Of a stretch of 49,191 nucleotides of DNA, positions 1 to 49,191 are shown one piece after another. Position 1 is the first letter of the stretch; every line of letters begins with the position of its first letter. The notes below the pieces were generated by a model, which saw only the letters and a program-made list of their open reading frames with translations, was not told the origin of the DNA and did no database searches. Made by a program: the position numbers and the translations under genes. Source of the stretch: Betaproteobacteria bacterium SCGC AG-212-J23 (GTDB lineage: Bacteria; Pseudomonadota; Gammaproteobacteria; Burkholderiales; SG8-39); NCBI GenBank assembly GCA_001644455.1, contig LSTF01000002.1, forward strand, positions 1 to 49,191, written 5' to 3'.

Positions 1-729
1 GGCTGGACGCACCTGGAGCGCCAGCGCGGCGGCTTCGGCGCGACCGGCGGCCCCGGAGAGACGCAGCTCGAGCTCGACCGGCGCTACATCGGCCAGCGGG
101 TCAAGACGCTGAAGGCGAAGCTCGTTCAGCTGAGAAAGCAGCGCCAGGTCCAGCGCCGCGCCCGGGCGCGCGGCGACGTGCTCTCGGTCGCGATCGTCGG
201 CTACACCAATGCCGGCAAGTCGACGCTGTTCAACGCCCTCGCGCATGCCAAGGCCTATGAGGCCGACCAGCTGTTCGCCACCCTCGACACGACGACGCGC
301 CGGGTCTGGCTGCACGACGTGGGCAACGTCACCGTGTCCGACACCGTGGGCTTCATCCGCGAGCTGCCGCACAAGCTCGTCGCCGCGTTCCGCGCCACGC
401 TGGAGGAGACCGTGCAGGCCGACCTCCTGCTGCACGTGATCGACGCGTCCTCGCCGGTGCGCGACGCGCAGGAGCAGGCGGTGAACGGCGTTCTGGCGGA
501 GATCCCCGCCGGCCAGGCGCCGCAGTTGCTGGTCTGGAACAAGATCGACGTCGCGGGGCTGGAACCGGCCGTCGAGAGGGACCAATATGGTAGGATTTCG
601 CGCGTTTTCGTAAGCGCGCGCAGCGGAGCAGGGATGGAGGAATTGCGCGACGCCATCGCCGAGTTTGCGCAGGCGCGCAAGGCGAGCGAGGCCGGCGCAC
701 CCGAGTCGCAGTCACTGCAACCTCACTAG
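1..729 (+). CDS. hflX: GTPase HflX, 5' end missing
   Basis: HflX is a ribosome-associated GTPase of the Obg-HflX superfamily that splits or rescues stalled ribosomes. The reading frame is open from base 1, so the N-terminus lies outside the window and about 242 codons are visible. Visible are the end of the HflX N-terminal domain (GGPGETQLELDRR, the family signature), a basic linking helix, then the G domain: P-loop GYTNAGKST, switch residues around TLDTTTRR, DTVGFIRELPH as G3, and NKID as G4. The frame closes with TAG at 727-729. It lies 9 bp before hflK, the usual hflX-hflK-hflC order in proteobacteria, so co-transcription is likely. Nothing looks damaged; truncation is only by the window edge. 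Confidence 0.95.
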   Translation, partial: GWTHLERQRGGFGATGGPGETQLELDRRYIGQRVKTLKAKLVQLRKQRQVQRRARARGDVLSVAIVGYTNAGKSTLFNALAHAKAYEADQLFATLDTTTRRVWLHDVGNVTVSDTVGFIRELPHKLVAAFRATLEETVQADLLLHVIDASSPVRDAQEQAVNGVLAEIPAGQAPQLLVWNKIDVAGLEPAVERDQYGRISRVFVSARSGAGMEELRDAIAEFAQARKASEAGAPESQSLQPH

Positions 730-738
730 ATTCCACTC

Positions 739-1953
739 ATGTCCTTGAATGACCCCAACTGGGGGCGCGGCGGTTCCCGCGGGCCGCAAGGCCCGGGCGG
801 CGGCAATCAGGGTCCGCCCGACCTCGACGAGCTGTGGCGCAACTTCAACCGCCGGCTCTCGGAGCTGTTCGGCCGCCGCCGGCGCGGCGACGAGCCGCCT
901 TCCACCGGTGGTGGTGGTGGCGGCGGGCGATTCGCTTTCGGCGGCGCGGGGCTGGTGTTCCTGGTGGTGCTCGCCATCTGGCTCGCGAGCGGCTTCTACA
1001 TCGTGGTCGAGGGCCAGAAGGGCATCGTCCTCACCTTCGGCAAGTTCTCGAAGGAAGCGACCTCGGGCCTCAACTGGCGGCTGCCGTGGCCGATCCAGTC
1101 GCACGAGATCGTCGCCCTCGCGCAGGTGCGCACCCTGGAAGTGGGCTACCGCAACAACGTCCGCACCAAGGTGCTGAAGGAATCGCTGATGCTCACCGAC
1201 GACGAGAACATCGTCGACCTGCAGTTCGCGGTGCAGTACGTGGTGAAGGACGCGCAGGCCTACATCTTCGCCGTGCGCCGCCCCGACGAGTCGGCGATGC
1301 AGATCGCCGAGACGGCGATGCGCGAGGTGATCGGCAAGAACCGCATGGACGCGATCCTGTACGAGACGCAGGTCGACATCGCCACCAAGTCGCACCAGCT
1401 GATGCAGCAGATCCACGACCGCTACAACACCGGCATCCAGATCAGCGCCGTCACCGTGCAGAACGCGCAGCCGCCCGAGCAGGTGCAGGCGGCGTTCGAC
1501 GACGCGGTCAAGGCCGGCCAGGACCGCGAGCGGCAGAAGAACGAAGGCCAGGCCTACGCCAACGACGTGATCCCGCGCGCGCGCGGCACTTCGTCGCGGC
1601 TGTTGCAGGAAGCGGAGGGATACAAGCAGCGCGTGATCGCCAATTCCGAGGGCGACGCCTCGCGCTTCAAGTCGCTGCTCACCGAGTACGCCAAGGCGCC
1701 GCAGGTGACGCGCGAGCGCATCTACATCGACACCATGCGCGAGGTCCTGTCCTCGACCAACAAGATCATGATGGACTACCGCGGCTCCGGGAACCTGCTC
1801 TACCTGCCGCTCGACAAGATCATGCAGCAGGCGGGCGGCGCGCCGCTCACCGAGTCGCAGGCGGCGCAGAAGCCCGCCGAGCCGACGCCGGGCAACGAGC
1901 CGGGGCCGCGTTCGCGCGATACGCTGCGCAACCGCGATCGGGCGGACCGATGA
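739..1953 (+). CDS. hflK: HflK, SPFH-domain regulator of FtsH protease
   Basis: HflK (404 aa) forms with HflC the large membrane cage that surrounds and modulates the FtsH AAA protease. The N-terminus is cytoplasmic and low-complexity (Gly/Arg/Pro rich, with a run of glycines at about 57-63), followed by one membrane span at about 70-90 and then a periplasmic SPFH/band-7 domain (from EGQKGIVLTFGKF onward) with a long charged helical region around 255-310. The C-terminal tail is Pro/Glu/Arg-rich. The ATG at 739 sits just after hflX. The stop overlaps the hflC start (ATGA at 1950-1953), which indicates translational coupling and stoichiometric production. The assignment rests on family resemblance and operon position. 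Confidence 0.95.
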   Translation: MSLNDPNWGRGGSRGPQGPGGGNQGPPDLDELWRNFNRRLSELFGRRRRGDEPPSTGGGGGGGRFAFGGAGLVFLVVLAIWLASGFYIVVEGQKGIVLTFGKFSKEATSGLNWRLPWPIQSHEIVALAQVRTLEVGYRNNVRTKVLKESLMLTDDENIVDLQFAVQYVVKDAQAYIFAVRRPDESAMQIAETAMREVIGKNRMDAILYETQVDIATKSHQLMQQIHDRYNTGIQISAVTVQNAQPPEQVQAAFDDAVKAGQDRERQKNEGQAYANDVIPRARGTSSRLLQEAEGYKQRVIANSEGDASRFKSLLTEYAKAPQVTRERIYIDTMREVLSSTNKIMMDYRGSGNLLYLPLDKIMQQAGGAPLTESQAAQKPAEPTPGNEPGPRSRDTLRNRDRADR

Positions 1954-2834
1954 GGCTGCTCGGACCGGTTCTCGCGGGCGTGATCGTCGTGCTGCTGCTC
2001 GTCTCGGGCACGCTGTACACCGTCGACCAGCGCCAGCATGCCATCGTCTTCCAGTTGGGCGAGGTGAAGGACGTGGTGCAGAAGCCGGGCCTGCACGTCA
2101 AGATCCCGCTCCTGCAGAACGTGCGCCTGTTCGACATGCGCATCCTCACCTTCGACGACGCCGAGCCGCTGCGTTTCCTCACCCAAGGCAACCGCCCGGT
2201 GCTGGTCGACTCGTTCGTCAAGTGGCGCATCGTCGACGTCAAGCAGTACTACGTCAGCGTCGGCGGCGACGAGTTCCAGGCGACGCGGCGCATCAAGCAG
2301 ACCGTCGGCGGCGTGCTGCGCGACGAGTTCGGCGCGCGCATCCTGCACGACGTGGTTTCGGGCGAGCGCGACCACATCATGGCCAGCGTGCGCCAGAAGG
2401 TCGACCAGGATCTCGAGCGCATCGGCGTCAAGATCGTCGACGTGCGGCTGAAGCGCGTCGACCTGCCGCAGGACGTCAGCGAGTCGGTATATCGCCGCAT
2501 GGAGGCGGAGAGGAAGCGCATCGCCAACGAGCTGCGCTCCACCGGCGCGGCCGAAGCGGAGAAGATCCGCGCCGACGCCGACCGGCAGCGCGAGATCATC
2601 GTCGCCGAGGCCTACCGCGACTCGCAGCGCACGCGCGGCGAGGGCGACGCCAAGTCGGCGGCGATCTACGCCGCGGCCTTCAACCAGAATCCGGAGTTCT
2701 TCGCTTTCTATCGCAGCATGGATGCGTATCGCAGCGTGTTCCGCGGCCGCAACGACCTGATGCTGCTCGAAAGCAACTCCGACTTCCTGCGCTACTTCAG
2801 GGACTCGCTCGGAAAACCGTCGACGAGAAAATGA
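1950..2834 (+). CDS. hflC: HflC, SPFH-domain partner of HflK
   Basis: HflC (294 aa) is the smaller subunit of the HflKC complex that regulates FtsH. It begins with a membrane span at about residues 4-23 and has no cytoplasmic extension, followed by the SPFH domain (TVDQRQHAIVFQLGEVKDV) and a charged C-terminal helix (EAERKRIANELRSTGAAEAE) that in homologues builds the cage wall. The ATG start at 1950 overlaps the hflK stop by four bases. The next gene, a DUF2065 protein, starts 4 bp after the stop. The length matches the usual betaproteobacterial HflC. Confidence 0.95.
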   Translation: MRLLGPVLAGVIVVLLLVSGTLYTVDQRQHAIVFQLGEVKDVVQKPGLHVKIPLLQNVRLFDMRILTFDDAEPLRFLTQGNRPVLVDSFVKWRIVDVKQYYVSVGGDEFQATRRIKQTVGGVLRDEFGARILHDVVSGERDHIMASVRQKVDQDLERIGVKIVDVRLKRVDLPQDVSESVYRRMEAERKRIANELRSTGAAEAEKIRADADRQREIIVAEAYRDSQRTRGEGDAKSAAIYAAAFNQNPEFFAFYRSMDAYRSVFRGRNDLMLLESNSDFLRYFRDSLGKPSTRK

Positions 2835-2837
2835 GCG

Positions 2838-3022
2838 ATGGGCACCGTTTTTCTCATGGCGCTCGCGCTGATGCTGATCCTCGAGGGCGTGCTGCCCTTT
2901 CTTGCACCTAGCCTCTGGCGCGACACCTTCCGCAAGATCACGCAGATGAGCGACGGCCAGATCCGCTTCGTCGGCCTGTCGTCGATGCTGGTCGGACTGC
3001 TCTTACTGCTGTGGGCCCGGTC

Positions 3023-3026
<4 letters not shown>
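2838..3026 (+). CDS. DUF2065 (YjeT-like) small inner-membrane protein
   Basis: This is a 62-residue protein of the DUF2065/YjeT family, which is widely conserved next to hflKC but of unknown function. It consists of two hydrophobic segments (about 2-22 and 45-60) flanking a short polar loop with the conserved stretch WRDTFRKITQMSDGQIRF, a typical hairpin membrane protein. It lies between hflC and hisZ, and its stop overlaps the hisZ ATG (ATGA at 3023-3026), so it belongs to the same transcription unit. A role with HflKC is only suggested by this conserved position. Confidence 0.88.
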
Positions 3027-5274
<2,248 letters not shown>

Positions 5275-5286
5275 GGCGGTTTTCGG

Positions 5287-5304
5287 CTAGACTGTACGGT
5301 CTAG
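5287..5304. promoter_or_regulatory. TetR-type operator palindrome
   Basis: CTAGACTGTACGGTCTAG is an 18-bp palindrome matching its own reverse complement at 16 of 18 positions (only the two bases flanking central GTAC differ). It sits 3 bp before the start codon of the adjacent TetR-family gene, in the 33-bp gap after purA. Position and symmetry fit an autoregulatory operator also controlling the efflux genes downstream. Binding is inferred, not shown. Confidence 0.7.
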
Positions 5305-5307
5305 TCT

Positions 5308-5877
5308 ATGTCCATCGAGAACCGGCAACGGGTACTGAAAGCCGCCACGGACTCCTTCCTGGCGCGCGGCTATTCGTCGAGCGTCGACGACATCGCGCGC
5401 CGCGCCGGCGTCGCCAAGCAGACCGTGTACCACCATTTCCCGAGCAAGGACCGCCTGTTCAAGGAAGTGGCGCGCGACCTCGCCATGAGCGTGCTGATCG
5501 AGCTCGAGGGCGGGGACATCCGCGCCGCGCTGCTGCGCTTCGCCCTCGCTTATCGCGAGCGTGCGCTCGGCGCGGCGGGCATCGCCACGTTCCGAACGCT
5601 GGTGCCGACCGCGGCGCGCTTCAAGGCGCTCGCCAAGGCGATGTACGCCAACACCGCCGGCGAGATGGTCGAGCGTCTTTCGCAACACCTCGAGGCGGCG
5701 ATGAAGGACGGGCGGCTGCGCCGCGACGATCCGGTGCTCGCCGCTGAGATGCTGATGAGCATGCTCGCCGGCGTCGATCGCGTAAAGCGGCTGTTCGGCG
5801 TCAACGAGCAGAGGGAGAGCGATACGCGCCGCGCAGGACGCATCGTCGATTGCTTTCTGAGGGCCTACCAAAAATGA
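5308..5877 (+). CDS. TetR/AcrR-family transcriptional regulator of an RND efflux operon
   Basis: This is a 189-residue repressor with an N-terminal TetR helix-turn-helix (about residues 8-52, including SSVDDIARRAGVAKQTVYHH followed by FPSK) and an all-helical ligand-binding C-terminal domain of the AefR/AcrR type (TFRTLVPTAARFKALAKAMY). It is the first gene of a four-gene unit; its stop overlaps the ATG of the periplasmic adaptor (ATGA at 5874-5877). A palindromic operator lies immediately before the start, so autorepression together with control of the pump is likely. No clear ribosome binding site precedes the ATG, so the transcript may be very short-leadered. The inducing ligand is unknown. 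Confidence 0.9.
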   Translation: MSIENRQRVLKAATDSFLARGYSSSVDDIARRAGVAKQTVYHHFPSKDRLFKEVARDLAMSVLIELEGGDIRAALLRFALAYRERALGAAGIATFRTLVPTAARFKALAKAMYANTAGEMVERLSQHLEAAMKDGRLRRDDPVLAAEMLMSMLAGVDRVKRLFGVNEQRESDTRRAGRIVDCFLRAYQK

Positions 5878-6986
5878 GAATTCTCTTAATCCTGAGCGTG
5901 GCGATCCTGGCCGCCTGCTCGCAGGGGGACGCGAAGCAGGGCAAGGACGTGGCGAAGGACGCGAAGGCCGCGCCGCCGCCGCTTGGGGTAACCGTGATCG
6001 ACGTGGCGATGCGCGAAGTGCCGGTGACACTCGAAGCGGTCGGCCGCACCGAGGGCTCGCGCGAGGTGCAGATACGGGCGCGCGTCGCCGGCATCCTCGA
6101 GAAGCAGGAGTTCCAGGAGGGCGATGCGATCAAGGCCGGCGCGACGCTGTTCGAGATCGAGCGCGCGCCGTTCGAGATCGAGCTGCAGCAGGCGCGAGGC
6201 GCGCTGGCCGAGATCCGCGCCCGCGAGGAGCTGGCGCAGCAGGAGCACGAGCGGCTGAAAGGCCTCGCCGACAAGCGCGCCATCAGCCAGAAGGAAGCCG
6301 ACCAGGCGGCCTCCGGCGCGCGCCAGGCGCAGGCGGCGGTGCAGGTGGCGACCGCGCGCGTGCGCCAGGCCGAGCTCAATCTCTCCTACACCAAGGTCGT
6401 GGCGCCGATCGACGGCGTCACCGGCCGGGCGCTGCAGTCGATCGGCAGCCTGGTGTCGCCGAGCGGCGATTCGGCGCTGCTCACCACGCTGACGCGCAGC
6501 GACCCGATCTGGGTGCGCTTCTCGCTCTCGGAGCCCGAGTTCGCGAAGCTGCGCGGCGGCGAAGGCAAGGAGGCGCAGGTCAGGATCGAGCTCGCCGACG
6601 GTACCGCCTATCCCGAGCCGGCCAAGCTCAACTTCTCCGGCTCGACCGTGGACTCGCAGACCAGCACGGTGCAGATGCGCGCCGAGCTGTCGAACCCGCG
6701 CCTGGCGCTGCTGCCCGGGCAGTTCGTGCGCGTGCGCGTCACCTCCGGCACGGTGCAGGCGATCGTCGTGCCGCAGAGCGCGGTGCTGCAGAACGAGGGC
6801 GGGCGCTTCGTCTGGGTCGCCGCCGACGGCAAGGCCGTGCAGCGGGCGATCAAGGCGGGCAGCTGGGTGGGCAAGGACTGGGCGGTGCTCGAGGGGTTGA
6901 GGGCCGGCGACCAGGTGATCGTCGATAACCTGGTGCGGCTGCGCCCGAACGCGCCCGTGGCGGCGAAAAAAGCGGGCCAGGCTTAG
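5874..6986 (+). CDS. RND efflux periplasmic adaptor lipoprotein (MexA/AcrA type)
   Basis: This membrane-fusion protein bridges the inner-membrane RND pump and the outer-membrane channel. Starting at ATG 5874 it is 370 residues, with a lipoprotein signal peptide MRILLILSVAILAAC (lipobox LAAC) followed by a Lys/Ala-rich linker. The typical order follows: barrel-lipoyl half (REVQIRARVAGILEKQEF), a long alpha hairpin (about 95-165, coiled-coil-like), second lipoyl half (LSYTKVVAPIDGVTGRA), beta-barrel and membrane-proximal domain. It is coupled by ATGA to the TetR gene and lies 23 bp before the pump gene. It belongs to the HlyD/RND adaptor family; the substrate cannot be read from sequence. Confidence 0.94.
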   Translation: MRILLILSVAILAACSQGDAKQGKDVAKDAKAAPPPLGVTVIDVAMREVPVTLEAVGRTEGSREVQIRARVAGILEKQEFQEGDAIKAGATLFEIERAPFEIELQQARGALAEIRAREELAQQEHERLKGLADKRAISQKEADQAASGARQAQAAVQVATARVRQAELNLSYTKVVAPIDGVTGRALQSIGSLVSPSGDSALLTTLTRSDPIWVRFSLSEPEFAKLRGGEGKEAQVRIELADGTAYPEPAKLNFSGSTVDSQTSTVQMRAELSNPRLALLPGQFVRVRVTSGTVQAIVVPQSAVLQNEGGRFVWVAADGKAVQRAIKAGSWVGKDWAVLEGLRAGDQVIVDNLVRLRPNAPVAAKKAGQA

Positions 6987-7009
6987 CTGATGTTGCGGGG
7001 CCTCGTCTA

Positions 7010-10000
7010 GTGTCGGAGTTCTTCATCCACCGGCCGGTTTTCGCCGGCGTCATCGCGATCATCATCGTCATCGCCGGCCTGGTGTCGGCGAAGCTGCTCG
7101 CCGTCGCCCAATACCCGGAAATCGCGCCGCCGACGGTCCTGATCACCACCACCTATCCGGGCGCGAGCGCGGAGACGCTGTCGCGCACCGTCGCCGCGCC
7201 GATCGAGGAGCAGCTCTCCGGCGTGGAGAAGCTGTCGTTCTTCAGCTCCGCCTCGTCTTCCACCGGCACGCTGCAGATCACCGCCACCTTCGAGCCGGGA
7301 ACCAACGTCGACCAGTCGGTGTTCAACGTCAACAACCGCGTGCAGATCGCGCTGCCGAGGCTGCCCGACGAGGTGCGCCGCAACGGCGTGATCGTGCAGA
7401 AGCGCTCGTTCGACATCCTGCTGGTGGTGTCGATGATCTCGCCGAGCAACCAGCGCGACACGCTCTACCTCTCGAACTACGCCTCGATCAACATCGTCGA
7501 CGAGCTGAAGCGCCTGCCGGGCATCGCCGACGTGACCATCTTCGGCGCGCGCGACTATTCGATGCGCGTCTGGATCAACCCGGAGAAGATGGCGCGCCTG
7601 GGCGTCACCACGGCCGACGTCGCCAACGCGTTGCGCGCGCAGAATGCGCAGTACGCCGCCGGCAAGATCGGCACCGAGCCGGCTCCCCCGGGCCAGAGCT
7701 ACGTCTACACCGTTACCGCCACCGGGCGCCTGGTCGAGCCCGAGGAGTTCGGGGAAATCGTGGTGCGCGCCATGGGCCCGGGCGGCGTGCTGCGCTTGAA
7801 AGACATCGCCCGCCTCGAGCTGGGCGCCCTGAACTACGACACTTCCAACACACTCGACGGCCAGCCGACCATCGGCATGGCCACGTACCTGCAGCCGGGC
7901 GCCAACGCGCTCGAGGTCGCGGACCTGGTGCGCACCAAGATGAAGGAGCTGCGGCCCGGGTTCCCCGAAGGCGTCGACTACGCGATCCCGTTCGACACCA
8001 CACGCTTCGTCGACGCGTCGATCAAGGAGGTGAACACCACCATCTTCGAGGCGGCGCTGCTGGTGCTGGCGGTGGTGTTCCTGTTCCTGCAGACCTGGCG
8101 CGCGACCGTGATCCCGATGATCGCCGTGCCGGTATCGCTGATCGGCGCCTTTGCCGGCCTCTGGGTGGTGGGCTTCACCATCAACACGCTGACGCTGTTC
8201 GCCATGGTGCTGGCGATCGGCATCGTCGTCGACGACGCCATCGTCGTGCTGGAGAACGTCGAGCGCCTGATGCGCGAGCAGAACATGCCGCCGTTCGAGG
8301 CGGCGCTCGAGGCGATGCGCGAAGTGCAGGGCGCGGTGGTGGCGATCGTGCTGGTGCTGTGCGCGGTGTTCGTGCCGGTCGCCTTCCTCGGCGGCATCGC
8401 CGGCGCGCTCTACCGCCAGTTCGCGGTGACGCTCACCTTCGCGGTGGTCATCTCCGGATTCACCGCCCTGACGCTCACCCCGGCGCTGTGCGCGATCCTG
8501 ATGCAGCGAGGCCACCACGAGTCGCGCCTGTTCCACCCGTTCAACGTGGCATTCGGCTGGATCACCAGCCGCTTCCTCGACGCGGTCGGCCTGCTGCTGC
8601 GCCGACCGCTCCTCTCGCTGGTCGCCTTCATCGGCATCCTGGGGCTGAGCGTGTTCTTCTTCCTGCGCGTGCCGTCGAGCTTCGTGCCGACCGAGGACCA
8701 GGGCTACATCTTCGGCAGCGTCACGCTGCCCGACGGCGCCACGCTCGAGCGCACGCGCAACATGGCGGCCGAGCTGGGCAAGATCGTGCAGGCGAATCCC
8801 GCCGTGCAGAACACGATGGTGATCAACGGCTTCGACCTGCTCGGCGGCGGCAACAAGACCAACTCGTCCACCATGTTCATCCCGCTCAAGCCCTGGGACG
8901 AGCGCAAGAGCGCGCCGGCGCCGGCGGTGGCGGGCGACATCGCGCGCAAGGGCGGCGCGCTGCGCGACGGCATGGTGATCGCCTTCAACCCCGCGGCGAT
9001 CCGCGGCCTCGGCACCGCCGGCGGCTTCGAGCTGTACCTGCAGGCGCGCGTCAATCCGGATCCGCAGCGCCTGTTCCAGGTGACGCAGCAATTCCTCGCC
9101 GCGCTGCGCGAGAACCCGCAGCTCACCGGCCTCAATTCCTTCTTCCGGCCGACGGTGCCGCAGCTCAAGGTCGAGGTCGACCGCGAGAAGGCGATTTCGC
9201 TCGGCGTACCGGTGCAGGACGTGTTCGACGCGCTGCAGAGCACGATGGCGGCGCTGTACGTCAACGACTTCAACAAGTTCGGCCGAACCTACCGGGTGCA
9301 GATGCAAGCCGACGCGCAGTTCCGCGCGCAGCCCGACGACCTCGGCGCGGTGTACGTGCGCTCGGCGCAGACGCGCGACATGATCCCGCTCAAGTCCCTG
9401 ATCCGTGTCACCAACACCGTCGGCCCCGAGCAGATCGACCGCTTCAACGGTTTCGTCGCCGCACGCGTGCTGGGCAACGGCCGGCCCGGCGTGTCGTCGG
9501 GCGACGCGATTCGCGCGGTCGAGGACGTGGCGGCCAAGGCGCTGCCCGAGGGCTACACCATCGCCTGGGCCGGGCAGGCGTTCCAGGAGAAGCGCACCGG
9601 CCGGCAGTCGGCGATCGCTTTCGGCCTCGCCATCGTCATGGTGTTCCTGATCCTCGCCGCCCTCTACGAGCGCTGGCTGCTGCCGTTCGCGGTCGTGATG
9701 GCGGTGCCCTTCGCGGTGTTCGGCGCGCTCGGCTTCGTCGCCGCGCGCGGCCTGGAGAACGACATCTACTTCCAGATCGGCCTGGTGGTGCTGATCGGCC
9801 TGGCGGCGAAGAACGCGATCCTGATCGTCGAATTCGCGCAGCAGGGGTTCCTCGCCGGCAAGACCGCGACCGAGGCCGCGCTCAATGCCGCGCGGCTGCG
9901 CTTCCGGCCGATCGTCATGACCTCGCTCGCCTTCGTGCTCGGCGTCATGCCGCTGATGATCGCCACCGGCGCCGGCGCGGGCGCGCGCCGCTCGATGGGT

Positions 10001-10099
10001 ACCGGCGTGGTCGGCGGCATGCTCGCCGCCACCTTCATCGCGACGATTTTCATTCCACTTTTCTTCGTCATCGTCTCGCGGCGCAAGCAGGCAAAATGA
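7010..10099 (+). CDS. RND (HAE1-type) multidrug efflux permease
   Basis: This 1029-residue inner-membrane proton/drug antiporter of the AcrB/MexB family has the expected duplicated topology: an N-terminal helix, a large periplasmic loop (about 30-335), six helices, a second periplasmic loop (about 550-860) and the last helices. The proton relay pair is present at Asp408-Asp409 in GIVVDDAIVVLENVER, equivalent to AcrB D407/D408, and the relay lysine is Lys934 in GLAAKNAILIVEF. Translation begins at GTG 7010, giving the canonical MSEFFIHRPVFA N-terminus. Its ATG-adjacent stop (10097-10099) overlaps the start of the outer-membrane factor. The full set TetR-adaptor-pump-channel makes this a self-contained efflux system. 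Confidence 0.96.
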   Translation: MSEFFIHRPVFAGVIAIIIVIAGLVSAKLLAVAQYPEIAPPTVLITTTYPGASAETLSRTVAAPIEEQLSGVEKLSFFSSASSSTGTLQITATFEPGTNVDQSVFNVNNRVQIALPRLPDEVRRNGVIVQKRSFDILLVVSMISPSNQRDTLYLSNYASINIVDELKRLPGIADVTIFGARDYSMRVWINPEKMARLGVTTADVANALRAQNAQYAAGKIGTEPAPPGQSYVYTVTATGRLVEPEEFGEIVVRAMGPGGVLRLKDIARLELGALNYDTSNTLDGQPTIGMATYLQPGANALEVADLVRTKMKELRPGFPEGVDYAIPFDTTRFVDASIKEVNTTIFEAALLVLAVVFLFLQTWRATVIPMIAVPVSLIGAFAGLWVVGFTINTLTLFAMVLAIGIVVDDAIVVLENVERLMREQNMPPFEAALEAMREVQGAVVAIVLVLCAVFVPVAFLGGIAGALYRQFAVTLTFAVVISGFTALTLTPALCAILMQRGHHESRLFHPFNVAFGWITSRFLDAVGLLLRRPLLSLVAFIGILGLSVFFFLRVPSSFVPTEDQGYIFGSVTLPDGATLERTRNMAAELGKIVQANPAVQNTMVINGFDLLGGGNKTNSSTMFIPLKPWDERKSAPAPAVAGDIARKGGALRDGMVIAFNPAAIRGLGTAGGFELYLQARVNPDPQRLFQVTQQFLAALRENPQLTGLNSFFRPTVPQLKVEVDREKAISLGVPVQDVFDALQSTMAALYVNDFNKFGRTYRVQMQADAQFRAQPDDLGAVYVRSAQTRDMIPLKSLIRVTNTVGPEQIDRFNGFVAARVLGNGRPGVSSGDAIRAVEDVAAKALPEGYTIAWAGQAFQEKRTGRQSAIAFGLAIVMVFLILAALYERWLLPFAVVMAVPFAVFGALGFVAARGLENDIYFQIGLVVLIGLAAKNAILIVEFAQQGFLAGKTATEAALNAARLRFRPIVMTSLAFVLGVMPLMIATGAGAGARRSMGTGVVGGMLAATFIATIFIPLFFVIVSRRKQAK

Positions 10100-11484
10100 A
10101 AAAAATCCTGCCCTTGTCGGTGCTCCTGCTGGCCGGCTGCATCCGCGTCGGCCCCGACTACACCCGGCCGGACGTGGTTGCGCTTCCCGCCGAGTATCCC
10201 GCGGCGTCTGCGCCCGGCGAGGCGGTGATTCCCGCCGACTGGTGGCTCGCTTTCAGCGACGCCACGCTGAACGACCTGGTCGCGAGCGCGCGTAAGACGA
10301 ACGCCGATATCCGCCTCGCCGCGGCGCGCGTCCACGAGGCCGAGGGCGTGCTGCGCGAGGCTCGCGCCGCGCTGTGGCCCGATGTCGCCGCCGGCTACAA
10401 CTACTCGCGAAGCCGCGTCAGCAGCAACAGCGTGCCGCCGCCGCCCGTCGGCACCGGGTTGCGCCCGGCGCACACGCTGGTGCTGGCCTCGACGACCTAC
10501 GAGCTCGATTTCTGGGGCAAGTACGCGCGGGCGTCCGAGGCGGCGCAGGCCAACCTGCTCACTTCGCGCCTCTCGCAGGATACGGTGGCGCTCACGCTCG
10601 CCGGCGCCACGGCGCAAACCTACTTCGCGCTGCGCTCGCTCGACACGCAGGTCACGGTGCTCGATCTCTCGATCAAGCTGCGCGAGGACTCGCTGCAGAT
10701 CGCGCGGGCGCGCCTCGAGGCCGGGCTCGCCTCCGAGCTCGACGTGTACCAGGCCGAAGGCGCGCTCGCCGACGCGCTCTTCCAGCGGCGCGACGCGGTC
10801 CGCAACCGGGCGCTGATCGAGCGGCAGCTGGCGCAGCTCACCGGGCGGCTCGATCTGCGGATCGCGGCGGGCGAGGTCTTCGACCTGCCGCTGCCGCCGG
10901 TGCCGCCCGCCGGCATGCCCTCGACCCTGCTCGAGCGTCGTCCCGACATCCGCGCCGCCGAGCAATCACTCGTCTCCGCCAATGCGCAGATCGGCGTGGC
11001 GCGCGCGGCGCTGTTTCCGACCCTGTCGCTCACCGGCTCGCTGGGCACGCAGAGCGCGGAGTTCGGCGACCTGCTGGCGAGCGGCGCGCGCATCTTCACG
11101 ATCGGCGCGGGCCTGATGGGACCGATCTTCGACGCCGGGCGCCGCCAGGCGCGGGTCGAGCAGACCGAGGCGCGGCGGGAGCAGGCGGTCGCCGGCTACC
11201 AGCGCGCGATCGAGACCGGCTTCCGCGAGGTGGCGGACGCGCTGGTCAACGTGCAGGAGAGCTCGCTGGCCGAGGACGAGCTGCGCGGCCGCCTCGACGC
11301 GGCGAAGAAGGCGCTCGAGCTCTCGCGGCTGCGCTACGAGTCGGGCTACTCGCCCTACCTCGAGGTGCTGGATGCGCAGCGCACCGCCAACGACGCGGCG
11401 ATCGCGTTCGTGCGCAACCGCCAGGCGCGGCTCGCCTTCAGCGTCGACCTCATGAAAGCCCTGGGGGGCGGCTGGAAGGACTGA
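10096..11484 (+). CDS. Outer-membrane efflux lipoprotein (NodT/OprM family)
   Basis: This 462-residue TolC-like channel subunit completes the tripartite pump. The signal peptide MKKILPLSVLLLAGC ends in a lipobox and leads to the family-typical RVGPDYTRPDV. Two repeated OEP domains follow: VHEAEGVLREARAALWPDV in the first half and GVARAALFPTLSLTGSLG in the second, each with long amphipathic helices. The C-terminus ends in a coiled region (GYSPYLEVLDAQRTANDA). The start ATG at 10096 overlaps the pump stop by four bases. Usual length for NodT-type channels; no defects seen. Confidence 0.95.
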   Translation: MKKILPLSVLLLAGCIRVGPDYTRPDVVALPAEYPAASAPGEAVIPADWWLAFSDATLNDLVASARKTNADIRLAAARVHEAEGVLREARAALWPDVAAGYNYSRSRVSSNSVPPPPVGTGLRPAHTLVLASTTYELDFWGKYARASEAAQANLLTSRLSQDTVALTLAGATAQTYFALRSLDTQVTVLDLSIKLREDSLQIARARLEAGLASELDVYQAEGALADALFQRRDAVRNRALIERQLAQLTGRLDLRIAAGEVFDLPLPPVPPAGMPSTLLERRPDIRAAEQSLVSANAQIGVARAALFPTLSLTGSLGTQSAEFGDLLASGARIFTIGAGLMGPIFDAGRRQARVEQTEARREQAVAGYQRAIETGFREVADALVNVQESSLAEDELRGRLDAAKKALELSRLRYESGYSPYLEVLDAQRTANDAAIAFVRNRQARLAFSVDLMKALGGGWKD

Positions 11485-11608
11485 GCTGGACGCTCGGCCC
11501 GCAGATCCTGTCGGGGCGCTGTGACCGGCTGTCGCCGGAACCGTACAACGTGTCACCGGGGGTGCCGACAGCGCCGCGGCGGCCATCGCCGCACAATGCG
11601 CTCGCGTC

Positions 11609-11953
11609 ATGCTCATCACCGACCTCGAAGCGGCCCGCACCCACCACTCGGCGCTGAAGCTGATCATCGCGCGCCACGTCGGCAGCAACGCCGATCTGCG
11701 CGCGCTGCGCCGCGTGGTCGATCTCTGCCGCGGCCTCGGCGAGGTGCTCGACGACGAGTATTGCCGCGAGAAGGTGCGCGTGGTGGCCGAATACGCCGCC
11801 GAGATGCTCGCGCACAGCGAGCACCACCGCTGGGGCGTGGATTTCCTCAAGCGCCAGATCGGCGACGCGCTCGAGCTGATCGACAGCCGGCTCTACAGCC
11901 TGGACCTCATCCGCCGCGTACCGGCCCGCGGCGCCGTGCTGCACTTCCGCTAG
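11609..11953 (+). CDS. Small helical protein of unknown function
   Basis: This is a 114-residue frame that I do not recognise. It lacks a signal peptide, is rich in Arg, Leu, Glu and Ala, and reads as mostly helical (for example DLEAARTHHSALKLIIARHV and YAAEMLAHSEHHRWGVDFL), with two His-containing stretches. Codon use matches the neighbours (GC-ending codons), which supports a real gene, but no strong ribosome binding site is visible before the ATG. It stands alone between the efflux operon (124 bp away) and the minus-strand tRNA-Leu. No neighbour suggests a role. Confidence 0.55.
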   Translation: MLITDLEAARTHHSALKLIIARHVGSNADLRALRRVVDLCRGLGEVLDDEYCREKVRVVAEYAAEMLAHSEHHRWGVDFLKRQIGDALELIDSRLYSLDLIRRVPARGAVLHFR

Positions 11954-11991
11954 AAGGTCGGCAAGCCGCCTGCTGGGCTAACATCGGGTCT

Positions 11992-12079
<88 letters not shown>

Positions 12080-12090
12080 GAGGAGGCGGG

Positions 12091-12116
12091 ATTTTAGCTG
12101 AAAAGAACAATGCCAA
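12091..12116 (-). promoter_or_regulatory. Candidate promoter of tRNA-Leu
   Basis: On the minus strand TTGGCA (12116-12111) precedes TAAAAT (12096-12091), which is 12 bp before the tRNA 5' end. The hexamers resemble sigma-70 elements but the 14-bp spacer is short, so the -35 assignment is doubtful. The AT-rich patch also contains the rnr start codon. Confidence 0.35.
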
Positions 12117-14215
12117 AAAGAAGACCCAGTAGAACTGCGCTGCGGCGACGCGCGCGTCCCGACCGGCGAAATTTCTCCGAGATCGTGAGCGTCCTCGAGC
12201 GCGCGGCCGCGCCGCTCCCGGCCGACGAGCTCGCCCAGCGCCTGCGCGTGGGTCGCGACGAGCGGCGCGACTTCGACGCCGCGCTCGCCGCCTTCGAGCG
12301 CTCGGGCGAACTGGTGCGAAACCGCGCCGGCGCGTTGCTGGTCGCGCGCCGCATCGCCGCGCTCGCCGGACGCGTCGAGGGCCATCCCGACGGGCACGGC
12401 TTCCTGGTTCCGGACGGCGGCGGCGCCTCGGTATTCCTGCCGCCGCACGAGATGCGCGGCCTGATGCACGGCGACCGCGCTTCGGTGCGCGTCAGCGGCC
12501 AGGACAATCGCGGCCGGCCGGTCGGCGCGCTGGTCGAGGTGCTGGAGCGCTCGCAGCGGCGCATCGTCGGCCGCGTGCACCTCCAGCATGGCGTGACCTA
12601 CCTCGTGCCGGAGGACCGGCGCATTGCGCACGACATCGTGCTGCCCGACGCGGGCAAGGTGAAGCCCGGCCAGGTGGTGACCGTCGAGTTGGTCCAGCTG
12701 CCGACCAAGCATGCGCAGCCCGTCGGCCGCATCGCCGAGGTGCTCGGCAACTATGCCGACTCGGGGATGGAGATCGAGATCGCGCTGCGCAAGTTCGACC
12801 TGCCCCACGAGTTCCCGAAGAAGGCCCTGGCGCAAGCTCAAGGTTTTCCGGATGTTCTTCAACAAAAAGATATTCAAGGTCGCCGAGATCTGCGCGAGCT
12901 CGAGTTCGTCACCATCGACGGCGAGACGGCGAAGGACTTCGACGACGCGGTCTACGCGAGGCGCGAAGGCCGCGACTGGCGGCTGTGGGTGGCGATCGCC
13001 GATGTCAGCCATTACGTCCGGCACGGCGACGCGCTCGACCAGGAGGCGAGGAACCGCGGCACCTCGGTGTACTTCCCGCGCCGGGTCATCCCGATGCTGC
13101 CGGAGAAGCTCTCCAACGGCCTGTGCTCGCTCAATCCCGACGTCGATCGCCTGGTGATGGTCTGCGAGATGGCGATCAGCGCGCAGGGCGAAGTGTCGCG
13201 TTACGAGTTCTACCCTGCGGTGTTCCGCTCGAAGGCGCGCCTGACCTATACCAAGGTGTGGGCCGAGCTCTCGTCGGGCAAGGCGCCGGCGCACCTGGCG
13301 ACGCTCTACGAAGTCTTCAAGGCGCTGCACCGGCAGCGGCAGAAGCGCGGCGCGATCGACTTCGAGACGGTCGAGACGAAGATGGTGTTCGACGCGCGCG
13401 GCAAGATCGAGAAGATCGTCCCGGAAATGCGCAACGACGCGCACCGCCTGATCGAGGAATGCATGCTGGCGGCGAACGTCTGCGCCGGCAACTTCATCTC
13501 CGAGCGGCATCAGCCGGTGCTCTACCGCGTGCACGAGGTGCCCGCCGAGGACCGGGTCGCGGCGCTGCGCGACTTCCTCGCCGAGCTGGGCCTGCAGCTT
13601 CCCGGCGGCGCCGTGCCTCGTCCCAAGGACTACGCCCAGGTGCTCGAGCGCATCCGCGCCCGGCCGGACTTCCTGCTGCTGCAGACCATCCTGCTGCGCT
13701 CGCTGAAGCGTGCCGTCTACACGCCGCAGAACGTCGGTCACTTCGGGCTCGCCTTCGACGCCTACGTGCATTTCACCTCGCCGATCCGCCGCTACCCGGA
13801 TCTGCTGGTGCATCGCGCCCTGAAAGCGATCCTGGACGGGAAGAAATACGACGGGGTGGACTGGGAGGAGACCGGCAGGCACTGCTCGGAAACCGAGCGG
13901 CGCGCCGACGACGCGAGCCGCGACGTCGAGGCCTGGCTCAAGTGCTACTACATGCGCGACCACGTCGGCGAGGTGTTCAGCGGCACGATCACCGGCGTGA
14001 CCGCGTTCGGCCTGTTCGTCACGCTCGAGGACTACTTCGTCGACGGCCTGGTGCACATCTCCGAGCTCGGCCGCGACTACTTCCAGTTCGACGCCGCGCG
14101 CCACCTGCTCTACGGCGAGCGCACCAAGAAGCGCTTCCGCCTCGCCGACCGGATGAAGGTGAAGCTGGTGCGGGTGGACGTCGACCAGCGCAAGATCGAC
14201 CTGGTGCCGGCGTGA
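12110..14215 (+). CDS. rnr: Ribonuclease R
   Basis: RNase R is a processive 3'-to-5' exoribonuclease that degrades structured RNA. The 701-residue protein starts with a basic N-terminus and a winged-helix segment (FSEIVSVLERAAAPLPADEL), then cold-shock domains (GRVEGHPDGHGFLVPDGGG), then the RNB catalytic domain with its acidic cluster in TIDGETAKDFDDAVYA and RNTSVYFPRRVIPMLPE-like substrate motifs (here RNRGTSVYFPRRVIPML). It ends with one S1 domain (GTITGVTAFGLFVTLEDYFV). The frame ends right at the end of S1, so the Lys-rich tail of E. coli RNase R is absent; E. coli RNase R is about 110 residues longer. An AT-rich codon patch lies at 12840-12890, in frame. The stop overlaps rlmB. Confidence 0.96.
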   Translation: MPKRRPSRTALRRRARPDRRNFSEIVSVLERAAAPLPADELAQRLRVGRDERRDFDAALAAFERSGELVRNRAGALLVARRIAALAGRVEGHPDGHGFLVPDGGGASVFLPPHEMRGLMHGDRASVRVSGQDNRGRPVGALVEVLERSQRRIVGRVHLQHGVTYLVPEDRRIAHDIVLPDAGKVKPGQVVTVELVQLPTKHAQPVGRIAEVLGNYADSGMEIEIALRKFDLPHEFPKKALAQAQGFPDVLQQKDIQGRRDLRELEFVTIDGETAKDFDDAVYARREGRDWRLWVAIADVSHYVRHGDALDQEARNRGTSVYFPRRVIPMLPEKLSNGLCSLNPDVDRLVMVCEMAISAQGEVSRYEFYPAVFRSKARLTYTKVWAELSSGKAPAHLATLYEVFKALHRQRQKRGAIDFETVETKMVFDARGKIEKIVPEMRNDAHRLIEECMLAANVCAGNFISERHQPVLYRVHEVPAEDRVAALRDFLAELGLQLPGGAVPRPKDYAQVLERIRARPDFLLLQTILLRSLKRAVYTPQNVGHFGLAFDAYVHFTSPIRRYPDLLVHRALKAILDGKKYDGVDWEETGRHCSETERRADDASRDVEAWLKCYYMRDHVGEVFSGTITGVTAFGLFVTLEDYFVDGLVHISELGRDYFQFDAARHLLYGERTKKRFRLADRMKVKLVRVDVDQRKIDLVPA

Positions 14216-14952
14216 GCAGGGAAAGGGAGCCGCGGGTCGTGTTCGGCTTCCACGCGGTGCTCGCGCGGTTGCGTGCCGATCCGCGCTCCGTCCTCGAGGT
14301 CTTCCTGGATGAAAAGAGAAATGATGCGAGGGGCAAGGACCTCATCGCCCTTGCCGAGCGCGCCGGCGTGCAATTGATGCGCGTGTCCGCCAAGCGGCTC
14401 GACGGCTTCTACGGCGGCGGCCGCCACCAGGGGGTCGTGGCGCGCGTGCAGATGAAGTCGCTCTCGCACAGCGTCGACGAGATCGTCGAGCAGGTGGAAA
14501 AGCCGCTGCTCCTGGTCCTCGACGGCGTCACCGACCCGCACAACCTGGGCGCCTGCCTGCGCGTCGCGAATGCCGCCGGCGCAAACGCGGTCATCGCGCC
14601 CAAGGATCGCGCCGCGGGCATCTCGCCGGCGGTTTCCAAGGTCGCGAGCGGCGCCGCGGAGGCCACCCCTTACGTGATGGTCACGAACCTCGCCCGCACG
14701 CTGGCCGAGCTGAAGGAACGCAACATCTGGATCGTCGGCGCCGACGAGCGGGCCGAGAAAACGCTTTTCGAGGCCGACCTGCCGGACTCGATCGCCTGGG
14801 TGCTGGGCGCCGAGGGCGACGGCATGCGGCGCCTGACGCGCGAGAGCTGCGACCTGCTGGTTCGCATCCCGATGCGCGGCGAGGTGGCAAGCCTGAACGT
14901 TTCGGTGTCTGCTGGTGTCTGTCTATTCGAGTCCGTGCGAAGGAGGAAGTGA
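14212..14952 (+). CDS. rlmB: 23S rRNA (guanosine-2251-2'-O)-methyltransferase RlmB
   Basis: RlmB methylates G2251 in the peptidyl-transferase P loop of 23S rRNA. The 246-residue protein starts at GTG 14212, overlapping the rnr stop by four bases, the standard rnr-rlmB pairing. An N-terminal substrate-binding domain (VVFGFHAVLARLRADPRSV) leads into the SPOUT domain with knot motifs DPHNLGACLRVANAAGA, WVLGAEGDGMRRLTRE and IPMRGEVASLNVSVSAGV, the last carrying the conserved Asn. Length and motifs are normal. A small patch of AGA/AAT/GAA codons at about 14310-14335 stands out from the GC-rich background. Confidence 0.95.
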   Translation: MSREREPRVVFGFHAVLARLRADPRSVLEVFLDEKRNDARGKDLIALAERAGVQLMRVSAKRLDGFYGGGRHQGVVARVQMKSLSHSVDEIVEQVEKPLLLVLDGVTDPHNLGACLRVANAAGANAVIAPKDRAAGISPAVSKVASGAAEATPYVMVTNLARTLAELKERNIWIVGADERAEKTLFEADLPDSIAWVLGAEGDGMRRLTRESCDLLVRIPMRGEVASLNVSVSAGVCLFESVRRRK

Positions 14953-14953
14953 C

Positions 14954-15328
14954 ATGCTCAGAGCAATCGCGATGGCGGCCTTGATCCTTGCCCAGCCGGT
15001 GCATGCCGCCGACGATTGGGAAAAGGTCAAGTCGTACTCGGTCGAGAAAAAGAACGAGGCAATGGCCTACGGCCGCAAGCTGGTGCGCGACACCGACCGC
15101 GAGATCAAGGAACTGGACCGGAAGGCCTCGAAGGCCTCGGGCGAGGCGAAGGCGAACTTCCAGAGCGACATGAAGGAGCTGAAGGCCAAGCGCAAGCAGG
15201 CCTCGCAGAAGCTCGACGAGATGGGCAAGGCCTCCTCAGGCGCCTGGGACGACGCCAAGAACGGCTTCGCCGACGCCTACAAGGACCTGCAGGACAGCTA
15301 TCACAAGGCCGTTAAGAAGCTGAAATAG
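14954..15328 (+). CDS. Small exported coiled-coil protein, unknown function
   Basis: This 124-residue protein has a clear signal peptide, MLRAIAMAALILAQPVHAAD (likely cleavage after HAA or VHA), followed by a strongly charged Lys/Glu/Asp/Ala-rich helical body with near-heptad spacing (DTDREIKELDRKASKASGEA, DMKELKAKRKQASQKLDEM). I do not recognise a named family. It begins 1 bp after rlmB, with a strong Shine-Dalgarno (AGGAGG at 14941-14946) inside the rlmB end, so it is co-transcribed with rnr-rlmB. Localisation is predicted periplasmic. By analogy with other Lys/Ala-rich exported helices it might bind envelope polymers, but this is speculation. Confidence 0.8.
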   Translation: MLRAIAMAALILAQPVHAADDWEKVKSYSVEKKNEAMAYGRKLVRDTDREIKELDRKASKASGEAKANFQSDMKELKAKRKQASQKLDEMGKASSGAWDDAKNGFADAYKDLQDSYHKAVKKLK

Positions 15329-15338
15329 CGTATATAAT
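15312..15338 (+). promoter_or_regulatory. Candidate promoter of the rpsF operon
   Basis: A perfect TATAAT (15333-15338) lies 72 bp before rpsF, with TTAAGA (15312-15317) 15 bp upstream as a weak -35. The -10 is in the short gap after the coiled-coil gene and is the only sigma-70-like match there. The -35 and spacing are poor. Confidence 0.45.
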
Positions 15339-15351
15339 CCGCCCCCTTCCT

Positions 15352-15380
15352 GGTCACGCTGCTACGCATGGCAGCTGGCC
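15352..15380 (+). promoter_or_regulatory. Leader hairpin of the rpsF-priB-rpsR-rplI mRNA
   Basis: GGTCA and GCTGC pair with GCAGC and TGGCC, with one bulged C (15357), giving a 10-bp stem around an 8-base loop, 30 bp before rpsF. Many bacteria autoregulate rpsF operons by S6:S18 binding to a leader hairpin; the position fits, but I cannot confirm the known CCG-bulge consensus, so the regulatory role is inference. Confidence 0.4.
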
Positions 15381-15410
15381 TAAACCCATAGGAAAAGGAG
15401 TCAAATCGGC

Positions 15411-15815
15411 ATGCGGCATTACGAGATCGTTTTCATCGTCCATCCCGACCAGAGCGAGCAGGTCCCGCAGATGGTCGAGCGCTACAAGGGCCAAATCGCG
15501 CAGCGCAACGGCACCGTGCACCGCCTCGAAGACTGGGGCCGGCGCCAGCTCGCCTATCCGCTCGCCAAGGTGCACAAGGCGCACTACGTGCTCATGAACA
15601 TCGAGTGCGACAACGAGACGCTCGGCGAGCTCGAGCATTCGTTCAAGTTCAGCGACGCGGTGCTGCGGCACCTGATCATCCAGATGCCGAAGGCCCATAC
15701 CTCGCCTTCGCCGATGATGAAGGAGGAGAAGTCGAAGTCGCTGATGGAAGGCCGCGAAGGCCGCCCCGCGGAAGCGCCGGCTGAACCGCCTCGAGCTGAG
15801 CGGCCGGCTGCTTGA
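15411..15815 (+). CDS. rpsF: 30S ribosomal protein S6
   Basis: S6 (134 aa) binds the central domain of 16S rRNA together with S18. The start [19 protein letters not shown] is the classic S6 N-terminus; [20 protein letters not shown] and [10 protein letters not shown] complete the ferredoxin-like fold. The C-terminal tail from about 105 is charged and low complexity (Glu/Lys/Pro/Ala), as in many S6 proteins. A good ribosome binding site (AAAAGGAG, 15393-15400) precedes the ATG. The 3' end overlaps the proposed priB start by 35 bp in a different frame. Confidence 0.97.
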
Positions 15816-16098
15816 GCTGGGCGCGCTGCGCCACACGCCGGCCGGTCTCGCCGCGATCGAGTTCAAGGTCGCGCACGAATCGGAGCAGGACGAGGCGGGC
15901 GGGCGGCGCCAGGTGACGGCGGAAATCGCGGCGATCGCCTTCGAGACCCAGGCGAAGCTCCTCGCGGCGATGCCGCTGGGCAGCGAAGTGAGGCTGCAGG
16001 GCTTCCTGGGAGCGAAGAGCAAGCGCTCGAAGAAGCTGGTGATGCACGTGACGAACATCGAATTCAAGGAAGGAGAGGCAGATGCCTCCACGTCGTAA
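15781..16098 (+). CDS. priB: Primosomal replication protein N (PriB), CTG start
   Basis: PriB is a single-stranded-DNA-binding OB-fold protein that helps PriA restart stalled forks. The 105-residue frame opens [19 protein letters not shown] after the initiator, matching the conserved PriB N-terminus, and ends [14 protein letters not shown]. No ATG, GTG or TTG exists between the in-frame stop at 15742-15744 and this conserved strand; CTG at 15781 is the only plausible initiator, with GGAAG about 7 bp upstream. The first GTG (15913) would delete the first strands of the fold. It lies in the standard rpsF-priB-rpsR slot, overlapping rpsF by 35 bp and rpsR by 17 bp. Confidence 0.85.
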
Positions 16099-16375
16099 TC
16101 TGAAGGGCAAGGGCAAGGGGAAGTTCGGCAAGGACAAGAAGGACAAGGGCCAGCGGGCGCTGTTCCGCCGCCGCAAGTTCTGCCGCTTCACCGCCGAGAA
16201 GGCGGAGTGGATCGATTACAAGGACATCGAAGTCCTCAAGGACTTCGTCAACGAGACCGGCAAGATCATCCCGGCTCGCATCACCGGCACGGCCGCGGGC
16301 TACCAGCGGCAGTTGTCGGAGGCGATCAAGCGCGCGCGCTTCCTCGCCCTGATGACCTACACCGACCTGCACTGA
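16082..16375 (+). CDS. rpsR: 30S ribosomal protein S18
   Basis: S18 (97 aa) partners S6 on the 30S platform. An unusually long Lys/Gly-rich N-terminal extension ([16 protein letters not shown]) precedes the conserved core [20 protein letters not shown], and the family motif [19 protein letters not shown] follows. The ATG at 16082 lies inside priB, 17 bp before its stop, with GGAGAGG upstream. The E. coli protein is about 75 residues; the extra length is mostly the basic tail. Confidence 0.96.
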
Positions 16376-16398
16376 GCCCATAGGGAGATTCGGACCTT

Positions 16399-16848
16399 AT
16401 GCAAGTCATCCTCATGGAGAAAGTGTCGAACCTCGGCGAGCTCGGCGACGTCGTCAAGGTGAAGGACGGCTACGCCCGCAACTTCCTCATCCCGGAAGGC
16501 AAGGCGAAGCGCGCCACGCCGGAGAACCTCAAGGCGTTCGAGTCGCGCCGGGCCGAGCTGGAGAAGGCGCAGGCCGACGTGCTCGCCAAGGCGCAGGAGC
16601 GCGGCACGAAGCTGGAGAGCCTGACGGTCCAGATCACGCAGAAGGCCGGCCCGGACGGCCGCCTGTTCGGCTCGGTGACCAACTACGACATCGTCGAAGA
16701 GCTGAAGAAGCAGGGCCACGAGGTCGAGCGGGCGATGATCCGCATGCCCCAGGGGCCGCTGAAGCAGGTGGGCGAGTATCCGCTGCAGATCGCGCTGCAC
16801 ACCGATGTGACCGTCACGGTCAAGGTTTCAGTGCTCGGCGAGCAGTAA
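16399..16848 (+). CDS. rplI: 50S ribosomal protein L9
   Basis: L9 (149 aa) is a two-domain protein bridging the L1 stalk base to neighbouring ribosomes. The N-terminal domain begins [19 protein letters not shown], followed by the signature [17 protein letters not shown], a long connecting helix ([20 protein letters not shown]) and the C-terminal rRNA-binding domain ([20 protein letters not shown]). It is last in the rpsF operon and followed within 30 bp by a strong intrinsic terminator. Length is standard. Confidence 0.97.
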
Positions 16849-16873
16849 CCGCGCTGCAACACGGCAGGAAACG

Positions 16874-16901
16874 AAAAAGGCCGCGCCAGCGGCCTTTTTT
16901 T
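16874..16901 (+). terminator. Rho-independent terminator of the rpsF-rplI operon
   Basis: GGCCGC (16879-16884) pairs with GCGGCC (16889-16894) around loop GCCA; five A residues before and seven T residues after extend the stem and supply the U-tract. It lies 26 bp after the rplI stop, so it ends the ribosomal operon and isolates dnaB. Confidence 0.93.
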
Positions 16902-16913
16902 CGCGGGCGTATA

Positions 16914-16929
16914 CTGTATATCGATACAG
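16914..16929. promoter_or_regulatory. LexA (SOS) box upstream of dnaB
   Basis: CTGTATATCGATACAG is a CTGT-N8-ACAG palindrome identical in its invariant bases to the E. coli-type SOS box, with flanking TA before it. A TATACT hexamer (16910-16915) overlaps it, so a promoter here would be occluded by LexA. The only gene downstream on the plus strand before the next operon is dnaB, 212 bp away; on the other strand no gene points away from it. Binding is inferred from consensus. Confidence 0.75.
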
Positions 16930-16947
16930 TCAAGAAGAATATTTTTT

Positions 16948-17001
16948 CTGTGCACAGGCTCGTCCACACCTTATCGACACGCTGTCCACAGCTAATCCAC
17001 A
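16948..17001 (+). promoter_or_regulatory. Array of five DnaA-box-like 9-mers
   Basis: Five same-orientation 9-mers resemble the DnaA box TTATCCACA: CTGTGCACA (16948), TCGTCCACA (16960), TTATCGACA (16971), CTGTCCACA (16982) and TAATCCACA (16993). The third and fifth differ by one base, the others by two or three. Start-to-start spacing is 12, 11, 11, 11 bp, close to one helical turn. The AT-rich tract 16932-16947 abuts the first box. It lies between the SOS box and dnaB; a DnaA-responsive control element is the simplest reading. Confidence 0.6.
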
Positions 17002-17140
17002 AGCGGCGGGCGGCCCATGCCCCGTGTGCTCACTTTTCGATCAGCGCCGCGGCGAATATTTGTTCGACGCCTCCGCGTTTCGACCTATCAAATAAAAATC
17101 CCGCGGCGATTCCTATGATGCGCGCGGGGAGAAAACAATA

Positions 17141-18550
17141 GTGGCGCTGGCACAGCCCGCAGTACATCCTTCGTCGCGCGAAGACGCGCAGCTCGTCGCA
17201 CTCAAGGTTCCGCCGCACTCGGTGGAGGCCGAGCAGTCGCTGCTCGGCGCGCTGCTGCTCGACAACCAGGCCTTCGACAAGGTCGCCGACCTGGTCTCGG
17301 GCGAGGACTTCTACCGCGACGACCATCGCCGCGTCTGGCGCCATATCGTCAAGCTGATCGAGGCGACCCGGCCGGCCGACATGGTCACGGTCGCCGAGTC
17401 GATCGAAGCGAGCGAGGACAAGGACAAGACCGGCGGTCCGGCGTACCTGGCGTCGCTCGCGCAGGCTGTGCCGAGCGCGCTCAACATCCGGCGCTATGCC
17501 GAGCTGGTGCGCGAGCGCGCCGTGCAGCGCCGCCTGGCGCAGGTCGCAACCGAGATCGCCGAGTCGGCGCTGGCGCCGAGCGGCAAGGAAGTCGGCCAGC
17601 TCCTCGACGAGGCCGAGTCGAAGATCTTCCAGATCGCCGAGTCCGGCGCGCGCACCAACCAGGGCCTGGTCGGCATCAGCCCGGTGCTGGCGAAGGTCTT
17701 CGAGCGCCTCGACCACCTGCACAGCCAGGACAACCCGTCCGACATCACCGGCGTCCCGACCGGCTTCACCGACCTCGACCAGAGGACCGCGGGGCTGCAG
17801 CCGGGAGACCTGATCATCGTCGCCGGGCGGCCGTCGATGGGCAAGACCGCCTTCGCGCTCAACATCGCCGAGTACGTGGCGCTGCACCCCGGCGTGCAGC
17901 TGCCGGTCGCCATCTTCAGCATGGAAATGAGCGCCAGCCAGCTCGCCATGCGCATGCTCTCCTCGATGGGCAAGATCGACCAGACCAAGCTGCGTACCGG
18001 CCGCCTCGGCGACGACGAATGGAGCCGGCTGACCGACGAAATCGCGCGGCTCAACGAGGCGCGCATCCACGTCGACGAGACCCCGGCGCTGAACGCGCTG
18101 GAGCTGCGCGCCCGCGCGCGCCGGATGAAGCGGGAGTACGGCAAGCTCGGGCTGGTGGTGGTGGACTACCTGCAGCTCATGTCGGCCTCGTCGCAGGGCG
18201 AGAACCGCGCCACGGAGATTTCCGAGATCTCGCGCTCGCTGAAGGCGCTCGCCAAGGAGCTCGACGTGCCGGTGGTCGCTCTCTCGCAGCTATCGCGCGC
18301 GGTCGAGGCGAGAAACGACCGCCGGCCGATGATGTCGGACCTGCGCGAGTCGGGCGCGATCGAGCAGGACGCCGACGTGATCCTGTTCATCTACCGGGAC
18401 GAGGTCTATCACCCCGACAAGGAAGAAGCCAAGGGCCGCGCCGAGGTGATCATCGGCAAGCAGCGGAACGGCCCGATCGGCAAGATCGACCTGACGTTCC
18501 TCGGGCGCCATACGCGCTTCGCGAACTTCGCCGACCCGAACGCCTTCTAA
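17141..18550 (+). CDS. dnaB: Replicative DNA helicase DnaB
   Basis: DnaB is the hexameric 5'-to-3' helicase of the replisome. The 469-residue protein has the N-terminal helical collar (PPHSVEAEQSLLGALLLDNQ), a linker helix, and a RecA-type domain with Walker A GRPSMGKTAF (Lys235), Walker B LVVVDYLQLMS and the arginine-finger region SDLRESGAIEQDADVILF. Translation starts at GTG 17141, preceded by GGGGAG (17126-17131). The 292-bp gap upstream contains the rplI terminator, an SOS box and a DnaA-like array; beyond these, 17002-17140 shows only a GC-rich imperfect hairpin near the start. It abuts the convergent methyltransferase gene with no gap. Confidence 0.97.
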   Translation: MALAQPAVHPSSREDAQLVALKVPPHSVEAEQSLLGALLLDNQAFDKVADLVSGEDFYRDDHRRVWRHIVKLIEATRPADMVTVAESIEASEDKDKTGGPAYLASLAQAVPSALNIRRYAELVRERAVQRRLAQVATEIAESALAPSGKEVGQLLDEAESKIFQIAESGARTNQGLVGISPVLAKVFERLDHLHSQDNPSDITGVPTGFTDLDQRTAGLQPGDLIIVAGRPSMGKTAFALNIAEYVALHPGVQLPVAIFSMEMSASQLAMRMLSSMGKIDQTKLRTGRLGDDEWSRLTDEIARLNEARIHVDETPALNALELRARARRMKREYGKLGLVVVDYLQLMSASSQGENRATEISEISRSLKALAKELDVPVVALSQLSRAVEARNDRRPMMSDLRESGAIEQDADVILFIYRDEVYHPDKEEAKGRAEVIIGKQRNGPIGKIDLTFLGRHTRFANFADPNAF

Positions 18551-19378
18551 CTACTTCCGGGTCGCGCTCCAGGTGCCCTGCTGGCCCTTGGCGTCGCGGA
18601 AGCTGCCTTCCATCTTCTTGCCGTCGACCTTGCCGGTGAACTCGCGCCGCATGCCGCTCTGGTCGATGTAGGCGAAGGCGATGTCGGCGCCGCGCAGGCG
18701 TGCTTCGCGCAGCCCGCCCTGCACCTGCTTGGAAAGGTTCACCCAGCCGTTGATCTTCTGGAACGTCTGCTCGAGCACGATCTCGGTCTTCTGCCCGCCG
18801 GCGTCCAGGCTCCAGCTGCCGCCGACCTGCGCCGGCACCAGCCAGAAGTAGGCCCTGCGGCCGTCGAGCGTGGAGATCTCGTCGGCCTCCCAGTCCTCCA
18901 TGGTGAAGGAGTGCGAGACGACGCGCGTGCCGGGCTTCATCGACAGGATCTGCGGCCGCAGCTTCATGTTGAGCGTCGGCAGGAGATAGAGGGTGATGAC
19001 GGTCGCCTTGCTGAAGTCGGTGACGAAGATGTCGGCCTGGCGGATGATCGCCTTGCCCGGGCCGACGCCGGCGACGCCCGCTGCCTGCGCCTGCTCGTTG
19101 GCGTACTTCGCCATGTCCGGGTTGTACTCGATGCCGGTGGAGGTGGCGCCGCGTTTTGCCGCGGCGATGGCGATCTTGCCGTTGCCGGCGCCGAGATCGA
19201 AGTGGATGTCGCCCGGCCCGAGCTGCGCCATGGTGAGCATGCGGTCGACCACCTCGTCGGGCGTCGGTACCCAGATCACGTCCTTGCCGGCCTGGCCGAC
19301 GTGCGGTTCGTATTTCTGGGCGAAGGAGGGCGTCGCGACGAGCAACGCGAGGGCCAGCAGGAGACGGAGCGCGGTCAT
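18551..19378 (-). CDS. Predicted exported class I SAM-dependent methyltransferase
   Basis: This 275-residue protein begins with a convincing signal peptide, MTALRLLLALALLVATPSFA, cleaved before QKYEPHVG. The mature part opens with VIWVPTPDEVVDRML and a canonical SAM-binding motif I, HFDLGAGNGKIAIAAAKRGA, then GIEYN as motif II, ADIFVTDFSKATVITLYLLP and LSMKPGTRVVSHSF. This order resembles the FAM173/ATP-synthase-c-subunit lysine methyltransferase group, though the substrate here is unknown. About 90 C-terminal residues form a separate, probably beta-rich, region. A SAM enzyme in the periplasm is unexpected because SAM is cytosolic; the leader could also act as a membrane anchor with the domain inside. 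It is convergent with dnaB, abutting it. Confidence 0.82.
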   Translation of the reverse strand: MTALRLLLALALLVATPSFAQKYEPHVGQAGKDVIWVPTPDEVVDRMLTMAQLGPGDIHFDLGAGNGKIAIAAAKRGATSTGIEYNPDMAKYANEQAQAAGVAGVGPGKAIIRQADIFVTDFSKATVITLYLLPTLNMKLRPQILSMKPGTRVVSHSFTMEDWEADEISTLDGRRAYFWLVPAQVGGSWSLDAGGQKTEIVLEQTFQKINGWVNLSKQVQGGLREARLRGADIAFAYIDQSGMRREFTGKVDGKKMEGSFRDAKGQQGTWSATRK

Positions 19379-19410
19379 GGATTCCTCTAGGAAGAGCGCG
19401 GAAATTTAGC

Positions 19411-19452
19411 AGAAAGGCCCTCCCCGCTGGCGAAACAGCGGGGAGGCCTGCT
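19411..19452 (-). terminator. Terminator after the PhoH-type ATPase gene
   Basis: A long hairpin reads on the minus strand as AGGCCTCCCCGCTG, a short loop, then a complementary CAGCGGGGAGGGCCT with one bulged base, followed by TTTCT. It lies 18 bp after the stop of the minus-strand PhoH gene and 32 bp upstream of the methyltransferase start, so it separates the two minus-strand units. Confidence 0.85.
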
Positions 19453-19470
19453 TATTCCTTGCGCACCCTG

Positions 19471-20928
19471 CTACAGGGCTTCGGCGGCGTGATCGGCGAG
19501 GCGCGAGCGTTCGCCGCGGGCGAGGGTGACGTGCCCGGAATGGGCCCAGCCCTTCATCCGGTCGACGACGTAGGAGAGGCCCGAGCTGCCCTCGGTGAGG
19601 TAGGGCGTGTCGATCTGCGCGATGTTGCCGAGGCAGACCACCTTGGTGCCGGGCCCGGCGCGCGTCACCAGCGTCTTCATCTGCTTCGGCGTCAGGTTCT
19701 GCGCCTCGTCGATGATCAGCCACTTGTTGACGAAGGTGCGGCCGCGCATGAAGTTGAGCGACTTCACCTTGATCCGCGACCTGACGAGGTCGCGCGTCGC
19801 GGCGCGCCCCCACTCGCCGCCCGATTCGTCGGTGGCGTTGAGGATGTCGAGGTTGTCCTCGAGCGCGCCCATCCACGGCGTCATCTTCTCCTCCTCGGTG
19901 CCGGGCAGGAAGCCGATGTCCTCGCCGATGGGGACGGTGACGCGGGTCATGATGATCTCGGAGTAGCGCTTGTCGTCGAGCACCTGCGTCAGCCCCGCGG
20001 CGAGCGCGAGCAGCGTCTTGCCGGTGCCGGCCTGGCCGACCAGGGTGACGAAATCCACCGCCGGGTTCATCAGCAGGTTGAGGGCGAAGTTCTGCTCGCG
20101 GTTGCGCGCCGTGATGCCCCAGACCTCGTTCTTGGCGTGGGTGTAGTCCTTCAGCGTCTCGAGCACCGCGACACGGCCCTCGATCTCCCTGACGATGGTG
20201 TGCAGCGGCCGGTCGCCGCTCTCGTCGTAGACGAACTCGTTGACGCGCAGCTTGGGCACCAGCGGGCCGCGCACCCGGTAGAAGGTGTGGCCGTCCTTCT
20301 TCCACGACTCCATGTCCTTGCCGTGCGTGTTCCAGAAATCCTTCGGCAGCGGCCGCACGCCGGTGTAGAGCAGGTCGGCGTCCTCGAGCACCTTGTCGTT
20401 GAAGTAGTCCTCGGCAGCGAGCCCGAGGGCGCGCGCCTTGATGCGCATGTTGATGTCCTTCGACACCAGCACCACTTCGCGCTCGGGCTCCTGCTCCTGG
20501 AGGTGGCGCACCACCGAGAGGATCTGGTTGTCGGTCTTGCCCGAGGCGAGCGTCGAGGGCAGGTTGCCGTTGATCGCCTCGGTCTGCAGGAACAGCTTGC
20601 CCTTCGACTGCTGGCCGTCGCGCATCTTGATCGCGAGGCCGCTCTTGATGTCCCCGACCACGATCTCGTCCAGGAAGCGGCTCGCCTGGCGCGCGTTGCG
20701 CGAGACGTCGGACAGGCCGCGCTTGTGCGAGTCGAGCTCCTCCAGCGTCGCGATCGGCAGGTAGAGGTCGTGCTCCTCGAAGCGGAACAGGCTCGTCGGG
20801 TCGTGCATCAGCACGTTCGTGTCGAGCACGAAGAGCTTTTTGACTTTCGGTTTTTTCCTGGAGGACTTCACGGCGGGGATCGCATTTACCTCTGCTGCGG
20901 CCTGTTCAACATCATAGGGCTTTAACAA
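19471..20928 (-). CDS. PIN domain-PhoH ATPase fusion protein
   Basis: This 485-residue protein is of the PhoH2/YlaK type, which pairs an N-terminal PIN ribonuclease with a PhoH ATPase and is linked to RNA unwinding and cleavage. The PIN domain is at about 31-165, with acidic residues in FVLDTNVLMHDP and LEELDSHKRG. The ATPase has Walker A GQAGTGKT (298-305) and Walker B LIIDEAQNLTPKQMK. Lys/Arg-rich SRKKPKVKK (23-31), written with unusual AAA codons, precedes the PIN domain. The ATG at 20928 lies 17 bp inside the 3' end of the peroxiredoxin gene, so the two are co-transcribed. The usual size for this family is 450-500 residues. Confidence 0.92.
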   Translation of the reverse strand: MLKPYDVEQAAAEVNAIPAVKSSRKKPKVKKLFVLDTNVLMHDPTSLFRFEEHDLYLPIATLEELDSHKRGLSDVSRNARQASRFLDEIVVGDIKSGLAIKMRDGQQSKGKLFLQTEAINGNLPSTLASGKTDNQILSVVRHLQEQEPEREVVLVSKDINMRIKARALGLAAEDYFNDKVLEDADLLYTGVRPLPKDFWNTHGKDMESWKKDGHTFYRVRGPLVPKLRVNEFVYDESGDRPLHTIVREIEGRVAVLETLKDYTHAKNEVWGITARNREQNFALNLLMNPAVDFVTLVGQAGTGKTLLALAAGLTQVLDDKRYSEIIMTRVTVPIGEDIGFLPGTEEEKMTPWMGALEDNLDILNATDESGGEWGRAATRDLVRSRIKVKSLNFMRGRTFVNKWLIIDEAQNLTPKQMKTLVTRAGPGTKVVCLGNIAQIDTPYLTEGSSGLSYVVDRMKGWAHSGHVTLARGERSRLADHAAEAL

Positions 20929-21373
20929 AGTTCAATACCTCCTGGATGTGGCCCGGCACCTTGACCCCGCGCCATTCGCGCGCCAGCACGCCATCCTTCG
21001 AGAGGACGAAGGTGCTGCGCTCGATGCCGCGGACTTTCTTCCCGTACATGTTCTTCATCTTCATGACGCCGAACTGCTGGCAGAGCGCCTCGTCGGCGTC
21101 CGACAGCAGCTCGAACGGGAACTTCATCTTCGCCTTGAAGCCCTCGTGCGACTTCATCGAGTCGCGCGAGATGCCGTAGATGGCGGTGCCGGCCTTCTGG
21201 AACTCCTTGAAGGCGTCGCGGAAATCCGAGCCCTGCTGCGTGCAGCCGGGGGTGTTGTCGCGAGGGTAGAAGTACAGGACCAGCTTTTTGCCGCGCTGGT
21301 CGGCGAGTCGGAAGGTGCTGCCGCCGGTAGAGGGAAGGCTGAAATCCTTGACCGGCTTGCCTACGGTTTCCAG
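20912..21373 (-). CDS. PrxQ/BCP-type peroxiredoxin, start codon unresolved
   Basis: This thiol peroxidase reduces hydroperoxides using a peroxidatic cysteine. The sequence runs GKPVKDFSLPSTGGSTFRLA, then YFYPRDNTPGCT with the peroxidatic Cys (Cys44 in this numbering), and closes with ERSTFVLSKDG. The near resolving Cys of E. coli Bcp (five residues on) is absent, but ALCQQFGV keeps a later Cys. The first in-frame ATG (21157) would remove the active site. Between an in-frame stop (21400-21398) and the conserved fold only ATT 21397 or CTG 21373 could start it; I used CTG. A different-frame ATG at 21422 (MSTESVTVN) would require a +1 shift. The stop end overlaps the PhoH gene by 17 bp. Confidence 0.78.
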   Translation of the reverse strand: METVGKPVKDFSLPSTGGSTFRLADQRGKKLVLYFYPRDNTPGCTQQGSDFRDAFKEFQKAGTAIYGISRDSMKSHEGFKAKMKFPFELLSDADEALCQQFGVMKMKNMYGKKVRGIERSTFVLSKDGVLAREWRGVKVPGHIQEVLNFVKAL

Positions 21374-21464
21374 AGTTTCTAGAGCCTCTTTAGCAATTCA
21401 CCGTAACGCTTTCAGTAGACATGTTTTTTATTGCCGCTGCAAGCACGACCTTAGAAGCCTGAAA

Positions 21465-22349
21465 TCAAAGGCCTTTCCAGAAACGCCGCAGCTCGGCGAG
21501 GAGTTCGTCGGGCTTCTCCTCGGGAATGAAGTGGCCGCACTGCAGTGCGCGACCGCGGACGTTGGCGGCGACCTCGCGCCAGTCGGCAAGACAGTCGAAG
21601 AGCGCCTCGATCACGCCCTGCCTACCCCAGAGCGCGAGCAGCGGCATGGCGAGCTTCTTCCTCCGGTCCTGCTTGTCGTGCACCAGATCGATGTTGGCCG
21701 AGGCGCGGTAGTCCTCGCAGGTCGCGTGGATGGTGCGCGGGTCGCGGAAGCAGCGCGCGTACTCGGCGACTGCGCGCGGGTCGAAGCGCTTCAGCTTCGA
21801 CGGGCCGCGGCCGATGCGCCCGAGGATGTACTTCAGCCCCATGGAGGCCACCATCGTCTCGGGCAGCGGCGCCTGCTGGATGAGGAAGAACCAGTGGTAG
21901 TACGCCTTGGCGAACGACATGTCGGTGCGCTGGTACATCTTCAGCGTCGGCGAGATGTCGAGCACCGTGAGCGAGCGCACCCGCCGGCCGTGATCGCGCG
22001 CCAGGCGATGCGCCACGCGGCCGCCGCGGTCGTGGCCGACCAGGTGGAAGGCAACGTAACCGAGCGACTCCATCACCTCCACCATGTCGAGCGCCATCGC
22101 GCGCTTGGAATAGTTGGCGTGGCCGGGCACCCCCTTCGGCTTCGACGAGTCGCCATAGCCGCGCAGGTCGGCGCACACCACCGTGTGGTCGCGCGCGAGG
22201 CGCGGCGCGATCTTGTGCCACATGGCGTGGGTTTGCGGATAGCCGTGCAGCAGCAGCACCGGCGGGCCTTCGCCGCCGATTTCGAGATTGATGAGCGCGC
22301 CGCTGGTGCGGATGCGGCGTTTCTCGAAGCCCGGGAAGAGGGCGCTCAT
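21465..22349 (-). CDS. Alpha/beta hydrolase, fluoroacetate dehalogenase-like
   Basis: This 294-residue hydrolase carries the full fluoroacetate dehalogenase active site. By alignment from memory to the Rhodopseudomonas enzyme, nucleophile Asp107 and Arg108/Arg111 lie in GHDRGGRVAHRL, acid Asp131 in TVLDISP, the fluoride-pocket residues His152-Trp153 in YYHWFF and Tyr214 in CEDYRAS, and base His273 in CGHFIPEE. The oxyanion motif LHGYPQTHAMW is also present. Such enzymes convert haloacetates to glycolate, though many family members have untested substrates. The ATG at 22349 overlaps the arnD stop (ATGA), so it is translated from the arn operon. No signal peptide: cytoplasmic. Confidence 0.85.
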   Translation of the reverse strand: MSALFPGFEKRRIRTSGALINLEIGGEGPPVLLLHGYPQTHAMWHKIAPRLARDHTVVCADLRGYGDSSKPKGVPGHANYSKRAMALDMVEVMESLGYVAFHLVGHDRGGRVAHRLARDHGRRVRSLTVLDISPTLKMYQRTDMSFAKAYYHWFFLIQQAPLPETMVASMGLKYILGRIGRGPSKLKRFDPRAVAEYARCFRDPRTIHATCEDYRASANIDLVHDKQDRRKKLAMPLLALWGRQGVIEALFDCLADWREVAANVRGRALQCGHFIPEEKPDELLAELRRFWKGL

Positions 22350-23218
22350 CCCTGAAGCGCCAGCGTTCCGGAGCGGCCCGGGACCTCGCCGAGCACGACT
22401 TCGTCCTTCGGCAGGCTGGCGAGGTCGAGCGATTCGTACAGGGTTTTCAGGCTGCAGATCTCGTAGCCCTGGTCGCGCCAGCCGCGCAGCAGGCTGTCGA
22501 AAATGCCGTGACAGCGCCCGCCTTCCAGCTCGGCATGGGCGGTGAAGACGTGATCCTTTTTTTCCTTCGTCAGCTCCAGGATTCGCGCCGCGACGTTGCT
22601 TTCGACGCCGATCAGCTCGTCGAGCGTGGGCAGCGTGGTCGGGAGTTGCGGGCAGCCGATGGCGACCCCGTCCCACAGCGGGTGAAAGGGCTCGCGCCCG
22701 CGCGTGTCGGAGGCGTAGCTGCAGTGCAGCTCCTCGTACCAGGCCGCGTAGCGATTGAGCTGCCAGCCCGCGGCCCCCCAGGTTCTCGGCTTTTCCTGGA
22801 AGATTTCCCCGAAGCGGCGAAACGCTTTCTCCATCTCGCGTTCCGTCCAGTCCGCAGCCTTGCCACTCACGTTGTCCTGCCAGCGCACGTGGTCCCAGCA
22901 GTGCACGCCGACCTCGAAGCCGGCGGCCTTCACCGCGCGCATCTCGCCGGCGCAACGCCGGCCGATGTCCGGGCCCGGAAGCAGCGTGCCGTACAGCAGG
23001 GTGCGAGGTCCGTAGTGCTGCAGGACCGAAGTCCGCTGCACTTTCTTCAGAAAGTCTTTTCTGAAAATTCTTTTTATTGCCCGGCCGGTGTGATCCGGAC
23101 CGAGACTGAAGAGAAACGTCGCCCCGACCTCATGGAGCTGCAGCAGCCGGACGAGGCGGGGAACGCCGTCGCGCGTGCCGCGATAGGTGTCGACGTCGAC
23201 CTTGATCGCCAGTTTCAC
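22346..23218 (-). CDS. arnD: ArnD-type undecaprenyl-phosphate-4-formamido-arabinose deformylase
   Basis: ArnD removes the formyl group from undecaprenyl-phosphate-L-Ara4FN so that L-Ara4N can be passed to lipid A. The 290-residue polysaccharide-deacetylase-type protein starts AIKVDVDTYRGTRDGVPRL, with the catalytic Asp and the ArnD-specific GTRDG, then TFLFSLGPDHTGR, EVGVHCWDHVRWQ (metal ligands), AGWQLNRYA and FTAHAELEGG. ATG start with a four-base overlap with the preceding dehydrogenase gene. Two AT-rich codon patches occur at 22553-22575 and 23040-23085. Order and overlaps place it as the last classical arn gene here. Confidence 0.9.
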   Translation of the reverse strand: MKLAIKVDVDTYRGTRDGVPRLVRLLQLHEVGATFLFSLGPDHTGRAIKRIFRKDFLKKVQRTSVLQHYGPRTLLYGTLLPGPDIGRRCAGEMRAVKAAGFEVGVHCWDHVRWQDNVSGKAADWTEREMEKAFRRFGEIFQEKPRTWGAAGWQLNRYAAWYEELHCSYASDTRGREPFHPLWDGVAIGCPQLPTTLPTLDELIGVESNVAARILELTKEKKDHVFTAHAELEGGRCHGIFDSLLRGWRDQGYEICSLKTLYESLDLASLPKDEVVLGEVPGRSGTLALQG

Positions 23219-24258
23219 TGCGTGAGGTGCTTGGCCTCGGCGACGTGACTGCGGTAGGCGTCGAAGATGCGGCGCAGCGCCTCGTGCATCGGCACCCGCG
23301 GCTTCCAGCGCAGCTCGGCGCGGGTGTTATCGATCTTCGGCACGCGGTTCTGCATGTCCTGGTAGCCGCGGCCGTAGTACTTGTCCGAGCTGGTCTTGAC
23401 GATGCGCACCTTCTTCGCCGCGGCGCGGTACTCGGGGTATTGGAGCGCGAGCTTCACCATCGACTGGGCGAGCTCCTTCACCGAGAGATTGTTGCGCGGG
23501 TTGCCGATGTTGTAGATCTTGCCCGAGGCGATGCCTTTCTTGTTGGCGATGATCGCCATCAGTGCGTCGATGCCGTCGTCGATGTAGGTGAAGGCGCGTT
23601 TCTGCCGCCCGCCGTCGACCAGCTGGATCTTCTCGCCGCGCACGATGTGGCCGAAGAACTGCGTCACCACGCGCGAGCTGCCTTCCTTGGCGGTGTTGAT
23701 CGAGTCGAGGCCCGAGCCGATCCAGTTGAACGGGCGGAACAGGGTGAAGTCCAGCCCCTGCTGCTCGCCGTAGGCCCAGATGACGCGATCCATGAGCTGC
23801 TTCGAGCAGGCGTAGATCCAGCGCTGGCGGTTGATCGGCCCGTAGACGAGCGGCGAATTCTCCGGGTCGAACTCGCGGTCGGGCGACATGCCGTAGACCT
23901 CGGAGGTCGACGGGAAGACCAGGCGCTTGCCGTGGCGCACGCAGGCGCGAACGATCGGCAGGTTGGCTTCGAAATCGAGCTCGAACACGCGCAGCGGCTG
24001 CTTGACGTAGGTCGCGGGCGTGGCGATCGCCACCAACGGCAGCACCGTGTCGCACTTGCGCACGTGGTACTCGATCCACTCGCGGTTGATGGTGATGTCG
24101 CCCTCGAAGAACTTGAAGCGGGTCTCGCCCATCAGGTCCTCGATCCGGTCGGCCTGCATGTCCATGCCGTAGACCTCCCAGTCGGTGGTCTCGAGCATGC
24201 GCTTGGACAGGTGGTGGCCGATGAAGCCGTTGACGCCGAGGATCAGGACTTTTTTCAT
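23215..24258 (-). CDS. ArnA dehydrogenase-type UDP-glucuronate decarboxylase (separate gene)
   Basis: This 347-residue NAD-dependent enzyme corresponds to the C-terminal half of E. coli ArnA, which oxidatively decarboxylates UDP-glucuronate to the 4-keto-pentose used by ArnB. It opens KKVLILGVNGFIGHHLSKRM (Rossmann GxxGxxG), then IEYHVRKCDTVLPLVAIATP, the catalytic Ser-Glu in FPSTSEVYGM, YxxxK in IYACSKQLMDRV and TLFRPFNWIGSGLD. Unlike E. coli, it is not fused to the formyltransferase, which is the preceding gene and overlaps it by four bases. Length fits a stand-alone short-chain dehydrogenase. Confidence 0.92.
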   Translation of the reverse strand: MKKVLILGVNGFIGHHLSKRMLETTDWEVYGMDMQADRIEDLMGETRFKFFEGDITINREWIEYHVRKCDTVLPLVAIATPATYVKQPLRVFELDFEANLPIVRACVRHGKRLVFPSTSEVYGMSPDREFDPENSPLVYGPINRQRWIYACSKQLMDRVIWAYGEQQGLDFTLFRPFNWIGSGLDSINTAKEGSSRVVTQFFGHIVRGEKIQLVDGGRQKRAFTYIDDGIDALMAIIANKKGIASGKIYNIGNPRNNLSVKELAQSMVKLALQYPEYRAAAKKVRIVKTSSDKYYGRGYQDMQNRVPKIDNTRAELRWKPRVPMHEALRRIFDAYRSHVAEAKHLTQ

Positions 24259-25073
24259 CTGCTTTCTTGGACTTCGAGGAGGCGCAGGACTTTACCATCG
24301 CCGCAGCCGGCGAACCATTCGCCGTTCACCCGATAAGGGCCGCGTTGCTTTGGCTTTCCCGCTTCGATGCGAGTTTTGTGGATCTTCATGCCCTCGGTGA
24401 ACGCGCCTGGAAAGGGCGGGGCGACCGCCCGCACCAGGTCGTGGATTTCCTTCGCGCTCTTCGACCAGTCGATGCGGCCGTCTTCCGGCCGCCGGCGGCC
24501 GTAGTAGCTGCCTTTGGAGAGGTCATTGGGCCGGAATTTCGCTTTTCCAGAAACAAGATCCTTTATTGAACGGCGAAGGACCCGTTCGGCCGCATCCGTC
24601 ATCCTGTGGAACACCGCGACCGCGTCTTCATCCGGGCCGATCGGCACCGCCTGCTGGTCGACGATTCGCCCGGCGTCGGGCTTCTCCACCATTTCGTGCA
24701 GCGTCACGCCGGTCTCGGTTTCGCCCTTGAGGATCGCCCAGTTGAGCGGCGCGCGGCCGCGAAACTTCGGGAGCAGCGAGCCGTGCATGTTGTAGGCGCC
24801 GAGCCGCGCTTTTGCCAGCAACGACATCGGCAGCATGTTGCGGTAGTAGAACGAGAAGATCAGGTCGGGATTGCCGACGTCCTTCGGCAAATCCGTGACT
24901 ACGCGAAGACGCTTCTGTTTCGCGAAGTCGAAAACGCTGCCGTACCAGCGAGTCTCTGCGGGATCGTCCTGGTGCGTGACGACGAGCGGCACCTCGACGC
25001 CGGCGTCGAGGAGGACGGCGAGACCGCGAACGCCTATGTCCCCGTAGCCGAAGACGACCGCTTGGCTTCCCAG
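24255..25073 (-). CDS. ArnA formyltransferase-type UDP-L-Ara4N formyltransferase, CTG start
   Basis: This is the N-terminal half of ArnA as a separate 272-residue protein; it transfers formyl from 10-formyl-THF to UDP-L-Ara4N. Catalytic residues are Asn95 and His97 in YNMHGSLLPKFRGRAPLNW and Asp133 in EKPDAGRIV. The initiator is CTG 25073: an in-frame stop lies only four codons upstream (25088-25086), AAGGA sits at the right distance before it, and the conserved first strand AVVFGYGDIG starts four codons later. The next possible start, GTG 24992, would delete that strand. It overlaps the end of arnC by 40 bp in another frame. A patch of AT-rich codons lies at 24540-24570. Confidence 0.88.
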   Translation of the reverse strand: MGSQAVVFGYGDIGVRGLAVLLDAGVEVPLVVTHQDDPAETRWYGSVFDFAKQKRLRVVTDLPKDVGNPDLIFSFYYRNMLPMSLLAKARLGAYNMHGSLLPKFRGRAPLNWAILKGETETGVTLHEMVEKPDAGRIVDQQAVPIGPDEDAVAVFHRMTDAAERVLRRSIKDLVSGKAKFRPNDLSKGSYYGRRRPEDGRIDWSKSAKEIHDLVRAVAPPFPGAFTEGMKIHKTRIEAGKPKQRGPYRVNGEWFAGCGDGKVLRLLEVQESR

Positions 25074-26005
25074 GGTTGTTCCTTTTCAAGCACGGCCTGC
25101 ACCAGCCAGCGCGGCCGCTCGCGCACCTGCTGGTAGATGCGGCCGACGTATTCTCCGACCAGCCCCAGGCCGAAGAGCACGATGCCGATGAGGAAGAACT
25201 GCAGGATGTCGCGGTCCCAGAAGATCTCCAGCACCGGCGCGCCGGCCAGCGTGCGCTCGATCATCACGCTGAGATAGACCAGCAGCGAGGCGATCGCGAT
25301 CAGGATGCCGAACAGCGAGAACATCTGCAGCGGCACCACCGAGAAGCCCGTCACCAGGTCGAAATTGAGGCGAATCAGGCGGTAGAGCGAGTACTTCGAT
25401 TCGCCCGCGGCGCGCGACTCGTGCGCCACCTCGACCTCGGCCGGGTTGTGGGCGAAGGTGTAGGCGAGCGCCGGGATGAAGGTGCTGACCTCCCGGCAGG
25501 CGTTGATCGCGTCGATGATGCCGCGGCTGTAGGCGCGCAGCATGCAGCCCTGGTCGGTCATGTGGATGCGCGTGATGCGCGCGCGCATGGCGTTCATCGC
25601 GCGCGAGCCCCAGCGGCGGAAGCGCGTGTCGTGGCGCTCGCTGCGCACCCCGCCGACGTAGTCGAAACCCTCGTCCATCTTCTTCAGGAGCTTGCCGATC
25701 TCCTCGGGCGGGTTCTGCAGGTCGGCGTCGAGCGTGACCACCCGCTCGCCGCGCGAGCGCTCGAACCCGGCGAGGATCGCCATGTGCTGGCCGAAGTTGC
25801 CGTTCAGCAGCACCACGCGCGTCACGTCGGGCCGGCGCGCGAACTGCTCGCGCAGGATCGCCGCCGAGCGGTCGCGGCTGCCGTCGTTGACGAAGATGAC
25901 CTCGTAGGACGCGCCGAGCGCGTCGAGCGCCGGGTAGAGGCGCGCGAACAGCACGGCCAGGCCTTCTTCCTCGTTGTAGACCGGGATGACGACCGAGAGC
26001 TTCAT
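25034..26005 (-). CDS. arnC: ArnC-type undecaprenyl-phosphate glycosyltransferase
   Basis: This 323-residue GT2 enzyme is predicted to move L-Ara4FN from UDP to undecaprenyl phosphate on the cytoplasmic face. The GT-A domain shows VVIPVYNEEEGL, VNDGSRDRSA, VTLDADLQNPPEEI (DxD) and MTDQGCMLRAYSRGI. Two C-terminal membrane helices (about 225-250 and 265-290) end in the family's GEYVGRIYQQVRERP. The ATG at 26005 overlaps the arnB stop by four bases. Assignment to ArnC rather than another dolichol-phosphate mannose synthase-like enzyme rests on the flanking arn genes. Confidence 0.88.
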   Translation of the reverse strand: MKLSVVIPVYNEEEGLAVLFARLYPALDALGASYEVIFVNDGSRDRSAAILREQFARRPDVTRVVLLNGNFGQHMAILAGFERSRGERVVTLDADLQNPPEEIGKLLKKMDEGFDYVGGVRSERHDTRFRRWGSRAMNAMRARITRIHMTDQGCMLRAYSRGIIDAINACREVSTFIPALAYTFAHNPAEVEVAHESRAAGESKYSLYRLIRLNFDLVTGFSVVPLQMFSLFGILIAIASLLVYLSVMIERTLAGAPVLEIFWDRDILQFFLIGIVLFGLGLVGEYVGRIYQQVRERPRWLVQAVLEKEQPWEAKRSSSATGT

Positions 26006-27105
26006 TTCAAGACCTTTGCCGCCGCTTCGCAGACGCGATCGACATCCCGATCGTTCATCGCGGGAAACAAGGGAAGCGTGACGATCGAGCGTCCGATCCG
26101 CTCGGCGTGCGGGAACTGGCCTTCGCGCCAGCCGAGCGAGCGATAGAGGGAGAAAAGGTGCATCGCGGGATAGTGTACGCCGACGCCGATTCCCGCCTCG
26201 CGCATGCCCGCAATAAACGCACCTCTTGATCTTTTTTCTGGAAGAACGACTTGAAACATGTGCCAGTTGCAATTCTCGAAGTCTTCGACGGGCAGCTCGC
26301 AGCCGAGGGCGCGGTCCCAGAGCTGGAAATAGCGCTTCGCCAGCGCGCGTCTGCGCTCGGTGAATCTTTTCAGGTGCGGCAGCTGGCCGAGGCCGATGCG
26401 GGCGGCGACGTCGGTGAGGTTGGCCTTGCCGCCGGCGACGTCGCAGTCCATGCCGTCCTCGCCCGAGCGGGTAATACCCTGGAGGCGCAGTTTTTCGGCC
26501 AAAGCAATATCTTTTTCGGAAGAAAGAACGAGGGCTCCCCCTTCCGCGGTCGTGATGTTCTTGTTGGCGTGGAAGCTGAAGGAGACGAAATCGCCGAACG
26601 AGCCGATCGGCTTGCCTTTCCAGCTCGCGCCGAAAGCCTGCGCCGCGTCCTCGATCACGCGAAGGTTTTTCGCCTTTGCGATTGAATAGAGCTTGTCGCG
26701 GTCGACGGGTAGTCCCGCGAGATCCACCGGGATGATGGCCTTGGTGTTTTTTTTCACTTCGACCAAAGACAGATCGATGTTGCGCGTCCTGGGATCCACA
26801 TCGACGAACACCGGCCGCGCGCCGACCTCGAGCACGACGTTCGCAGTCGACACCCAGGAAAGCGGCGTGGTGATGACCTCGTCGCCCGCGCCGACGCCGG
26901 CGAGGCGCAGCGCAATCTCCATCGTGATCGTGCCCGAGCTGTAGGCGCGCACCGGCCGGCCGCCGCAATGCGCCGAGAGCGCCGCCTCGAAGGCTTTCGC
27001 CTGCGGGCCGGTGGTGATCCAGCCCGAGCGCAGCACCTCGGCGACGCCGGCGATGGTCGCCTCGTCGATGCTCGGCCGGGTGAAGGGCAGGAATTCCTGG
27101 CTCAT
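26002..27105 (-). CDS. arnB: ArnB-type UDP-4-amino-4-deoxy-L-arabinose aminotransferase
   Basis: This PLP enzyme of the DegT/DnrJ/EryC1 family (367 aa) transaminates UDP-4-keto-pentose with glutamate. The N-terminus LPFTRPSIDEATIAGVAEVL and GWITTGPQAKAFE are typical. The PLP lysine lies in SFSFHANKNITTAEGG and the cofactor-phosphate motif in VIEDAAQAFGASW. The ATG at 27105 overlaps the arnT stop; the gene is followed by arnC. Several short patches of AAA/AGA/TTT codons (26222-26250, 26500-26535, 26745-26765) contrast with the GC-rich rest. The function is inferred from family plus operon context. Confidence 0.9.
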   Translation of the reverse strand: MSQEFLPFTRPSIDEATIAGVAEVLRSGWITTGPQAKAFEAALSAHCGGRPVRAYSSGTITMEIALRLAGVGAGDEVITTPLSWVSTANVVLEVGARPVFVDVDPRTRNIDLSLVEVKKNTKAIIPVDLAGLPVDRDKLYSIAKAKNLRVIEDAAQAFGASWKGKPIGSFGDFVSFSFHANKNITTAEGGALVLSSEKDIALAEKLRLQGITRSGEDGMDCDVAGGKANLTDVAARIGLGQLPHLKRFTERRRALAKRYFQLWDRALGCELPVEDFENCNWHMFQVVLPEKRSRGAFIAGMREAGIGVGVHYPAMHLFSLYRSLGWREGQFPHAERIGRSIVTLPLFPAMNDRDVDRVCEAAAKVLK

Positions 27106-28637
27106 GGCTTCCTGACGAAAATATAGCGCGCATCGCGCGCGATCGGCTGCATCGGCAGCCGCGCGGCGAGCTCGGCGAACCCTCCGGCGCCGACGAACGC
27201 GTAGGCCTGTTTCTGCTCGCGCCAGGCGCGCTCGAACGCGGCCATGTCGGCGATGAACAGCTCGCGGTCCCAGTCGATGGCGACGCCGAGCTCGTCGCGG
27301 TAGCCGACCATGGTCACGGTCCGGCGCAGGTACCAGGGCAGCGAATGGTCGTAGACATCCACCGCATAGACCGGCACGTCGGCCGGCGGCTTGGGTTCGA
27401 GGGAGGTGATCAGCGCCGCCGCGGTGAAGCGCTCCGCGATCGAGCCGTGGCCGATGATCGCGAGCTGCGTGGCGAGCAAGCCCGCCGCCGCGAGGGCGAC
27501 GACGGAGATGTTGCGGAAGAAGGCGAGAGCCGCGCATGCCGTCGCCACCGTGGCGCCGGCCGCGAGCCACGGAACGTAGGTCGCATAGGCGGCGCCGCCG
27601 CGTCCCGGAACGAGCGCGAGCGCGGCGATGCCGAGCGCGGCGACGATCGCCGCCTGGACGACGAGCAGCTTGCGGCCGCCTTCCGCGAGATATTTCCCGG
27701 TGAGCAGCGCCAGCGCGGGAAAGACCGGCAGCACGTAGGCCGGCAGCTTCGAGCTGGAGGCCGAGAAGAAGGCGAGCACCACCAGCGCCCACAGCGCCAG
27801 CCACAGGACCGCGTCGAACGAGGGCGCGCGGCTCGTGATGCCGCGCCACCACCCCACCGCCGCCGGCAGCAGGAACGGCGCGAAGCCGAGGGCGAGGACG
27901 GGCAGGAAAAACCAGGCGGGCGCGGTGCGATGGTGTACTTCGGTCGTGAAGCGCTGGAAATGCTCCTGGATGAAGAAGAAATGCGCGAACTCGGGGTTGC
28001 GCATCGAAACCGCGACGAACCACGGCGCAGCGATGAGCAGGAACACGAGCGGCCCGCTAAAGGGCTTCGCCTCCCAGGCGAGCCGCCAGTCGCGCTTGAT
28101 GAGGATGTAGAGGCCGAGCGTCGCCAGCGGCAGCACGATGCCGACCAGCCCCTTGCTCAGCACCGCGAGCGCGCAGCATGCCCAGAAGACAAGCGGGTAG
28201 CCCGAAGCGAGCGCGAGGACGGCGCCGGTGAGGAAGAAGCTGAGCCCCATGTCGAGCGTGTTGATTTGCGCCGCGGCGACGTAGATCGGGCTGCCGGCGA
28301 GCACCGCGGCGGCGAGCGTTCCGGCGGGCGGGCCGAAGAGGCGATTGCCGGCGCGCAGCACCAGCAGGATGCCGGCGAAGCCCAGGAGCGCCGCCCATAG
28401 CCTCGACGTCCAATCTTTTATGGTGATTGTTTTGTAAAAAAAGGCCGTGGCCCAGTACTGCAGCGGCGGCTTCTCGAAGTACTTGAAGCCGTTGAGCCGC
28501 GGCGTGATCCAGTCGCCGGAGGCGACCATCTCGCGCGGGATCTCGGCGTAGCGCGTTTCGTCCGCCTTGTAGAGGGGACGCAGGCCGAGCGTGCCGAACC
28601 ATGCGGCCGCGAGGGCGGCGATGAGGAGCAGCCTCAC
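27102..28637 (-). CDS. arnT: ArnT-type lipid A aminoarabinose transferase (PMT superfamily)
   Basis: This 511-residue polytopic glycosyltransferase transfers L-Ara4N from undecaprenyl phosphate to lipid A phosphates in the periplasm, lowering surface negative charge. The first periplasmic loop has the family signature DETRYAEIPREMVASGDWIT and FKYFEKPPLQYW with the catalytic acidic residues. About ten to twelve hydrophobic helices follow, then a soluble C-terminal domain from about 400. It starts at GTG 28637, overlapping the upstream Mth938-like gene by four bases. A lipid A role is inferred from co-location with arnB/C/D; other PMT-family glycan transferases look similar. Confidence 0.88.
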   Translation of the reverse strand: MRLLLIAALAAAWFGTLGLRPLYKADETRYAEIPREMVASGDWITPRLNGFKYFEKPPLQYWATAFFYKTITIKDWTSRLWAALLGFAGILLVLRAGNRLFGPPAGTLAAAVLAGSPIYVAAAQINTLDMGLSFFLTGAVLALASGYPLVFWACCALAVLSKGLVGIVLPLATLGLYILIKRDWRLAWEAKPFSGPLVFLLIAAPWFVAVSMRNPEFAHFFFIQEHFQRFTTEVHHRTAPAWFFLPVLALGFAPFLLPAAVGWWRGITSRAPSFDAVLWLALWALVVLAFFSASSSKLPAYVLPVFPALALLTGKYLAEGGRKLLVVQAAIVAALGIAALALVPGRGGAAYATYVPWLAAGATVATACAALAFFRNISVVALAAAGLLATQLAIIGHGSIAERFTAAALITSLEPKPPADVPVYAVDVYDHSLPWYLRRTVTMVGYRDELGVAIDWDRELFIADMAAFERAWREQKQAYAFVGAGGFAELAARLPMQPIARDARYIFVRKP

Positions 28638-29002
28638 TCGAAAAGCAGAGCGGCGGCGACCTTTCGCTCTTCGGCAACGAGGATGTTGTAAGTGCGGCAG
28701 GCGGCGCGCAGGTCCATCACCTCGACGCCGATGCCGGCGCTCGCGAGCGACGCAGTGAGGCGCGGATGCGGAAAGCGCTGTCGGCGGCCGGTGCCGAGCA
28801 GGACGATGTCGACGCCCAGGGTGGAGAACACCTGGAAGTCCTCTGCCTGGAGCGCATCGAAGCCGGCGACATTCCAGTCGAGGATGCGGTCGGGAAGCAC
28901 AATCGAGCTCTGCTTGCGCCGCTCGCCGTTCACCGCGACGTAGTCATCGCCGTAGCCCGTGAAGGTGTTCGTGCCGCCGGCGACGGCCTGATGAAGTTTC
29001 AC
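28634..29002 (-). CDS. Mth938-like domain (DUF498) protein
   Basis: This 122-residue protein of the Mth938/NDUFAF3-like family has family features including SSIVLPDRILDWNVAGFDAL, VDIVLLGTGRRQRFP and GIGVEVMDLRAACRTYNIL. In eukaryotes a relative aids respiratory complex I assembly; the bacterial role is unsettled. It starts at GTG 29002 and heads the minus-strand arn unit. A TAGAAT hexamer ends exactly 6 bp before the GTG, so the mRNA may be leaderless. Its presence at the head of an arn operon may be positional only. Confidence 0.82.
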   Translation of the reverse strand: MKLHQAVAGGTNTFTGYGDDYVAVNGERRKQSSIVLPDRILDWNVAGFDALQAEDFQVFSTLGVDIVLLGTGRRQRFPHPRLTASLASAGIGVEVMDLRAACRTYNILVAEERKVAAALLFE

Positions 29003-29004
29003 GC

Positions 29005-29014
29005 TAGAATTCTA
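29005..29014. promoter_or_regulatory. Palindromic divergent -10 element (leaderless genes)
   Basis: TAGAATTCTA is a perfect palindrome in the 14-bp gap between the divergent Mth938-like gene and alaC. Each strand thus carries TAGAAT (one mismatch from TATAAT), and each copy ends exactly 6 bp before its start codon (GTG 29002, ATG 29017). That distance is typical of leaderless transcripts. No Shine-Dalgarno can exist in the gap. No clear -35 is visible. Confidence 0.55.
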
Positions 29015-29016
29015 CA

Positions 29017-30213
29017 ATGCGTGAATTTTCAAGGATTAAGCGACTCCCGCCGTACGTCTTCAACATCACCAACGAGCTGAAGATGAAGGCGCGCCGCGCC
29101 GGCGAGGACGTGATCGACCTGTCGATGGGCAACCCCGACGGGCCGACGCCGAAGCACATCGTCGACAAGCTGGTCGAGGCGAGCGAACGGCAGGACACGC
29201 ATGGCTACTCGGTGTCGAAGGGCATCCCGCGCCTGCGCAAGGCGATCTGCTCCTGGTACGCGCGCCGCTATGGCGTCGAGCTCGACGCGGACAGCGAAGC
29301 GATCGTCACCATCGGCTCGAAGGAGGGCCTCGCGCACCTGATGCTCGCCTGCCTCGAGCGAGGCGACACGGTGCTCGTGCCCAATCCGTCGTACCCGATC
29401 CACATCTACGGCGCGATCATCGCCGGCGCCGACATCCGCTCGGTGCGCATGACGCCCGGCGTCGACTTCTTCGTCGAGCTGGAGCGCGCCATTCGCGAGC
29501 TCACGCCCAAGCCGAAGATGCTGATCATGGGCTTCCCGTCGAACCCGACGGCGCAGTGCGTCGACCTGGCGTTCTTCGAAAGAGTCATCGCCATCGCGAA
29601 AGAGCACGACATCCTCGTGGTGCACGACCTCGCGTACGCCGACATCTGCTTCGACGACTATCGCGCGCCCTCGATCATGCAGGTGCCGGGCGCGCGCGAC
29701 GTGGCGGTCGAGTTCTTCACCATGTCGAAGAGCTACAACATGGCCGGCTGGCGCATCGGCTTCATGGTCGGCAACAAGGACCTGGTGCACGCGCTGGCGC
29801 GCATCAAGAGCTACCACGACTACGGCAGCTTCACGCCGATCCAGGTCGCGTCGATCGTCGCGCTGGAAGGCCCGCAGGAGTGCGTCGAGGAGATCCGCAA
29901 GACCTACGAGAAGCGGCGCAACGTCATGGTCAAGGGGTTGCACGAGATCGGCTGGATGGTCGAGGTGCCGAAGGCGTCGATGTACATCTGGGCGAAGATC
30001 CCCGACCTTTACGCGAAGGAAGGCTCGATCAAGTTCGCGCAGCGCCTCATCGAGCACGCGAAGATCGCGGTCGCGCCCGGCGTCGGCTTCGGCGACTACG
30101 GCGACGATCACGTGCGCATCGCTCTGATCGAGAACGAGCACCGCCTGCGCCAGGCCGTGCGCGGCATCAAGGACATGTTCAGAAAGGACGGCTTGCTCCG
30201 GGGAGCGGCGTGA
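29017..30213 (+). CDS. alaC: AlaC-type alanine/2-aminobutyrate transaminase
   Basis: This 398-residue class I/II PLP aminotransferase resembles AlaC (YfdZ), which makes alanine from pyruvate and glutamate. Notable motifs are [69 protein letters not shown] and the PLP lysine in [18 protein letters not shown]. It precedes hom and thrC, a conserved betaproteobacterial order, and its stop overlaps the hom GTG. The start ATG is 6 bp after a TAGAAT element, suggesting a leaderless mRNA. Alternative labels (LL-diaminopimelate aminotransferase-like) are less likely. Confidence 0.9.
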
Positions 30214-31517
30214 AACCGATCCGTGTAGGGCTGCTCGGCATCGGCACGGTCGGTGGCGGCACCTGGGACGTCCTGAACCGCAACGCCGACGAGATCCGCC
30301 GGCGCGCGGGCCGCGCGATCGAGATCACGCAGGTCGCCGACAAGGCGGTCGAAGTCGCTCGCAAGAAAGTCGGCCGCAAGGCGCTCGTGACGAGCGATGC
30401 CTTCGAGCTGGTCAGGGACAGGAATGTCGACATTGTCGTCGAGCTGATCGGCGGCTATACCGTCGCCAAGGATCTGGTGCTCGAGGCGATCCGGCGCGGC
30501 AAGCACGTCGTCACCGCCAACAAGGCGCTGCTCGCCACGCACGGCAACGAGATCTTCAAGGCGGCGCAGAAGAAGGGCGTCATGGTCGCCTTCGAGGCGT
30601 CGGTCGGCGGCGGCATCCCGATCATCAAGGCGCTGCGCGAGGGCTTGGCGGCGAACCGCATCGACTGGATCGCGGGCATCATCAACGGCACCTCGAACTT
30701 CATCCTCTCGGAGATGCGCGACAAGGGCATCAGCTTCGACGCGGCGCTGAAGGACGCGCAGAAGCGCGGCTACGCCGAGGCCGATCCGACCTTCGACGTC
30801 GAGGGCGTCGACGCTTCGCACAAGCTCACCATCCTCGCCGCGCTGGCGTTCGGCATCCCGATGCAGCAGAAAAAATGTTTTGTCGAAGGAATCAGGAAAT
30901 TGACGGCGGACGACATCCGTTATGCCGAGCAGCTCGGATACCGGATCAAGTTGCTGGGAATCACAAAAAGAAGAGAGCGGGGCATCGAGCTGCGCGTGCA
31001 TCCCACGCTGGTGCCGACCCGGCGCCTGATCGCCAACGTCGAGGGCGTGATGAACGGCATCCTCGTGAAAGGCGACGCGGTCGGACCGACGCTCTACTAC
31101 GGCGCGGGCGCCGGCGCGCAGCCGACCGCGAGCGCCGTGGTCGCCGACCTCATCGACGTGACGCGGCTCATCACCGCCGACCCCGAGCACCGCGTGCCGC
31201 ATCTCGCGTTCCAGCCCGACCAGCTCTCGGCGACGCCGATCCTCGGCATCGAGCAGGTGGAGACGTCCTACTATCTGCGCATGCGCGTGCAGGACAGGCC
31301 GGGCGTGCTGGCCGACGTGACGCGCATCCTGGCCGACTCGAGGATCTCGATCGAGGCCATGGTGCAGAAGGAACCGGGCAAGGAAAAGCGGGTCGACATC
31401 GTCATGCTCACGCACCAGGCGCTGGAGAAGAACGTCAACCAGGCGATCGCGAAGATCGAGAAGCTCTCGAGCGTGGTCGGCGAAGTGACCCGCATCCGGC
31501 TGGAAGAGCTGCTGTGA
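30210..31517 (+). CDS. hom: Homoserine dehydrogenase
   Basis: Homoserine dehydrogenase reduces aspartate semialdehyde to homoserine on the way to threonine and methionine. The 435-residue protein has the NAD(P)-binding [12 protein letters not shown], then [15 protein letters not shown], the signature [17 protein letters not shown] and [14 protein letters not shown], and a C-terminal ACT domain ([20 protein letters not shown]) for threonine feedback. GTG 30210 overlaps the alaC stop by four bases. Two AT-rich codon patches (30865-30905, 30955-30980) are in frame and conserved in register. It leads into a tiny exported protein gene and thrC. Confidence 0.96.
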
Positions 31518-31675
31518 GGCTGCTTTTTCTGCTGCTGGTCAGCACTTCGCTGGCGGCGCAGGAGGCGAAGCCCAAGCCGGCGCCGAAGAAGCCCGCCGTG
31601 CAGAAGGCGCATGCCAGGGCGACGCCGGAGCAGGTGCGCAAGTTCAACCAGCTGGAAAAGAAACAGAAAAAGTAG
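31514..31675 (+). CDS. Tiny exported Lys-rich protein
   Basis: A 53-residue frame starts at GTG 31514 (four-base overlap with hom) and stops at 31675, 1 bp before the thrC start. The N-terminus [15 protein letters not shown] looks like a signal peptide; the rest is Lys/Ala/Pro-rich (KPKPAPKKPAVQKAHA, then KFNQLEKKQKK). It fits exactly between hom and thrC with GTGA coupling, which argues for real translation. No family recognised. It may be a periplasmic or secreted basic peptide; homology searching could decide whether it is conserved. Confidence 0.6.
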   Translation: MRLLFLLLVSTSLAAQEAKPKPAPKKPAVQKAHARATPEQVRKFNQLEKKQKK

Positions 31676-31676
31676 C

Positions 31677-33020
31677 GTGCAATACGTTTCCACTCGCGGC
31701 CGCGCCACGGCGCGACGCTTCAGCGAAATCCTGCTCGAGGGCATGGCAACGGATGGCGGCCTGTATGTGCCTGCCGAAATCCCGAAGGTGGAAATTCATT
31801 CCTTGAGAAGGCTCTCCTACCCGGAGCTCGCCTTCGAGATCCTGTCGCGCTTCATGGACGACGTGCCGGCGCTGCGGCGCATCGTCTTCGATACCTACAC
31901 CGCGCAGGCCTTCGGCAGCGAGGAGGTGACGCCGCTGCGCACCCTGGAGCCGGGGCTGCACCTGCTCGGCCTGTCGAACGGTCCGACGCTGGCCTTCAAG
32001 GACGTGGCGCTGCAGCTCCTCGGTCGATTGTTCGAAACCAGCGGGAAAAAGCTCAACGTGCTCGGCGCCACCTCCGGCGACACGGGTTCCGCAGCCGAAT
32101 ACGCCCTGCGCGGGCGCTCGGGAATCAAGGTCTTCATGCTCTCGCCGCACGAACGGATGAGCCCGTTCCAGCGCGCGCAGATGTATTCGTTGCAGGACTC
32201 GAACATCCACAACCTGGCGGTGCGCGGCGTGTTCGACGACTGCCAGGACCTGGTGAAGCTGGTGAACGCCGACCGCGAGTTCAAGGCGCGCCATTCGATC
32301 GGCGCGGTGAATTCGATCAACTGGGCGCGGATCGCGGCGCAGGTGGTGTACTACTTCAAGGGCTACTTCGCGGCGACGCGCGACGATTCGGAGCAGGTTT
32401 CGTTCGCCGTGCCGACCGGCAACTTCGGCAACATCTACGCCGGCTTCGTCGCGCGCCGCATGGGCCTGCCGATCAAGCGGCTGGTGCTCGCCACCAACGA
32501 GAACGACGTGCTCGACGAGTATTTCCGCACCGGCCGCTATCGCGTGCGCCGCGCGGTGACCGAGACTTCCAGCCCCTCGATGGACATCTCCAAGGCGTCG
32601 AACTTCGAGCGCTACGTCTGCGCGCGGGTTGGCTCGGCGAAAGTGGCCGAGCTCTGGCGCAAGCTGGACGAGACCGGCGAGTTCACCCTCCCGCCCGGCG
32701 AGGAGTTCGTCTCGGGGCGCAGCACGCATGCCGACCGTCTCGCCACCATCCGCTGGATGTATTCGCAGTACGGCGTGGTGATCGATCCGCATACCGCCGA
32801 CGGCGTCAAGGTCGGCCTGCAGCACGCGCGCTCGGGAGAATCGCTGGTTTGCCTGGAGACCGCGGCGCCGGCGAAATTCTCCGCCACCATCCGCGAGGCG
32901 CTCGGCCGCGATCCGGAGCGGCCGAGCGGCTTCGAGAACCTGGAAAGCCTGCCGCAGCGCTGCACCGTCATCGACAAGGATGCCGCGGCGCTGAAGCGCT
33001 TCATCGAGAGCCATGCCTGA
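31677..33020 (+). CDS. thrC: Threonine synthase
   Basis: Threonine synthase, PLP-dependent, converts O-phosphohomoserine to threonine. From GTG 31677 the 447-residue protein begins QYVSTRGRATARRFSEILLE, typical for the longer proteobacterial form. The PLP lysine is in PTLAFKDVALQLLGRL, followed by LGATSGDTGSAAEYALRG and AVNSINWARIAAQVVYYF, and the phosphate-binding VPTGNFGNIYAGF. A start further upstream is unlikely because it would run through the preceding small gene. The 3' end overlaps the DUF2237 gene by 8 bp. Confidence 0.96.
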   Translation: MQYVSTRGRATARRFSEILLEGMATDGGLYVPAEIPKVEIHSLRRLSYPELAFEILSRFMDDVPALRRIVFDTYTAQAFGSEEVTPLRTLEPGLHLLGLSNGPTLAFKDVALQLLGRLFETSGKKLNVLGATSGDTGSAAEYALRGRSGIKVFMLSPHERMSPFQRAQMYSLQDSNIHNLAVRGVFDDCQDLVKLVNADREFKARHSIGAVNSINWARIAAQVVYYFKGYFAATRDDSEQVSFAVPTGNFGNIYAGFVARRMGLPIKRLVLATNENDVLDEYFRTGRYRVRRAVTETSSPSMDISKASNFERYVCARVGSAKVAELWRKLDETGEFTLPPGEEFVSGRSTHADRLATIRWMYSQYGVVIDPHTADGVKVGLQHARSGESLVCLETAAPAKFSATIREALGRDPERPSGFENLESLPQRCTVIDKDAAALKRFIESHA

Positions 33021-33387
33021 GGCCGAGAAGAACGTGCTCGGCGGCGAGCTGCGCGCCTGCAGCTATGCGCCGCTTACCGGCTACTTCCGCGACGGCTGCT
33101 GCGCGACCCACGACCAGGACGGCGTCGCGCACCTCGTCTGCGTGCAGGTGACCGACGCCTTCCTCGAATTCAGCGTCGCCAAGGGCAACGACCTCGTCAC
33201 GCCGCGCCCGGAGATGCGCTTCCGCGGCCTGAAGCACGGCGACCGCTGGTGCCTGCACGTGCTGCGCTGGGTCGAGGCCTGGGAGGCGGGCAAGGCGCCG
33301 CGCGTCATCCTCGAGGCGACGCACGAGAACGTGCTGCAGTACGCGCCGCTTTCGGCGCTGAAGCGCTACGCGGACGACCTGAACTAG
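33013..33387 (+). CDS. DUF2237 family protein
   Basis: This 124-residue protein of the DUF2237 family begins NVLGGELRACSYAPLTGYFRDGCC, the family signature with several Cys residues, and continues HLVCVQVTDAFLEFSVAKGND and LKHGDRWCLHVLRW. Function is unknown; structures of relatives show a compact beta-rich domain. It overlaps the thrC stop by 8 bp and is followed 2 bp later by the VOC gene, so it is part of the alaC-hom-thrC unit. No signal peptide. Confidence 0.87.
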   Translation: MPEAEKNVLGGELRACSYAPLTGYFRDGCCATHDQDGVAHLVCVQVTDAFLEFSVAKGNDLVTPRPEMRFRGLKHGDRWCLHVLRWVEAWEAGKAPRVILEATHENVLQYAPLSALKRYADDLN

Positions 33388-33389
33388 CC

Positions 33390-33794
33390 GTGTTCAAGCG
33401 CATCGACCACATCGAGCTCCTGACCGCCTCGCCCGAGCGCATCGTCGAGTTCTACACCGGCATCCTCGGCTTCCACGAGCGGGAGCGCTTGCGAATCCCG
33501 GGGACGCCTTCCGGCCCGCTCGACCTCGTCTACCTCGAGCTCGGTGGTACGACGCTCGAAGTCATGTGCTACCCCGAAGCGAAGCCGCCGATCCCCGCTC
33601 GCGCAGCCGAGCAGCATCTCGGCTGGCAATGCCTGGCGCTCGAAGTGGAGGACATGGATCTGGCCGTCAGCGCGCTCGAAGCGAAGGGCGTGAAGCTTGC
33701 CTGGGGTCCCATGAAGCGGCCGGACTACGCGCGCGCCGAGATCCGCGACCCGGACGGGAACCCGATCGAGCTCAGGCAGTGGACCCGACGCTGA
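33390..33794 (+). CDS. VOC (glyoxalase/dioxygenase fold) protein
   Basis: This 134-residue vicinal-oxygen-chelate protein starts at GTG 33390 with FKRIDHIELLTASPERIVEF, the first His of the metal site. Other possible ligands are Glu in LELGGTTLEVM, His in AEQHLGWQCL and Glu in DGNPIELRQW. The two beta-alpha-beta-beta-beta modules are intact. It could be a lactoylglutathione-lyase-like or epimerase-like enzyme; the substrate cannot be read from sequence. It is last in the thrC unit, and its 3' end overlaps the convergent prenyltransferase gene by 23 bp. Confidence 0.88.
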   Translation: MFKRIDHIELLTASPERIVEFYTGILGFHERERLRIPGTPSGPLDLVYLELGGTTLEVMCYPEAKPPIPARAAEQHLGWQCLALEVEDMDLAVSALEAKGVKLAWGPMKRPDYARAEIRDPDGNPIELRQWTRR

Positions 33795-34728
33795 GCAGGA
33801 TCGCGAAGACGAGGCCCAGCTTGGCGGTCGACGCGAGCGCGCCGTTCAGCCACGCGCCGGAAGGTGTCCGCCGGACGCGGAGATAAAGCCGCACGGCCCA
33901 AGGCAGGAGGAGCAGGGGCGCGAGAAGTCCAACCCGGGCTTCGTGCTGGGCGAGAGCCAGGACCAGCGCAAAGGGCGTGAGCAGAAGGAACGCATACTCG
34001 ATCAACGTGAACCGCACCCCGCAGCGCACCGCGAGGGTGTTCTTGCCGATGCGCCGGTCGGAATCGATGTCGCGCAGGTTGTTGACCACCAGCACCGCGG
34101 CGGCGAGCGCGCCCAGCGCCGCGCCGGCGAGAAGCGCGGTGGCGCTGATCGTGCCGGCGTGCAGGTAGTACATGCCGCCGACCGCCACCAGCCCGAAGAA
34201 GAGGATGACGAAAGCCTCGCCCCAGCCGGAGTAGGCGACCGGGCGGGGACCGGCGGTGTAGACCGCTCCGGCGAGCACCGACGCCAGGCCGATGGCGACG
34301 ATCGGCCAGCCGCCTTGCACCACCAGGTAGGCGCCCGGGATGAAGGCGAGCGCAAAGCACAGCACGACCGCCCCCTGGACGTGGGAAGCCGTCAGCCAGC
34401 CCTCGGTCGTGGCGCGCGGCGGGCCGATCCGGCCGCTGCCGTCCGCGCCGCGACGGAAATCGCCGACGTCGTTTTGCAGGTTGGTCCCGGCATGGATCAG
34501 CACCGAGGCGATGAGCGCTGCCAGCGCCAATTCGAGGCGGGCGCTATGGCCGTCCAGAACCGCGAGGCTGGTGCCCGCAAGAATCGGGGCCAGGGAAATG
34601 GTGAATGACCAGGGACGCAGTGCCAGGCACCAGGCGAGAACTCGTCCGGGGGCTCGGGGCGCCGCGAGTGCGGTCATGGCTCGCATTGTCCGCGCCGGTT
34701 CGTCCACGCACATAAGACTTTGGTCCAA
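33772..34728 (-). CDS. MenA-type prenyltransferase (UbiA superfamily)
   Basis: This 318-residue integral membrane prenyltransferase resembles MenA, which prenylates 1,4-dihydroxy-2-naphthoate for menaquinone. It has about eight to nine hydrophobic helices and both Asp-rich motifs: NLQNDVGDFRRGADG (first) and VNNLRDIDSDRRIGKNTLA (second). The N-terminal ALRPWSFTISLAPILAGTSL is typical. The start is uncertain: TTG 34728 (AGGAGG is only 2 bp away), ATG 34686 or ATG 34677 would all keep the enzyme core. Betaproteobacteria usually rely on ubiquinone, so a MenA-like gene next to a quinol dehydrogenase/electron conduit is suggestive. No other men or mqn genes are in the window. Confidence 0.85.
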   Translation of the reverse strand: MDQSLMCVDEPARTMRAMTALAAPRAPGRVLAWCLALRPWSFTISLAPILAGTSLAVLDGHSARLELALAALIASVLIHAGTNLQNDVGDFRRGADGSGRIGPPRATTEGWLTASHVQGAVVLCFALAFIPGAYLVVQGGWPIVAIGLASVLAGAVYTAGPRPVAYSGWGEAFVILFFGLVAVGGMYYLHAGTISATALLAGAALGALAAAVLVVNNLRDIDSDRRIGKNTLAVRCGVRFTLIEYAFLLLTPFALVLALAQHEARVGLLAPLLLLPWAVRLYLRVRRTPSGAWLNGALASTAKLGLVFAILLSVGSTA

Positions 34729-34777
34729 TACCTCCTCGCCCGGGTTTGTTGTCTAGTAGCGGAAACTCGGAGGGACG

Positions 34778-35065
34778 ATGAAACGAATCATGGCTTTAGT
34801 AGCGATTGCGGCGCTGGCAATTCCGTTCGGCGTTCAGGCTCAGGACGCCAAGGCCGGCGAGGGCGTGATCAAGGCAAGCGGCTGCCTGAAGTGCCACTCC
34901 GTGTCCGCCGACAAGGACGGCCCGTCCTACAAGAGCGTGGCGGCGAAGTACAAGGGTCAGGCCGACGCGCAAGCGAAGCTGGAGAAGTTCGTCTCCGGGC
35001 ACCACGGCGGCCCGAAGCCCAAGGACAAGGCGAAGGACGCGGTCGCCTTCATTCTCTCGCGCTGA
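34778..35065 (+). CDS. Periplasmic monohaem cytochrome c (MtoD-like)
   Basis: This 95-residue protein has a signal peptide (MKRIMALVAIAALAIPFGVQ, cleaved near AQ-DA) and a single haem site CLKCH at 36-40. It is the first gene of the conduit cluster and has the size and position of MtoD, the shuttle cytochrome of the Sideroxydans mto operon. Odd feature: the mature sequence contains no methionine, so the usual His/Met ligation of class I cytochromes is impossible; His75 or His76 in SGHHGGPK, where the Met loop would be, are the likely distal ligands. The ribosome binding site is GGAGGGA. Role: electron carrier between the decahaem cytochrome and inner-membrane partners. Confidence 0.88.
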   Translation: MKRIMALVAIAALAIPFGVQAQDAKAGEGVIKASGCLKCHSVSADKDGPSYKSVAAKYKGQADAQAKLEKFVSGHHGGPKPKDKAKDAVAFILSR

Positions 35066-35074
35066 GATCGCAGC

Positions 35075-35659
35075 ATGCGCTGGTGGGCTAGCCTTCGCCA
35101 GGCCTACCCGAACCGCTCGGGACTGACGATCGCCATTGCGGCGCTGGTCGTGATGGTCGTGGTCGGCGGCGGGATCACCGTCGCCGCCGCGGTCACGGTG
35201 CACATGACCAGCACCGAGGAGTTCTGCAGCAGCTGCCACACCAACGACGCGGCCGCCGAGTTCAAGGACACGATCCACGACAAGAACCGCACCGGCGTGC
35301 GCGCCACGTGCGCCGACTGCCATCTGCCCAAGGAACTGGTACCGATGATGATCCGCAAGGTGAAGGCGGCGAAGGAAGTCTGGGGCCACTTCACCGGCGT
35401 GATCGACACCAAGGAGAAGTTTGACAAGCACCGCTACGAGATGGCGGTGAGCGAGTGGAAGCGGATGAAGGGCAACAACTCCCAGGAATGCCGCAACTGC
35501 CACGACCTCGCGAAAGCCCTCGAGAAGCAGAGCGAAACCGCGCGGGCCCGGCACACCAAGGTGCTGGCCGAGCGCACCGACTGCATCGACTGCCACTTCG
35601 GGATCGCCCACACCGAACCCGACGGGCCAGGGCCGAAGGAGATCAAGGTCTCCCGATGA
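35075..35659 (+). CDS. NapC/NirT/CymA-family tetrahaem quinol dehydrogenase
   Basis: This 194-residue inner-membrane-anchored cytochrome has one N-terminal helix (about 17-42) and four CxxCH haem sites: CSSCH 51-55, CADCH 79-83, CRNCH 139-143 and CIDCH 170-174. This is the NapC/CymA/MtoC architecture, exchanging electrons between the quinone pool and periplasmic cytochromes. It lies 9 bp after the monohaem cytochrome, and its stop overlaps the decahaem gene start (ATGA at 35656-35659). In an Fe(II)-oxidising setting it would reduce quinone; in a reducing setting it would oxidise quinol. Sequence alone does not set direction. Confidence 0.93.
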   Translation: MRWWASLRQAYPNRSGLTIAIAALVVMVVVGGGITVAAAVTVHMTSTEEFCSSCHTNDAAAEFKDTIHDKNRTGVRATCADCHLPKELVPMMIRKVKAAKEVWGHFTGVIDTKEKFDKHRYEMAVSEWKRMKGNNSQECRNCHDLAKALEKQSETARARHTKVLAERTDCIDCHFGIAHTEPDGPGPKEIKVSR

Positions 35660-36588
35660 GGATCGCTGCCGCGTTCCTCGCTGCAACGTTCTCTGTAATC
35701 GCCGTGGCGCAGGACAAGCCCGCCCCGGCCAAGGACCTGGTCCTGAACGGCGATGCGAAATGCACGCGCTGTCACGACGAGAACGACAGCTTTCCCGTGC
35801 TTGCGATCGGCAAGACCAAGCACGGCACGCGCGCCGATCCGCGCACGCCGACCTGCACCAGCTGCCACGGCGCGAGCGAAGCGCACATGAACAAGCCGGC
35901 GAGCGGCGCGCGGCCCAAGCCGGACGTGATGTTCACCAAGACCTCGCCGACCTCGCCCGAGGCGAAGAACCAGGCCTGTCTCACCTGTCACCAGGGCGGC
36001 AAGCGCACCCACTGGCAAATGAGCATGCACGCCAGTCGCGACGTGGCGTGCAGCTCGTGCCACGTGGTGCACGCGCAGCGCGACCCGGCGCGCGACAAGC
36101 TCGAGCAGGCGAACGTCTGCTTCGCCTGCCACAAGCAGCAGCGCGCCGAGATCCGCCGCCAGTCGCGCCACCCGACGCTCGAGGGCAAGGTGATCTGCTC
36201 CGACTGCCACAACCCGCACGGCGCCGCCGGCGAGAAGATGCTGGTGCGCGACAGCGTCAACGACACCTGCTACACGTGCCACATGGAGAAGCGCGGGCCG
36301 TTCGTCCGCACTCACCAGCCGGTGCAGGAGAACTGCGCGCTGTGCCACAACCCGCACGGCTCGGTGAACGACAACCTGCTCAAGGTGCGCGCGCCGTTCC
36401 TCTGCCAGACCTGCCACGAGCCGACCAGCCACCGCGGCGGCGTCGCCGGCATCACCGGCGGCTCGAACAGCTCGACCTCGAGCGGCATCGGCATCACGCT
36501 CGCCCGCGCGTGCCTGAACTGCCACACCAACATCCACGGCACCAACAACCCGAAGGATGCCACCAATGAGCGCACGTTCAGGCGTTGA
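35656..36588 (+). CDS. Decahaem c-type cytochrome (MtrA/MtoA/DmsE family)
   Basis: This 310-residue exported cytochrome has ten CxxCH sites: 36-40, 67-71, 108-112, 132-136, 155-159, 181-185, 205-209, 227-231, 250-254 and 286-290 (first CTRCH, last CLNCH). The signal peptide is MRIAAAFLAATFSVIAVAQ. Even haem spacing, length near 310 and a following MtrB-type barrel identify it as the periplasmic wire of a porin-cytochrome complex, which inserts into the barrel and carries electrons across the outer membrane. The start overlaps the tetrahaem gene (ATGA), and its end overlaps the barrel gene by 23 bp, so the three are made together. MtoA versus MtrA versus DmsE cannot be settled without a tree. 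Confidence 0.94.
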   Translation: MRIAAAFLAATFSVIAVAQDKPAPAKDLVLNGDAKCTRCHDENDSFPVLAIGKTKHGTRADPRTPTCTSCHGASEAHMNKPASGARPKPDVMFTKTSPTSPEAKNQACLTCHQGGKRTHWQMSMHASRDVACSSCHVVHAQRDPARDKLEQANVCFACHKQQRAEIRRQSRHPTLEGKVICSDCHNPHGAAGEKMLVRDSVNDTCYTCHMEKRGPFVRTHQPVQENCALCHNPHGSVNDNLLKVRAPFLCQTCHEPTSHRGGVAGITGGSNSSTSSGIGITLARACLNCHTNIHGTNNPKDATNERTFRR

Positions 36589-38602
36589 GCTCCGCCTGAC
36601 CGCGGTCGCTGCGGCGATGCTCGCGGCCGGTGCGGTCTGGGCGGACGAGCGCGACGACGAGATCAAGAAGCAGACCACGCCCGAGAGCACGGTCGAGGCC
36701 GGCGTCGGCTTCGTCAGCGGCGGCAACACGCGCTTCGGCCAGTACAACGGCATGACCAAGGAGCGCGGCTATTTGCTGCTCGACGGCCAGTACGTGCGGC
36801 GCGACGACGCGACCGGCACCTGGCTCGGCATCACCGGCCGCAACCTCGGTCTCGAGGATCGCGAGCTGCGCCTCGAGCAGAGCAAACAGGGCGACTGGGG
36901 CTATTTCATCGATTTCAGCCAGACGCCGCGCTACAGCCCGTACACCGCGGTCACCGGCCTGACCGGCTATGACAGCACCACGCAGACGGTCAACGGCCAG
37001 GCGCCGACCACGCTCGAGCTGAAGACCGAGCGCAGCGCGCTTGCCGCCGGCGTGAACAAGTGGATCAGCTCGCGCTGGGACGTGAATTTCAGCGCGCGCG
37101 AGGAACGCAAGACCGGTCGCCGCCTGTTCGGCCGCACCGGCACCGACTTCCTCGTCGATCCGATCGACTACCGCACCCAGCTCTACGAGGCGAGCGTCGG
37201 CTACCGGGGCGAGCAGGCGCAATTCACCGGCGGTTACTACGGCACCAACTTCGTCAACTACAACAGCCGCATCGACGTCATCGGCGGCACCGGCACCGGT
37301 TTCTCGCCGATCGCGCTGCCGCCGGCGAACGAGTCGCACCAGGCCTACCTCGGCGGCGGCTACAACTTCTCGCAGACCACGCGCGGCACCTACAAGTTCG
37401 CATACCAGCACCAGACGCAGAGCGACAACTTCATCGATGTCAGCACCACGGGGCGCAGCAACCTCGGCGGCGTCATCGACACCAAGTTCGGCCAGCTCGG
37501 GCTGTCGGCGCGGCCGATGGCTGGCCTCTCGCTGGTCGCCGACCTGAAGCGCGAGAACCGCGACGATAAGACGCCGATCGTCGATTACTTCAACGTCTCG
37601 ACCACCAATACCGCGACCGGCGTCAACGAGCCGCGCAGCATCCACTCGACGATCGGCAAGCTCGAAGGGACTTACCAGCTCCCGGCGCAGTTCCGCGTCA
37701 CCGCCGGATTCGACTTCGAGGAGAAGAAGCGCAACACCTCGGACGTCTACATCGTCAGCTACCGCGAGAAGACCGAGGAGCGCACCATGCGCGTCGAGCT
37801 GCGCCGCTCGATCTCCGAGACGCTCAACGGCTCGATCGGCTACGCGCACAGCCGCCGCACCGGCTCCGACTGGCAGAACACGACGACCACCACTCCCGGC
37901 CAGCTCGGCAGCAACCTGGTGCAGCCGTTCTATCTCGCCGATCGGGATCGCGACAAGCTGAAGCTCACCGCCGGCTGGACGCCGCTCGACCAGCTCGACC
38001 TGCAGTTCCGGGCGGAGGGGTCGAAGGACGACTACGGCGGGCGCACCCTCGGCATGCAGGACGGCAGCGCCAGGCTGTTCGCGCTCGACGCCGCCTATCG
38101 CTTCGCCGAGACCTGGCAGGTCTCGGCCTGGCTGTCGCGCGACGACAGCAAGGCGAACCTGCTCTCCTGCTCGAGCGCGGCGTCGAACAATAACGGCGAC
38201 ATCGGGGCCTGCCCGAACACCGCGGCGAGTCCGATCTGGAGCGCCAACCTGCGCAACGTCGGCAACGCGATCGGCATCGGCGTGAAGGGCAAGGCGACCG
38301 CCCAGCTCGAGGTCGGCGCCGAGTTCAACCTGTCCAGCGACCGCGCCGAGTTCCGCAACGGGCCGGCGCCCGCGGGCGTCACGCCGCCGCCCGACGTGAC
38401 CTACACTCGCAGCGTCACCAAGCTGAGTGCGAAATACGCGCTGCAGAAGAACACCGGCGTGCGGCTGCAGTACATCCACGACCGCTTCAGCACCAACGAT
38501 TGGACCTGGGAGAATTGGACCTACTCCGACGGCACGCGCATCCTGCCGAACGCGCAGCAGAGGGTCGACTTCCTCGGGGCGTCCTACTACCTGAACTTCT
38601 AG
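36566..38602 (+). CDS. MtrB/MtoB/PioB-type outer-membrane beta-barrel
   Basis: This 678-residue porin-like protein sheaths the decahaem cytochrome in the outer membrane. From ATG 36566 a signal peptide (SARSGVELRLTAVAAAMLAA, cleaved near VWA-DE) leads into alternating amphipathic strands with many Tyr, Gly and Arg (for example GFVSGGNTRFGQYNGMTKER, TGGYYGTNFVNYNSRIDVIG) and a C-terminal Phe (LGASYYLNF), a BAM recognition signature. There is no N-terminal CxxC as in Shewanella MtrB. ATG 36566 is preferred over 36557 because GAAGGA precedes it at the correct distance. It overlaps the decahaem gene by 23 bp. The last of four conduit genes; the haem-delivery operon follows. Confidence 0.92.
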   Translation: MSARSGVELRLTAVAAAMLAAGAVWADERDDEIKKQTTPESTVEAGVGFVSGGNTRFGQYNGMTKERGYLLLDGQYVRRDDATGTWLGITGRNLGLEDRELRLEQSKQGDWGYFIDFSQTPRYSPYTAVTGLTGYDSTTQTVNGQAPTTLELKTERSALAAGVNKWISSRWDVNFSAREERKTGRRLFGRTGTDFLVDPIDYRTQLYEASVGYRGEQAQFTGGYYGTNFVNYNSRIDVIGGTGTGFSPIALPPANESHQAYLGGGYNFSQTTRGTYKFAYQHQTQSDNFIDVSTTGRSNLGGVIDTKFGQLGLSARPMAGLSLVADLKRENRDDKTPIVDYFNVSTTNTATGVNEPRSIHSTIGKLEGTYQLPAQFRVTAGFDFEEKKRNTSDVYIVSYREKTEERTMRVELRRSISETLNGSIGYAHSRRTGSDWQNTTTTTPGQLGSNLVQPFYLADRDRDKLKLTAGWTPLDQLDLQFRAEGSKDDYGGRTLGMQDGSARLFALDAAYRFAETWQVSAWLSRDDSKANLLSCSSAASNNNGDIGACPNTAASPIWSANLRNVGNAIGIGVKGKATAQLEVGAEFNLSSDRAEFRNGPAPAGVTPPPDVTYTRSVTKLSAKYALQKNTGVRLQYIHDRFSTNDWTWENWTYSDGTRILPNAQQRVDFLGASYYLNF

Positions 38603-38618
38603 CGGCCGGCCCGGCCGC
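38602..38618 (+). terminator. GC-rich hairpin between the conduit barrel gene and ccmA
   Basis: GCGGCCG (38602-38608) pairs perfectly with CGGCCGC (38612-38618) around GCC, beginning at the last base of the barrel stop. Only GCGTTTCTG follows, so the U-tract is weak. It could attenuate rather than end transcription into the ccm genes 22 bp on. Confidence 0.45.
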
Positions 38619-38639
38619 GCGTTTCTGCAACAATGCGGC

Positions 38640-39239
38640 ATGCTCGAAGCATCCGGCCTGCAATGCGCTCGTCAAGGCCGCACTCTTTTCCGCTCCCTGA
38701 CCTTCTCCGTCGCCGCCGGCGAGCGGTTGCGCATCGCCGGAGCGAACGGCAGCGGCAAGACGAGCCTGCTGCGCATCCTATGCGGCCTGCTCGCGCCGAA
38801 CGAGGGCGAGGTGCGCTGGAAAGGCGCTCCGATCGGGACCTTGAAAGAGGAGTACACGAAGGAGATCGTCTATCTCGGCCACGCGCCGGCGGTGAAGGAC
38901 GATCTCACGCCGGCCGAGAACCTGGAAATTTCGTGCAAGTTGGCGGGACTGACGGTCAAAGCGGACGCCGGGCTCGCCCGACTCGGCGTGCCGGCAGATG
39001 TGCCGGTACGCAAGCTCTCGCAGGGTCAGCGCCGCCGCGCGGCGCTCGCGCGCCTGGCGGTGAGCGAGTCGGTTCCACTGTGGCTGCTCGACGAACCCTA
39101 CGCCGCGCTCGACACGCAGGCGGCGGCGACGGTCGACGCGCTGATCGCCGCGCACGCCGCGCGCGGCGGCGCGGTGATCTTCACCACACACCAGGAAACC
39201 GGCGCCGGCGCCTCGCGGGTCCTGGAGCTGCATGGTTGA
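38640..39239 (+). CDS. ccmA: Cytochrome c maturation ATPase CcmA
   Basis: CcmA (199 aa) is the ABC ATPase that releases haem-loaded CcmE from CcmC. Motifs: Walker A GANGSGKT (34-41), signature KLSQGQRRRAALAR, Walker B LWLLDEPYAALDT, His loop TTHQETG. It starts at ATG 38640, only 37 bp after the conduit barrel, and overlaps ccmB by 8 bp. It opens a complete ccmABCDEFGHI operon that supplies the periplasmic haem attachment needed by the fifteen CxxCH sites just upstream. Confidence 0.95.
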   Translation: MLEASGLQCARQGRTLFRSLTFSVAAGERLRIAGANGSGKTSLLRILCGLLAPNEGEVRWKGAPIGTLKEEYTKEIVYLGHAPAVKDDLTPAENLEISCKLAGLTVKADAGLARLGVPADVPVRKLSQGQRRRAALARLAVSESVPLWLLDEPYAALDTQAAATVDALIAAHAARGGAVIFTTHQETGAGASRVLELHG

Positions 39240-39900
39240 GGCAGTGCTTTGCGTCGTGCGCCGCGACCTGCTGCTCGCCTGGCGGCGGCGCAGCGATATC
39301 GCGACGGCGCTGCTGTTCTTCATCATCGTCGCCAGCCTGTTCCCGCTCGGGATCGGCTTCGAACCGAACCTGCTGCGCGCCATCGCGCCGGGCGTGATCT
39401 GGGTGGCGGCGCTGCTCTCGTCGATGCTCTCGCTCTCGCGTCTTTTCGCCGCCGACCACGCCGACGGCACGCTCGAGCAGATGCTGCTCGGGGCGTCGCC
39501 GCTCGGCGTCATCGCCGCCGCCAAGGCCGCGGCGCACTGGATCGTCTCGGGATTGCCGCTGGCGCTGATCGCGCCGCTCATCGCCCTGCAATACGATCTT
39601 CCCGCCGCGCTCACCCCGGTGCTTGCACTATCATTGCTGCTCGGCACGCCGGTGCTGAGCCTGATCGGCGCCATCGGCGCGGCGTTGACGCTCGGCGTGC
39701 GCGGCGGAGGAATTCTTCTTTCGCTGCTGGTGTTGCCGCTGTACGTGCCGGTGTTGATTCTCGGCGCAGGGAGCGTCGAGATGGCGTCCGCGGGAATGGG
39801 GGGTGATGGGCAGCTGCTGCTTCTGGCGGCGCTGCTCGTAGCGTCGTGTGCGTTCGCCCCATGGGCGATCGCCTCGGCGCTGAGGATATCGATGGAATGA
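39232..39900 (+). CDS. ccmB: Haem exporter protein CcmB
   Basis: CcmB (222 aa) is the membrane partner of CcmA, with six hydrophobic segments and little soluble sequence. The family N-terminus VVRRDLLLAWRRRSDIATAL is followed by LFPLGIGFEPNLLRAIAPG. The Gln/Asp-rich HADGTLEQMLLGASPLGVI loop is characteristic. The ATG overlaps the ccmA stop by 8 bp, and the 3' end overlaps ccmC by four bases. It forms the CcmABCD complex with CcmC and CcmD. Confidence 0.93.
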   Translation: MVEAVLCVVRRDLLLAWRRRSDIATALLFFIIVASLFPLGIGFEPNLLRAIAPGVIWVAALLSSMLSLSRLFAADHADGTLEQMLLGASPLGVIAAAKAAAHWIVSGLPLALIAPLIALQYDLPAALTPVLALSLLLGTPVLSLIGAIGAALTLGVRGGGILLSLLVLPLYVPVLILGAGSVEMASAGMGGDGQLLLLAALLVASCAFAPWAIASALRISME

Positions 39901-40592
39901 ACTGGTTCTGGTACGCATCGCCGCAGACTTTCGACCCGCTCGCCGGACGCATGGCGCCGTGGTTCGCACTTGCCGCCGCGCTGCTTGCGGCTGCCGGCCT
40001 TTATGTCGGCTTCTTCGTCGCGCCGACCGACGCGCAGCAGGGCGAGGTCTACCGCATCATCTTCATCCACGTGCCGGCGGCGTGGCTGTCGATGTTCATC
40101 TATCTGGTGATGGCGTTCTGGGCGGCGCTCGGCCTCGCCTTCAACACCCGCCTCTCCGGCATGATGGCGAGCGCGCTCGCGCCCACCGGCGCGCTGTTCA
40201 CCTTCATCGCGCTCTGGACCGGATCGCTGTGGGGCCGGCCGACCTGGGGTACCTACTGGGTGTGGGACGCGCGCCTCACTTCGGAGCTGGTGCTGCTCTT
40301 CCTCTATCTCGGCTTCATCGCCCTGCAGGCGGCGATCGACGATCCGCGCCGCGCCGACCGCGCCGGCGCGCTGCTCGCGATCGTCGGCGCGGTCAACATC
40401 CCGATCATCCACTACTCGGTGGTGTGGTGGAACACGCTGCACCAGGGCGCCTCGGTGAGCGTGACCCGCGGCGCGAGCATGCAGTCGCAGATGCTGATCG
40501 CGATGCTGCTGATGGCGCTCGGCTTCTGGATGTACAGCATCGCCGTGACGCTGGTGCGGGTTCGCTGCATCATGCGGGAAAGGGAAGCATGA
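39897..40592 (+). CDS. ccmC: Haem-handling protein CcmC
   Basis: CcmC (231 aa) binds haem and hands it to CcmE. It carries the tryptophan-rich haem-handling motif GRPTWGTYWVWDARLTSE, with flanking His residues in IFIHVPAAW and IPIIHYSVVWWNTLHQG, and six transmembrane helices. ATG 39897 overlaps the ccmB stop; the upstream in-frame ATG at 39846 would add an implausible N-terminus. The 3' end overlaps ccmD by four bases. Confidence 0.95.
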   Translation: MNWFWYASPQTFDPLAGRMAPWFALAAALLAAAGLYVGFFVAPTDAQQGEVYRIIFIHVPAAWLSMFIYLVMAFWAALGLAFNTRLSGMMASALAPTGALFTFIALWTGSLWGRPTWGTYWVWDARLTSELVLLFLYLGFIALQAAIDDPRRADRAGALLAIVGAVNIPIIHYSVVWWNTLHQGASVSVTRGASMQSQMLIAMLLMALGFWMYSIAVTLVRVRCIMREREA

Positions 40593-40696
40593 GCGACCAC
40601 GCCTTCTACCTGTGGGGCGCCTACGCCGTGACCTTCGTTCTTTTGTTTCTTGAAGTCATTTTTCTTCTGAAGAGAAAGCGTGAAGCCAAGGCATAG
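40589..40696 (+). CDS. ccmD: CcmD small membrane protein
   Basis: This 35-residue single-span protein, [20 protein letters not shown] followed by a Lys/Arg-rich tail, has exactly the CcmD form. It stabilises the CcmC-CcmE haem complex. It starts at ATG 40589, overlapping ccmC by four bases, and ends 17 bp into ccmE. The tail region uses AT-rich codons (40630-40685), an unusual patch in this genome, but the protein remains normal for the family. Confidence 0.9.
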
Positions 40697-41120
40697 GAAG
40701 CTCGCCGCGATCGGCGGCGGCGTCGTCGCGCTCGGCATCGTCGTCGCGCTGGTGCTGACCGCGTTCCAGAAGAACCTGGTGTTCTTCTTCAGCCCGACCC
40801 AGGTCGCGGCGAAGGAAGCGCCCCTGGGGCGTACTTTCCGCATCGGCGGCATCGTCGAGCCGGGCAGCGTGAAGCGCGATGGCGTCGACGTCCGCTTCGT
40901 CGTCACCGACACTGCGCAGGGCCTGCCGGTGGTGTTCAGCGGGGCGCTTCCCGACCTGTTCCGCGAAGGCAAGATGGTCGTGGCGCAGGGCCAGCTCCGC
41001 GAAGACGGCGTGTTCCATGCCCGCGAGGTGCTCGCCAAGCACGACGAGAACTACATGCCGCCCGAAGCGAAGGAGGCGGTCGAAAAGGCGCACCAGGCCG
41101 CCAAAAAGGGCAAGCCATGA
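40680..41120 (+). CDS. ccmE: Haem chaperone CcmE
   Basis: CcmE (146 aa) is the periplasmic haem chaperone that binds haem covalently. It has one N-terminal anchor (about 7-29), an OB-fold domain ([17 protein letters not shown]) and the haem site [13 protein letters not shown] with His121 as the covalent ligand and Tyr125 nearby. GTG 40680 is used, overlapping ccmD by 17 bp. It ends inside a four-base overlap with ccmF. Confidence 0.95.
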
Positions 41121-43024
41121 TTCCCGAGCTCGGACAATTCGCGCTTTCGCTGGCGCTCGCCACGGCGCTTTTCCAGACGCTCGGCCTGAGCGGCCGCTTC
41201 GAAGGCCACGCGCGCGCCGCCGCGCAGGGGCAGGCGCTGCTCGTCGCGTTCGCCTTCGGCTGCCTGGTGCATTCCTTCGTCAGCAACGACTTCTCGGTGG
41301 CTTACGTGGCGATGAACTCGAACAGCGCCCTGCCGCTGCACTATCGCGTCGCCGGCGCCTGGGGCGGTCACGAGGGGTCGCTCCTCCTCTGGACGCTCAT
41401 GCTCGGCGCGTGGATGAGCGCAGTCAGCCTCTTCAGCCGGCACCTTCCCGAGGGCATGGCGGCGCGCGTGCTCGGCGTGATGGGCCTGATCAGCGCCGGC
41501 TTCCTCGCCTTCATGCTGTTCACGTCCAATCCCTTCGACCGGCTGCTGCCGGCGCCGGCCGACGGCCGCGATCTCAACCCGCTCCTGCAGGACCCGGGCA
41601 TGGTGTTCCATCCGCCGATGCTCTACATGGGCTACGTCGGCTTCTCGGTGGCCTTCTCCTTCGCCGTCGCGGCGCTGCTCTCCGGGCGTCTCGACGCGGC
41701 CTGGGCGCGCTGGTCGCGGCCGTGGACGACGGTGGCGTGGATGTTCCTCACCGTCGGCATCGCGCTCGGCAGCGGCTGGGCGTACTACGAGCTCGGCTGG
41801 GGCGGCTGGTGGTTCTGGGATCCGGTGGAGAACGCTTCCTTCATGCCCTGGCTGGTCGGCACCGCCCTGATCCACTCGCTGGCGGTGACCGAGAAGCGCG
41901 GCGCGTTCCGCAGCTGGACGGTGCTGCTCGCGATCGTCGCCTTCGGCCTGTCGCTGCTCGGCACCTTCCTCGTGCGCTCGGGCGTGCTTACCTCGGTGCA
42001 TGCCTTCGCGGTCGATCCGAAGCGCGGCATCTTCATCCTCGGCCTGTTCGTTCTCTTCATCGGCGGCGCGCTGGCGCTCTACGCCTGGCGCACCTCGCGC
42101 ATCGGCCTCGGCGGGGAATTCTCGGGCGTCTCGAGGGAGTCCTTCCTGCTGGCGAACAACGTGCTGCTGGTCGCCGCGGCGGGCACCGTTTTCCTCGGCA
42201 CCCTCTATCCGCTCGCGATCGACGCGTTCGGCGCGGGCAAGATCTCCGTCGGCCCGCCGTATTTCGAGGCGGTGTTCGTGCCGCTGATGGCGCCGGCGCT
42301 GTTCCTCATGGGCGTCGGACCGCTCGCGCGCTGGAAGCGCTCCAGCCTGCCGGAGCTGGCGGTGCTGCTGCGCTGGGCGCTCGCGGTGAGCCTCGCCGTC
42401 GGCCTGCTCCTGCCGCTCGCCATGGGAACGTGGCACGCGATGGTCGGCTTCGGATTGACACTCGCCATCTGGATCGTCCTCACGGCCCTGCTCACGCTGA
42501 GAAAGGGTTGGCGACAACCCCGGGCGCACTACGGCATGGTCGTCGCGCACATCGGCGTCGCGGTGTTCGTCGTCGGCGTGACGCTGGTCAAGGGCTACGA
42601 CGCCGAGAAGGACGTGAAGCTGCGCGCCGGCGAGACGGTCGAGCTGAACGGCTACGTTTTCCGCCTCGACGACGTGATCGACGTGCGCGGCCCCAACTAC
42701 CTCGCGGCGCGCGGCCACATCACGGTCACCCGCGAGGGCAAGCCGGTCGCGAAGCTCGCGCCGGAGAAGCGCGTCTATACCGTGCAGGAAATGCCGATGA
42801 CCGAGGCGGCGATCGATCCTGGCCTGACGCGCGACCTCTATGTTTCGCTCGGCGATTCGCTCGGCGACGGCACCTGGCTGGTGAAGGTGCAGGTGAAGCC
42901 GTTCGTCGACTGGATCTGGGTGGGTTGCCTGATCATGGCGCTCGGCGGGTTCCTCGCCGCGAGCGACCGCCGCTACCGCTTCGCCTTGCAAAAAGACCCC
43001 GCGCTCGCCAAGAGCATCGCGTGA
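41117..43024 (+). CDS. ccmF: Cytochrome c haem lyase subunit CcmF
   Basis: CcmF (635 aa) is the multi-helical haem-ligating component that attaches haem from CcmE to apocytochromes. It has a WWD motif in [18 protein letters not shown] and periplasmic His residues ([34 protein letters not shown]). Around fourteen hydrophobic segments fit known topology, and a periplasmic domain lies near residues 500-610. It overlaps ccmE and ccmG by four bases each. Confidence 0.95.
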
Positions 43025-43542
43025 AGCTGGCCTGGACCCTCGGCATCTTCGTCGCCCTCGTCGTCCTGCTCGCCGTCGGGCTGCGCCTCGATCCGCGCGA
43101 GGTGCCCTCGCCGCTGATCGGCAAGCCGGCGCCGGCGTTCGAGCTGCCGCTGCTCGCCGCGCCCGACAAGACCTTCTCGCAGAAGGACATGCTCGGCAAG
43201 GTCTGGGTGCTGAACGTGTGGGCTTCCTGGTGCGCGCCGTGCCTCGTCGAGCACCCGCAGATCACGCGCCTCGCCGCGAGCGGCGTCGCGCCGGTGGTGG
43301 GCCTCAACTACAAGGACTTGCGCGAGGACGCGCTGCCCTGGCTGGCGCGCAACGGCAATCCGTTCGTCGCCACGGTCTACGACAGCGCGGGGCGCATCGC
43401 CATCGACTACGGCGTGTATGGCGTACCCGAGACCTACGTCATCGACCGCAAGGGCGTGATTCGCTACAAGCGCATCGGTCCGGTGACGCCCGAAATCCTC
43501 AAGGAAAAGATCGAGCCGCTTTTGCGAGAGTTGAATGCATAG
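43021..43542 (+). CDS. ccmG: Thioredoxin-like CcmG (DsbE)
   Basis: CcmG (173 aa) is a membrane-anchored periplasmic thioredoxin reducing CxxCH thiols before haem attachment. GTG 43021 starts an N-terminal anchor (about 3-20). The active site is NVWASWCAPCLVEHP (Cys71-Cys74), with the cis-Pro in YGVYGVPETYVID. It overlaps ccmF by four bases and ccmH by 8 bp. Confidence 0.95.
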   Translation: MKLAWTLGIFVALVVLLAVGLRLDPREVPSPLIGKPAPAFELPLLAAPDKTFSQKDMLGKVWVLNVWASWCAPCLVEHPQITRLAASGVAPVVGLNYKDLREDALPWLARNGNPFVATVYDSAGRIAIDYGVYGVPETYVIDRKGVIRYKRIGPVTPEILKEKIEPLLRELNA

Positions 43543-43948
43543 GTTTCTGCTCGTGCTGGTCTGCGGCCTCGCCTTTGCTCAGGAAGACCCGGCCCTCGAG
43601 AAGCGCGTGCACGATCTTTCCAGCGAGCTGCGCTGCCTCGTCTGCCAGAACCAGACGCTCGCCGATTCCAGCGCGCCGCTCGCCGTCGATCTCCGCAACC
43701 AGGTGCGCGAGCAGCTGAAAGGCGGCAAGAGCGAGCGCGACGTGATCGATTTCCTGGTGGCGCGCTACGGCGACTTCGTGCTCTACCGGCCGCCGCTCAA
43801 GGCGAGCACGGTGCTGCTCTGGACGGGACCGTTCATCCTGCTCGCGTTCGGCCTGCTTTTTCTGGTTCTGAGAATAAGGCGAAAAGCGCCGCCGGCGCCC
43901 GAGCTTTCGGCTGCCGACCGCGAGCGCGCGGCGAAGCTCCTGGAATGA
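43535..43948 (+). CDS. ccmH: Cytochrome c maturation protein CcmH
   Basis: CcmH (137 aa) is the apocytochrome thiol oxidoreductase subunit. The signal peptide MHRFLLVLVCGLAFA precedes the redox motif LRCLVCQNQTLADSSA (Cys34, Cys37). A membrane helix (about 88-111) and a basic tail follow. It is the short form, separate from CcmI, whose ATG overlaps the stop by four bases. An AT-rich codon patch covers 43855-43885. Confidence 0.94.
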   Translation: MHRFLLVLVCGLAFAQEDPALEKRVHDLSSELRCLVCQNQTLADSSAPLAVDLRNQVREQLKGGKSERDVIDFLVARYGDFVLYRPPLKASTVLLWTGPFILLAFGLLFLVLRIRRKAPPAPELSAADRERAAKLLE

Positions 43949-45093
43949 TCCTCTTCGCCGTTCTCGCGACGCTGCTCGCCGCGCTGCTGCTCGCCTGGCT
44001 CTTCTGGCCGGCGCGCCGGCGGCGCGAGGTGTCGGCGCGCGAGGCCAACATCTCGATCTATCGCGACCAGCTGCGCGAGCTCGAAGCCGATCTCGCCGCC
44101 GGCAAGGTCGTGCGCGAGGACTACGAGCGCTCGCGCCGCGAGCTGGAGGGACGCCTGCTCGACGACGTCGCCGCGGCCGAGACGGCGGCGCCTCGCGCTC
44201 GCGCGGCATGGTCGTGGGCGGCGGGCGCGGTGATCCCGCTGCTCGCGCTCGCCGTCTACTTCACGGTCGGCAGCCCGAGCATGATCCAGCGCGAGGCCGA
44301 GCACATGGTGACCGCGCAGCAGGTCGAGGCGATGGTGGCCCGCCTCGCCGCGCGGCTGCGCGAGAACCCGGACGACGTCGACGGCTGGAGGCTGCTCGGC
44401 CGCTCCTATAGCGCGCTCGGCCGCTTCCCCGAGGCCGCCGACGCCTACGCGAGGGCGGCCACCAAGGCGCCGCGCGACCCGCAGCTGCTCGCCGATTTCG
44501 CCGATGCGCTGGGCATGGCGCGCGGCCAGAGCCTGCAGGGCGAGCCGGAGAAGCTGGTGCTGCGCGCCCTCGAAATCGATCCGAGGAACCTGAAGGCGCT
44601 GGCGCTTGCCGGTACCGCGGCGTTCGAGCGCAAGGATTTCCAGAAAGCGGCCGACACCTGGCGGCGGATGCTCGACGTCGTGCCCGCGGGCAGCGAGGAC
44701 GCGCGGGCGATCCAGGCCAACATCGACGAGGCGCTGGCGCTGAAGGGCAGCCGCGTGCTGCGCGGCGAAGTGCGGCTCTCGGAAAAGCTCAAGGGCAAGA
44801 CCTCGCCCGACGACCTGGTGTTCATCTTCGCGCGCGCGGTCGAGGGCCCGCCGATGCCCCTCGCCGTGCTGCGCAAGCGCGTGCGCGACCTGCCGACGAG
44901 CTTCGCCCTCGACGACAGCATGGCGATGACGCCGGCCGCGAAGCTCTCCAACTATCCGCGCGTCGTCATCTCGGCGCGCGTTTCGAAAAGCGGCGTCGCC
45001 AATCCCCAGGCCGGCGACCTGCAGGGCGCGAGCAAGCCGGTGGCGAACGACGCGAGCGGGGTGCGGATCACGATCGACACGGTAGTGCGCTGA
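43945..45093 (+). CDS. ccmI: Cytochrome c maturation protein CcmI
   Basis: CcmI (382 aa) is the apocytochrome chaperone of System I. It has two N-terminal membrane helices (about 1-20 and 88-108) with a cytoplasmic coiled loop (YRDQLRELEADLAAGKVVRE), a TPR domain with repeats such as GWRLLGRSYSALGRFPEAA, and a C-terminal beta-rich domain (GSRVLRGEVRLSEKLKGKTS). It ends the ccm operon, 16 bp from the convergent lipoprotein gene. The C-terminal domain binds c-type apoproteins in related systems. Confidence 0.93.
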   Translation: MILFAVLATLLAALLLAWLFWPARRRREVSAREANISIYRDQLRELEADLAAGKVVREDYERSRRELEGRLLDDVAAAETAAPRARAAWSWAAGAVIPLLALAVYFTVGSPSMIQREAEHMVTAQQVEAMVARLAARLRENPDDVDGWRLLGRSYSALGRFPEAADAYARAATKAPRDPQLLADFADALGMARGQSLQGEPEKLVLRALEIDPRNLKALALAGTAAFERKDFQKAADTWRRMLDVVPAGSEDARAIQANIDEALALKGSRVLRGEVRLSEKLKGKTSPDDLVFIFARAVEGPPMPLAVLRKRVRDLPTSFALDDSMAMTPAAKLSNYPRVVISARVSKSGVANPQAGDLQGASKPVANDASGVRITIDTVVR

Positions 45094-45109
45094 AGGCTTT
45101 CCTGCACGG

Positions 45110-45952
45110 CTAGGGTCCCTGCCGCACGGTAAGGCCGCCTTCGCCGACGCCGGCTGCCAGCCAGCGCACGAAGGGCGATCCCCAGACTTCGACGCGTCGC
45201 ACGCCGGGAATCGGCTCGTCGTCGTGAAAGAGATGCGTGTCGCCGTGCACCAGCGTCACGCGGCCCGGCATGCGCTCACCGAGCGCGGCGAGCCTGGCGC
45301 GGAGCTCGGCGTAGCCGTCGTGCGGCAGCACGACGAACGGATTGGCCTGCATGAGCACGATCAGCCCGCGCTTGCCCTGCGCGGCGCGCACCGCTTCGTC
45401 GAGCCACGCGTACACCGCCTTCATGCGCGCGCCGTGCTCCTCGGCGTGGGTCACGTTGTTGTTGCTGCCCTGGACATTGAGAGCGACGAACACGAACCCG
45501 CCGGCCTCCCAGCGGACATGCTCGCAGTACTCGCCCGGCTGCCGCTCGAGCGGGATCCTTTCCTGGAAGCAGAAGGTCCTGCGCCAGGCCGCCAGGCGGC
45601 CGAGCTGGTCCTTGCAGTCGGTCCACTCGTTGTCGCCGGGCAGCAGGACGAACGGGTGGCGGATGCGGCCGAATTGCGCCTTGCGCGCCTGCAGCCATTC
45701 GTCGTTGCAGGCGTTGCGCGCCGAGCCGATGTCGCCCACGTGCACGACGAACGCGAGATCGGCGCGGTTGATCGCGTCGATCACGCCTTCGAGCCGCTGG
45801 ATCTCGCCGTCGTTGTACGGCGTGTCGCCGAGCAGGCCGAACGGGATCGCGTCCCCCGGCGGCGGCGGCGCCGAAGCGCAGCCCGCCAGCAGCAGCACGA
45901 GAAGAAATCTAGACGCCGTAGGCCTTGCGCAGCAGGGAAAGGGGGTGCGCAC
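45110..45952 (-). CDS. Metallophosphoesterase-like lipoprotein
   Basis: This is a 280-residue calcineurin-like phosphoesterase-fold protein. A lipobox (LLLAGCASA, Cys25) predicts a lipoprotein. Metal-site elements are GLLGDTPYNDGE, VVHVGDIGSA, LLPGDNEWTDC and LVHGDTHLF; the first motif is GDTP rather than the common D-x-H, as in some family branches. GTG 45952 is the only good start and places the first 44 bp inside the end of the GlpC-like gene. Substrate unknown; it sits outside the inner membrane. Confidence 0.85.
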   Translation of the reverse strand: MRTPFPCCARPTASRFLLVLLLAGCASAPPPPGDAIPFGLLGDTPYNDGEIQRLEGVIDAINRADLAFVVHVGDIGSARNACNDEWLQARKAQFGRIRHPFVLLPGDNEWTDCKDQLGRLAAWRRTFCFQERIPLERQPGEYCEHVRWEAGGFVFVALNVQGSNNNVTHAEEHGARMKAVYAWLDEAVRAAQGKRGLIVLMQANPFVVLPHDGYAELRARLAALGERMPGRVTLVHGDTHLFHDDEPIPGVRRVEVWGSPFVRWLAAGVGEGGLTVRQGP

Positions 45953-47246
45953 GCTGCGCCTGCCGCTTCTCTTCGCCCATGCCCTGCATGATGTGGCGTG
46001 CCGCGATCGGGCAATCGGAGCTGACGTAATCGGGTCGTGGCTCGGCCATCATGCGGAACACCGGCCGGCCGATCTTCATCGAATTGTCGAAGTACTCCTG
46101 CTTCACGCCCCAGGTGCCGTCGTGCCCGGCGCAGCGCTCGACCACGGTCACCTGCGTGCCGGGGATGCTCTCCAGCATCTCGCGCGTCTTCTGGCCCATG
46201 TTCTGCACCCGGGAGTGGCAGGGGATGTGATACGAGATTTTCCCGAGCGCCTGCTTGAAGTCGTTTTTCAGGAGTTTCTCTTTTTTCCTCGAAACAAAAT
46301 ATTCGAACGGATCGAACATGGCGTCGCGCACGGCCAGGGTGTCGGGGTCGTCCGGGTACATGAGCGGCAGCTCCTGCTTGAACATCAGCGCGCAGGAAGG
46401 TACCGGGGCGAGGATGGCAAAGCCATCGCGGGCGTAGCGCGCCAGGACGGGGATATTTTTTTTCTTCAGGGAGTCCACGCCTTTCAAGTCGCCGAGCTCG
46501 AGCTTCGGCATCCCGCAGCAGACCTCCTCGTCGACCAGCACGTAGGGGATCTCGTTGTGGGTGAGGAGCGCGAGGAGATCGTGGCCGAGCTGCGGCTCGT
46601 TGTAGTTGCCGAAGCAGGTGGCGAAGACCGCGACCTTGCCCGGCGTCTCCTTGCCGTTCTTCACCGCGAAGGCGGGCGAAGCGACCGCATGGCTGCGGAA
46701 CTTGTGCGGGGCGTAGGGTGGAAGTTCTCTGTCCTTGTGCACGCCTAGCGTCGATTGAAGGATTTGCCTTGAAAAACCATTCTTGTTCACTGCGTTCACC
46801 GTCTGGGCCACGACCGGGATGGCGGCCAGCTTGCCGATGGCGTCAGTGGAGGAGAGCAGGCGGTCCCTGAATGGGGCGTTTGAACTGCGGCCCTTCTCGA
46901 ACTTCACCGCTTTGGCGCGCAACATGACATGCGGGAAGTCGACGTTCCACGGGTGCGGCGGAACGTACGGGCATTTCGTCATGTAGCAGAGATCGCAGAG
47001 ATAGCACTGGTCGACGACCTTGCCATAGTCCTCCTTCTTCACGCCGTCGACCTCCATCGTCGGCGAGGCGTCGACCAGGTCGAACAGCGTCGGGAAGGTG
47101 GTGCAGAGGCTGACGCAGCGGCGGCAGCCGTGGCAGATGTCGAAGATCCGCTCCAGCTCCTTCTCGGTCTTCGCCGGGTCGCGGAATTCCTCGCTCTTCC
47201 AGTCGAGCGGGTGCCGGGTGGGGGCTTCGAGCGAGCCTTCGCGCAT
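45909..47246 (-). CDS. GlpC-like iron-sulfur oxidoreductase
   Basis: This 445-residue protein resembles GlpC/heterodisulfide-reductase-type electron-transfer subunits. Two [4Fe-4S] sites are visible: ICHGCRRCVSLC (Cys38, 41, 44, 48) and CYLCDLCYMTKCP (Cys81, 84, 87, 92). Two CCG-type domains follow, the first with CFGNYNEP and VDEEVCCGMP, the second with IPCHSRVQ and VERCAGHDGTWG. Such proteins pass electrons from a cytoplasmic dehydrogenase toward the quinone pool; no dehydrogenase partner is adjacent. ATG 47246 is the chosen start. Three AT-rich, Lys-rich codon patches occur (46260-46310, 46455-46475, 46755-46800). Confidence 0.87.
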   Translation of the reverse strand: MREGSLEAPTRHPLDWKSEEFRDPAKTEKELERIFDICHGCRRCVSLCTTFPTLFDLVDASPTMEVDGVKKEDYGKVVDQCYLCDLCYMTKCPYVPPHPWNVDFPHVMLRAKAVKFEKGRSSNAPFRDRLLSSTDAIGKLAAIPVVAQTVNAVNKNGFSRQILQSTLGVHKDRELPPYAPHKFRSHAVASPAFAVKNGKETPGKVAVFATCFGNYNEPQLGHDLLALLTHNEIPYVLVDEEVCCGMPKLELGDLKGVDSLKKKNIPVLARYARDGFAILAPVPSCALMFKQELPLMYPDDPDTLAVRDAMFDPFEYFVSRKKEKLLKNDFKQALGKISYHIPCHSRVQNMGQKTREMLESIPGTQVTVVERCAGHDGTWGVKQEYFDNSMKIGRPVFRMMAEPRPDYVSSDCPIAARHIMQGMGEEKRQAQRAHPLSLLRKAYGV

Positions 47247-47257
47247 GGGCGGCAAGC

Positions 47258-47779
47258 TTACAACGGGCGCACGACGATCAACTCGGTTCCATCGCGCGCC
47301 TGGCGCGTGAAGCCGAGCTTCGCCGCCAGGTCGAGCATTTCCCGGTTGTCGTCGAGGATCCGGCCGTACAGCGCCTGGTAGCCGGCGCGCCGCGCCAGGT
47401 CGCACAGGCGCTCGAGCAGCCTGCGGCCGATGCCCTTCGCCTGCCACGCGTCGGCCACGGTGAGGGCGAACTCCGCGTTGGCACCGTCGCCGGTCGGCGC
47501 GTAGCGGCCGACGGCGACGAACTCGCCTCCGGCGGGGTCGAGCACCACCAGCGCCAGCGAGCGCCGCTGGTCGACGTTGGTGAAGCGCTCGAGCAGGCTC
47601 GGCGGCAGCGCGTTCAGGTGCTGCATGAAGCGCTGGTAGCGCGAGCGCTCCGAGAGGCCGTGGAAGAAGCGGACCAGGCGCGGCGCATCGTCGGGCCGGA
47701 TGGACCGCAGCGGCAGGCGCGCGCCGTCGGCGAGAGCGATCTCGCCCTCGAGCCCGACCGGGTCGCGGCGCACCTCCAT
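47258..47779 (-). CDS. GNAT-family N-acetyltransferase
   Basis: This 173-residue protein shows the GNAT acetyl-CoA site AWQAKGIGRRLLERLCDLAR and the upstream LSERSRYQRFMQHLNALPPS typical of acetyltransferases related to the C-terminal domain of the protein acetyltransferase Pat. It has no NDP-forming acyl-CoA synthetase domain. It lies 11 bp before the GlpC-like gene on the same strand, so they may be co-transcribed. Possible targets include lysines of metabolic enzymes, but this is inference. Confidence 0.87.
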   Translation of the reverse strand: MEVRRDPVGLEGEIALADGARLPLRSIRPDDAPRLVRFFHGLSERSRYQRFMQHLNALPPSLLERFTNVDQRRSLALVVLDPAGGEFVAVGRYAPTGDGANAEFALTVADAWQAKGIGRRLLERLCDLARRAGYQALYGRILDDNREMLDLAAKLGFTRQARDGTELIVVRPL

Positions 47780-47806
47780 GGGTGCGCCGACTGTACCGCT
47801 AAAGGG

Positions 47807-47980
47807 CTATTTCTTGCCTTGGGCGGCGTCGCGCACGTTCTCGCCGGCCTTCTCGATGCTGCGGCCCGCCTTGTCGGCGGCGTTGTCGATACTCCGGCCG
47901 GCTTTCTCGGCAGGACCTTCGCGCTGGCAGCCGGCAAGAGCGAGGGCGGCGAGCACGATCGTGATGGAGAGAATTCGCAT
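47807..47980 (-). CDS. Small lipoprotein with an AGRSI repeat
   Basis: A 57-residue frame reads MRILSITIVLAALALAGC, a lipoprotein signal with lipobox LAGC, then a charged helical body in which AGRSI occurs twice (KAGRSIDNAADKAGRSIEKA). It ends AAQGKK and TAG. The form resembles entericidin/small periplasmic helical lipoproteins, but I cannot assign a family. It precedes the GNAT gene on the same strand by 27 bp. Codon use is typical of the genome. Confidence 0.7.
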   Translation of the reverse strand: MRILSITIVLAALALAGCQREGPAEKAGRSIDNAADKAGRSIEKAGENVRDAAQGKK

Positions 47981-48065
47981 AGCCGGCCATTCTCGGGCGC
48001 CGGGTCAGGTCCGTCTTGGCGCTGGCGCGCGGGAGCATGGTTCAAACGGCGTACTCTTGGGCGCG

Positions 48066-49191
48066 GTGCGTCCCCGTAAAGTCATCCTGCTCGTCGTTCT
48101 CGGCGCGCTCGCCGTCGGTGCGGCGCTGGCCTATGCGCGATACCGCCGCGATCTCGCCGACGCCCTGCTGCGCATCGCCACCGGCAGCGAGGTGGCGCAG
48201 ACGCCCTGCGGGCCTGTCGAGTACGCGGTAGTGGGTGAAGGACCGGCCGTGCTGCTCGTGCACGGCGCGGGCGGCGGATTCGACCAGACGCTCGACGCGG
48301 CACGCGAGCTCGCGGCGAGCGGCTTTCGCGTCATCGTGCCTTCGCGCTTCGGTTACCTGCGCACGCCGCAACGCTCCGACGCGACGCCGGCGGCGCAGGC
48401 CGATGCCCATGCGTGCCTGCTCGACGCGTTGCGGGTTCCCCGCGCCGCGGTGATCGGCGTATCGGCCGGAGCGCCTTCGTCGCTGCAGTTCGCCCTGCGG
48501 TACCCCCAGCGTTGCACAGGCCTCGTGCTGCTCGTGCCGATGGCGTATTCGCCCGGTTTTCGCCCTTCGCCGCGAGCGCGGCTGATCGAGGAGACCATCG
48601 GCTCCGATTTCGCTTACTGGCTTCTCGCTCGCGGCGCCGCGAGCACCATCATGGGCACGCCCGCCGGCGTCGTCGCCCGCGCCGACGATGCGGAGAAAGC
48701 GCGCTTTGCGCGCTATGCATTGCAGCCCTTGCCGGTGAGCGAGCGCCGCGAGGGCCTGCTGAACGACCTGACCGTGGTTTCGAACCTGCAGCCGTACGAG
48801 ATCGAGCGGATCGGCGCGCCGACCCTGGTGATCAGCGCGCGCGACGATCTCTGGGGGTCCTATCAGGGCGCGATCTACACCGCGCAGCACATTCCGGGCG
48901 CGCGTTTCGTTGCGCTACCCGATGGCGGTCACCTCTGGATTGGCCATCACCGCGAGGTGATGGGCGAGACCGCGGCTTTCCTTACCGCAAACGCGCGCTG
49001 CCGCGCGGCGCGTAAACGCAGGCGAGGGCCCAGGTCTCCCGGGCGCTGTCGTAGCAAAGCACGAAGCGGCGGCCGTCGTCGCTGCTCACTTCGAAGAAGC
49101 GGTTGGCCTGCTCGGCCCAGCGACCGAGGATGCCGGCGACGATCAGGCGGCGTCCGCCGAGGAAGAAAACATGAGGCTCAGCCTCGCCCCG
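48066..49191 (+). CDS. Alpha/beta hydrolase with signal anchor, 3' end not resolved
   Basis: The frame from GTG 48066 encodes an N-terminal anchor (RKVILLVVLGALAVGAALAY) and an alpha/beta hydrolase: oxyanion LLVHGAGGGFDQT, nucleophile elbow GVSAGAPSS (Ser), Asp in VISARDDLWG and His in LPDGGHLWIGHH. The fold is complete by about 48990. However, the frame has no stop before the window edge, and from 48982 it runs antisense to another coding frame, producing an Arg-rich tail. Either the real stop lies just beyond or a frameshift is present near the 3' end. Substrate unknown. Confidence 0.75.
   Translation, partial: MRPRKVILLVVLGALAVGAALAYARYRRDLADALLRIATGSEVAQTPCGPVEYAVVGEGPAVLLVHGAGGGFDQTLDAARELAASGFRVIVPSRFGYLRTPQRSDATPAAQADAHACLLDALRVPRAAVIGVSAGAPSSLQFALRYPQRCTGLVLLVPMAYSPGFRPSPRARLIEETIGSDFAYWLLARGAASTIMGTPAGVVARADDAEKARFARYALQPLPVSERREGLLNDLTVVSNLQPYEIERIGAPTLVISARDDLWGSYQGAIYTAQHIPGARFVALPDGGHLWIGHHREVMGETAAFLTANARCRAARKRRRGPRSPGRCRSKARSGGRRRCSLRRSGWPARPSDRGCRRRSGGVRRGRKHEAQPRP
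48982..49191 (-). CDS. Unidentified protein, 5' end cut by the window
   Basis: The minus strand is open from the window edge to TAA at 48984-48982, covering 69 codons with coding-like composition: EPHVFFLGGRRLIVAGILGR, then WAEQANRFFEVSSDDGRR and FVLCYDSARETWALACVYAP. The pattern of a short strand, GGRR, a Trp-containing stretch and a final Trp-Ala resembles small beta-barrel proteins found near DNA-repair genes, but I cannot name a family with confidence. It overlaps the end of the hydrolase frame antisense. Confidence 0.55.
   Translation of the reverse strand, partial: RGEAEPHVFFLGGRRLIVAGILGRWAEQANRFFEVSSDDGRRFVLCYDSARETWALACVYAPRGSARLR

Follow-up and report, generated by a model that had tools for sequence, protein, structure and literature searches.

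What reads the row of DnaA-box-like sequences in front of the replicative helicase gene dnaB in the uncultured Betaproteobacteria bacterium SCGC AG-212-J23, and could it couple expression of the helicase to the initiator protein DnaA? To address this, we analyzed the arrangement, rarity and conservation of these sequences in the window, by which we mean the whole 49,191-nucleotide stretch of DNA under study, and compared them with known DnaA-binding systems.

An array of DnaA-box-like sites between rplI and dnaB

The intergenic region between rplI and dnaB contains, in this order, the rplI terminator, a LexA-operator-like palindrome, an AT-rich tract and five DnaA-box-like 9-mers (Table 1). 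The original prediction described five 9-mers facing one direction, with one to three mismatches to TTATCCACA and start-to-start steps of 12, 11, 11 and 11 bp, adjoining an AT-rich tract, and both its coordinates and its sequence proved exact. All five sites lie on the plus strand, and they are separated by one 3-bp gap and three 2-bp gaps, the sole 3-bp gap coming after the weakest box (site 1).

Table 1. Features of the rplI-dnaB region, in window coordinates
Feature	Sequence	Position	Strand	Remarks
rplI, ribosomal protein L9 (upstream gene)		16399-16848	+	Pfam Ribosomal_L9 N and C
rplI intrinsic terminator	AAAAAGGCCGC-GCCA-GCGGCCTTTTTTT	16874-16901	+	Read by eye; absent from the list of the automatic scan
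LexA-operator-like palindrome	TACTGTATATCGATACAGTC	16912-16931	.	17/20 to the classical consensus; overlooked in the original prediction
AT-rich tract	TCAAGAAGAATATTTTTTCT	16930-16949	.	16/20 A/T; adjoins the 5' side of the array
DnaA-box-like site 1	CTGTGCACA	16948-16956	+	3 mismatches to TTATCCACA; weakest site, 12 bp before site 2
DnaA-box-like site 2	TCGTCCACA	16960-16968	+	2 mismatches to TTATCCACA; unit aligned in 9 genomes
DnaA-box-like site 3	TTATCGACA	16971-16979	+	1 mismatch to TTATCCACA; within the 9-genome alignment
DnaA-box-like site 4	CTGTCCACA	16982-16990	+	2 mismatches to TTATCCACA; CACA invariant in nine aligned arrays
DnaA-box-like site 5	TAATCCACA	16993-17001	+	1 mismatch to TTATCCACA; identical 9-mer in 6/9 aligned arrays, the window's included
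Putative dnaB -10	TATGAT	17114-17119	+	Kept across the alignment of eight genus members (G004 reads TAAGAT)
dnaB, replicative helicase, 469 aa		17141-18550	+	GTG start; Pfam DnaB_C E 1.4e-111, DnaB E 5.2e-35

Single boxes with two or three mismatches are common by chance. For the arrangement as a whole, a five-unit chain with 11- or 12-bp steps was scored in the window and on both strands of 60 first-order Markov copies of it, and the array reached 36 of 45, against a maximum of 26 on either strand of the simulated copies. The best four-box score within the window was 30 at the array, compared with 20 on the minus strand. That degenerate 9-mers have merely clustered here by accident is contradicted by these simulations as well as by the conservation and the phasing presented below, and we give this explanation practically no weight.

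The original prediction had also called for a genome scan for the rarity of such clusters. We built a 44-bp, four-unit, sequence-only profile from nine arrays, the window's included (model R1), and in the assembled part of the draft genome (2.06 Mb, ~60% complete) it gave a single match at E<=1, which is the dnaB array itself (E 4.5e-11). A simpler pattern, TCNACA three times at an 11-bp period with <=1 mismatch, is restricted to 12 of the 61 related genomes searched, and its two overlapping matches in the genome of the window both lie inside the dnaB array. Because its training set included several of the arrays that it later retrieved, R1 is partly circular, a reservation that applies less to the pattern search and to the anchor test described below. 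Among the weaker hits to the profile or the pattern in related genomes, those on G004 C42, G009 C117, G008 C243, G021 C7, G023 C40 and G059 C6 were inspected and displayed no clear link to replication. One locus on G021 C7 (L166, positions 33343-33403) repeats a unit containing TCCACA in tandem, almost perfectly, every 11 bp and may not be DnaA-related.

Conservation and phasing among relatives

The original prediction was to be refuted by a lack of conservation in relatives together with a lack of DnaA binding in vitro; the array upstream of dnaB is conserved in relatives. All nine genus members in which the region is covered have the 11-bp phasing ahead of dnaB, and in each of the nine the four-unit chain scored above all 300 simulations, the four-unit windows being chosen by consensus match and the simulations handled identically. 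The chain also exceeded all 300 simulations in G012, G026, G027, L036, L037, L048, L052 and L064; by the same comparison, the array is absent upstream of dnaB in L041, L044, L057, L087 and L091, among others. The close relatives are mostly incomplete metagenome assemblies, and the named ones are described as Betaproteobacteria or Burkholderiales. In the surrounding clade, 15 of 17 rows have the phasing, which is patchy across the rest of the order. On the DnaB tree, the rows with the array fall mostly into one clade (15/17) with scattered cases outside, and the array label changes six times, compared with a mean of 14.0 for shuffled labels. Many of the family and order members whose dnaB upstream regions were compared lack the array, and control of dnaB by DnaA through such an array is not general in the order.

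To examine the period with less dependence on the profile, we performed an anchor test on 21 dnaB upstream regions, which scores 9-mers at fixed offsets whatever their sequence but is still anchored on the best box. The 9-mers located +/-11, 22 and 33 bp from that box matched the consensus at a mean of 3.81 of 9 positions, whereas other periods gave 1.8-2.5 of 9, except for 3.03 at period 22, a multiple of 11. At the level of the alignment, six of the seven aligned relatives share 67-78% identity with the window over the array, against 33-55% for the flank (105 bp 3' of the array), indicating that the array has been kept while its surroundings drifted. In G005 the array did not align (38%), and this genome carries its own phased boxes nearer dnaB. 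The GTCAAG and the A/T run of the AT-rich tract were found again in several genus members. The distance from the array to dnaB ranges from 50 to 288 bp between genomes, and this variability is a weak point of any regulatory reading.

DnaA and other candidate readers of the array

The DNA-binding domain of the organism's own DnaA is normal and matches the E. coli structure 1j1v with an E of 1.4e-31. The spacing had been predicted to suit a DnaA filament, in agreement with the literature: in T. maritima, same-facing pairs of DnaA boxes form a paired complex best with a 2-bp gap (PMC10316083), and the low-affinity sites within each array of E. coli oriC lie 2 bp apart and are filled cooperatively (PMC6727663). 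The left and right low-affinity arrays of E. coli oriC thus resemble the dnaB array in their weak 9-mers of one orientation separated by 2 bp (PMC6727663; orientation PMC10316083), whereas the dnaB array is not at an origin, lacks a trio or unwinding element on the side where one would be expected and stands before dnaB. The likely oriC is the interval from dnaA to dnaN (L124, that is G000:C63, with L125, L127, L131 and L134), in which several box-like sites precede trio-like repeats (CTACTACTAA is an example) close to dnaN; on the upstream side of dnaA, one strong box only was seen. The likely oriC of the clade displays a weaker form of the 11-bp phasing, with 3.1-3.2 versus 2.0-2.7 at other periods.

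The strong R1 matches in relatives are those at dnaB, and weak ones occur just downstream of dnaA in G034, G037 and G015 and upstream of nrdA in G032 and G048 (the nrdA of G032 is identified from its translated sequence alone, that of G048 by separate evidence too). A scan upstream of nrdA located arrays scoring 22-23 of 27 in G039 (L227), G048 (L233) and G049 (L243), which belong to other families of the order; among the genus members examined, the region before nrdA contained no such array. In E. coli, nrdAB is known to be targeted by DnaA (PMC8203912). Since the weak matches of R1 include known kinds of DnaA target (oriC and nrdA), our results suggest a possible use for phased arrays in predicting the DnaA regulons of bacteria that have not been cultured.

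If DnaA does bind the array, its position before dnaB could be incidental, the array serving mainly for titration or, like datA, for hydrolysis of DnaA-ATP. The array is indeed a tight group of DnaA-type sites, with a higher density of boxes than is visible in the organism's own dnaA-dnaN region, and as a cluster outside oriC it is comparable to DARS1, DARS2 and datA of E. coli. Five sites are few, however, and titration gives no reason for the array to remain before dnaB throughout the clade despite the drift of sequence and distance. The lack of a good IHF consensus nearby (the best has 2 mismatches, and the IHF preference of this clade may differ) may also speak against a datA-like role, because datA works with IHF (PMC8682772). 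Taken together, we regard this explanation as unlikely. The original prediction had also offered a reactivation site, which does not hold up: boxes I and II of DARS face each other, whereas all five sites here face one way. datA and DARS2 use IHF (PMC8682772), for which no good site was found at the dnaB array.

The 11-bp repeat could instead be read by another protein whose site resembles the DnaA box, or it could act through RNA. In its favor, many units retain little beyond CACA, and some response regulators likewise recognize direct repeats of 11 bp. On the other side, units at the period of the array are closer to TTATCCACA than units at other periods, and similar arrays occur at oriC and nrdA; for an RNA element, an Rfam search gave no match near its gathering score. 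We consider this alternative quite improbable. The combination of the array with an AT tract and its oriC-like spacing also raised a replication origin, or a second origin, in which a DnaA array would sit beside an AT-rich unwinding element. Yet the TACTAC/TAGTAG trio is absent from 16850-17140, in contrast to the trio-like repeats near dnaN; the AT tract lies 5' of the boxes with a GC-rich 3' side, whereas the trio of the dnaA-dnaN region sits 3' of same-facing boxes; and the GC skew of the 49-kb window does not clearly change sign around 17 kb. With trio, flank and skew all contrary, an origin is very improbable, and we rejected it.

Possible control of dnaB by DnaA and LexA

We somewhat favor a reading in which the array is an oriC-style, low-affinity, cooperative DnaA element that regulates dnaB. 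DnaA, probably in the form of ATP-DnaA, would bind at the stronger boxes (sites 3 and 5) and, at high levels of active DnaA, would extend along the array as a head-to-tail oligomer. This oligomer would alter dnaB transcription, most likely by activation, and its target may be the promoter of the conserved TATGAT downstream or another promoter close to the LexA-like site; the supply of helicase would thereby track the activity of DnaA. The preference for activation comes from three sources: the I282T DnaA of Mycobacterium tuberculosis binds less upstream of dnaB and under-expresses dnaB (PMC7738170), the DnaA regulon of Caulobacter includes dnaB (PMC8203912), and the putative dnaB promoter of the window has a conserved -10 and no recognizable -35, the -35 position reading AATAAA. 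An automatic promoter and terminator scan of the region listed no consensus sigma-70 pair and no terminator. The array lies ~112 bp upstream of the putative -10, which is far for direct contact with RNA polymerase unless the DNA loops, and this weak point counts against regulation.

Precedents for DnaA acting at dnaB exist in other bacteria. In Caulobacter crescentus, an alphaproteobacterium, DnaA boxes are predicted upstream of dnaB, and dnaB was identified in the DnaA regulon (reviewed in PMC8203912); in M. tuberculosis, of a distant phylum, DnaA is enriched upstream of dnaB in vitro (PMC7738170). DnaA boxes likewise precede a replication-supply gene in the nrdAB promoter of E. coli, where activation or repression depends on DnaA and its nucleotide (PMC8203912); the gene there is another one, and the nrdA loci of the genus differ as described above. 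Control of dnaB by DnaA is thus already known from Caulobacter, and the phased array found here would be a further form of it. A search for literature on DnaA boxes before dnaB in Burkholderia retrieved nothing relevant by titles and abstracts. Of the feedback of DnaA on dnaB that had originally been raised, the conserved DnaA-type sites before dnaB and the precedents stand. The effect itself and its direction, together with DnaA binding and the preference for ATP, are what we infer from features seen at the level of sequence, namely the sites, their spacing, orientation and conservation, and the similar arrays at the oriC and nrdA of relatives. If the favored reading is true, helicase supply is tied to the activity of the very initiator that loads the replicative helicase, and the array, with its conservation, phasing and low-affinity DnaA sites in front of dnaB, offers a concrete, testable element.

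The palindrome upstream of the array may add a second input. Besides its core, CTGT-N8-ACAG (CTGTATATCGATACAG, 16914-16929), the draft genome contains two further CTGTN8ACAG sites, and the whole palindrome resembles the lexA operators of the genus, of which those of G003, G004, G006, G007, G009 and G010 begin TACTGTATAT. Good LexA-like matches also stand before dnaB in G006 and G007, and the site before dnaB in G005, TACTGTATAAAATGCCACTA, is one position off the lexA operator of G006, TACTGTATATAATGCCACTA. A lexA gene was not found in the organism's own draft genome (~60% complete), and a search for literature on LexA control of dnaB in Betaproteobacteria retrieved nothing relevant by titles and abstracts. 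These operator-like sequences suggest SOS control of dnaB in four of the nine genus members (the genome of the window, G005, G006 and G007). More tentatively, and with the odds against it, the array may be a filament switch working outside oriC, in which an ATP-DnaA oligomer on an oriC-like array is read out as dnaB transcription and is joined in some species by a LexA operator, so that helicase supply would be set by initiator activity and DNA damage, with other families of the order placing a similar array before nrdA.

Elsewhere, another LexA-like site, CTGTATATACGTACAG, was noticed at L144 (G000:C121), around position 1414, where an ORF on the minus strand begins, the product of which looks, from its sequence, like a three-Cys-motif partner protein.
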